This document shows, piece after piece, positions 1 to 40,137 of a stretch of DNA of 40,137 nt. The stretch spans positions 1-40,137 of the forward strand of contig JAAYPR010000047.1 in assembly GCA_012519705.1 (NCBI GenBank), read 5' to 3'. The translations under genes and the position numbers were made by a program. How positions within the stretch are numbered: the stretch's first letter is position 1; each line of letters opens with the position of its first letter. The DNA comes from Campylobacteraceae bacterium. GTDB lineage: Bacteria > Campylobacterota > Campylobacteria > Campylobacterales > Campylobacteraceae. The notes beneath the pieces were generated by a model. It had not been told where the DNA came from. It saw only the letters and a program-made list of their open reading frames with translations, and ran no database searches.

Positions 1-269
1 ATCTCTTTTTCTGTTTTGATAGAAGCTGTTTTTTTACCAGCACTTTTTATTTTCGCACTAAACTCAGCGATGTGAGCGTTTGTGGCTGTTATTTGAGACT
101 TTACATCATCTATCTCAGTTGCAACTGTGTTGATTTGGTTTTCTATCTCATCTATTGAAGCGGATTTGTCATCAAGTCTCTTTTGGATAGCTTCAATTTT
201 TGGTGTAAAACTATCAATATTTTTATCAAATTCTGATAGTTCTATTAAGTGTTCTAAGTTTTTGTTCAT
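1..269 (-). CDS. Zinc-ribbon coiled-coil protein (FlgZ/HP0958-like), N-terminal part only
   Basis: The gene starts with ATG at 269 and runs off the left edge of the window, so only about 89 residues are visible. They begin MNKNLEHLIELSEFDKNID and consist of charged heptad-like helix (many Glu, Lys, Asp, Ile), as expected for the long N-terminal coiled coil of the DUF164/CT398 family, whose C-terminus carries a C4 zinc ribbon (not visible here). In Helicobacter the homologue HP0958 (FlgZ) assists RpoN and flagellar assembly. The family call rests on the coiled coil plus position directly after the Nif3-like gene (14-base gap, AAAGAGGAAAT ribosome binding site), the same order as Cj0704-Cj0706 in C. 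jejuni as I recall it. The role in flagella is inference. Confidence 0.7.
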   Translation of the reverse strand, partial: MNKNLEHLIELSEFDKNIDSFTPKIEAIQKRLDDKSASIDEIENQINTVATEIDDVKSQITATNAHIAEFSAKIKSAGKKTASIKTEKE

Positions 270-283
270 AAAATTTCCTCTTT

Positions 284-1006
284 TTAAATGTAACGAAATG
301 GATTGATTGAATTTGTTATTATAACTTCAATTTCTTTTTTTTGCAAATTTTTAGCTAAAGCTTTTGCAAAAAACAGCTCACTTTCATAGTGGTTGATGTC
401 TATGAGAGACAAGCCATTTTCTAAGCTCTCTAAGGCTGTGTGATACTTCAAATCCCCAGTTATAAAGCAGTCTGCCTCAAATGTGCCTATCAAGTCCGCT
501 CCACTTCCAGTGCAAAGTGCCACGGTTTTAATCTCATCTTTTGCTTTTACAACTCTTAAATTCTTAAGTTCAAATTTAGCCTTAATATCCTTGCAAAGAG
601 CATCAAAACTCATATTAGCTTCCATCTTAACTATAAACTCATCTTTGCTTATAATCTCATAGCCTAAAACCTCTTTTGCAACATACTCGTTTAAAATATG
701 CTTATCAAAGTTTGTATGCATAGAGATTAACTTTATCTCTTTTTGGATAAGTTTTTTAACTAAATTTGATGGATACGTAGTGCCATCAAATCTTTTTAAC
801 CCTTTAAAAATAAGCGGATGATGAGTTATAATAAGTGAGTTTGGCTCAAGACTATCAACTAGCTTTGAGTCTAAATCCAAACTTGCATAAACCTTGTCAA
901 AACTCTCCCCCATATCCCCAACTAAAAGCCCTGAGTTATCCCAAGCTTCCTGTGTTTCAAAAGGTGCAAGCTCATCTAGGATATGGTAAATTTCAGCTAT
1001 TGTCAC
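284..1006 (-). CDS. Nif3-like dinuclear metal-centre protein (YbgI/YqfO family)
   Basis: 240 residues. The metal-binding signature of the Nif3/DUF34 family is visible: His62-His63 (THHPLIF), His97 and Asp101 (MHTNFD), and near the C-terminus His206 and Glu210 (INHYESE). Members form hexameric toroids with a two-metal site; they have been linked to GTP cyclohydrolase 1 type 2 activity and metal handling, but the true substrate is unsettled. The reading frame opens with GTG at 1006, preceded by AGGAG, and its first 14 bases lie inside the 3' end of glyQ, so it is probably translationally coupled to glyQ. Length is standard for the short form of the family, without the PII-like insertion domain. 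Confidence 0.9.
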
Positions 1007-1892
1007 TAAAATACTCCTTAAACTTTTCCTTCAAGCTCTCATCTTCCTGTGCTGCGTAAACTATGGCACACCCTTTTGAAATCTCTCTTATTTTTAAAAT
1101 ATAGTCTTGTCTTTGAGTCACACTTATAACTCCCCTTGCATCAAGTAGGTTAAATGTATGAGATGCAAGCATGCAGTAGTCATACGCTGGAAGTGCTAAA
1201 CCGACATTTAAAGCTTTTTTACACTCGTTAAAAAAGCCGTCAAACATTTTAAAAAGAAGTTCTGTATCAGCTACTTCAAAGCTGTATTTTGAAAACTCAT
1301 ACTCGCCCCTTTTATGAACGTCAGCGTATGTGACAACCTCGCCATTATGCTCGTTCCACACGATGTCAAAAACGCTCTCTTTGTTTTGTAGATACATAGC
1401 AAGTCTCTCTAACCCATAAGTTATCTCCCCGCTTACTAGCTCACAAGGAATTCCCCCAACTTGCTGGAAATATGTAAACTGAGTTACTTCCATGCCGTCT
1501 AACCAAACTTCCCAGCCAAGTCCCCATGCCCCAAGAGTTGGGCTCTCCCAGTTATCTTCCACAAAGCGAATATCATGCTTTGATAAATCTAACCCTAAAA
1601 CTTCTAAGCTTTTTAAATAAAGTTCTTGGATATTATCAGGGCTTGGTTTTAAAATAACTTGAAACTGATAGTATGAGCCAAGGCGGTTTGGGTTTTCGCC
1701 GTATCTGCCATCAGTTGGGCGGCGAGACGGTGCTGTGTAAGCTGAACGCCAAGGTTTTTTACCTAAACTTCTTAAAAATGTCGCCCAGTGAAATGTCCCT
1801 GCCCCAGCTGGAACGTCGTAAGGCTGGACGATTACGCAACCCTCTTTTTGCCAGTACTCTTGAAGTGTTAAAATCATCTGTGAAAATGTCAT
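993..1892 (-). CDS. glyQ: Glycyl-tRNA synthetase alpha subunit
   Basis: 299 residues, full length for the alpha chain of the bacterial alpha2-beta2 glycyl-tRNA synthetase, which charges tRNA-Gly in the cytoplasm. The N-terminal hallmark is present ([19 protein letters not shown], residues 22-40), followed by [19 protein letters not shown], part of the class II active site. The beta subunit gene glyS is not in the window; in Campylobacterota it is often unlinked. ATG at 1892 is preceded by GGAAAA. The gene lies 23 bases after the U32 peptidase gene and overlaps the Nif3-like gene by 14 bases, so the four leftmost genes look like one transcription unit. Confidence 0.97.
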
Positions 1893-1915
1893 ATTTTTCC
1901 TTTTCTATCTCTATT

Positions 1916-3172
1916 TTAAATTTCTTTTCTTAAAAAACTATGCTCTGGTAGTTTTGTTGGTAGTAAGATTTCATTTATATTACCGCTATGAATTTCATCA
2001 AATTCTTTGTTGTTTTTAGCTCTTAAAACTTTAAACTCCACGTAAAATTTACCATCTTTTTTATAAACCTTGCCTAGCTCGTTATCAACCTCATCTATGG
2101 TTTTGCCAAGTGGAAAAAGCAGCTCATAAGGCTCAAATGGAACGATTTTAAACTTAGTTTTAAACACCTCTCCATCATCGCTTATAGCGTGAACTTGGTG
2201 GGTTCCTTCTTCTAATGTTGAGTCTAAATTCTGAGTGTTTTTTCTCTCATAAGGCTTGCTGATGAGATACCCATCTGTAAAACCGCGGTTTTTTAGAGTG
2301 TGAAGTTCGGCTTGGTAAATTTCTGGGTTAAACTTGCCACTTGCTGCGTCATCTATCGCCATTCTATAAGCATTTGTCGCACAAGCTACGTAATACTCAC
2401 TTTTTGTTCTTCCCTCTATCTTAAAGCTATCAACCGCCCCGCTTTGCATAATCTTTTCAACATGAGAGGCTAAATTTAAATCTTTTGAGTTCATGATATA
2501 AGTACCATCTTCATCTTCATCTATCCTAAAAAGCGTGCCATTATCGTCATTTTTAGCAAAAAGCTGGTAGTTAAAACGGCAGTCGTTTGCACAACTTCCG
2601 CGGTTACTTAAACGCCCACTTTGGACGGCACTTATAAGGCATCTGCCACTATAAGCAAAGCACATCGAACCGTGGATGAAAATTTCTATTTCTAAATTTG
2701 GTAGTTTTTCTTTTATCTCTATAACGTCTTTTAAGCCTATCTCTCTTGCTACAACCACTCTTTTAACGCCCATATCATAGTAAATTTGAGCGTCTAGGTA
2801 GTTCATAACGTTTGCCTGAGTTGAAAGGTGGATTTCAATGTCTGGTGCGATGCTTCTAGCTAAACTTATAACACTTGGACTTGCGATGATAAAGGCATCC
2901 ACGCCAGCTTCTTTTAAAAACTCAATGTGAGACTTAAACTTTTCAAGTTGGGCATTATATGGAAAGCCGTTTATGGTAGCGTAGAATTTCTTACCAAATT
3001 TATGAGTTAAATTTACACCTTCTATGAAGCTCTCCTCATTAAACTCTTTTGCACTTCTTTGCCTTAGTGAAAATGCCCCCATACTTGCATATACAGCGTC
3101 TGCTCCGTAGTTTAGTGCGATACTTAGCTTGTTTAAATTTCCAGCTGGGGATAGAAGTTCAGGTTTTTTCAA
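1916..3172 (-). CDS. Peptidase U32 family protein (TrhP/YegQ-like)
   Basis: 418 residues. It opens with the U32 signature KKPELLSPAGNLNKL and contains the cysteine set Cys171, Cys178, Cys194 and Cys198 (CFAYSGRC ... SCANDC), which in this family is associated with an Fe-S cluster. Members near E. coli TrhP (YegQ) make 5-hydroxyuridine at the wobble position of tRNAs using prephenate; older annotations call the family collagenase-like protease. I infer tRNA hydroxylation rather than proteolysis. The only in-frame start near the conserved N-terminus is TTG at 3172, with AAGGA five bases upstream. An out-of-frame ATG-ATT-TGA micro-frame overlaps this start. It probably heads the operon with glyQ. 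Confidence 0.88.
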   Translation of the reverse strand: MKKPELLSPAGNLNKLSIALNYGADAVYASMGAFSLRQRSAKEFNEESFIEGVNLTHKFGKKFYATINGFPYNAQLEKFKSHIEFLKEAGVDAFIIASPSVISLARSIAPDIEIHLSTQANVMNYLDAQIYYDMGVKRVVVAREIGLKDVIEIKEKLPNLEIEIFIHGSMCFAYSGRCLISAVQSGRLSNRGSCANDCRFNYQLFAKNDDNGTLFRIDEDEDGTYIMNSKDLNLASHVEKIMQSGAVDSFKIEGRTKSEYYVACATNAYRMAIDDAASGKFNPEIYQAELHTLKNRGFTDGYLISKPYERKNTQNLDSTLEEGTHQVHAISDDGEVFKTKFKIVPFEPYELLFPLGKTIDEVDNELGKVYKKDGKFYVEFKVLRAKNNKEFDEIHSGNINEILLPTKLPEHSFLRKEI

Positions 3173-3201
3173 ATCATTCCTTTTAAATTTTTTAACCTAT
3201 T

Positions 3202-3207
3202 ATTATA
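3202..3207 (-). promoter_or_regulatory. Candidate -10 box for the U32-glyQ transcription unit
   Basis: On the minus strand this reads TATAAT, about 30 bases upstream of the TTG start at 3172. It sits in a very AT-rich stretch without an evident -35 box, as is normal for Campylobacter sigma-70 promoters. Assigned from sequence only. Confidence 0.5.
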
Positions 3208-3275
3208 TAATAAAATCTTTAAAGGAAAATTTGAGTGAATTAAATTTGGTGAATTTGAGTTATATTTTACAAAGT

Positions 3276-3318
3276 AAAAGCAGTAAAAACCTATGCGAAG
3301 CACAGCAACTCTGTCGGT
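3276..3318. repeat. Direct repeat copy A
   Basis: This copy matches the stretch 3510-3555 with a few substitutions and small indels. Shared core segments are AAAAGCAGT and GCGAAGCACAGCAACT, and both copies end in TCGGT. It lies immediately downstream (in window coordinates) of the U32 promoter and contains no gene. Confidence 0.8.
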
Positions 3319-3397
3319 AAATTTATATTTTAAAAATTTATCTATGAATTTATAAAAAATATATCTTCATTTAAGTTTAAAATTTTATTAGATGGAT

Positions 3398-3480
3398 TTT
3401 ACTTCGCTACGCTCGTAACTGCCGAGACGCATCCGCTACAGACGCCACGAATTTACTTCGTAAATTCTCGCAATGACGAT
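3398..3480. repeat. Dispersed palindromic repeat element
   Basis: Contains a perfect 8-base-pair hairpin GAATTTAC-TTC-GTAAATTC (3449-3467), preceded by TACTTCGCTACGCTCGTAAC and flanked by GCCACGA and CTCGCAATGACGA. Read on the minus strand it starts TCGTCATTGCGAG, resembling intergenic repeats I recall from Campylobacter and some unrelated genomes. Whether it is multicopy here cannot be tested in one window. Confidence 0.6.
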
Positions 3481-3496
3481 ATATCTTAACTTAAAA

Positions 3497-3515
3497 GCTT
3501 TTGTGCAACAAAAGC
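3497..3515. repeat. Small perfect hairpin GCTTTTG/CAAAAGC
   Basis: A 7-base-pair perfect stem with a TGCAA loop, directly before direct repeat copy B. It is followed at 3524-3538 by a second perfect hairpin, CTGTGC-GAA-GCACAG. Function unknown; the tandem arrangement suggests a structured transcript or repeat module. Confidence 0.6.
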
Positions 3516-3555
3516 AGTTAAACCTGTGCGAAGCACAGCAACTTTGTGCGTCGGT
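3510..3555. repeat. Direct repeat copy B
   Basis: Partner of copy A at 3276-3318. Unlike copy A, its central hairpin CTGTGC-GAA-GCACAG is perfect. It leads straight into the G-rich block. Confidence 0.8.
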
Positions 3556-3591
3556 CAGGGGTGGGGGTTGTTAAGGGGGCGGGGGCTGACC
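3553..3591 (+). other. G-quadruplex motif closed by an inverted repeat
   Basis: Four G-runs lie on the plus strand: GGGG (3558-3561), GGGGG (3563-3567), GGGGG (3575-3579) and GGGGG (3581-3585), with loops of 1, 7 and 1 bases. This fits the canonical G4 pattern. The block is bracketed by GGTCAG (3553-3558) and CTGACC (3586-3591), which are complementary. Such a motif is unexpected in AT-rich sequence. Folding is predicted, not shown. Confidence 0.65.
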
Positions 3592-3621
3592 CTCGCAACT
3601 CTGAAGCCCTCGCCCCCTTAA
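3571..3621. repeat. Large GC-rich hairpin
   Basis: The left arm at 3571-3586 (TTAAGGGGGCGGGGGC) is complementary to the right arm at 3606-3621 (GCCCTCGCCCCCTTAA), a 16-base-pair stem with one G-T wobble and a 19-base loop. It shares two G-runs with the G4 motif, so the two folds exclude each other. On the plus strand it is followed by an A-run, not a T-run, so it is not a canonical terminator. Confidence 0.75.
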
Positions 3622-3732
3622 AAAATAAGACATAAAAACCTTAATAAATTTAACAATTTTGTCTTTTTAAAAAAAATTATACGTGAATTTAATCAACAAA
3701 AAACCATTAAATTTAACCAAGCTTAAATAAAA

Positions 3733-3758
3733 TAGATTGCCACGATAGTCGCAGTCTA
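3733..3758 (-). terminator. Probable terminator of pdxS
   Basis: TAGATTGC (3733-3740) pairs with GCAGTCTA (3751-3758) apart from one G-T wobble. On the minus strand the hairpin begins at the pdxS TAG stop codon and is followed by ATTTTATTTAAGC, a T-rich tail. It is a modest stem, so efficiency is uncertain. Confidence 0.55.
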
Positions 3759-4634
3759 ATTCCCCCGATTTGCCATAATGACTTTTATCTCATCTTCATT
3801 TATCCCAACCATAGCTTCGCCTAAATCCTCACTAACTCTAGCTATCACGTCAGGATTATCATAGTTTTTCACAGCTTCTACGATGGCTTTTGCTCTTTTT
3901 TCAGGATTTCCTGACTTGAAAATTCCTGAACCTACAAACACACCTTTTGCACCAAGCACTCTCATAAGTGCCGCGTCAGCGGGAGTTGCAACCCCGCCTG
4001 CACTGAAATTCACTACTGGCAAGTCCCCGTTTTCATGCACGTATAAAAGCAGCTCATAGCTCACGCCCATAGTTTTAGCTTCGTTAAAAAGCTCGTCCTT
4101 ACTCATAGACGAAACTCTTTTTATATCGCTCATTATCGCTCTCATGTGAGTTACAGCTTGGACGACATCGCCTGTTCCAGCCTCGCCTTTTGTGCGTATC
4201 ATCATCGCACCTTCATTTATACGTCTTAACGCTTCGCCTAAATTTCTAGCACCACAGACAAATGGCGTTTTAAACTCTCTTTTATTTACATGATACACGT
4301 TATCAGCTGGGCTTAAAACCTCGCTCTCATCGATAAAATCCACCCCGATACTCTCTAGCACCCTAGCCTCTACGATATGCCCTATCCTACACTTTGCCAT
4401 AACTGGGATTTTCACAGCTTTCATGATCTCTTTTATCATCTTTGGATCACTCATCCTAGAAACCCCACCCGCCGCTCTGATGTCAGCTGGAACTCTCTCT
4501 AGTGCCATGACAGCCACCGCACCACTTGCTTCTGCGATTTTGGCTTGTTCTACGTTTATAACGTCCATTATAACGCCACCTAAAAAGCTTTTGGTAACGC
4601 TATTTGCTTTTTCTAAAAAGTCACATTTTTGCAT
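3756..4634 (-). CDS. pdxS: Pyridoxal 5'-phosphate synthase lyase subunit PdxS
   Basis: 292 residues, full length. PdxS (Pdx1) condenses ribose 5-phosphate, glyceraldehyde 3-phosphate and ammonia into pyridoxal phosphate. The two catalytic lysines fall at the canonical positions, Lys81 (VMAKCRIGH) and Lys149 ([10 protein letters not shown]), with Asp24 in the first strand. ATG at 4634 has AAGGATAAATTT upstream. It is divergent from a MocR/PdxR-type regulator. The usual partner PdxT, the glutaminase that supplies ammonia, is absent on both sides, so this PdxS either meets an unlinked PdxT or uses free ammonia. C. jejuni, as I recall, makes PLP through PdxA/PdxJ, so this gene may be an acquired or lineage-specific route. 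Confidence 0.95.
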
Positions 4635-4665
4635 AAATTTATCCTTATTTTTAAAAATTTGCTGT

Positions 4666-4671
4666 ATTATA
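4666..4671 (-). promoter_or_regulatory. Candidate -10 box of pdxS
   Basis: Minus-strand TATAAT about 32 bases upstream of the pdxS ATG. The palindrome at 4680-4694 lies immediately upstream, where a -35 region would be. Confidence 0.55.
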
Positions 4672-4679
4672 AGCTAATT

Positions 4680-4694
4680 TTGATACTATATCAA
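4680..4694. promoter_or_regulatory. Candidate operator palindrome in the pdxS-pdxR divergent region
   Basis: Perfect inverted repeat TTGATA-CTA-TATCAA in the 103-base space between the two divergent genes. It overlaps the expected -35 zone of pdxS and lies 43 bases before pdxR. It is a natural candidate binding site for the neighbouring regulator, though MocR proteins often bind direct repeats. Inference only. Confidence 0.4.
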
Positions 4695-4737
4695 TATCCA
4701 TTTTAAGAGAATTTAATAATACCAAAAAAGGAAATTT

Positions 4738-6078
4738 ATGCTTACTTACGCCTTAAACAGTCCAAACAAACCTCTCTACGAACAGCTTTATGAAAATATA
4801 AAAAGTGACATTTTAAAAAGCGTTTTAAAAGGCGGATATAAACTTCCTTCAAAAAGAACCTTTGCCTCTCATCTTGGTATCAGCGTTATCACAGTTCAAA
4901 ATGCCTATAATCAGCTTTTAATAGAAGGCTTCATCTACTCAAAAGAGCGTTCTGGCTACTTTGTCACTAAAGGGATAAAACCTATTAAAAAAGAAGTCAC
5001 TGCCCCAGCTAAAAAAGAGAGTAAAAAAGAAGAGAGCTTTATAAATTTAAGCTCATCAAACAAAAGCTCATTTCCACTCTCATCGTGGAACAAAATACTT
5101 AGAGAAATCATCTCAAAAAATAGTGATAAAATTTACCAAAACGTCCCATTTAACGGCGTAGATGAACTAAGAAGTGCCATTTCTAAACACCTTTTTGAAT
5201 ACCACAACCTAAAAGCTGACAAAGATCTCATTATCATCGGTGCTGGGGCTCAGTATCTCTATATCTTGATAACTCAGCTTTTAGGCAAAGACATGGTTTT
5301 TGCTCTTGAAAACATAAGCGATACAAAGATAGGCAGAATTTACCAAAGTCTTGGCGTTAGATGCGAGTTTATAGAAGTTGATGAAAATGGCATGAGTATA
5401 GATAGCCTTAGAAAAAGCGGGGCAAATGTAGCCCACCTCTCCCCTGCTTCTAACTTCCCAACGGGAAATTTAATGCCCATAACTAGAAGAAGTGAGTTAC
5501 TAGAATGGGTGAGTTTAGAAAATGAGAGATTTATCATAGAAGATGAGTATTTAGGCGAGATGAGAGATAGGACTATCCCGCCACTTAAGAGCATAAACTC
5601 GCAAAAAGTGATATTTATGAACACTTTTTCTAAAACCCTACTTCCAACTTTAAGGATAAGTTATATGGTTTTGCCCGAGCATTTAATGGATAAGTTTAGA
5701 GAAAACTTAAGCTTTTACTCATCAACGGTGCCGATTTTTGAACAGCTGACTTTGGCTAAGTTTATAAATGATGGGTATTTTGAGAGATATTTAGCAAGAA
5801 GCAAGAAAGAAAACTCTCTTAAAAAAGCTGATATGATAAAAACTATAAAAGAGTTTGATAGTTCTATGGAGTTTAAAGAGAGCTTAACTCACTTGCTACT
5901 GCCTCTAAATTTAAGTAGTGATGAGCTAAAAACAAAAGCTAAAAAAGATGGATTTTTGGTAAATTCCTTGGATGACTACTGCTACACTAACAAAAATAGC
6001 AAAGATAAAACAGTAGCTCTCATAGACATCAACTCTGACACCAAAGATTTAGTCAAATTTCTAAAAGCTATTAGTTAA
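4738..6078 (+). CDS. MocR-family (GntR wHTH + aminotransferase-like) regulator, probably PdxR
   Basis: 446 residues. Residues about 10-78 form a GntR winged helix-turn-helix (KPLYEQLYENIKSDI ... GYKLPSKRTFASHLGIS ... GFIYSKERSGYFV). After a Lys-rich linker (80-100), residues about 110-446 are a fold type I aminotransferase-like domain with the PLP-site residues Asn239 (SNFPTG), Asp269 (IIEDEYLGE), Lys299 (NTFSKTL, Schiff-base lysine) and Arg306. MocR proteins sense PLP or amino compounds. Being divergent from pdxS strongly suggests it controls PLP synthesis as PdxR does in Gram-positives. ATG at 4738 has AAAGGAAATTT upstream. Target and ligand are inferred. Confidence 0.85.
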   Translation: MLTYALNSPNKPLYEQLYENIKSDILKSVLKGGYKLPSKRTFASHLGISVITVQNAYNQLLIEGFIYSKERSGYFVTKGIKPIKKEVTAPAKKESKKEESFINLSSSNKSSFPLSSWNKILREIISKNSDKIYQNVPFNGVDELRSAISKHLFEYHNLKADKDLIIIGAGAQYLYILITQLLGKDMVFALENISDTKIGRIYQSLGVRCEFIEVDENGMSIDSLRKSGANVAHLSPASNFPTGNLMPITRRSELLEWVSLENERFIIEDEYLGEMRDRTIPPLKSINSQKVIFMNTFSKTLLPTLRISYMVLPEHLMDKFRENLSFYSSTVPIFEQLTLAKFINDGYFERYLARSKKENSLKKADMIKTIKEFDSSMEFKESLTHLLLPLNLSSDELKTKAKKDGFLVNSLDDYCYTNKNSKDKTVALIDINSDTKDLVKFLKAIS

Positions 6079-6101
6079 ATTTAGATAATAGTAACACTAT
6101 T

Positions 6102-6112
6102 TATGATAAAAT
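6102..6112 (+). promoter_or_regulatory. Candidate glnA promoter -10 region
   Basis: TATGATAAAAT about 30 bases before the glnA ATG, in the 63-base gap after the MocR gene. It holds two overlapping -10-like hexamers. CTATTT and AAATAG flank it as a short inverted repeat. Confidence 0.45.
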
Positions 6113-6141
6113 AGTAGCTTTAAATTTAAGGAGAAAATTAA

Positions 6142-7569
6142 ATGGGTAAATTTGTAAAAAGCCAAAAAGAGTTTTTTGAGTTTTGTGATGAGCATGAAGT
6201 TGCTTTTATAGACTTTAGATTTACAGACTTAAAGGGCACTTGGCACCACATGACTTACACTTACAAAGTAGTGGATAGCGACCTTTTAAAAGGTATCCCT
6301 TTTGATGGAAGTAGCGTTGATGGGTGGCAACCGATTCATAAATCTGATATGCTTCTAATCCCTGATATAAAAACTACATTTCTAGACCCTTTTACTGCTG
6401 ATGTTACGGCGATTGTTATCTGCGATGTTTATGACATCTACAAAGAGCAGATGTATGAGAAATGCCCTAGATCTATCGCTAAAAAAGCTGAAAACTACTT
6501 AAAAGAAAGCGGCATTGGCGATAGCTGCTACTTCGGTCCTGAAAATGAGTTTTTTATCTTTGACGATGTGAAAATAGTGGATTCTATAAACCATGGTATG
6601 TTTAAAGTTGACAGCGAAGAGGGCGAGTGGAACAGTGCAAAAGAGTTTATAGACGGATATAATGCAGGTCATAGACCAGGAACAAAGGGCGGTTATGCAC
6701 CAGTTCAACCAGAGGATAGCATGGTTGATTTAAGAGCTGAGATGGTGCAAGTACTAGAGCAAATCGGGCTTGAAGTTTTCATAAACCACCACGAAGTTGG
6801 ACAAGCTCAAGGCGAAATAGGCGTTAAATTTGGCACTCTTGTTGAGGCAGCTGATAACGTGCAAAAGTATAAATACGCTGTAAAAATGGTAGCTCACCTA
6901 AACGGCAAAACCGCAACTTTCATGCCAAAACCACTCTATGGCGACAACGGAAGCGGTATGCACGTCCACCAAAGCATCTGGAAAGATGGAGTAAATCTTT
7001 TCTATAAAAAAGGCGAGTATGGCAACCTAAGCGACACAGCAAGGCACTATATAGGCGGAGTTTTACACCACGCAAGAGGCCTAGCAGCCCTAACAAACCC
7101 AAGCATTAACTCATATAAAAGGCTTGTTCCTGGGTTTGAAGCACCAAGCATTTTAACCTACTCTTGTAACAACCGCTCAGCATCCATCAGAGTTCCTTAT
7201 GGAGCAGGCGAGAAAAGTAGTAGAGTTGAGATGAGATTTCCCGACTCATCATCTTGCCCGTATCTAGCATTTGCTGGGCTTTTGATGGCTGGACTTGATG
7301 GGATAAAAAACAAGCTTGAACCAGTTGGTCCAATGGATATAAACCTTTTTGAACTTCATATAAATGAAATTCGTGAAAAAGGCATAGAGCAGTTTCCGCA
7401 CACTCTAAGGGGTGCTTTGGAAGCGTTTATTAGAGATAATGAGTATCTAAAGCCTATTATGAGCGATGAGTTTATAGATGCTTATCAACTAACTAAATTT
7501 GAGACTCAAGTTTGGCCTTATGAGGCAAGACCAACGCCTTTTGAGTTTAAAACAACTTACTCTTGTTAA
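6142..7569 (+). CDS. glnA: Type I glutamine synthetase
   Basis: 475 residues, full length. It catalyses ATP-dependent formation of glutamine from glutamate and ammonia as a dodecamer. Recognisable blocks are FDGSSVDGW (beta-grasp), [10 protein letters not shown], the active-site segment [22 protein letters not shown], and the PLA-like loop [19 protein letters not shown]. The position equivalent to the adenylylated tyrosine of E. coli (NLYDL) is Phe403 here (NLFEL), so control by adenylylation is not possible at this site; H. pylori GlnA is reported to share this trait. ATG at 6142 follows AAGGAGAAAATTAA. The exporter genes begin 13 bases downstream. Confidence 0.97.
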
Positions 7570-7582
7570 TTTTTAGGCTAAG

Positions 7583-8365
7583 ATGAACAACCAAAGTATA
7601 GATATACTAAAACTCTCAAATTTCCTAGCTGACTACGCCGACGCTCTAATCGGGGCTGGGGCGTATAACGCTAGGGTTATACGGTGTGCTAAACGGATAG
7701 CTAAAAACTACGGCTATGATGTTTCTATCTTTGTTTTGCTTAAGTTTATAAATATCACAGTTACAGAAATCGCCAACCCTAAAAACCAAATTTCATTTAT
7801 AAAAGACACTACTGAAAGAGCGATAAATTTAGATATGGTCTCTGAACTAAGTGCTTTAAGCTGGGCGGTGCATGACGAACATCTAAGCCTGAATGAAACA
7901 AGAGGGATATTTAACAAAATCTTAAAACCTAAAAAAACCAAACTATTTTTAACAAGCGTTATAGTAAGCGTTGCGTTTGGTTCATTTTGCGGACTTTTTG
8001 GCGGGGATTTGGGCGGGATGCTTTTTGTGATGCTTGGGACATTTTTTGGCATAACTGCAAGAAATTTCTTGATAGCTAAAAAGATAGATTTAAGGATAGC
8101 CTATATAGTTGCTGCTTTTATCTCATCGTTTGTTGCTTATAGTAGTTTTGAGCTTGGCTTTAGCCTGACACCAGAAGCGGCAATTAGTGCTAGTATTTTA
8201 TACCTTTTCCCTGGGGTTGTGCTTTTAAACTCAATGTTTGATATCCTTGATAGAAACGTGCTAATCGGCATCAGCAGAGCCGTAAATGCTGGCATACTAA
8301 TACTTTGCATGAGTGTTGGGATGTATATAACCCTGCTTTTAGTAAATTTTGGACTTGTGACATGA
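7583..8365 (+). CDS. ThrE/YjjP-type exporter subunit (DUF1212)
   Basis: 260 residues. A hydrophilic N-terminal segment of about 115 residues (GAGAYNARVIRCAKRIAKNYG is typical of the ThrE N-terminal domain, shown here in part) precedes about five hydrophobic helices. In the family this domain and the DUF3815 domain encoded by the next gene together form threonine/serine exporters (ThrE) or, as YjjP-YjjB in E. coli, a succinate exporter. ATG at 7583 is 13 bases after glnA, so co-transcription is likely. The substrate cannot be read from sequence; amino acid or dicarboxylate efflux next to glutamine synthesis is plausible. Confidence 0.85.
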   Translation: MNNQSIDILKLSNFLADYADALIGAGAYNARVIRCAKRIAKNYGYDVSIFVLLKFINITVTEIANPKNQISFIKDTTERAINLDMVSELSALSWAVHDEHLSLNETRGIFNKILKPKKTKLFLTSVIVSVAFGSFCGLFGGDLGGMLFVMLGTFFGITARNFLIAKKIDLRIAYIVAAFISSFVAYSSFELGFSLTPEAAISASILYLFPGVVLLNSMFDILDRNVLIGISRAVNAGILILCMSVGMYITLLLVNFGLVT

Positions 8366-8856
8366 GTGTTTTTTTCATAGATGTTATTTTTGCTGCTATT
8401 GCTGGGTTTGGCTTTTCATATGCAAACAAGCCACCTAAGAGAATTCTCTTTTTCTGTGCCTTGCTTGGTGGGTTTGGATATGCGATAAGGTTAGTGCTAC
8501 TTGGGTTTTTAAACTACACGTTGGCTACTTTTATAAGTGCTTTGTTTGTTGGGTTTTTTGCTGTTTTTGTGGCTAAAAAGGTTAGAACGCCGATAGAGGT
8601 TTTAGCCTTTCCATCGCTTCTACCGATGATACCGGGGCTTTTTGCATATAAGGCAATGCTTGCTATTTTTCGCTTTATAGAAGCGGATGGGGCAGAGGAA
8701 AAATCTCACTATTTAGTTGAGATTTTTAACAACGGCATAACTGCCATCTCTGCTGTTTTTGCCCTAGCTGTGGGGATTTCAGTGGTAATTTTGTTTTTCT
8801 ATGAAGAGTCATTTACAATGACTAGGGATAAGAAATTTAGAGAGAAATATCTATAA
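8362..8856 (+). CDS. ThrE/YjjB-type exporter subunit (DUF3815)
   Basis: 164 residues with about five hydrophobic helices. The segment FPSLLPMIPGLFAYKAML is the characteristic PMIPG motif of the YjjB/ThrE C-terminal half. I place the start at ATG 8362, which overlaps the stop of the preceding gene in ATGA; an open frame extends further upstream to 8305 but that part lies inside the partner gene and reads as antisense-free hydrophilic sequence with no homology expected. The 4-base overlap implies coupled synthesis of a two-subunit exporter. Confidence 0.85.
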   Translation: MSVFFIDVIFAAIAGFGFSYANKPPKRILFFCALLGGFGYAIRLVLLGFLNYTLATFISALFVGFFAVFVAKKVRTPIEVLAFPSLLPMIPGLFAYKAMLAIFRFIEADGAEEKSHYLVEIFNNGITAISAVFALAVGISVVILFFYEESFTMTRDKKFREKYL

Positions 8857-8871
8857 AATTACTTTATAAAT

Positions 8872-8924
8872 AAATGCTTTTCGTGGCAAAATAACAGCCC
8901 ACACGATTGCCACTCAAAGCATTT
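8872..8924. terminator. Bidirectional terminator hairpin between convergent genes
   Basis: The arms 8872-8888 (AAATGCTTTTCGTGGCA) and 8908-8924 (TGCCACTCAAAGCATTT) are complementary at 15 of 17 positions, with a 19-base loop. It sits between the exporter gene (plus) and the M16 protease gene (minus), and is flanked by T-rich sequence on the plus side. It shares the string GATTGCCAC with the pdxS terminator region. Confidence 0.65.
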
Positions 8925-8950
8925 TAATTCTCTAAAATATACCAGCTGTA

Positions 8951-11683
8951 TTACTCAGCTTTCTCATAAATATTTGAACCAACTATAAAATGCTCTAAAT
9001 CAAAAGCGATTTTAGAAACATTTTTAATATCCTGCATAGTAACGCTATCAATTAGGCTTGAAATTTCATCATAGTTGAAAAACTTCCTATCAAATAAGAT
9101 GCTATCACTTAACGCTCTTTCCCAAAAGCTAGGGTTTTGATATGACTTTTCAAGTGCGACTTTGGCTTTAAGCTTTGCATTTTCTAGCTCTTGTTCGTCG
9201 TTAAACTCGGTCTTTAAATAAGCGATGATACTCTTAACATTTTCTATGATGGTCTCTATGTTTTCCTTGCCGGTTGTAAAGTAAATATTTGTATTTGACT
9301 TTTGATAAGGCAAGTTTTCTAGCTTTGAGTGGGCGTTTATACCGTAAACCATCCCATCTTTTTCGCGAATTTGCTCTCTCATCAGCACGTTTAAAATCTC
9401 AGTTGCCAACTCAAGTGTAACCGCATCTTTAGGCGTGTAAGCTAGGTCATAGTTTTTTATAAAAATGCTATTTTTAGATGTATCTTCGCTTAGATAAAAC
9501 CGTTTAAACTCGTGCGTTTTATCAAGGGAGCGGATGCCATCATCTTCTATAAAACTCTCTTTTTTAGCCCCACTTAAATTTCCTAGATAGTTTTTTGCCA
9601 CTTCTATAAAAGCGGTCGCGTTCATATCGCCAACAAAGATAAATTTATACTCCCCAGCGTTGCTAAACATCTCTTTTAGGCTGGTTTCAAGAGCGTTTTT
9701 ATCCATATTTAAGATATCATCTTTGCTCGCATATCTCATCTTATCGCTACCATTGTAGTAAAAGTCATTAAACTCTTTGCTAAATTTATAGTCAGGGTGA
9801 GTTTCGTTTTTAGCCAAAGTATCAAGAGCGATGGTTTGGTATCTTTTAAAATACTCACTATCGATTTTAGGGTTTTCAAACTCCACATAGAAGGCTTTTA
9901 GCATGTTTTCTAAATCACTAGCCATAAAACTCCCGCTAAAACCAAGGCTTGTTTTTTCTATAAATTTCCTAAACTCAAAAACCTCTCCAGCCGTAATTTT
10001 CCTAACTTCATAGTCGTTAAACTCGCCTATTCCACTACCATTTGCTAAATTTACCGCAAAAGTTGCATTTACGCTGTCTGCTAAGTTTGTAAAACCGCCC
10101 TTTTTAAACGCTCTAAAAGTGACTTTATCTTTGTCTGTGTTTATCTCTTTAAACCAAACTTCCGCCCCGTTTTCAAACTCAAATTTATAGACTAAATTTG
10201 CATCAACTTCGGTTTTCGTAGGCTCTACGCTAGGCAGAGTTTCGTTAAGTAGTGAGTCCGGCAAATCGCCCAATTCTTTACTAAACTCATCAGCGTTTTC
10301 ATAAATTTGTTTAAACTCATCTTTGCTTAGTTTAAACTCATCTTTTGTAGTTATACCAACTATTAGACCCTCGCTTGAGACGATAGCGTTAAAATGGGCA
10401 TTTACATCATCTAAAGTTATCTCATTTAAGATTTTCTCATTCATACTAAATGCTGTCTCTGGGTCTAAAAAAGCTGTGCCGTCTGAGATGTAAGAAAGAA
10501 TTTCATTTATAATTTCAGGGTTGTGTCTTTTGCTTCTTTTCTCAAAACTAGCTATATTTTGAGCTATGAACTCTTTTTTAGCACTTTCAAAGTCGCTTTT
10601 GCTAAAGCCGTTTTGCTTTACAGTTTTTATAAGAGATGAGAGTTCGCTAAGGCTTGCGTTAATGTCATTTTCTATAACGCTTGAATGAAAAGTGTTAAGA
10701 GATTTTTTGTTTTGGATGTCCATATCGTAAAACATTAAGCTTAGTTTTGTCTCTCCACTTGCCTTTCTAGCGTCATTTAGCAGTGAAACCAGCTTTGAGA
10801 TATAGAGGTTTTTATATCTTGTTTTAAATGCTTCGTAGCTGTCTAACTTCAAACTATTTCCCTCAAACATCAAAGAAACAGAGTTTCTTGTAAGTTCTGC
10901 GTCATGTGCGTTAAAAACAACTAATTCATTAAAATAGCCTATGCTTTTATCTCCGTGCCTTACATCGCCACGCTCAAGTGAGCCAAAATGTAAATTTATA
11001 GCTTCTTTCATCTTAGCTTCATCAAAGTCGCCAACCACGACAAGGCTAGCGTTATTTGGTCTATAATAGCGGTTAAAAAAGCCTTTTAGTAGCTCTGGTG
11101 TTGCGTTTCTTATGATATCCATATCGCCGATTGGAAGTCTTTTAGCATAAATACTGTCTTTGTAATAATAGTCTAGAGTTTGCTCCATTATCCTAGTGTA
11201 AGCGTTTCTTCGGTTTTTTTCTTCAGCTTGGATGACGCCTTTTTCAGCCTCTAAATCGTCCGCGTTAAACAAAACCTTAAAGCCCATATTTGCCATGACT
11301 TTTAGGGCTTTGTGGATGTTTTCATCATCTTTTTTAATGTCAAGTTTATAAATCGTCTCATCAAAGCTTGTCATAGCGTTTAAGTCAGCTCCAAACTGAA
11401 CACCCAAACTCTCCAAAGCTTTTATAAGCTCGTTTTTACTAAACTCTTCTGTGCCGTTAAATGCCATATGCTCCACAAAGTGAGCGATGCCCTGCTCGTC
11501 ATCTCTCTCGTCGCTTGAGCCTGCTTTGATATGCATTATCATACTAACGCTCTCTTTTGGCGTGTCGTTTTGATAAAGGTAGTATTTAAAGCCGTTGTCA
11601 AGCTCACCTACGCTTAAATTCTCATCTAAACTTAGCCCAAAAACTAAAACTATAAAAAAGAAAAATAGAACTAATTTTCTCAT
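8951..11683 (-). CDS. M16 family zinc metalloprotease (pitrilysin/PqqL-like), exported
   Basis: 910 residues. An N-terminal signal peptide (MRKLVLFFFFIVLVFGLSL) is followed by the inverted zinc motif HxxEH at His68-Glu71-His72 (HFVEHMAFNG) and the downstream Glu-rich helix EKGVIQAEEKNRR (147-159) carrying the third ligand. The rest is the second, inactive M16 domain pair, as in full-length pitrilysin or PqqL, which are single-chain clam-shell proteases acting on short peptides. It should act in the periplasm. The gene is followed, in its own direction, by the convergent terminator; the YqeY-like gene lies 17 bases upstream, so the two are probably co-transcribed. Substrate unknown. Confidence 0.88.
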   Translation of the reverse strand: MRKLVLFFFFIVLVFGLSLDENLSVGELDNGFKYYLYQNDTPKESVSMIMHIKAGSSDERDDEQGIAHFVEHMAFNGTEEFSKNELIKALESLGVQFGADLNAMTSFDETIYKLDIKKDDENIHKALKVMANMGFKVLFNADDLEAEKGVIQAEEKNRRNAYTRIMEQTLDYYYKDSIYAKRLPIGDMDIIRNATPELLKGFFNRYYRPNNASLVVVGDFDEAKMKEAINLHFGSLERGDVRHGDKSIGYFNELVVFNAHDAELTRNSVSLMFEGNSLKLDSYEAFKTRYKNLYISKLVSLLNDARKASGETKLSLMFYDMDIQNKKSLNTFHSSVIENDINASLSELSSLIKTVKQNGFSKSDFESAKKEFIAQNIASFEKRSKRHNPEIINEILSYISDGTAFLDPETAFSMNEKILNEITLDDVNAHFNAIVSSEGLIVGITTKDEFKLSKDEFKQIYENADEFSKELGDLPDSLLNETLPSVEPTKTEVDANLVYKFEFENGAEVWFKEINTDKDKVTFRAFKKGGFTNLADSVNATFAVNLANGSGIGEFNDYEVRKITAGEVFEFRKFIEKTSLGFSGSFMASDLENMLKAFYVEFENPKIDSEYFKRYQTIALDTLAKNETHPDYKFSKEFNDFYYNGSDKMRYASKDDILNMDKNALETSLKEMFSNAGEYKFIFVGDMNATAFIEVAKNYLGNLSGAKKESFIEDDGIRSLDKTHEFKRFYLSEDTSKNSIFIKNYDLAYTPKDAVTLELATEILNVLMREQIREKDGMVYGINAHSKLENLPYQKSNTNIYFTTGKENIETIIENVKSIIAYLKTEFNDEQELENAKLKAKVALEKSYQNPSFWERALSDSILFDRKFFNYDEISSLIDSVTMQDIKNVSKIAFDLEHFIVGSNIYEKAE

Positions 11684-11700
11684 TATTTTAGCTCCCTATT

Positions 11701-12147
11701 TTACTCGCTAAGAAGTTTTTTAGCCATAGAACTTATGCTTTTGCCATCGCTTTTTGCTCCTATTTTCTCCCTAGCAGCCCTCATAACAGCTCCTAAATCT
11801 TTTATAGAACTTGCGTTTAGCTCATTTATAATTGCTTTGATTTCGCTTTCTAGCTCTTCAGGACTAAGTTGCTTTGGAAGATATGCCTTGATAATCTCTA
11901 TCTCATCTCTTTCTTTGCTAGCCAAGTCCTCCCTTCCAGCGTTTTTATACTGGGTGGCTGAGTCATCTCTTTTTTTAATCTCAGTTTGCAAAATCGCTAA
12001 AACCCTCTCATCATCAAGAGTTGTTTTCTCATCTATCTCAACTTGTTTAAAGGTGGAGCTAATCAGCCTTAAAGTATCTCTTTTAAAGCTCTCTTTCTCT
12101 CTCATCGCTGTTTTAATGTCTTCTAAAATTTGTTCTTTTATACTCAT
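11701..12147 (-). CDS. GatB/YqeY domain protein
   Basis: 148 residues, standard for the stand-alone YqeY family. Conserved features are the N-terminal helix KEQILEDIKTAMREKES, the RDTLRLI motif, KKRDDSATQYKNAGR, YLPKQLS and the C-terminal DLGAVM ... SMAKKLL helix. The fold matches the tail domain of GatB that touches tRNA, so a role in tRNA binding or amidotransferase function is often proposed, without proof. ATG at 12147 has AAGGAAATTT upstream. It ends 17 bases before the M16 protease gene. Confidence 0.9.
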   Translation of the reverse strand: MSIKEQILEDIKTAMREKESFKRDTLRLISSTFKQVEIDEKTTLDDERVLAILQTEIKKRDDSATQYKNAGREDLASKERDEIEIIKAYLPKQLSPEELESEIKAIINELNASSIKDLGAVMRAAREKIGAKSDGKSISSMAKKLLSE

Positions 12148-12215
12148 AAATTTCCTTTCTTCTGTTTTTAATTATTCGGATAATTTTACTCAAATATTAA
12201 AAACCATAAATAAAT

Positions 12216-12833
12216 TTAAAAATTTAAGCTTTTATAAACAACAAAAAGTGCAACAAAGCCGATTAAAATAAGCACTATATCGCTAAAAATCGCTATTTTT
12301 TGTCTCTGCTTAAACAAAAATTTGCTACTCATAGCCTTAGCATAAAACAAAAGCAAGCTAAAATCTAACAAAATCCATAAAACAGTTAGTGTGATTAGGC
12401 TTGTTTTAATGTCGTTTGTGATTTCAATAAATTGCGGAAAGAATGCGATGAAAAATATTATATCTTTTGGGTTTGAGATTGCGATTGCAAAACCTTGTAA
12501 AAATGCGTTTTTATTTTTTATGGGTTCACTTGACTCAAAAGTAGTGTTTTTCAGATCGCTTAAAAGTGATGTAGTCCCAAAATATATGATAAAAATCGCA
12601 CCGAAAAACGAAAGCCAAGTGAGTAAATTTTCTGAAATTTTAAATAGACCTAAGATTATGCTTGATGCTATGAGTATTAAAATAAGCGAGGCAAGATTTG
12701 TTCCGATGATGGTTATAAAGGCATTTTTAAAGCTTTTTGTAGCGTTTTTAAGCACAAGTGCAACAACCGGACCAGGTGTAAAAATAAAGACAAAAACAGA
12801 AAAAACATAAGTTACTAGAATTTCAAAGTTCAC
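12216..12833 (-). CDS. LysE/RhtB family amino acid exporter
   Basis: 205 residues with about six hydrophobic helices. The N-terminal signature FIFTPGPVVALVLKNATK matches the conserved TPGP motif of the LysE/RhtB family, and AISNPKDIIFFIAFFPQFI is the second family motif. These inner-membrane carriers export lysine, threonine, homoserine or similar molecules; the substrate is not predictable. GTG at 12833 is the start, supported by AGGAG six bases upstream. A 68-base gap to the YqeY gene holds a small AATTAT-TCGG-ATAATT inverted repeat. Confidence 0.88.
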   Translation of the reverse strand: MNFEILVTYVFSVFVFIFTPGPVVALVLKNATKSFKNAFITIIGTNLASLILILIASSIILGLFKISENLLTWLSFFGAIFIIYFGTTSLLSDLKNTTFESSEPIKNKNAFLQGFAIAISNPKDIIFFIAFFPQFIEITNDIKTSLITLTVLWILLDFSLLLFYAKAMSSKFLFKQRQKIAIFSDIVLILIGFVALFVVYKSLNF

Positions 12834-12927
12834 TTTTCACTCCTAAAGGGGCGTTTTAATAAATTTTGATAGTTTGGCTGGTTTGGTGCTCTTTTTTTAG
12901 AAGCAGTCTTATAGTGGCAAGTGAAAT

Positions 12928-13797
12928 TTATATTTTATCTTTTAAAATTTCATCTATGATAATGCCTTCTCTAAGCCCATCATCTATAACTATAAACTCG
13001 CTAAATTTAGCTAAAAAGCTCTCAAGTAGGATAATCCCAGCAAGGATTAGATGAGCTCTATCTTTGCCATAATTTGCTTCGTTTACCTCACTGCTTGAGT
13101 TTAAAATTTCATCTCTATAACGCTCGAAGTCGCTAAATTCCAGCATCTTACCATTTGCTAGTTTTGGCTCTTTAAGGCTAAATTTAACCATAGCTAAATT
13201 TGTGGGTATGCTTGAGGTTAAAACCACTCTACTAGGATTTAAGCCCCCTATAAACTCTCTAGCTTCTTTTGTGACAAGCTTAGCGTTTGTTTGCATAGAG
13301 CTAACATCATCACTACCAAATTCGTTGTAAAATCTTACTATCCCAAATTTAAAACTTTTATAACGTCCATTAAATGAAACTTCAGTACTACCGCCACCAA
13401 GATCGATAAAAAGTGAGTTTTCACTCTCAATACCTAAAGTTTTAAGCCTAGTTTTTACAGCTAGTTCGATAAATTTAGCCTCAGAAATAGCGTCGATTAT
13501 CTTAAATTTAATGCCAAAACTCTTATGAATTTCATCTAAAAAAAGCTCTCCATCACTAGCTAATCTAAAAGCCTCGGTAGCAACGGCGATATGTTTGTGT
13601 GAGTTAAAGTCGTATATTTGAGTAATTTTTTGAAGAGCTAGGGAAATTCTCTCCCTAGCATTAACGTCTAGTTTTCCGCCAGGCTTTAGATTCCTAGCAC
13701 TTCCAACCATAAAATCATGTGAGTTTAAAATTTCAAACTCACTATTCATCAAGGCAACTCTTAAGGTGTTTGAGCCTAAATCAACCCCGATAACCAT
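12928..13797 (-). CDS. Ppx/GppA-family phosphatase, short form
   Basis: 289 residues. The actin-like ATPase fold of exopolyphosphatase/pppGpp phosphohydrolase is shown by the phosphate-1 motif GVDLGSNTLRVALM (residues 4-17) and the phosphate-2 motif LFIDLGGGSTEVSF. It ends after the core (VIDDGLREGIIIDEIL), lacking the C-terminal HD-like domain of E. coli Ppx and GppA (about 500 residues), so it is the two-lobe short form. Likely activities are hydrolysis of polyphosphate or pppGpp. The stop of serA abuts its ATG (13797/13798), so the two are co-transcribed and probably coupled. Confidence 0.85.
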   Translation of the reverse strand: MVIGVDLGSNTLRVALMNSEFEILNSHDFMVGSARNLKPGGKLDVNARERISLALQKITQIYDFNSHKHIAVATEAFRLASDGELFLDEIHKSFGIKFKIIDAISEAKFIELAVKTRLKTLGIESENSLFIDLGGGSTEVSFNGRYKSFKFGIVRFYNEFGSDDVSSMQTNAKLVTKEAREFIGGLNPSRVVLTSSIPTNLAMVKFSLKEPKLANGKMLEFSDFERYRDEILNSSSEVNEANYGKDRAHLILAGIILLESFLAKFSEFIVIDDGLREGIIIDEILKDKI

Positions 13798-15384
13798 CTA
13801 TATAGTTGCGTATCTTGCCCATAGACAAGCCTCTACACTATTTAGTTTATCTAAAACTTCTTTGCTAATATCATCATCGACTAAGATAACAGCAAGAGCG
13901 TATTTTTGATCTCCTCTTCCAAGTCTAAAGTCAGCAATGTTAACGTTTGCATCAGCTAAAATAGAACTAATATCTCTAATAAATCCTGGCTTATCTTCGT
14001 TTTTAAGGAAAATCATCTTGCCTTTTGGCTTGAAGTCTGTTTTGTAACCGTTGATGTTTGTAATTCTCTTCTCATCTCCACCAAATACAACACCACTTAT
14101 ACTTGAAACTTCGTTGTCTGTTATAACGCTAACTTTAACTATATTTATAGGCTCACTACTTGGCACAGCTACTGTTTCAGTTTTTATCCCTCTCTCATCA
14201 GCTAAAAACTTAGCATTTACATAGTTTATCGAGTCCCCAAATCTCTCTTTTAAAGCTCCAACTAAAGCAAAAGTAAGCATTGGATCAGCATAATTTCCAG
14301 CTTCACCTTTTCCGCTTATCTCAACTTTTATACCTTTAATTGGTGATTTTTCACTAATTTGAGCCGCAAGATAAGACATTTTTGAAACTAAATCTAAATA
14401 ATACCCAATTTCTTCAGGAACTTCATCTGTTCTAATAGGTAAATTTAGAGCATTTGGAAAATAAACTCCTTTTGCAGCACTTACAGCTTGATCTGCTGCT
14501 TCTAAAGCGATGTTTCTTTGAGACTCAAAAGTGTTTGCTCCAAGGTGCGGAGTTATACTAACGTTTTCTAAGTCAAGCAAAGGATGAGTGGTGTCTGGCT
14601 CTTTATCAAACACATCTATTCCAGCGTATGCGATTTTGCCACTTTTTAGGTTTTTAAGAAGTGCAGCTTCGTTCATTAGCCCGCCTCTTGCACAGTTTAT
14701 AAGTCTTACACCATCTTTCATCTGTGCGATTTCTTTTTCATCAATCATATTTTTAGTTTCACTAGTTTTTGGTGTGTGGATAGTTATAAAATCACATTTT
14801 AAAATTTCACTAAAATCAGTTGTAAATTTAACACCTAAATCAGTAGCCTTTGCTGGTTCAATGTATGGGTCATAAGCTATAACATTCATCCCAAAAGCTT
14901 TTGCTCTAACTCCAACTCTTGAGCCGATATTTCCAAATCCGATAATTCCCAAACTTTTCTCATAAAGCTCAGTCCCGTACCATTTTTCACGGTTCCAAAC
15001 TCTATTTAGTTTTAAATCATTACAAGAATCTACATATTTTCTAGCTGAGTTTATAAGGTGACACATTGTCATCTCAACCGCTGCTATAGTGTTTGCTGTA
15101 GGAACGTTCATGACGATAATTCCTCTTTTTGAACAAGCATCTATATCAACGTTATCAACCCCAACACCAGCTCTAACTATAGCTTTTAGATTAGTTCCAG
15201 CGTTTAAAAATTTCTCATCAACAGGGGTTGGGCTTCTTGTGATTGCCACATCAGCGTCTTTTAAAATTTCAAGTAGTTTGTCTTTTGGAGTAGATGAAGC
15301 ATCTATAACCTTGATATCTTTTTCTTTGTTTAAAAACTCAAATCCAGCTTCATTGATAGCATCGCATACGATTATTGTGCTCAT
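13798..15384 (-). CDS. serA: D-3-phosphoglycerate dehydrogenase (long form with ASB and ACT domains)
   Basis: 528 residues from ATG 15384, the start I choose because AAAGGA stands nine bases upstream and the protein then opens MSTIIVCDAINEAGF. An open frame extends to 15435, but that part coincides with the terminator hairpin at 15407-15435. It oxidises 3-phosphoglycerate in the first step of serine synthesis. The NAD-binding motif GFGNIG is at 149-154, with catalytic Arg233 (CARGG), Glu262 and His280 (ITPHLGANT). The C-terminal half carries the allosteric substrate-binding domain and an ACT domain (about 450-528), implying serine feedback. Confidence 0.95.
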   Translation of the reverse strand: MSTIIVCDAINEAGFEFLNKEKDIKVIDASSTPKDKLLEILKDADVAITRSPTPVDEKFLNAGTNLKAIVRAGVGVDNVDIDACSKRGIIVMNVPTANTIAAVEMTMCHLINSARKYVDSCNDLKLNRVWNREKWYGTELYEKSLGIIGFGNIGSRVGVRAKAFGMNVIAYDPYIEPAKATDLGVKFTTDFSEILKCDFITIHTPKTSETKNMIDEKEIAQMKDGVRLINCARGGLMNEAALLKNLKSGKIAYAGIDVFDKEPDTTHPLLDLENVSITPHLGANTFESQRNIALEAADQAVSAAKGVYFPNALNLPIRTDEVPEEIGYYLDLVSKMSYLAAQISEKSPIKGIKVEISGKGEAGNYADPMLTFALVGALKERFGDSINYVNAKFLADERGIKTETVAVPSSEPINIVKVSVITDNEVSSISGVVFGGDEKRITNINGYKTDFKPKGKMIFLKNEDKPGFIRDISSILADANVNIADFRLGRGDQKYALAVILVDDDISKEVLDKLNSVEACLWARYATI

Positions 15385-15395
15385 AAATTTATCCT

Positions 15396-15435
15396 TTATA
15401 AAAAAGATGCTAAAAGGCAAACCGCCCTTTAGCAT
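15396..15435 (-). terminator. Rho-independent terminator or attenuator between rpsA and serA
   Basis: ATGCTAAAAGGC (15407-15418) and GCCCTTTAGCAT (15424-15435) form a 12-base-pair stem with one mismatch and an AAACC loop. On the minus strand it is followed by CTTTTTTATAAAGG. The T-run ends just before the serA ribosome binding site, leaving no room for a separate promoter. Confidence 0.8.
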
Positions 15436-15447
15436 AAAGTAAGTTAA

Positions 15448-17118
15448 TTACTGTTCTGATAGTTGTTCTTTAATAAGATCTCCAAGAGTTAGCTTGTCAT
15501 CATCAGCACTGCTGTTTATCTCTTGTAGAACTGCTCTTTCTTTTTGTCTAGCAAGTCTTCTAATGCTTAGTCTTAGTCTGTTTCTTTTTGAGTCTATAAA
15601 GTCAATCGCTGCTTCAACTTCGTCGCCAACTTTATAGCTCTCAAGTTCCGCACTTCCTAAGTCCTCTTTTCTTAGAAGCCCGTCAACCCCATCTTCAAGC
15701 TCTACAAAAATTCCAAAGTCTGTGATATTTCTAATTTTACCTTTTACAATATCGCCAACTTTGTTCTCTTTTGCATAAGCTGCTATTGGGCTGTCGGTTA
15801 AATCTTTTCTGTTAAGAGTGATTTTTTCCTCTTTTTCATCTATTTCAGTGATTTTAACTTCTATTTTATCGCCTACTTTAAACAGGTCTTTTGCACTCTC
15901 GCTTCTATCCCAAGAAACGTGTTCATTTCTTAGAAGTCCCTCAACTGAGCCTAGTTTAATAAATGCACCAAATTTAGCTATAGTTACAACTTCACCCTCT
16001 ACAACATCGCCAACTTTATGTTTTTTCATAAACTCATCAAATGGCTTTTCAAGTAGGTTTTTAAGGCTTACTCTAAGTCTTCTTTCCTCTGTATCTATCT
16101 CTATGATTTCAACATTTATCTCATCGCCTTCATTAATGAAATCTTTTGGATCTTTGATGTTTTTATCCCATGAAATTTCACTTATATGCAGGAAACCTTC
16201 AATGTCATTTCCTAAATCAACAAAAGCACCATAAGGCTCGATGTTGTTTACAACAACTCTAATAATCGTTCCAACTTCGATGTTTTCCATCTCTTCCCAT
16301 GGATCACTCATAGCTGCTTTTATAGAAAGTGATAGATGTCTTTTTTCAGGGTCATAGCTGATAACTTTAACAGGAACTTTGTCGCCTTCTTTAAACATAC
16401 TGCTCGGGTTAACAGGTCCTTTATAGCTTATCTCGCTGTAGTGAACTAGTCCGTCCACTCCACCAACATCTACAAACATTCCGTAAGTTGTAATTTTCTT
16501 TACAACTCCTTCGATGATATCTTCAGTTTGTGAAACTTGCTCTAAAATTTCTTTTTTAGCTTTTCTCTCTTCATCAACTAATCTTTTACGAGAGATAAGG
16601 ATACTTCCGTTTTCTTTGTCGATTTTTATAACTTTTGCTTGATAAGTTTTTCCAATAAGTGAGTTTGAGTCTTTTAAAGCACTTTGTGATCTAGGCATGA
16701 AGAACTCAACGCCCTCTTTGTCAAGGCAGATATATCCACCTCTGTTTTTTGCTTTGATTTTAACTTCTACGATATTTTCAGCATTTTCATCAAAGTTTTC
16801 GATATACTCAGCAACTTTTGCTTGTCTTTTTGCTTTTTCATGTGATAAAATCGGTCTTCCACCCCTGTTTCCAGTGATAACAACCTCTATGATATCGCCT
16901 TCTTTTACAGTTAAATTACCGTTTTCATCAGTAAGCTCTTCTGCTTTTAGAACGCCTTCTATTTTTCTATCAACATCAACGAAAATCTCGCCTTCTTTAA
17001 TCGCTACAATAGCACCTTTAGTGATAACACTATCTTCTTTTTCTTTAAAAGATTCCTCTAGCATGGTTTCAAAGTCTTCTTCCATGTAGTCTTGAACTTT
17101 ACCGTTCACCTCAGCCAT
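15448..17118 (-). CDS. rpsA: 30S ribosomal protein S1
   Basis: 556 residues, the usual Campylobacter length. It binds mRNA on the 30S subunit. Six S1 repeats are visible, starting near residues 30 (ITKGAIVAIKEGEIFVDVD), 115, 200 (IEGVVKKITTYGMFVDVGG), 288 (IRVVVNNIEPYGAFVDLGN), 373 (VEGEVVTIAKFGAFIKLGS) and 460 (VKGKIRNITDFGIFVELED). ATG at 17118 has AAGGAAAAAA upstream. A 78-base gap to ispH contains a TATTCT-type -10 candidate, so it may have its own promoter besides readthrough from the pheS operon. It ends at a strong hairpin before serA. Confidence 0.97.
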   Translation of the reverse strand: MAEVNGKVQDYMEEDFETMLEESFKEKEDSVITKGAIVAIKEGEIFVDVDRKIEGVLKAEELTDENGNLTVKEGDIIEVVITGNRGGRPILSHEKAKRQAKVAEYIENFDENAENIVEVKIKAKNRGGYICLDKEGVEFFMPRSQSALKDSNSLIGKTYQAKVIKIDKENGSILISRKRLVDEERKAKKEILEQVSQTEDIIEGVVKKITTYGMFVDVGGVDGLVHYSEISYKGPVNPSSMFKEGDKVPVKVISYDPEKRHLSLSIKAAMSDPWEEMENIEVGTIIRVVVNNIEPYGAFVDLGNDIEGFLHISEISWDKNIKDPKDFINEGDEINVEIIEIDTEERRLRVSLKNLLEKPFDEFMKKHKVGDVVEGEVVTIAKFGAFIKLGSVEGLLRNEHVSWDRSESAKDLFKVGDKIEVKITEIDEKEEKITLNRKDLTDSPIAAYAKENKVGDIVKGKIRNITDFGIFVELEDGVDGLLRKEDLGSAELESYKVGDEVEAAIDFIDSKRNRLRLSIRRLARQKERAVLQEINSSADDDKLTLGDLIKEQLSEQ

Positions 17119-17196
17119 TTTTTTCCTTTTATGTCTTATTTTTATTCAAACAGAATAACAAATTTTGATTTTAGTTAAATTTTGCTTTAAAACTTA

Positions 17197-18036
17197 TTAA
17201 GCAGTAGCAGATGTGATAGTTTTTATTTTATCTGCTACTTTTTGGATTATCCAGTCAGGTGTGCTTGCCCCAGCACTTATCCCACAAAGTTTTTTACCAC
17301 TAAACCACTCTTCTTTTAGTTCATTTTCATTTTCTATATGATAGCTATCTTCGCAAATATCTTTAGAAATTAGATAGAGTTGCTTTGTGTTTGATGAGTT
17401 TTTCCCACCTATGATTATCATAACATCAGCTCTTTTTGCAAGCTCAAAAACAGCTTCTTGGTTTTCTAAGGTTGCGTTACAGATAGTGTTAAAAACTCTA
17501 ACTTCTTTAACCCTAGTCATGAGATAATTAACCAAACTTGTAAACTCTTCAATTTTTTTAGTAGTTTGAGAAATAACCGCTACTTTTCTACCAAGTCTTT
17601 CTTTATCTAGCTCGCTTGGATTTAAAGTTGTAAAAACAGGGGTTTTTGAGTAGCTTATAATTCCTTTTACTTCAGGGTGGTTAATATCTCCAAAAATAAC
17701 GATATTATACCCCTCTTTGCTCATCTCTTCTACTATTTTTTGTGGGCTTGTAACAAAAGGGCAGGTTGCATCAATTATCTCCTTGCCCTCTTTTTGTAAA
17801 GCTTCTAAATCCCCTTTTGTGATACCGTGAGTTCTAATGATGATACTTTTTTCATCTTTTAGGCTCTCAAAAGAGGTTAGAGTTTTAACATTATAGTTAT
17901 CTTTTAGTCTTTTTATCTCTTCGCCGTTATGGATAAGCTCGCCGTAAGTTGCACTATTTGGGCTATTTTCAGCTATTTTTATAGCTCTTTTTACCCCAAA
18001 ACAAAAGCCATATTTCTTAGCAAGCTCAATCTTCAA
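17197..18036 (-). CDS. ispH: 4-hydroxy-3-methylbut-2-enyl diphosphate reductase
   Basis: 279 residues. It is the last enzyme of the non-mevalonate isoprenoid pathway, reducing HMBPP to IPP and DMAPP with a 4Fe-4S cluster. The three cluster cysteines are Cys12 (YGFCFGVKRA), Cys92 (DATCPFV) and Cys186 (NTICNAT). Substrate-binding His36, His70 and His120 (with Glu122 nearby) are present. The start is TTG at 18036, inside the last codons of aroA (11-base overlap), so translation is probably coupled. The next candidate ATG would remove the conserved Cys12 region. Confidence 0.96.
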   Translation of the reverse strand: MKIELAKKYGFCFGVKRAIKIAENSPNSATYGELIHNGEEIKRLKDNYNVKTLTSFESLKDEKSIIIRTHGITKGDLEALQKEGKEIIDATCPFVTSPQKIVEEMSKEGYNIVIFGDINHPEVKGIISYSKTPVFTTLNPSELDKERLGRKVAVISQTTKKIEEFTSLVNYLMTRVKEVRVFNTICNATLENQEAVFELAKRADVMIIIGGKNSSNTKQLYLISKDICEDSYHIENENELKEEWFSGKKLCGISAGASTPDWIIQKVADKIKTITSATA

Positions 18037-19300
18037 CGCTAACCCCTAGGCTTTTTAAAATCTCTTTAAATTTAGGAAAAGAGACATTTATACACTCATC
18101 ATCTTCTACTATCATCCCACATTTTAGTCCAAGGATTGCAAAACTCATAGCGATTCTATGATCTCCGTAACTATCTATAATAGCAGCCTTTGGCTCTCCG
18201 CCAGTTACTACAAAACCATCTTCTAGTTCTTCTACTTTTATACCGCATGCTTTTAGTCCCGCAACTGTTACTGCGATTCTATCGCACTCTTTTACTCTTA
18301 GTTCTTTTGCGTTTATAAGTTTACTTGTGCCATTTGCACATGCAAAAGCTACAGCCAAAGCTGGTGCTTCGTCAATCAGCCACGAAATGTTTTCACTAAC
18401 TTCTACTGCTTTAAGATTAGAGTATTTTATCTCAATATCGCCGATTTCTTCATAGTCGCTTGAAGTTAGGCTAAACTTAATATCAGCTCCCATTTTTTCT
18501 AAAACTTTGTAAGCTTCTATTCTAGTTTTGTTAAAAAGAACATTTTTTAAAATTATATGTGAACCTGGGATTATACACGCTGCAACTGCGAAATAAAACG
18601 CTGAACTTGGGTCGTTTGGCACTTCGATATTTAGCGGTTTAAGCGGACTTGTTAAAGCTTTTACTTCTAAACTTAGCCCATCTCTTTTTATATCTGCTCC
18701 CATAAATTTAAGCATATTTTCACTATGGTCACGGCTAAGTTCAGGCTCGCTATACTTGCAACCCTGAGCGTTTAGAGCTGCTAAAATAAGAGCTGTTTTT
18801 ATCTGAGCAGAGGCTATTTTGCTCTCAAACTCAAAATAGTTAAGTTTTGAGCCTCTTATGCAAAGTGGTGCTTTATCGCCGCCCTCTCTTCCGTCTATCT
18901 TTGCACCTATTTCAAGAAGTGGTTTTCCAACTCTTTTCATAGGTCTTTCATTTAGATAAACATCGCCGTTTAAAACAAAAAACCCCTCTTGGCTAGCTAA
19001 TAGCCCCATGAAAATTCTCATCGCTGTGCCTGAGTTTCCACAGTCTAAAATCTCTTTTGGCTCTTCTATTTTAGCTGGGGGAGTTATTTTTATAACCCCA
19101 TCTTTTTTTTCAACTTTAGCCCCTAAACTCTCAACGATTTTTAGAGTATGAAGAGTATCTTCAGCTTCTAGGTAGTTTTTTATCGTTGATGGCTTATCAC
19201 TTAGAAGTGAAAAAATGGCACTTCTATGCGATATAGACTTATCAGGTGCGATGTTTGAAAGTTCGCTTTTTAACGCTCCATTTGATACGTAAATTTTCAT
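18026..19300 (-). CDS. aroA: 5-enolpyruvylshikimate-3-phosphate synthase
   Basis: 424 residues. It joins shikimate 3-phosphate and PEP in the shikimate pathway. Family signatures are PDKSISHRSAIFSLL (19-33), the PEP-site block DCGNSGTAMRIFMGL (86-100), SAQIKTALILAAL and NDPSSAFYFAVAA, and near the end LRVKECDRI and SYGDHRIAMSFAI. ATG at 19300 overlaps the pheT stop by four bases (ATGA). It is coupled to both neighbours, tying aromatic amino acid synthesis to phenylalanyl-tRNA synthetase production in one operon. Confidence 0.97.
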   Translation of the reverse strand: MKIYVSNGALKSELSNIAPDKSISHRSAIFSLLSDKPSTIKNYLEAEDTLHTLKIVESLGAKVEKKDGVIKITPPAKIEEPKEILDCGNSGTAMRIFMGLLASQEGFFVLNGDVYLNERPMKRVGKPLLEIGAKIDGREGGDKAPLCIRGSKLNYFEFESKIASAQIKTALILAALNAQGCKYSEPELSRDHSENMLKFMGADIKRDGLSLEVKALTSPLKPLNIEVPNDPSSAFYFAVAACIIPGSHIILKNVLFNKTRIEAYKVLEKMGADIKFSLTSSDYEEIGDIEIKYSNLKAVEVSENISWLIDEAPALAVAFACANGTSKLINAKELRVKECDRIAVTVAGLKACGIKVEELEDGFVVTGGEPKAAIIDSYGDHRIAMSFAILGLKCGMIVEDDECINVSFPKFKEILKSLGVSVED

Positions 19301-21624
19301 CTAATACCTACACTAAGTTTTTCTTTTAGAGCGTTTAGAATGTTTTCAATCTCTTGCTCTATATCTTTGTCTTCCAAAGTTCTTTCACTATCTTGGAATG
19401 TAAATTTAATAGTCACACTATTACTGTCTCCTAAGCTCTCATCGGTATAAATATCCACTAAGCTATAAAATTTAAGATTTTTAATAGTCAGTGAGTCTAG
19501 TACTTCTCTAATCTCTTCATATCTCATCTCTTTTGGAGCGATGATACTTAAATCCCTGCTAATACTTGGGAATTTAGAGTAAGCTTTAGCAACAATCTCT
19601 TCAAATTTTAAAGAGTTAAAATCTATCTCGCAAATATAAGTTTTAGGCAGGTCTAACTCGTTTTCAAGAGTTAAATCAAGCCTTCCGATATAGCCTATAA
19701 CTTTAGTTCCTTGAACGATGCTAGCTTGCTCAAATTTACTTAAATATGGAACTAAATTTGATGGAACTACACATTTGAATTTACCAATAATATCTTGAAC
19801 TTTTGATGCAAAGTAGATAAAATCTACCTCTTTTGGCTTAGCTGAGTTAAGCAAACTCGGCTCGCCTACTAGTCCGCTCATTAAAAATGCTAAATTGTCA
19901 CTCTCGTTTGAGTTTTTGTCAAACACAGTTCCGATTTCAAAAAGCTTTACAACTTTTTGTGAGTTTTTAATGTTTCTCTCACATGATCTTAAAAGGTGAT
20001 TAACTAAAGTCGGTCTAAAAACATTTAGTTCGTTTGTAATCGGGTTTACGATTTCAACTTTACAGTTTTCAAACCCAAGTCTTTGTAAATCAACACTATT
20101 ATCAAACACATAGTGGATACACTCATAAAAGCCACTTGATGCGGCTTTTCTCTTAATAGCTCTTTTGTTTGTATAGTCTATGAAGTAGTTATTAATTCTA
20201 TTTTTCTCACTAAAGATAAGTGGAACTGAAGGGATGTTGTCAATCCCAATTATTCTAACTATCTCTTCAGCTACATCTGAGACATTTTCTATATCGTGGC
20301 GGTAAAATGGAACTTTAGCGTTAATCAGCTCTTGCTCCACTCCAACATCAAAGCCTAGTTTTTTTAGAATTTTTACAACATCGTTTCTTGGAATGTTTTT
20401 GCCGATTATGGCATTAACTTGCTCTATGCTAAAGCTAACTGTTTTTGGCTCTCTTCTTGGTTCAAATTTTTGAGAGCCGCTATATAAATTTACACCTTCA
20501 ACAGCGTCAACCATACCAAACAAATAGTCAAGTCCAAGACTTAAATTTGGCTCACTTCCGCGTGACGCTCTGTAAAGATGCTCATCGCTTTTTAGCTCTT
20601 TGTCTTCATTTGAAGCTACAGAGATGATTTTTGGGTCTGTGTAGTTTGCCTCAACGATGATAATCTTACTCTCTTTATCAACCAAAGCTTTATCGCTTCT
20701 TGAAATTCCCGTAGTTGAAAGAAGGGTGTCATCCACATAAACGCTTGAGTTTTCAAATTTTTCTTCTTTGATTTTAAAAGTTATTTTACTATCACCACTT
20801 CTTAACTTATCCGCATCATACGCTCTAAATAGAACTCCTGTTGAGTAAGTTGCGTAGTTTAGTAAGCTTTCTATACAGTTATCTTTTTTTATCCCAGCAG
20901 AGCTTACTCTTATGGTTTTTAGCAAATCAATTTTGAAAGTTCTTGGAACTTCAAAAGCTCTATACTCATAAAAACTATTTATTTTCTCATTTGAGTTGAT
21001 GCTTAAAAGCCTGCCTATGCCTAAAAATGCTTCTGGCTCTTTATATGAAGTAGCTCTTAAAGGGATATTTAGTGCCGCACTTAAATCTCTTGCAACACCG
21101 TGCATGCTTAAGCAGTCGCCTCTGTTTGCTGTTAGTTCTATCTCTATAATGTCATCATTTAAAAGTGGATACTCTAAAAGCTCTTTTCCAATCACAAGCT
21201 TACCGATACTTTCGTCTAGAACCATAATCCCATCATTTGTTTTAGCAAGTCCAAGCTCTGTTGATGAGCAAATCATCCCATTACTTGCAACTCCTCTTAA
21301 TTTTGTAGGTTTTATCTCAAGCCCGTTTGGAAGAACAGAACCCACTAGGCTAACTGGGACAAACTGCCCTGTCTCAACGTTAGCAGCACCACAAACGATT
21401 TGTAAAATTTCATTTCCAACATCAACTTCACAAATACTTAGCTTATCTGAATCTTCATGTTTTCTTTTGCTTTTTACATAGCCAACAACTACTTTTTTTG
21501 GCATCCTAATCTCTTCGTAGCTATCAACTTCAAGCCCGATAGAGTTTAGTGTGTCAAGTATTGTTTGGCTACTTATTTCTGAAATGTCTATCCACTCATT
21601 TAACCAGTTTCTAGTTACTATCAT
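19297..21624 (-). CDS. pheT: Phenylalanyl-tRNA synthetase beta subunit
   Basis: 775 residues. It forms the alpha2-beta2 enzyme with PheS. Domains in order are an N-terminal tRNA-binding OB fold (about 40-150, [20 protein letters not shown] in part), the B3/B4 editing domain (about 210-370), the B5 domain (about 395-465), the catalytic-like core, and a C-terminal FDX anticodon-binding domain (about 685-775, [15 protein letters not shown]). ATG at 21624 overlaps the pheS stop by four bases. The editing domain appears present but somewhat diverged; I could not check its key residues. Confidence 0.97.
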
Positions 21625-22613
21625 TTAAACTGCTCCAATAATCTTATATCTCCCTCAAACAAGCTTCTCAAATCAGGCACCCCGTGAAGTAGCATCGCAA
21701 ATCTCTCAACTCCTAAACCAAACGCATATCCACTAACATTTTCATAATTTACAAATTTATAGACGTTTGGATCAACTACTCCGCTTCCAAGGACTTCTAG
21801 CCAGCCAGTTTGTGAGCAAACTCTACATCCACTGCCTTTGCAGAAAATACAACTTATATCAACCTCTGTTGAAGGCTCAGTGAATGGGAAAAAGCTTGGT
21901 CTAAATCTAACTTTTACATCCCCAAACATATATCTTAAAAAGTCTTCTAGGATATACTTTAAGTTTGCAAAACTAACCCCGTCTCCCTCTTCTACCACAA
22001 GTCCTTCAACTTGGTGAAACATAGGAGTGTGAGTTAGGTCAAAGTCTCTTCTAAAAACAGCTCCTGGGGCTATCATTCTAATAGGTGGTTTTGTATTTTC
22101 CATAGTTCTTATCTGAACTGGGCTTGTGTGAGTTCTAAGAAGCCTTGAGTCACTTGTGTAAAATGTATCTTGCATATCTCTTGCAGGATGGTATTTGGGT
22201 AAATTTAGGGCTTCAAAGTTGTGGAAATCATCCTCGATTAAAGGACCGTTTTCAATACTAAAGTTTTGAGCTACAAAATACTCTATGATTTTATCCATAG
22301 TTATGGTTATTGGATGAAGTGCTCCTAGGTTGCATTTTTCATCAAACATAGTTACATCAATAGCTTCTTTTTGCATTCTTTTTGCAAGTTCAATTGTTTC
22401 TAACTCTTCTTTTTTAATTAAAAGTGCTCTATTAAAAACTTCTTTTTCTTCGTTAATCTGGGCTGCATAAGCCTTTTTCTCTTCATTTGGAACACTTTTT
22501 AACTTTGCAAATTTCTCAGTTATCAAACCTTTTTTACCAAAAAGCTCTAATCGGATTTTGTCAAGTTCGGCTAGACTTTTGCATGAGTCTATTTTAGATA
22601 TCATCTCATCCAT
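21621..22613 (-). CDS. pheS: Phenylalanyl-tRNA synthetase alpha subunit
   Basis: 330 residues, the normal length. An N-terminal coiled coil (about 1-85) that binds tRNA is followed by the class II catalytic core with motif 2 ([20 protein letters not shown]) and motif 3 ([14 protein letters not shown], near the C-terminus). The four-cysteine patch [12 protein letters not shown] is seen in many bacterial PheS proteins. ATG at 22613 has AAGGAAAAAA upstream. It heads the run pheS-pheT-aroA-ispH. I did not see a phenylalanine-rich leader peptide in the 117 bases upstream. Confidence 0.97.
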
Positions 22614-22693
22614 TTTTTTCCTTAAGACATAAATTACCTGATGATTTTACCTAAAATAGCATAAAATAAAATAAAATAATCTAAATATTTGGC

Positions 22694-22699
22694 TATAAT
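22694..22699 (+). promoter_or_regulatory. Candidate -10 box of hinT
   Basis: TATAAT, preceded by GGC, 31 bases before the hinT ATG. AAAGAGGTG serves as a strong ribosome binding site in the leader. Confidence 0.6.
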
Positions 22700-22730
22700 A
22701 GAGCGAAATTTAATTTAAAGAGGTGCACTA

Positions 22731-23090
22731 ATGAAAAATGTTTTTGAAAAAATTGTTGACGGTGAAATTCCATCAAATAAAGTTTTGGAAAATGATGAGT
22801 TTTTGGCATTTCATGATATCAATCCAAAAGCTCCGATTCATATCCTAATAATTCCAAAAAAATGTTATGAAAACTTCCAAGAAACAGACCCTGCTATAAT
22901 GAGTAGAATGACAGAGTTTATCCATGAAGTTGCTATTAAGATGGGAATCGATAAAAGCGGTTATAGACTTATAACAAATTGTGGCGAAACTGCTGGACAA
23001 GAAGTTATGCACTTGCATTTTCATATGCTAGCTGGAGCAAAGCTTCCTTGGGATAGAACAAGTGGTGTAAACACTAAAGATAAGTTCTAA
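22731..23090 (+). CDS. hinT: HIT family protein (HinT purine nucleoside phosphoramidase)
   Basis: 119 residues. The histidine triad is His94-His96-His98 in EVMHLHFHMLAGAKLPW, with the N-terminal FEKIVDGEIPSNKV typical of the HinT branch. These small dimers hydrolyse AMP-lysine type phosphoramidates in the cytoplasm. It is divergent from pheS, as in C. jejuni (Cj0897c/Cj0898) as I recall, and has its own promoter. A hairpin follows it. Confidence 0.95.
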   Translation: MKNVFEKIVDGEIPSNKVLENDEFLAFHDINPKAPIHILIIPKKCYENFQETDPAIMSRMTEFIHEVAIKMGIDKSGYRLITNCGETAGQEVMHLHFHMLAGAKLPWDRTSGVNTKDKF

Positions 23091-23099
23091 ATTATCAAA

Positions 23100-23124
23100 T
23101 TTGGCTAAGCTAAACTTAGCCAAA
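23100..23124 (+). terminator. Hairpin after hinT
   Basis: TTTGGCTAAG (23100-23109) and CTTAGCCAAA (23115-23124) form a perfect 10-base-pair stem with a CTAAA loop, nine bases after the hinT stop. The downstream tail is only weakly T-rich. Confidence 0.55.
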
Positions 23125-23235
23125 TAAACTTACATTAATCACTCTATTTTCTTATGATTTTCTACTTGATTTTGATATTTTTAAACTGTTTTTTGAGTTT
23201 TGTTTTTTTAAGAATTGTTTTTTGTTTTTATAGAA

Positions 23236-23321
23236 TGGTGCGATTAGCGAGACTTGAACTCGCATGAGCGTGGCTCACTACCCCCTCAAGATAGCGTGTC
23301 TACCAGTTCCACCATAATCGC
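23236..23321 (-). tRNA. tRNA-Leu (anticodon GAG)
   Basis: 86 bases including an encoded CCA (23236-23238). The 7-base acceptor arms are GCGATTA and TAATCGC. The anticodon stem CTATC/GGTAG holds loop TTGAGGG, giving anticodon GAG (plus-strand 23285-23287). The long variable arm TGAGC-CAC-GCTCA and the GTTCAAG T-loop complete a type II leucine tRNA. It reads CUC/CUU codons. It lies alone between hinT and atpE. Confidence 0.95.
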
Positions 23322-23351
23322 ACAAAAATTTAAGTTGAGAAAAATAGAAGG

Positions 23352-23375
23352 ACTCCCGCTAAAGCAAGCGGGAGT
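23352..23375 (-). terminator. Terminator of atpE
   Basis: ACTCCCGCT (23352-23360) and AGCGGGAGT (23367-23375) form a perfect 9-base-pair stem with an AAAGCA loop, seven bases after the atpE stop. On the minus strand the tail reads CCTTCTATTTTTC. It separates atpE from tRNA-Leu. Confidence 0.85.
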
Positions 23376-23381
23376 ATTGCA

Positions 23382-23729
23382 TTAACCAGCTACAGCTGCT
23401 GTTAAGCCATCTGTAATTAGTGGGTTTGCAAATAGTAAAACGAATGTAATAACTAGAGCATAAATAACTTGTGCTTCAATCATCGCTAGAGAAATATACA
23501 TTGTTGTTGAAAGTTTGTTTCCAACACTTGGGTTTCTAGCAATACCTGAAATTGTTGCAGAAGCTGCGTTACCCATAGCAAGAGCACCACCAACTGCCGC
23601 TACACCTAGAAGGAAAGCACTTCCTGCAATAGAAGCAACTGCGATAGTTGTATAAGAGTCAAGCATACCACCTTCAGCACCAAATGCTGCACCTACAAAA
23701 AAAGCCATGAAAAAAAGAATTCTTTTCAT
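23382..23729 (-). CDS. atpE: ATP synthase F0 subunit c
   Basis: 115 residues. It forms the rotating c-ring in the inner membrane. Two transmembrane helices are separated by the polar loop RNPS (Arg65-Asn66-Pro67), and the proton-binding carboxylate is Glu85 (AMIEAQVIYALV). The helix-1 glycine/alanine pattern VAAVGGALAMGNA is intact. An extra N-terminal hydrophobic segment (MKRILFFMAFFVGAAFGAEG) looks like a cleavable signal peptide, lengthening the chain beyond the 75-80 residues common elsewhere; I recall similar extensions in Campylobacterota. It stands apart from the other atp genes, as in C. jejuni. Confidence 0.95.
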   Translation of the reverse strand: MKRILFFMAFFVGAAFGAEGGMLDSYTTIAVASIAGSAFLLGVAAVGGALAMGNAASATISGIARNPSVGNKLSTTMYISLAMIEAQVIYALVITFVLLFANPLITDGLTAAVAG

Positions 23730-23807
23730 ATTAGTCCTTTAAAAATATTTTCGCTTAAAGTTGTTTCGGATCTTCCCTCACCCCTACTTACAAACTTCAA
23801 ACAAAGT

Positions 23808-23813
23808 ATTCTA
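23808..23813 (-). promoter_or_regulatory. Candidate -10 box of atpE
   Basis: Minus-strand TAGAAT about 80 bases before the atpE ATG, implying an untranslated leader of roughly 70 bases. Long leaders are common for abundant c-subunit mRNAs. Confidence 0.4.
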
Positions 23814-23926
23814 CAAAAAATAAACTTTTAGTTTGTTTAAATTTAGTGAATTTAAAAATATTACTTATATTTAGATTAAATTTAAAATTTTAGACGTAAA
23901 TTTATCTTATAAAAGTTTTTTTTAGG

Positions 23927-23932
23927 TATAAT
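23927..23932 (+). promoter_or_regulatory. Candidate -10 box of pckA
   Basis: TATAAT preceded by an eight-T run and GG, 50 bases before the pckA ATG. The upstream T-rich, periodic sequence is typical of Campylobacter promoters. AAAAGGACAGAAG is the ribosome binding site. Confidence 0.65.
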
Positions 23933-23982
23933 CTTTTGGTTTATAAAATCAAAATTTCAATACAACATAAAAAGGACAGAAG

Positions 23983-25560
23983 ATGATTAATGATTTGGAT
24001 AAATTAGGGTTAGAAAACATTCAAGAAATTTACCACAATCTTAGCTACGACGAAATTTTTGAACACGAAGTTAAAAACGGTGAAGGCAGAGTTAGTGATA
24101 ACGGAACTTTCATGGTTGATACTGGAATTTTTACAGGAAGAAGCCCAAAGGATAAGTATTTTGTAAAGCAAGACCCATCACAAAAATATATCGCTTGGGG
24201 AAAAACAAACCAGCCTATCACGGAAGAGCTTTTTAACAAACTTCTAAAAAAAGCAAAAAAACAACTCTCAAACAAAAACCTTTACATTCAAGATGCGTTT
24301 TGTGGCTCAACTAAGTCAAGTCAAAAATCAGTTAGATTTGTAACAGAGGTTGCATGGCAAGCACATTTTGTAAAAAATATGTTCATTCGTCCAACTGAAG
24401 CTGAACTAAAAGAGTTTAAACCTGACTTTGTAGTTTATAACGCTTGCAAAACAACGAACGAAGAGCATAAAGAAGATGGCTTAAATAGTGATGTTTTTGT
24501 TATATTTAACGTTGAAGAAAATATCGCTGTAATTGGCGGAACATGGTATGGCGGAGAGATGAAAAAGGGAATTTTCTCTATGATGAACTACTGGCTTCCA
24601 CTTGAAAACAAACTTCCTATGCACTGCTCTGCTAACGTTGGAAAAGACGGCGATGTGGCACTGTTTTTCGGACTTTCAGGGACTGGAAAAACAACTCTCT
24701 CAACTGACCCAAACAGAGCGTTAATCGGAGATGATGAGCACGGCTGGGATGATGAAGGCGTGTTTAACTTTGAGGGTGGATGTTATGCAAAATGTATAAA
24801 TCTAGACCCTGAGAGCGAGCCTGAAATTTACGCTGCTATAAAAAGAGATGCTCTTTTAGAAAACGTTGTAGCCGATGAAAACGGCAAAGTTGATTATAGC
24901 GATGGTTCAAAAACAGAAAATACAAGAGTAAGTTATCCAATCTATCACATAGACAACATCGCAGAAGGTTCAAAAGGCGGACATCCAAAAAATATCATCT
25001 TCCTAACAGCTGATGCATTTGGTGTTTTACCTCCTGTTTCAAAACTTACAAAAGAACAAGCAATGTACTACTTCCTAAGTGGATACACAGCAAAAGTTGC
25101 AGGAACAGAGAGAGGCATAACTGAACCAGTTGCAACGTTTAGTGCATGCTTTGGCGAGGCGTTCCTGCCACTTCACCCAACTGTTTATGCTAGGCTTTTA
25201 GGTGAGAAAATTGATGAGCATAAAGTTAATGTTTATTTAGTAAACACTGGCTGGAGCGGCGGTGAATACGGCGTTGGTAAAAGAATGAGTATCAAAGCTA
25301 CAAGAGCTTGTATAAATGCTATCCTTGATGGAAGTATCAACAAATGCGAGTTTGAAAACTTTGAACTATTTAACATCGCTATCCCAAAAGAGCTTGACGG
25401 CGTTGAAACTAAACTTTTAAATCCTAAAAACGCTTGGGAAGATAAAGCAAGATATGACGAACTTAAGAAAAATTTGGCAGAGAGATTTATCAAAAACTTC
25501 AAAAGATATGAGGATGTAAAAGAAGGCGTCGAGTTTGCAAAAGCTGGACCAGCTCTATAA
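23983..25560 (+). CDS. pckA: Phosphoenolpyruvate carboxykinase (ATP)
   Basis: 525 residues, full length. It converts oxaloacetate and ATP to PEP and CO2, the entry step of gluconeogenesis, which matters in bacteria living on amino and organic acids. The kinase P-loop [11 protein letters not shown] is at 230-240, with the metal/substrate region [20 protein letters not shown] and the N-terminal TGRSPKDKY site. It heads a plus-strand operon: the CAP lipoprotein gene starts inside its last codons and argH follows. Its own start ATG is well supported. Confidence 0.97.
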
Positions 25561-26863
25561 GCTTTTATTTTTAATACTTATATCTATCTCTCTATCGTCT
25601 TGCAAAGATGAAAGAGAGCTAAAAACTCCACTTGCTCCAGCAGGTGGAGTTACCTACAGTGACCCAGTAAACTATCTAAATCATATAAGAACAACATCTG
25701 GTCTAAATTTACTCTCTAAAAATAGTATCTTATCAACTTCGGCTCTAAACCATGCCAAATATAGCTATGAAAACGAAGCCGAGTCTCACGATGAAATAGA
25801 AGGAAAGCCTTATTTTACAGGGAAAAATCCAAACGAGAGAGCATTTTATGCTGAATATAACTCTTTTATAACTGAGAATTTATCTACAAATAATACAGAT
25901 GCTATTAACTCCATAGATGGTTTAATGAGTGCTATTTACCACCGTTTTGGGTTTTTAGACCCAAAAATAGATGAGATTGGCTGGGGGAGTTATGGGGATG
26001 ATAGTGGTAAAAACTTTGTTTACAATATGGGAAACTCCAAACTTGAAAGTTTTTGCAAAGAAGGGGTTTCTGACAATGGATATGGGAAGTTTTACAGCGG
26101 AGTTTGTAAAGATGATAAAATTAGCATAAGCGATATAAAGCTTAACACATTTCAAAGACTAAATAGAGCACCTTTTATACTCTATCCAAACTCAAAAAAT
26201 ACAAAAGCTTTTTTTAGCAGGGAAACGCCAGACCCAATGCCTGAGTGTAAAATCACGGCAAATCCTATCAGCATAGAGTTTAACAGCTTTGAAAGCCCTG
26301 TTGCTTTTGTAAGTTTTAAGGTTTTTGAAGGCGATAAATGGCTTATGAATAGTAAAATTTTAACAAGCCTAAATGACCCAAACTCTTTGTTAAACGAGTT
26401 TCAATTTGCCCTTTTTATAAAAGAGCCGTTTAAATTTAACCAAACTTACAAAGCTGAGTTTAGATACATCCAAAGAGGAGAGCCAAAAGTAGTAGAGTGG
26501 GAATTTACTACATCTACACCTACAAATCCTTACTTCGTAGTGAATGATGGGGATAATCTAGCTCTAAAACCCGATGTTTGGTATGATGTTTTTATAAATC
26601 CAGCTCACTGTAACGATGTTTCTAACACTTATAATTTCTCTTTTAACCCTTTACAAAAACCTGAAATTAAAAGCATTGATACAAATTTACTTAGAGTAAA
26701 ACTAAGCGGATTAAAAGGTTTTGATACTGTAATCACAACTGATAATGGTAAAAAAATCACCTTAGTCTTAACTGAGTCATCTGACGGTGCTTTTGATAAT
26801 AAATTTATTTTTGTTTTTATTTTTGTTATAATGCTAGCTATTTATTTTATAATTAAGAGGTAA
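25535..26863 (+). CDS. CAP (SCP-like) domain lipoprotein with C-terminal membrane helix
   Basis: 442 residues. The start is TTG at 25535, within pckA (26-base overlap), supported by AGAAGG eight bases upstream. Residues 1-22 form a lipoprotein signal with lipobox LSSC and acylated Cys23; the +2 residue is Lys, which does not signal inner-membrane retention. Residues about 44-160 resemble a CAP/SCP domain ([14 protein letters not shown] ... [19 protein letters not shown] ... [20 protein letters not shown]). The middle is beta-rich and unrecognised. Residues 424-440 are a strong transmembrane segment ending in Lys-Arg. The argH ribosome binding site lies in its last codons. I assign no biochemical function. 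Confidence 0.75.
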
Positions 26864-26866
26864 TTT

Positions 26867-28255
26867 ATGGAAAAAATGTGGCAGGGAAGATTTAGCGAAA
26901 GCAGTTCTAAACTTTTAGAAGAGTTTAACGCTTCGATTCACTTTGATAAAAATTTATATGAGTATGATATAAAAGGCTCTATCGCTCACGCTACGATGCT
27001 TGGGGAGTGTGGAATTATCAAAAAAGATGAGAGCGATAAGATAGCTGAAGGCTTAAAGCAGGTTTTAGCTGAAATTGAGAGTGGAAATTTTGAGTTTAAA
27101 ACAAGCGATGAAGATATCCATATGGCGGTTGAAAAAAGACTTAGTGAGATAATCGGCTCTGAAATCGGTGGTAAACTTCACACAGCAAGAAGTAGAAACG
27201 ATCAAGTTGCACTTGATTTTAGACTCTATGTTTTAGCTAAAAACTTAGAAATTTCTAGCCTTTTACTTGAACTAATCTCAACTCTAAATAGCATCGCAAA
27301 AGAGAACTTAAACACTCTTATGCCGGGTTTTACCCACTTACAGCACGCTCAACCTGTAAGCCTTGCTTATCATCTAATGGCTTACGCTAGTATGTTTAGA
27401 AGAGATTTTGAGAGATTTGCAAGTAGTTATGAGAGAAATAACTTAAACCCACTTGGCTCGGCTGCACTTGCTGGGACGCCTCATAAAATCGATAGATTTA
27501 AAACAACTGAGCTTTTGGGGTTTAAAGAGCCAACTATGAACGCTATGGACTCGGTTAGCGATAGAGACTTTGCGTTAGAAATTTTATTTAATATAAGTGT
27601 AGTTTTTATGCATATGTCAAGGCTTTGTGAAGAACTTATTTTATGGAGCTCGCAGGAGTTTAGCTATATAAAAATAAGTGATAAATTTGCAACTGGCTCA
27701 AGCATAATGCCACAGAAGAAAAACCCAGATGTTGCGGAACTAATTCGCGGGAAATCAGGCAGAGTTTATGGAAATTTAGTAGCTCTTTTAACCACTATGA
27801 AATCTCTTCCACTTGCTTACAATAAAGATATGCAAGAAGATAAAGAAGGAGTTTTTGACAGCGTTCAAACTGCTGCTTCAAGCCTTATCATCCTAAATGA
27901 GATGTTAAAAGCAACTACTTTTAATAAAGACAAAATGCTAAAAGCATGCAAAATGGGACATTTAAGTGCAACTGACTTGGCTGATTATTTAGTAAAAGAA
28001 AAGAACATTCCTTTTAGACAAGCTCACTTTATAACTGGAAAGTGTGTAGCGATGGCTGAGAGTAAAGGGCTTGATTTAAGCGAAGTTACGCTTAGCGACT
28101 TACAGAGTGTGGATGAAAATATGGACGAAGGTGCACTAAACTCTCTAAATTTAGAAAACTCAAAAGAAGCTAGAAAAAGTTACGGTGGAACTTCAAATGA
28201 GAGCGTTGAAAAGCAGATTAAAATAGTAGATGAGTTTTTAAAAGCAAATAATTAA
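26867..28255 (+). CDS. argH: Argininosuccinate lyase
   Basis: 462 residues, full length. It cleaves argininosuccinate to arginine and fumarate, ending arginine synthesis. The fumarase/aspartase superfamily signature [15 protein letters not shown] starts at residue 277, with the catalytic serine in it; the catalytic base is His160 (THLQHAQP). HTARSRNDQ (105-113) is the argininosuccinate-binding loop. ATG at 26867 lies three bases after the CAP lipoprotein stop, with AAGAGG inside that gene's final codons, so translation is coupled. In C. jejuni argH directly follows pckA (Cj0931c, Cj0932c, from memory). Confidence 0.97.
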
Positions 28256-28271
28256 AAAGAAAGAAAAAAGA

Positions 28272-28299
28272 AATTTGACCTTTTTAAAAAGGTCAAATT
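28272..28299 (-). terminator. Terminator between convergent argH and the universal stress gene
   Basis: Perfect palindrome: AATTTGACC plus five T, mirrored by five A plus GGTCAAATT. On the minus strand it is followed by TTTCTTTTTTCTTTCTTTTT, giving a strong terminator for the stress protein gene. On the plus strand the tail is poor in T, so it ends argH less clearly. Confidence 0.8.
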
Positions 28300-28303
28300 C
28301 TTC

Positions 28304-29155
28304 CTACATCATAGCTGGGAACTGGCTATTTTCTAAGAAATATTTAGATGCTCCACCTAAGAACACCTCTCTAATACCAGCGTTTGAGTCAACACCAGCA
28401 ACGATTAAATCAACGTTGTATTTCTCAGCAGCATTTAAAAGTGCTTGTCCTGGAACTTTTCCTTCAGTTTTAACAACTTCAAACTCCGGCTTAATGTGAT
28501 GCATATCAAGATAGTTTGTAATTCTTCCTTTTGTCTCAGCCATATCTTCTTGAAGATAGTGTGGAGCTGTGATGCAAATAACTTCTTTTGCTTGTTTTAG
28601 AAGTGGAAGTGCGTTACTTAAGGCTCTTGAGCTTGATGTGCTTCCTGTTAGAGATAGCAAAATTCTATCAGCGTTAAATTTAGTCATCTTTCTTGGGATT
28701 GCGATTGATGGCTTACCACTTTTCATGATAGCAGCTTCAAAAGTTCCTGTTATAAGTCCATGTGGAGGCATAGAAGCAACAACTAAATCACAATATGTTG
28801 ATTGTTTCGCAACAAGTTCAGACCTAGTTCCTACCATAGTTCTTAAAAATGCACTATTTGGCGTGTGTTGGTCTTCAGAGTATGTGATACCTAGTTTTTC
28901 ACACTCTTCTTTTACGATTTTCTCAGTTAGTTCTCTCTCTTCCTTAAGCTCCGCTTTAGCGTCCTCTAGGAACTCACCTAGCATTATACCGCCTCTTAGA
29001 GTCATCCTAGTGCTATATACGACTTCAGGATCCATTTGGAAAGATACGATACTCATATGTGAACCAAAATGTTTATTTACAAGTAGTGCACCGTGAATTC
29101 TCTCTCTTAACTCTTCACCACCACCGATAGGGAAAAATAGCTTTTTATAACTCAT
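28304..29155 (-). CDS. Tandem universal stress protein (UspA) domain protein
   Basis: 283 residues, two UspA-like alpha/beta domains (about 1-150 and 164-283). The first opens YKKLFFPIGGGEELRERI, and the second RILLSLTGSTSSSRAL carries a Gly/Ser-rich nucleotide-contact loop; each ends in the usual block before Pro (SGKPSIAIPRK; GGASKYFLENSQFP). Usp proteins bind ATP or AMP and respond to starvation and oxidative or membrane stress; the exact role is unknown. ATG at 29155 has AAGGAGT upstream. It lies 84 bases downstream of pnp with a promoter-like AT stretch between, so it is probably transcribed on its own. Confidence 0.85.
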   Translation of the reverse strand: MSYKKLFFPIGGGEELRERIHGALLVNKHFGSHMSIVSFQMDPEVVYSTRMTLRGGIMLGEFLEDAKAELKEERELTEKIVKEECEKLGITYSEDQHTPNSAFLRTMVGTRSELVAKQSTYCDLVVASMPPHGLITGTFEAAIMKSGKPSIAIPRKMTKFNADRILLSLTGSTSSSRALSNALPLLKQAKEVICITAPHYLQEDMAETKGRITNYLDMHHIKPEFEVVKTEGKVPGQALLNAAEKYNVDLIVAGVDSNAGIREVFLGGASKYFLENSQFPAMM

Positions 29156-29239
29156 TCATACTCCTTTTTTTATAATGTTACTTTTATATTTTACTTTATA
29201 TTTACTAACTATGCAATCTTTTTAAGCAAATTTAAAACA

Positions 29240-31402
29240 TCAAGCTAATTCTAGTGAAATTTTGTTACCTTTTTGCTCATTTACTTTAACTTTTACTCTA
29301 TCGCCCTCTTTTAGTTCGCCTTTTATTTGAGAGATGTGCAGAAGTCCATCAACCCCGTCTCTTAAGTGGATAAACGCACCAAAAGCAACTATACTTTTAA
29401 CCTCTCCGTTAAACTCTTCACCTACTTCAAATTTAACAGGCTTTCTCTCACTGTTTCTTCTATTAGGTCTGCCGTTGTCTTTTTTGGTTATTTCGATGAT
29501 ATCTTCTTTAGCCTGAGCGACGTTTGCTTTGTTGCTTCCTAAAATTTTAACTTCCCCACTCTCTCTATCTAGGTCGATAGTTACGCCGTACTCATCAACT
29601 AAGCCTTTTATAGTCTTTCCACCCTGTCCGATGATATCTACCATCTTACTTGGATCAACCATGAAAATTTCAGTTTTTGGTAGAATTTCTTCGTTTACTA
29701 CTATTTTTAAATCAGCTTCTACCATTAAGCTTAAAATATGCTCTCTTCCCTCTTTTGCTTGATAAAGAGCTTCTCTTAAAACATCTAAGCTAATTCCACC
29801 TAGTTTTATATCCATCTGAAGTGCTGTGATACCATCGATTGAGCCTGCAACTTTAAAGTCCATATCCCCGTCATGGTCTTCAAGTCCCATTATGTCACTT
29901 AAAACTGCGTGTTTGTCATCTTCAAATATAAGCCCCATCGCAATACCAGCAACTAATTTATAAGTATTTACCCCAGCAGCTCTTAAAGCTAGTGAGCCGC
30001 CACAAACTGTAGCCATTGAGCTTGAGCCGTTACTTTCTAGAATTTCACTAACTAGTCTTATAACTTCAGGGTTTTCTGTGTCCACACTTGGAGCGATTGC
30101 TCTTTTAGCTAGGTTTCCATGTCCAAGCTCTCTTCTTCCTGGGCTTCTTAATGGGCTTGCCTCTCCAACACTAAAGCCTGGGAAGTTGTAGTTAACCATA
30201 AATCTCTCATTTACAGGCTCTTTTTGAGTTAGTAAATCACTCGTTTGAGCGTCGTTGTCACTACCTAGGGTTGCTACAACTAAAGCTTGTGTTTGACCTC
30301 TTGTAAATAGACAGCTTCCATGTGCACTTGGTAAGATATTTGTCTCGATTGAAATCGGTCTTATCTCTTTAAGTCCTCTACCATCGGCTCTTGTACTTGT
30401 CTCAATGATTTGTTTTCTAACTAGTTTTCTTTTGTATTTATCTAAAACTTTTGAGATAACTTCCTCTTCCCACTCGTTATTTACCGCTTCATCTGTGGTT
30501 AAAACTTTAGAGACGATTTTGTTTAGCTCAGTTGCTCTCTCGCTCTTTGCCATCTGATTTATGGCAAATTTAACCTCATCTGTGTAGTTTTCTTCTAAAA
30601 ATTTAGCGATACTTTCATCTTCTATCTCAGGATTTAGCTCTAAACTAACTGGCTCTTTTATATACTGTTTAAAAGTCTCTTCATAAGCCCTGCTTCCATT
30701 TTCTATAGCTTTTCCTGCAAACTCTATAGCTTTTAGCATTAGCTCTTCGCTAAACTCGTTCATCTCTTGATTTACTGTATCGCTTAGGTTATCAAGTGGG
30801 TCGGTTGCTAGTTTTGAAGTGTCGTTTTTTTGCGGGATTGAACGCATTTCTATCATCAAAAGCTCATCTCTAACGCCCGCAACGTATAAGTCAAGCGAAC
30901 TTTTATCAAGCTCTGTGTTGCTTGGGTTTAGGATAAACTCGCCATCCCTCATACCAACTCTAACCCCGCAAACTGGCTCATTTACAGGGATATCGCTTAG
31001 ATATAACGCCATACTAGCAGCATTTAAACCCATAACTTGTAAATCAACTTCTTCATCAGCTGAGAGAACAAAAACAACTATTTGAGTTGGATAGGTATAA
31101 CCTTTTGGAAAAAGTGGTCTAAGGCTTCTATCTATTATCCTTGAAGTTAATGTTTCAAAATCGCCTGGTTTTGTCTCTCTTTTGATATATCCACCAGGGA
31201 TTCTTCCAGCGGCGTATTGTTTTTCAATATACTGAACAGTAAGCGGTAGGAAATCTCCGTCCACCTTTGTCTCATCTCTTGCAACAGTTGCTAAAACAAC
31301 TGCGTTTTTTACTCTTAAAAGCACAGCTCCTGCGGCTTGCTTGGCAACTTTGTTTATATCATAAATTTCTATTTGATTGTTTACATCTATCTCAAATCTC
31401 AT
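29240..31402 (-). CDS. pnp: Polynucleotide phosphorylase
   Basis: 720 residues. It degrades RNA 3' to 5' using phosphate, and in Campylobacter is linked to cold growth and virulence. It contains two RNase PH domains (about 10-230 and 330-540), the latter with the active-site region [18 protein letters not shown] and [12 protein letters not shown], then a KH domain (about 550-615, [14 protein letters not shown]) and an S1 domain (about 645-715, [19 protein letters not shown]). ATG at 31402 overlaps the upstream phosphoribosyltransferase gene by 11 bases. It is the last gene of the overlapping RDD-lptD-PRTase-pnp set. Confidence 0.97.
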
Positions 31403-32084
31403 CTATACTCTCTCCTTCTAATGATAAATAATATTTACTCTCTTTCAGTTTAGAAATAGTTTCTAAATCTGACAACTTAATTTTCTCTTCGTAATAAAAA
31501 TCAACATCTACAAAATCTGCAATATTGTGAACTGTGTAAATTCTATCTATTATAGAACTCAAACTCTCAAGCACATCAGTTGCGATTATAGGTGTTGCAT
31601 AAGACAGCGACCTTGGGTTTAGCCCGATTATTGACTTTAGACAAACAAGAGCTGTAAGCCCAGTCTCACACCCCTCATCTATAAGCAAAACATCCCTATC
31701 TTTTAAACTAGCAAGCTTCTCTCCCTTTCTATACTTATAGATGTTTTTTAAGATGCTTTCTTCATATTTCCTGCTAGCTTCCCCATATAAATAATCCATA
31801 CTTATACTAAAGGAGTTTATTAGCTCACCTAAATAGACAATGTCCTCAGTCTCACTTACCATACCTATAATACATTCTCTATTAACTTGTGAATAGATAT
31901 GTTCTGTAAATAAAATACCATAATTCAGTTTTAATTTTTTAGCGATTTCATCTACTAAAAAAACTGAGTTTAAAGAAGCTGATAATAAAACAGGTTTTTT
32001 AGACACTAAATCATCTGGAAAAGCTTCATATAGAGCTGATGCAGCTTCTATTTGATCTTTAAAAACTCTTTTAGCTCTTATCAA
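31392..32084 (-). CDS. Phosphoribosyltransferase-fold protein
   Basis: 230 residues. The segment [20 protein letters not shown] matches the PRPP-binding loop of type I phosphoribosyltransferases (D-[DE]-G-x-x-TG), and [20 protein letters not shown] resembles the family's N-terminal strand-helix. The substrate is unknown. Translation begins at TTG 32084, overlapping the lptD stop by four bases (TTGA), so it is coupled. A gene of this type next to pnp also occurs in C. jejuni (Cj1252/Cj1253, from memory). The conserved link with lptD and pnp has no obvious explanation. Confidence 0.75.
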
Positions 32085-34318
32085 CGAAGATCCCTATCGT
32101 ACTCTGTTGTAGTAGAGACATCATATCCTACCCCACCAAATGGATAGAAATTTACAAAGAAATATAGCCTTCTTTCTTTTTCAGCTTTTCTATACTCTGG
32201 GTTGCTTGATGTTTTTGGCTCTAAATCCTCTTGATAGACTATAGTATAGTTCCAGCATTTTCTATTTTTTGTTAATCCTACACGCCACATCTTACTATAC
32301 TCTCTTTCGATGTCATATTCAAAAGCGCCAAAAATTTTATAGTACTCTGGAAGATCATAGGAAGCTCTTAATATAAAGAAGTTATCTCTGTCAAATTTAT
32401 CTTCCGTTCCTCTTCTTTTTTTACTTTCATATGTATGATTTATGGATGTATTAAACCCTTTTGTTGCATATCTTGCATAAGTTTGAACTTTCTCAAAGTT
32501 GTTATCTTCATGAGAGTATTCAAATTTATTTCCAACACTAATCCCATTTGAAAAATAAAGATCAAGTCTATGAATCAAATTTCCAAACTCTTCGTCTTCA
32601 AAATCATACTTTTGCTTTATAGAGTGTCTTAAAAACTTTCTGCCTTTTTCGTTGTAGATATACTGAGTAAAATTTAAAGATAAGTTTCTTTGAGTATAGT
32701 CTTTACTTAATTCACTCATAAAGTTATCTTCATAGTAAAGATTGCTTGCTAAATTTTTTAATGCTCGTGCATTTAATTTATTTCTGCTCTCATCATAATC
32801 ATACTGATGCTTTTTAAGAAGTCTATCTTCAATATTTCCACTATTTACACCTGGTTCTAAATAAGAAGCTTCAAAACTCATAGTATGAAAGAGGCTTTCA
32901 TAAGCTTTTGCAACATCAGTGCCAAGGCTAAGCTGATGGTAGTTGTTAAAATAATTACTACTTGAGTCTTCCCTTAAATAACCCTCTCTATAGATAAAAT
33001 TATCACTATAATCTATTCTAGTTGCATAAATTCCCTCTGTAAACTTAAAATTTAACCATTCATTTAAAAGAGATGTGCTATACGAGATAGGCATGTTAAA
33101 CTCATACTGACTTGCCGTAACCCCGTCTTTTCTTGTGTAGTTATGGAATTTTACATCTGCTGAATAAAGCAAGTCATCAAAAAATACTGAGTTTGTAAAT
33201 TTATGATAATGAAGAGTAGGAAGCTCTTGAACAGTATCTCTATTTTTAAAAGTATTTTTTTTATTAAGCTTATCAGTATCTATATAATATCTTGAGTAAA
33301 GTCCAAAATAGTGCTCATCCGTAGTCAGATAGTAATTAAGCCTTGATGTAGCAAGAGAGTCTGCATTATCACCTACTCCACTTTTACTTATCAAATCATG
33401 ATACTCTAAATCATTTAACCAAATAAAATCAAGCCAGAGATGCTCTTTAAATTTAGCGTCTATAAAATGCCCTAAAACCTTGCTTCTGTCATACTCTACT
33501 TCAAAACCATGATGGCGTTCGTTTTTATACTCAAGTCTTTCCTGAGCTCTTTTAAAGTTGTCAAATATCCCACCACGAATTTCCCCGTAAGAGTATGGAG
33601 AGTCTACAAATCTAAAAGTTCCATAAACCCCAAAACCCCTTCTACCTCTAACCTGTGGATCAAGTTGCAAATCCCAGCTATCAGCAGGTGCAAAATAGAT
33701 AGGCTGTTTATAGTATATACCCTCATCACTTATATACCCAGCTTCAGGGATTAAAAGTCCTGTTCTTCTAGTATCATCAGTTGGAAAACCAAAGTATGGC
33801 AAATAAATTAGCGGAATCCCTCCGAAGTGAAAAACAGGATTATAAAGGTGTAAAAACTTAGTTTCTTTATTTAGCTTACCGCTTGTATAGCTGATATACC
33901 AGTCGGGATCTTCAACGTTACAGCTCGACACGATAGATCTTTTGGTGCTATAATAAACTCTATCATCACAACTCTCATCACTCATAGCCCAAAGTTCGGA
34001 GTCTTTATCCATCATAAAATTTTCAGTTGCAAAATTTTCACTATTTTTCAAATCAAGCTTTAAATAGTGAGTTCTTGAAACCTCACTCTTGCTTTTTATA
34101 ATGTTAACATTTCCAAAAAACTCAGCGATTTCATTTTTTTCATCATAAATTGCCATATCTGAAGTTACTAAATACTCTTGCGAATACATAATAACATTGC
34201 CCTTAACGTGAATTTTGCTACCCTCTCTTGCAGCTGAGTCAGCTAAAATTTCTACATCCTGAATCTTAGCATATAAAAAAATAGTTAAAAAGCTTAATAT
34301 AAATAGTTTTTTAAACAA
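32081..34318 (-). CDS. lptD: LPS-assembly protein LptD
   Basis: 745 residues. It is the outer-membrane translocon that inserts lipooligosaccharide together with LptE. A signal peptide (FKKLFILSFLTIFLYAKI) is followed by an OstA/LptA-like beta-jellyroll (about 20-110, VEILADSAAREGSKIHVKGNV in part) and a large beta-barrel (GIPLIYLPYFGFPTDDTRRTG opens it). Cysteines are at 117, 133 and 688; E. coli LptD has two pairs, with adjacent cysteines at the C-terminal site, so the disulfide scheme differs. The start is TTG at 34318, overlapping the RDD gene by eight bases. Confidence 0.93.
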   Translation of the reverse strand: MFKKLFILSFLTIFLYAKIQDVEILADSAAREGSKIHVKGNVIMYSQEYLVTSDMAIYDEKNEIAEFFGNVNIIKSKSEVSRTHYLKLDLKNSENFATENFMMDKDSELWAMSDESCDDRVYYSTKRSIVSSCNVEDPDWYISYTSGKLNKETKFLHLYNPVFHFGGIPLIYLPYFGFPTDDTRRTGLLIPEAGYISDEGIYYKQPIYFAPADSWDLQLDPQVRGRRGFGVYGTFRFVDSPYSYGEIRGGIFDNFKRAQERLEYKNERHHGFEVEYDRSKVLGHFIDAKFKEHLWLDFIWLNDLEYHDLISKSGVGDNADSLATSRLNYYLTTDEHYFGLYSRYYIDTDKLNKKNTFKNRDTVQELPTLHYHKFTNSVFFDDLLYSADVKFHNYTRKDGVTASQYEFNMPISYSTSLLNEWLNFKFTEGIYATRIDYSDNFIYREGYLREDSSSNYFNNYHQLSLGTDVAKAYESLFHTMSFEASYLEPGVNSGNIEDRLLKKHQYDYDESRNKLNARALKNLASNLYYEDNFMSELSKDYTQRNLSLNFTQYIYNEKGRKFLRHSIKQKYDFEDEEFGNLIHRLDLYFSNGISVGNKFEYSHEDNNFEKVQTYARYATKGFNTSINHTYESKKRRGTEDKFDRDNFFILRASYDLPEYYKIFGAFEYDIEREYSKMWRVGLTKNRKCWNYTIVYQEDLEPKTSSNPEYRKAEKERRLYFFVNFYPFGGVGYDVSTTTEYDRDLR

Positions 34319-34736
34319 CTTTCACCACCAATGTTTTAGCAAATTTATCATGCCAAGTCTGTCTTTGTGGATTAAAATAGGCCCATAAAAACCCCAAATA
34401 AAAAACAGCCTCACTAAAAACTCTAATCCCAGACCTTGATAATGATGAGCTTAAATTCGGGATATTGTTATAGTAGTCAACAACTCTTATCTTCATAGCT
34501 AATTTTCCAAGAGTTGCTCCATATTTGTTTATAAAATATGTATGATAAATAAATTTAATTATAGTATAAGGTAAAGCCATAGCTGAAGTTACCATCACTA
34601 CCTCTTCTGGGCTTGAGACAGTAGCGATAGAGTCATAATAAACTATAATGATTAAAACGCTAAGCAATAACTCATCTATAAAAAAAGCTACTGCCCTTTT
34701 GTTGTTTGATGCTAGCTCCACACCATTAAAGTCCAT
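34311..34736 (-). CDS. RDD family inner-membrane protein
   Basis: 141 residues. The RDD signature appears as NKRAVAFFIDELLLSVLIII near the N-terminus, and the C-terminal family block as QTWHDKFAKTLVVKVV. There are three hydrophobic segments (about 20-37, 48-68 and 105-120). Function of RDD proteins is mostly unknown; some are Na+/H+ antiporters. ATG at 34736 has ACGGACAA-type weak spacing; it follows the 6S-like RNA by about 85 bases and begins the overlapping operon with lptD, the PRTase gene and pnp. Confidence 0.85.
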   Translation of the reverse strand: MDFNGVELASNNKRAVAFFIDELLLSVLIIIVYYDSIATVSSPEEVVMVTSAMALPYTIIKFIYHTYFINKYGATLGKLAMKIRVVDYYNNIPNLSSSLSRSGIRVFSEAVFYLGFLWAYFNPQRQTWHDKFAKTLVVKVV

Positions 34737-34819
34737 TGTCCGCTCTCTTGTAGTTTATGTTGTTAAATTTAGCCTTTTTATAAAACGCTATCAAATTTTG
34801 CCTTATGTTTTTAAATTTA

Positions 34820-35011
34820 AAAAACCCAAGTGACCGATGCGAAAATATAGATTGGCCCTAATAAAGCCAAACATGCAGATAGAAACTCTCTTTAGGTTGC
34901 AACCTCTCGCTTTTTTCAAAGCTCAAGCGAAGCCACATCACACCGAGAGCTTACCTCTCCGCCATACTTAATGTGTTGGACCTTCATAAAATGCTGTCGA
35001 ATCACTCAGGC
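34820..35011 (-). ncRNA. ssrS: Probable 6S RNA
   Basis: About 190 bases with no reading frame. On the minus strand a TATAAT (35018-35023) is followed at correct spacing by CCTGAGTGA (35002-35010), which pairs with TCACTTGGG at the 3' end (34825-34833), directly before a six-T run. Inner pairs GGTCC/GGGCC (34978-34982 with 34854-34858) and ACAT/ATGT extend the rod; the middle contains a bubble with local hairpins (GAGAG-GTAAG-CTCTC). A closed rod with a central bubble is the 6S RNA shape, which sequesters RNA polymerase. It lacks the SRP, tmRNA and RNase P core motifs. Alternative: a long structured leader of the RDD-lptD operon. Confidence 0.6.
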
Positions 35012-35017
35012 AAACGA

Positions 35018-35023
35018 ATTATA
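35018..35023 (-). promoter_or_regulatory. -10 box of the 6S-like RNA
   Basis: Minus-strand TATAAT with start point expected near 35011, exactly where the closing helix of the RNA begins. The gap to hemD (35054) leaves room for the promoter. Confidence 0.65.
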
Positions 35024-35053
35024 ACAAAACTATACTTAAAGATAGAAGAGGTT

Positions 35054-35680
35054 TTATAAATTTAAGGCTAAATTTATGCATTCATCTATAGTTTGTTTGT
35101 TTGAAACTATCAAATTTGGGTAGTTTGCAAGTTCTTTTGCTGTTGCGTTGCCAATGGCTATAAGTTTATAGCTTTTATCTATATCAAAGTTTTTTAAAAA
35201 ACCTTTGACGTTTGAAGGGGATGTGAAAATTAAAACACTTTCATTTTCAGGCTTTAAACTTAAATCTAACTTTAAAAAACTATTTTGATAAGCAGTGATT
35301 TGAGTCAAATTTACACCGCTTTTTTCTAAAATCCCCCCAACATCAGAAACTGTCTCTTTAGCTTTTAAAAAAAGAGCTTTTCTACCTTTTAAAAGCGGGG
35401 CAATTTCGTAGGCAAATTCTGTGCCATGAGCATTTTTAGCGGTATAAATTTGACTAAATCCAAACTCACTTGCCTCTTTTGTAGTGCCTTCGCCTATACT
35501 AAAAACTTCTAAATTTGCTAAGCTTATAGAGTTTTCTTTTAGAGCTTTTATAGAGTTTTTCGATGTCACTACCAAAGCCTCAAACTCGCTTAAATCAACA
35601 CTAAATTTGTTAAATTTTATCTCACACACTCTAATATGCTTAACTCTATCGTTTGGTGTGTGAGAGATAAGATATATCAT
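35054..35680 (-). CDS. hemD: Uroporphyrinogen-III synthase
   Basis: 208 residues. HemD closes hydroxymethylbilane into uroporphyrinogen III in haem synthesis. Sequence is poorly conserved in this family; recognisable parts are ALVVTSKNSIKALKEN, FSIGEGTTKEASEFGF, the hinge LFLKAKETVSDVGGIL, LIFTSPSNVKGFLKNF and LIAIGNATAKELANY, arranged as two alternating alpha/beta lobes. ATG at 35680 has AAGGATT upstream. It lies 40 bases after hsdS, without an obvious terminator, and before the 6S-like RNA. No other hem gene is adjacent. Confidence 0.85.
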   Translation of the reverse strand: MIYLISHTPNDRVKHIRVCEIKFNKFSVDLSEFEALVVTSKNSIKALKENSISLANLEVFSIGEGTTKEASEFGFSQIYTAKNAHGTEFAYEIAPLLKGRKALFLKAKETVSDVGGILEKSGVNLTQITAYQNSFLKLDLSLKPENESVLIFTSPSNVKGFLKNFDIDKSYKLIAIGNATAKELANYPNLIVSNKQTIDECINLALNL

Positions 35681-35720
35681 TTTAATCCTTTAAATTTATA
35701 ATTTTTCACAATAACAAAAA

Positions 35721-37184
35721 TTATTTTAACTTATCACACAGTGGCAAAAGCTCTTCTAATTTTGCTACAATTCTTTTTTGCTCGGCAAGTGGCGGAAGTG
35801 GAATTAATAAGTTATTTATACTTGTGCTATTTAAAGTTTTTCCTTTAATTGCTTTTTTAGTATCGCCGTGTTGGGTTACTAATGGAAGTAAATTAAACAA
35901 ATAAGCTTGAAATATATTATCCGCATCACAATAAGGATAAATTGAAATAATAGCTTCATTATGAACAGCGTCAATATTTAAGATTGAAACTCTACCCACG
36001 GTTAATTTAAAACTCATAAGCATTGTACCAGCCTTTGAAATTCTGTTTCCAAATTTAGCACTTAAAGCAACATTGCTTACGCCTTCTTTGGTTTCTATAA
36101 TATGACCATTTTCTATCATATCAGAAATACAAACCCATGGAAATTCATTTTTCCACCATTCTGATTCTGCTCTTGGTGGGGTTTTTCCCATATTATAATT
36201 TACAATATCACCAAATTTAACCCACTTCCAACTATCAGGAATATCAAATGGAATTTCATCTTCTAAAATTTCAGGTAGGGGTTTTTGTTTTTTGATTTTG
36301 CCTTGTTTTATAAGCTTTTGTTTTTCGGATTGAATTTGCTTATAAAGCTCTTCGCCACTGCCTTCATTTTCTCTCTGTTCTACAAGTTTGCCTTGGATGG
36401 CGTGCTGAAGTAAGGATTTTTTCATATCGTCTGGGAAACGGTTGTTAAAATCCTCAAGCTTAACCCACGCCTCTTCGTAACGCTCAATCAAAGGTAAAAT
36501 TTCTTCAATCTTTTTTACAATTCTTTTTTGCTCAGCAAGTGGCGGAAGCGGAAATACTGAATTAGCAACTTTGTCGCTATTTAAATTTTTTACAACTGCA
36601 CCACTAACTTTTCCAGAAAATTGTGCATATGCATAATAAGAAGATAATAAATAATATAGAAAATCTTGATTAAATACTTCATTATTTTGACTAATCACTA
36701 ACCATCCGTCATGGATACAGCCATCTATTTTGGAAATATATGGTCTGCCAAAACTCATTGAATTTGTTAATAAAAAATCTCCCTTGTAAATCATTCTACT
36801 TTTTGATACACCTGAAGGTTTAATTTTTTCTGCGGTAGAGTAAATATATTTGTCATTTTTACTAATATCTCCAATTTTAATCCAATTAATACCATCTTCT
36901 GCATCTGTTAAAAATTCTTTAATTGGTCTTGGAGAACCACCTCTTGCAATAGTGCAAACATCGCCAAGCTTTACCCATTCCCACGAACTAGGAATATCAA
37001 ATTCTTTTTCAGAATCTAAAATATCAGTAATTATTTTTTGTCTTACCTTTTGTCTATCAACACTATCAGAAACTTCACAATCTAATAAAAGTTCTAAAGC
37101 TGTGCCTTCATCTTCTTTTTGTTCTACAAGTTTGCCTTGGATAGCGAGTTGTAAGATACTATTTTTCAGCTCCTGTGGCGTCAT
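35721..37184 (-). CDS. hsdS: Type I restriction-modification specificity subunit HsdS
   Basis: 487 residues. HsdS chooses the bipartite DNA target of the HsdR-HsdM-HsdS complex. Two target recognition domains (about 60-225 and 310-465) each begin with a PxSWxWVKxGD-like block (PSSWEWVKLGD; PDSWKWVKFGD) and end in PLPPLAEQKRIV before conserved helices. The element QGKLVEQ occurs at residues 15-21 and again near 260, so the protein is an internal duplication. DNA-level repeats of 37 and 22 bases mark the same duplication. ATG at 37184 overlaps the hsdM stop by four bases. Targets cannot be read from the sequence. Confidence 0.95.
   Translation of the reverse strand: MTPQELKNSILQLAIQGKLVEQKEDEGTALELLLDCEVSDSVDRQKVRQKIITDILDSEKEFDIPSSWEWVKLGDVCTIARGGSPRPIKEFLTDAEDGINWIKIGDISKNDKYIYSTAEKIKPSGVSKSRMIYKGDFLLTNSMSFGRPYISKIDGCIHDGWLVISQNNEVFNQDFLYYLLSSYYAYAQFSGKVSGAVVKNLNSDKVANSVFPLPPLAEQKRIVKKIEEILPLIERYEEAWVKLEDFNNRFPDDMKKSLLQHAIQGKLVEQRENEGSGEELYKQIQSEKQKLIKQGKIKKQKPLPEILEDEIPFDIPDSWKWVKFGDIVNYNMGKTPPRAESEWWKNEFPWVCISDMIENGHIIETKEGVSNVALSAKFGNRISKAGTMLMSFKLTVGRVSILNIDAVHNEAIISIYPYCDADNIFQAYLFNLLPLVTQHGDTKKAIKGKTLNSTSINNLLIPLPPLAEQKRIVAKLEELLPLCDKLK
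35767..35803. repeat. hsdS internal repeat 1, copy a
   Basis: 37 bases matching 36517-36553 with two differences. It encodes the second copy of LPPLAEQKRIV (minus strand). Confidence 0.85.
36377..36398. repeat. hsdS internal repeat 2, copy a
   Basis: 22 bases identical to 37121-37142; it encodes the central QGKLVEQ element on the minus strand. Confidence 0.85.
36517..36553. repeat. hsdS internal repeat 1, copy b
   Basis: Partner of 35767-35803; encodes the end of the first recognition domain. The pair could support recombination between half-genes. Confidence 0.85.
37121..37142. repeat. hsdS internal repeat 2, copy b
   Basis: Partner of 36377-36398, located near the 5' end of hsdS. Confidence 0.85.
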
Positions 37185-38659
37185 TCTTTGGAGTCCTTAA
37201 GAAGTGCTATGATATCTGCTAAAGCTCTATCTATTTTGGCATTAAGCGAGGCTCTTTTTTCTTCGTATTCGTGGATTAAGTCCAGTGGGGCTAAAATTTC
37301 TTCTTCTTCATAGGGAAATCCACACTGGTCAAGGTTATATCCAAGCTCTTCTGTTAGTTCTTCATAAGAGTAACATTTTGCTTTATCAAAGCCATCAATG
37401 TTTATCTCTTGGCGGTCATTCCACCACTTTAAGACATCGTCAAAATGGCTAAGTTTCATAGGCTTTGTTTTGGAAAAGTTCTTATAGCCCTCAGGCATAT
37501 CTAAGCGGTAATACCAAGTGTTTTTAGTCTCTCCTGTGTTATCAAAAAACAAAATATTTGTCGTTATGCTTGTATAAGGTGCAAAAACACTATGAGGCAA
37601 ACGGATAATGGTATGTAGGTTAAACTCACTAAGAAGCTTCTTTTTGATATTAACCTTTGCATTATCAAGCCCAAATAAAAACCCATCAGGCAAAATTACC
37701 GCGGCACGTCCGTTTGCCTTAAGTCTAAACATTATCACAGACATAAAAAGATCTGCTGTTTCGCTTGATGCTAAGTCCTGCGGAAAGTGGTTTTTAACAT
37801 CTGCTTTTTCACTACCACCATAAGGGGGATTCATAAGAATTACATCAAATTTATCCCTATCTGTATAGTCAAGCACGTTTTTAAGAAGTGAGTTATCGTG
37901 ATAAATTTTAGGCTCATCGATGTTATGCAAAAGCATATTTGTAACGCAAAGCATATAAGGAAATTGCTTTTTCTCAACGCCATAAATTGAGTTAGCATAG
38001 CCCGCTCTATCTTCAGTAGTAACTACCTTTTTTTCAAGCTCTTTTAACCAACTTGTGATAAATCCACCAGTCCCACAAGCAAAGTCTGCCATCTGCTCGC
38101 CAATTTGTGGCTCTATCATCTGAGCCATAAAGTCCGTTACCGCCCTTGGTGTATAAAACTCACCCGCTGAGCCTGCACTTTGAAGTTCTTTTAAAATCGA
38201 CTCGTAAATTTGACCAAAAGCGTGACTCTCTTCATAATCATCTAACTTTAACTCATCAATTATATTTATAACTTGACGAAGAAGAACACCATCTTTCATG
38301 TATTGGTTCGCATCTTCAAAGGTGGTTTTTACAATAGATTTTTTAATAGGCGTTTTTGGCGTTACATTTAGCCCTTTTAGGGTAGGAAACAGAGTGTTGT
38401 TTACAAAATTAAGAATAGAGTCACCAGTCATAGCATCGCCTGATTTATCATCGTGTGCCCAGTTGGACCAACGGCACTCTTGTGGGATGATAGACTCGTA
38501 ATCATCCTCATCTATTTCCCAATCTTTCTCTTTTGTATCATACGCTTTTAAAAAAAGCATCCATGCAAGTTGTTCAATGCGTTGTGCATCGCCGTTTATA
38601 CCGGCGTCATTACGCATTATGTCTCTTATCCTTTTTACAAAACTTGATATATTACTCAT
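37181..38659 (-). CDS. hsdM: Type I restriction-modification DNA methyltransferase HsdM
   Basis: 492 residues. An N-terminal HsdM helical domain (about 5-135) precedes an N6-adenine methyltransferase domain with the SAM motif DFACGTGGF (192-200) and the catalytic NPPY (277-280, VILMNPPYGG). The pre-motif block AGEFYTPRAVTDFMAQMI is typical of HsdM. With HsdS it methylates adenines in the target; with HsdR it forms the nuclease. ATG at 38659 follows hsdR by four bases, and it overlaps hsdS by four, so the locus hsdR-hsdM-hsdS is one tight operon. Confidence 0.97.
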   Translation of the reverse strand: MSNISSFVKRIRDIMRNDAGINGDAQRIEQLAWMLFLKAYDTKEKDWEIDEDDYESIIPQECRWSNWAHDDKSGDAMTGDSILNFVNNTLFPTLKGLNVTPKTPIKKSIVKTTFEDANQYMKDGVLLRQVINIIDELKLDDYEESHAFGQIYESILKELQSAGSAGEFYTPRAVTDFMAQMIEPQIGEQMADFACGTGGFITSWLKELEKKVVTTEDRAGYANSIYGVEKKQFPYMLCVTNMLLHNIDEPKIYHDNSLLKNVLDYTDRDKFDVILMNPPYGGSEKADVKNHFPQDLASSETADLFMSVIMFRLKANGRAAVILPDGFLFGLDNAKVNIKKKLLSEFNLHTIIRLPHSVFAPYTSITTNILFFDNTGETKNTWYYRLDMPEGYKNFSKTKPMKLSHFDDVLKWWNDRQEINIDGFDKAKCYSYEELTEELGYNLDQCGFPYEEEEILAPLDLIHEYEEKRASLNAKIDRALADIIALLKDSKE

Positions 38660-38663
38660 AAAT

Positions 38664-40137
38664 TTATGCTACCTTGTATAATTCTTTTTCTAATTCTTCT
38701 ATGGCTTTGGTATATCCGTCCTTGCCACCAAACATTGCAACAATTTTTGCTGGTGAGCCATATTTTTTAAGTGGGTCGATTTTTAGGATATTTGTGTTTT
38801 CGATTTCATAAATGCCCATATTCATATATTTATCAAGAAGAGCTTCAAGCACTTCCCTTGCAGTTCCGCCGTATTTGCTTAGAAAATCGCTTTTTTTGAC
38901 ATTGTTCGCTCTTTCTTTTCTAGTAAGTGGTTTTTGGTCAAACGCGATGTGGCAAATAAAATCAAAGTCATCAACATCATCTAAGCCTTGCTCTATCTTT
39001 AAAGCATCAAGGTCTATGCCTCTTTCGCGGAATAACTCTTGAATCTTTTCTTTCTTTTGCTCTGATGTCCATTGTTCGATGAAATTTTCCAAAGATGCAT
39101 AAGTTCCAAGTATGTTAGTCTTTGTGTAATCGATAATGTTTTCTTTGCGAAGAAGCTTGCCATCTGTGTCATACACTGAAACAGTTTTATTTATGATAGT
39201 TACTTGACATCCAGATGAGTCAATATAAGGTTTTGGTGTTTTTTGAGTATCTATTTCCTCTTGTGGTTTTTGCAGAGCTGGTTTGCCATCTATAATAGAA
39301 TTTGGATCGAAATTTTCATGAGTCTCAATAGGACCATCCCACTCTGGATCAGCAAAAAGTCTTGCAACACCACGAAAATCCATCACCGTAAAATGGGTCT
39401 TGCCATCTTGTTCTCTTAGTCTAGTTCCACGACCTATAATTTGCTTAAACTCTGTCATTGAGTTTATCATCTGGTCGATGACTATGAGTTTTGTCATCTT
39501 GCAGTCTGCACCAGTTGATAAAAGTTTTGAAGTTGTCGCTATAACTGGGTATTTTGCCGATACAGAGATAAAATAATCAAGCTTACTTTTACCATAATCA
39601 TCGCTACCAGTTATACGAACAACATAATCTGGGTTTTCCTTAACCATATCTGCGTTAAGGTTGTTAAGTGCGATTCTCATTCGCTCTGCGTGCTCTTCTG
39701 TCGCACAAAAAACTATGGTTTTTTGCATCCTATCCGTGCTTTTTAGATACTTAGTTATCTCTTTTGCAACTTGGTTTATCCTATCCTCGATGATGATATT
39801 ATAGTCAAAATCGCTATTTGTATAAATTCTATCTTCGATTATATTTCCATAAACATCTCTTTGGTCTTTGCTTGGTCGCCAACCATCGCCAATATCGGTA
39901 GTTATACCTACAACACGAAATGGTGCTAAAAATCCATCATCTATACCTTCTCTAAGGCTATAAGTATAAATAGGCTCTCCAAAATAATGAGTATTTGAGG
40001 TGTATTTTGTCTCTTTTGGTGTAGCAGTCATACCGATTTGAGTAGCCGAACTGAAATAATCTAAAATTTTTCTCCAACTACTATCTTTTTTAGCTGAACC
40101 TCTATGACACTCATCAACAATAACCAAATCAAAAAAA
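38664..40137 (-). CDS. hsdR: Type I restriction endonuclease subunit HsdR, C-terminal part
   Basis: Open to the right edge, so the N-terminal nuclease domain and Walker A lie outside; about 490 residues are visible. They start in helicase motif II (FFDLVIVDECHRG) and continue with motif III (GMTATPKET), motif V (TGADCKMTKLIVID) and motif VI (QIIGRGTRLRE), then an EcoEI-type C-terminal domain (about the last 150 residues). HsdR translocates DNA using ATP and cleaves it when both strands are unmethylated. The visible frame is intact. The true start is off-window; an apparent TTG near 40127 is only a leucine codon inside the motif. Confidence 0.95.
   Translation of the reverse strand, partial: FFDLVIVDECHRGSAKKDSSWRKILDYFSSATQIGMTATPKETKYTSNTHYFGEPIYTYSLREGIDDGFLAPFRVVGITTDIGDGWRPSKDQRDVYGNIIEDRIYTNSDFDYNIIIEDRINQVAKEITKYLKSTDRMQKTIVFCATEEHAERMRIALNNLNADMVKENPDYVVRITGSDDYGKSKLDYFISVSAKYPVIATTSKLLSTGADCKMTKLIVIDQMINSMTEFKQIIGRGTRLREQDGKTHFTVMDFRGVARLFADPEWDGPIETHENFDPNSIIDGKPALQKPQEEIDTQKTPKPYIDSSGCQVTIINKTVSVYDTDGKLLRKENIIDYTKTNILGTYASLENFIEQWTSEQKKEKIQELFRERGIDLDALKIEQGLDDVDDFDFICHIAFDQKPLTRKERANNVKKSDFLSKYGGTAREVLEALLDKYMNMGIYEIENTNILKIDPLKKYGSPAKIVAMFGGKDGYTKAIEELEKELYKVA

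Follow-up and report, generated by a model that had tools for sequence, protein, structure and literature searches.

The 583 bp spacer between pdxS (positions 3756–4634, minus strand) and a U32 peptidase gene (1916–3172, minus strand) is probably a composite of non-autonomous REP-type DNA, made of two tandem units with the order P – core – A, whose constituents would have spread in trans and would then have been rearranged. The analyzed sequence (here the window, 40,137 nucleotides) is contig C27 of a Campylobacteraceae genome assembly of 1,718,324 bases in 52 contigs (G000 in our collection). The gene names pdxS and U32 are labels of the initial annotation, which was made from the sequence alone; the closest named match to the U32 protein of the window comes from Campylobacter portucalensis (82%). 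The repeats are dispersed over the genome, patchily distributed among genomes and absent from the same spacer in congeners, and they exhibit quantised joins, compensated stems and shared cassettes.

The spacer is a repeat mosaic, which on the minus strand we interpret as two tandem units of a P element, an AT-rich core and a module A. Unit 1 begins with what we interpret as a remnant of P (3733–3755, reading TAGATTGCCACG, identified by eye), cut off beside the pdxS stop, and continues with its AT-rich core (3626–3732) and a complete module A (3491–3625). The segment 3491–3720 recurs as one block at C31:43783–44011 (85%), and module A matches C31 with 91% over 135 bases. A short linker (3479–3490) leads to unit 2, the matches to P and A being 8 nt apart. 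The P element of unit 2 (3393–3478) contains the tag and 5' frame (3467–3478), an inner hairpin (3450–3466) with a GAA loop on the minus strand, and the tail AATCCA (3393–3398). An insert delimited by eye, Q (3399–3443), separates GGC from AATCCA within the tail; eight similar modules (≤ 3 substitutions) occur elsewhere in the stretches of the same genome. The AT-rich core of unit 2 (3319–3392) follows, and the segment 3317–3402 aligned with the core of locus L115 at 93.5 compared to a shuffle maximum of 80. Unit 2 ends in a module A reduced to its hairpin end (3276–3318, with the hairpin at 3291–3305). All these features are on the minus strand. In this reading the two units are recognized from the module order and from other copies, not from likeness between the cores, as the two cores of the window gave no significant alignment to each other (68.5 compared to a shuffle maximum of 75).

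The initial annotation described a direct repeat of roughly 45 bases at 3276–3318 and 3510–3555. Both copies are present, with a length closer to 40–43 bases including small gaps: 3276–3314 and 3510–3547 are 90% identical, the ungapped blocks match at 93% (3287–3314/3520–3547) and 92% (3276–3288/3510–3522), and a further alignment extends the match to about 3318. In our reading, the direct repeat would be the end that two A modules have in common, one of which has an internal deletion. The palindromic element noted on the minus strand is likewise present (CGTCATTGCGAG at 3467–3478), as are the three occurrences of GCAACT(C/T)TG (near 3304, 3537 and 3596, as read in the sequence) and the stacked hairpins, two of them computed (3291–3305 and 3497–3515) and two found by eye (3524–3538 and 3450–3466), together with G/C-rich arms at 3568–3587/3605–3624. 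As single-stranded DNA, two segments fold better than their shuffled versions: 3486–3555 (z = −3.05, 1 of 200 shuffles as good) and 3552–3625 (z = −3.12, 0 of 200). The P element at 3395–3478 is no better folded than shuffles (z = −0.23 on one strand and 0.17 on the other, with 74 and 108 shuffles of 200 being as good). Among open reading frames of at least 60 amino acids, only one, of 63 amino acids (3129–3320), extends into the spacer. The suggestion of a degraded element applies in part: in our reading, one copy of A has an internal deletion and one P is truncated.

A BLASTN search with a 381-base query from the spacer yielded at least 67 matches at E ≤ 1 in the same genome, itself included (40 of 130 candidates scored), and the exact sequence CGTCATTGCGAG occurs 61 + 59 times compared with 0 + 0 for the reversed pattern. 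These matches and counts, set against the zero reversed controls, indicate that the spacer repeats are not due to chance. The P frame together with its tail occurs 65 + 58 = 123 times in G000, with no occurrence of the reversed control. Allowing two substitutions, 228 tag matches were found in fifty stretches of the genome plus the window (280,805 bases, the stretches being mostly picked for holding the repeat), and the 194 of them with a recognizable tail, including a few that extend into the following element, served to define the frame. Two contigs of the assembly start inside A modules (C31:1–96 and C38:1–92), so the repeats apparently interrupt the assembly and the copy counts may be low.

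The P element is palindromic: a constant frame, (C)GTCATTGCGAG...GCAATC(C/T)A, encloses an inner hairpin that is exchangeable. Each copy reads, in order, (C)GTCATTGCGA(G), the inner hairpin, either CGTGG or CGAA, and CAATC(C/T)A. Among 182 elements in G000 there are 101 distinct inner inserts, and 64% of the elements contain a perfect inner stem of at least 4 pairs, compared to 7.6% after shuffling. The loops differ by strand: among 116 hairpins read on the tag strand in G000, 65 have a GNA triloop and one has a TNC triloop. The corresponding counts are 10 to 0 among 23 hairpins in G022 and 5 to 0 among 10 in G031, where the inner stem is less frequent (32% and 38%, respectively, in smaller samples). 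GNA-type mini-hairpins, for example GCGAAGC, are unusually stable as DNA. Under the name of mini-hairpins, such structures are treated in PMC10527192. The outer stem is compensated at its fourth pair (paired in 148 of 162 elements, against a mean of 131.9 over permutations, none of 2000 being as high) and with weak support at its fifth (148 of 162; permutation mean 144.7, 46 of 2000 as high), in a set of 162 elements of which some may be chance matches, as one sequence shuffle gave 9 matches to the pattern. At least four loci (L095, L107, L121 and L126) hold a longer, nested form of P with a length of 89 bases, whose Q module includes a second P-like hairpin.

By their flanks, the P copies were divided into classes I, II and III, with 18 copies outside them, the class assignments being approximate. 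The main cassettes, assigned loosely (≤ 3 edits), recur across the classes, with all nine found in class II and eight each in classes I and III. Neighboring pairs include 64 facing (HH), 71 head-to-tail (HT) and 30 tail-to-tail (TT) pairs out of 165 at up to 3 substitutions, some chance matches included, and 46 HH, 42 HT and 24 TT in a stricter set. The distances in 22 facing pairs of classes I and III are quantised, with 101–105 bases in 12 pairs, 147–152 in seven, and 125, 127 and 172 in the others, which supports the modular joins and with them the proposal of shuffled modules in the initial annotation. By eye, the spacers of 147–152 bases (L122, L126 and other I–III pairs) resemble a tandem duplication of about 46 core bases.

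Facing partners rarely resemble each other. None of 46 facing pairs has inserts at least 80% alike, compared with 5.31 expected (0 of 400 permutations as low), and none of 43 shares a loosely assigned cassette; identical inserts in facing pairs number 0 against a permutation mean of 0.60, and are rare in any case. PMC3733652 also describes several families that favor unlike partners. The explanation that palindromes formed by like facing partners were lost is weakened by the finding that the other neighbors are as unlike as the facing pairs (at least 80% alike: TT 0 of 24, HT 1 of 42), and it is not the whole reason.

Module A is a multi-hairpin repeat with a G/C-rich part that fits an intrastrand triplex. 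It has 15 matches in the stretches of the same genome and the window, the window copy included; four of the 15 are joined to a recognized P by 7–13 nt, and three more are joined, by eye, to a degenerate P. A match to module A is present in 10 of 60 genomes (G000 included) from three genera, in one genome by a single 25-base match, and the copies in relatives hold other hairpin inserts. In the window, the candidate triplex lies at 3558–3617 on the plus strand, with the third strand at 3558–3567, a loop at 3568–3574, the purine strand at 3575–3585, a second loop, and the pyrimidine strand at 3607–3617. The triplex pattern has 29 matches, 8 of them in the same genome, which reduce to 14 distinct copies; the window copy has strands identical to those of the L115 copy and was merged with it, and with T.C:G counted, 10 of 10 triplets agree in the merged copy. 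Over the 14 copies, the 5' G-rich run agrees with the purine strand (G.G:C, T/A.A:T) at 126 of 140 positions (mean of 115.2 over 2000 permutations, none of them as high), or at 129 of 140 with T.C:G allowed (mean 118.5, 2 of 2000 as high), and a stricter pattern retained 7 copies with 1 mismatch (14 of 1000 permutations as good); as the copies are related to one another, these permutation fractions are not probabilities. The loops are mostly 5–7 and about 18–27 bases long. By this agreement, module A fits a candidate intrastrand triplex.

The pair pdxS–U32 is adjacent in 4 of the 13 other genomes of the genus search, with gaps between the two matches of 81 bp (G003), 120 bp (G008), 254 bp (G011) and 763 bp (G001). 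In these four genomes BLASTN found no match to the island repeats at the pdxS–U32 spacer, and a motif scan gave a single match, in G011, and none in the other three, compared with three in the window. The G011 match is tag-like with up to 2 substitutions and without a tail, and no repeat was seen around it by eye. The spacer is thus free of the repeats in all four congeners, in which the flanking genes are about 70–78% identical, a divergence at which exact junctions are unreadable. The many intergenic copies in the genome and the absence at the same spacer in 4 of 4 congeners keeping the gene pair agree with the mobile-repeat reading proposed earlier, for which a search of the genome and its relatives, with many intergenic copies and empty sites in relatives as the supporting outcome, had been suggested; the dispersed repeat family is supported. 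No exact junction, target duplication or polymorphism between strains was seen, and its mobility we infer. The pdxS–U32 gap of G001 holds a repeat-rich open reading frame of 227 amino acids. In G005, G009 and G010, U32 lies directly beside glnA; in the window, pdxS and a GntR-like gene stand between U32 and glnA (3173–6141).

In a draw of 397 Campylobacterota genomes from a larger group, the P frame is present in 72, with a patchy distribution from 0 to 666 copies, and the reversed-frame control in the same 397 genomes gave none among the matches listed. Eleven members of the genus are in the draw: G000 has 123 copies, G006 129, G002 35 and G004 4, and the remaining seven have none. The exact 12-mer CGTCATTGCGAG undercounts the congeners (0–5 copies), since the leading C hides copies that the frame counts in G006 and G002. 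In another genus of the family, G022 contains 666 copies in about 1.9 Mb (one per ~3 kb), G031 contains 18 and G036 none. Beyond the phylum, a version of P at 85–94% was found in seven plasmid records from Methylosinus, Methylocystis, Novosphingobium and Halomonas; it is intergenic in the two records with usable annotation (L142 and L144), two others being almost unannotated. The plasmid search found no copy of the whole spacer and none of the 38-base version of P.

Comparison with known systems places P near the CGTC-tagged REP superfamily of Di Nocera, De Gregorio and Rocco (2013, PMC3733652), as described in the available text of that paper. The two share a CGTC tag, a stem starting with AT and a 3-base CCA-type tail, as well as high copy number, intergenic location, facing pairs with conserved spacers, an uneven distribution and no associated transposase (for P, in searches for Y1 and IS110). 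The tag of the CGTC REPs (CGTC, or TGTC or CCTC) is unpaired at one end, which is also found in P, where the base before GTC is variable in many copies; the A-T start of the stem (ATT...AAT) and the tail (CCA or CTA) are present in P too, both being part of the search frame. In contrast, the CGTC REPs have stems of 8–9 bp with loops of 4–5 bases (Table 1 in PMC3733652), whereas P has an outer stem of about 5 bp (ATTGC/GCAAT) and a second, exchangeable hairpin in place of the loop, unlike the repeats described there. Among CGTC REPs HH pairs predominate, TT pairs are rare, HT pairs negligible and clusters rare, whereas clusters, HT and TT are common for P. Because the tag and tail fit the superfamily while stem, loop and clustering do not, P is called here a variant of the CGTC-tagged REPs rather than a plain member.

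The same paper (PMC3733652), as far as its text was available, mentions CGTC repeats in Sulfurovum, a member of the same phylum, and counts Neisseria dRS3 and Rickettsia RPE among the CGTC families; the likeness of these two to P is the CGTC tag, by the text of the paper, not by sequences. The word Campylobacter is absent from the available text of PMC3733652, PMC4666352, PMC12306157 and PMC6006769, and among the matches listed in the open-licence literature none concerned, by its title, the P frame or motif. The E. coli REP/BIME and REPIN systems with RAYTs are similar as intergenic mosaics of inverted palindromes with conserved spacers, and differ by their GTAG tag and associated Y1 transposase. 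Module A can be compared with the TM-ECO intrastrand triplex motifs (Holder et al. 2015, PMC4666352, in its available text): both are intergenic, have many copies and contain two G-rich runs and one C-rich run in the purine motif. Unlike in TM-ECO, the strand order in module A is third strand, purine strand, pyrimidine strand, the loops are about 7 and 18–27 bases compared with 1–6 in the ITxF search, the middle loop often has its own hairpin, and the module is part of a larger repeat joined to P.

No mobilizing enzyme of the repeats was found in G000 in searches for Y1 and IS110 transposases. IS110 transposases were found in 9 of 41 genomes and gave no match in G000, G002, G006 or G022, and were rejected as the mobilizer. 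Y1 (RAYT-type) transposases gave no match in G000 at E ≤ 1 and none at E ≤ 0.1 in G002, G006, G013, G017, G022, G028, G036 or C. portucalensis, with one weak match under the cut-off in G031. It is possible in principle that the repeats were mobilized by a RAYT (a Y1 HUH transposase), as proposed for GTAG-tagged REPs, and that the enzyme has since been lost. Hairpins tagged on one side and inverted pairs do resemble REP/RAYT systems (PMC3733652, available text), and Y1 matches exist in 124 of the 397 Campylobacterota genomes (E ≤ 0.001). However, only 5 of 24 genomes with at least 20 frame copies (G120, G209, G349, G379 and G404) have Y1 compared with 119 of the 373 others (counted by hand), such that frame presence is not linked to Y1 transposases, and G000, unlike a REP/RAYT system with its GTAG tag and its Y1 gene flanked by the repeats, has a CGTC tag and no Y1 match; we consider this scenario very unlikely. 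Somewhat less improbable, though still unlikely, is that ancient repeats were inherited by descent, reshuffled by homologous recombination or template switching and massively lost, with no transposition. The quantised joins and shared cassettes could arise from recombination between copies, and the frame also occurs on the plasmids of Alphaproteobacteria and Halomonas (7 records). Yet 123–129 versus 0 copies within one genus would need repeated near-complete loss, and the orthologous spacers of the four congeners hold no remnant other than the tag-like match in G011.

Alternatively, the spacer could be a structured RNA, a region of transcription termination or an element that regulates pdxS or U32 in cis. 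Out of 77 islands, 61 have an open reading frame on both sides, and these are mostly between tandem or convergent genes (35 tandem, 23 convergent, 3 divergent, as raw counts); 12 islands overlap an open reading frame, mostly as single fuzzy matches, and dropping the four such islands within the 61 leaves 32, 23 and 2. Three terminator-like sites lie in the spacer compared with 0.5 expected, all of them on the strand that also carries both genes (minus), and there are four promoter-like sites compared with 2.8 expected. On the other side, the same modules stand beside many unrelated genes, four congeners do without the spacer repeats, and no Rfam family matches the spacer at its gathering score, the better of two sub-threshold matches reaching 22.5 bits compared with a gathering score of 78, which goes against the structured RNA considered in the initial annotation. 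An RNA or regulatory role as the explanation of the spacer is highly improbable in our assessment. Elsewhere in the window, a purD RNA motif (RF01069) is present at 34824–34954 on the minus strand (93.3 bits, gathering score 41). Integron attC sites are hairpins with conserved ends and a variable middle, and in this they look like the P elements. However, the islands are scattered over many intergenic sites with no gene cassettes between the elements, and an integron-type attC array or a CRISPR relative, both set aside on anatomy, appears extremely improbable.

We return to the composite of non-autonomous REP-type units that spread in trans. The enzyme that spread the copies would be neither a Y1 nor an IS110 transposase of this assembly, and it would most likely work on the tag strand in the form of a single-stranded hairpin. 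The mosaic would then have arisen through deletions, tandem duplications and nested insertions, and near-identical neighbors may have been lost. The strand-specific loop bias and the compensated stems, with neither a duplex terminal repeat nor a Y1 or IS110 transposase found, make spread in trans on a single-stranded hairpin the best guess. For the host, the repeats are probably neutral or of consequence at mRNA ends only.

From the sequences we conclude that the spacer appears to be a modular mosaic in which CGTC-tagged REP-type repeats are combined with a triplex-type repeat, both amplified in some lineages. In module A, the agreement of the third strand is evidence, at the sequence level, for an intrastrand triplex whose loops exceed those permitted in the earlier search. 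The CGTC REPs were reported in 2013 without a dedicated transposase (PMC3733652, available text), and the matches listed from the open-licence literature, as far as their text was available, include no later answer. Tentatively, and with more doubt than confidence, we speculate that an enzyme not yet described could recognize the frame GTCATTGCGA...GCAATC(C/T)A, handle it in single-stranded form and tolerate or exchange the middle hairpin, and that this enzyme could be the missing mobilizer of the CGTC REPs. If this is true, the GNA triloops on the tag strand, the cassettes common to the flank classes and the unlike neighbors would be the signature of that enzyme. In this phylum, closely related species range from 0 to 666 frame copies, the frame is strict and its hairpins are exchangeable, and most repeat-rich genomes have no Y1, so that a comparison of sister species rich in the repeat with others free of it could serve to look for the mobilizer.
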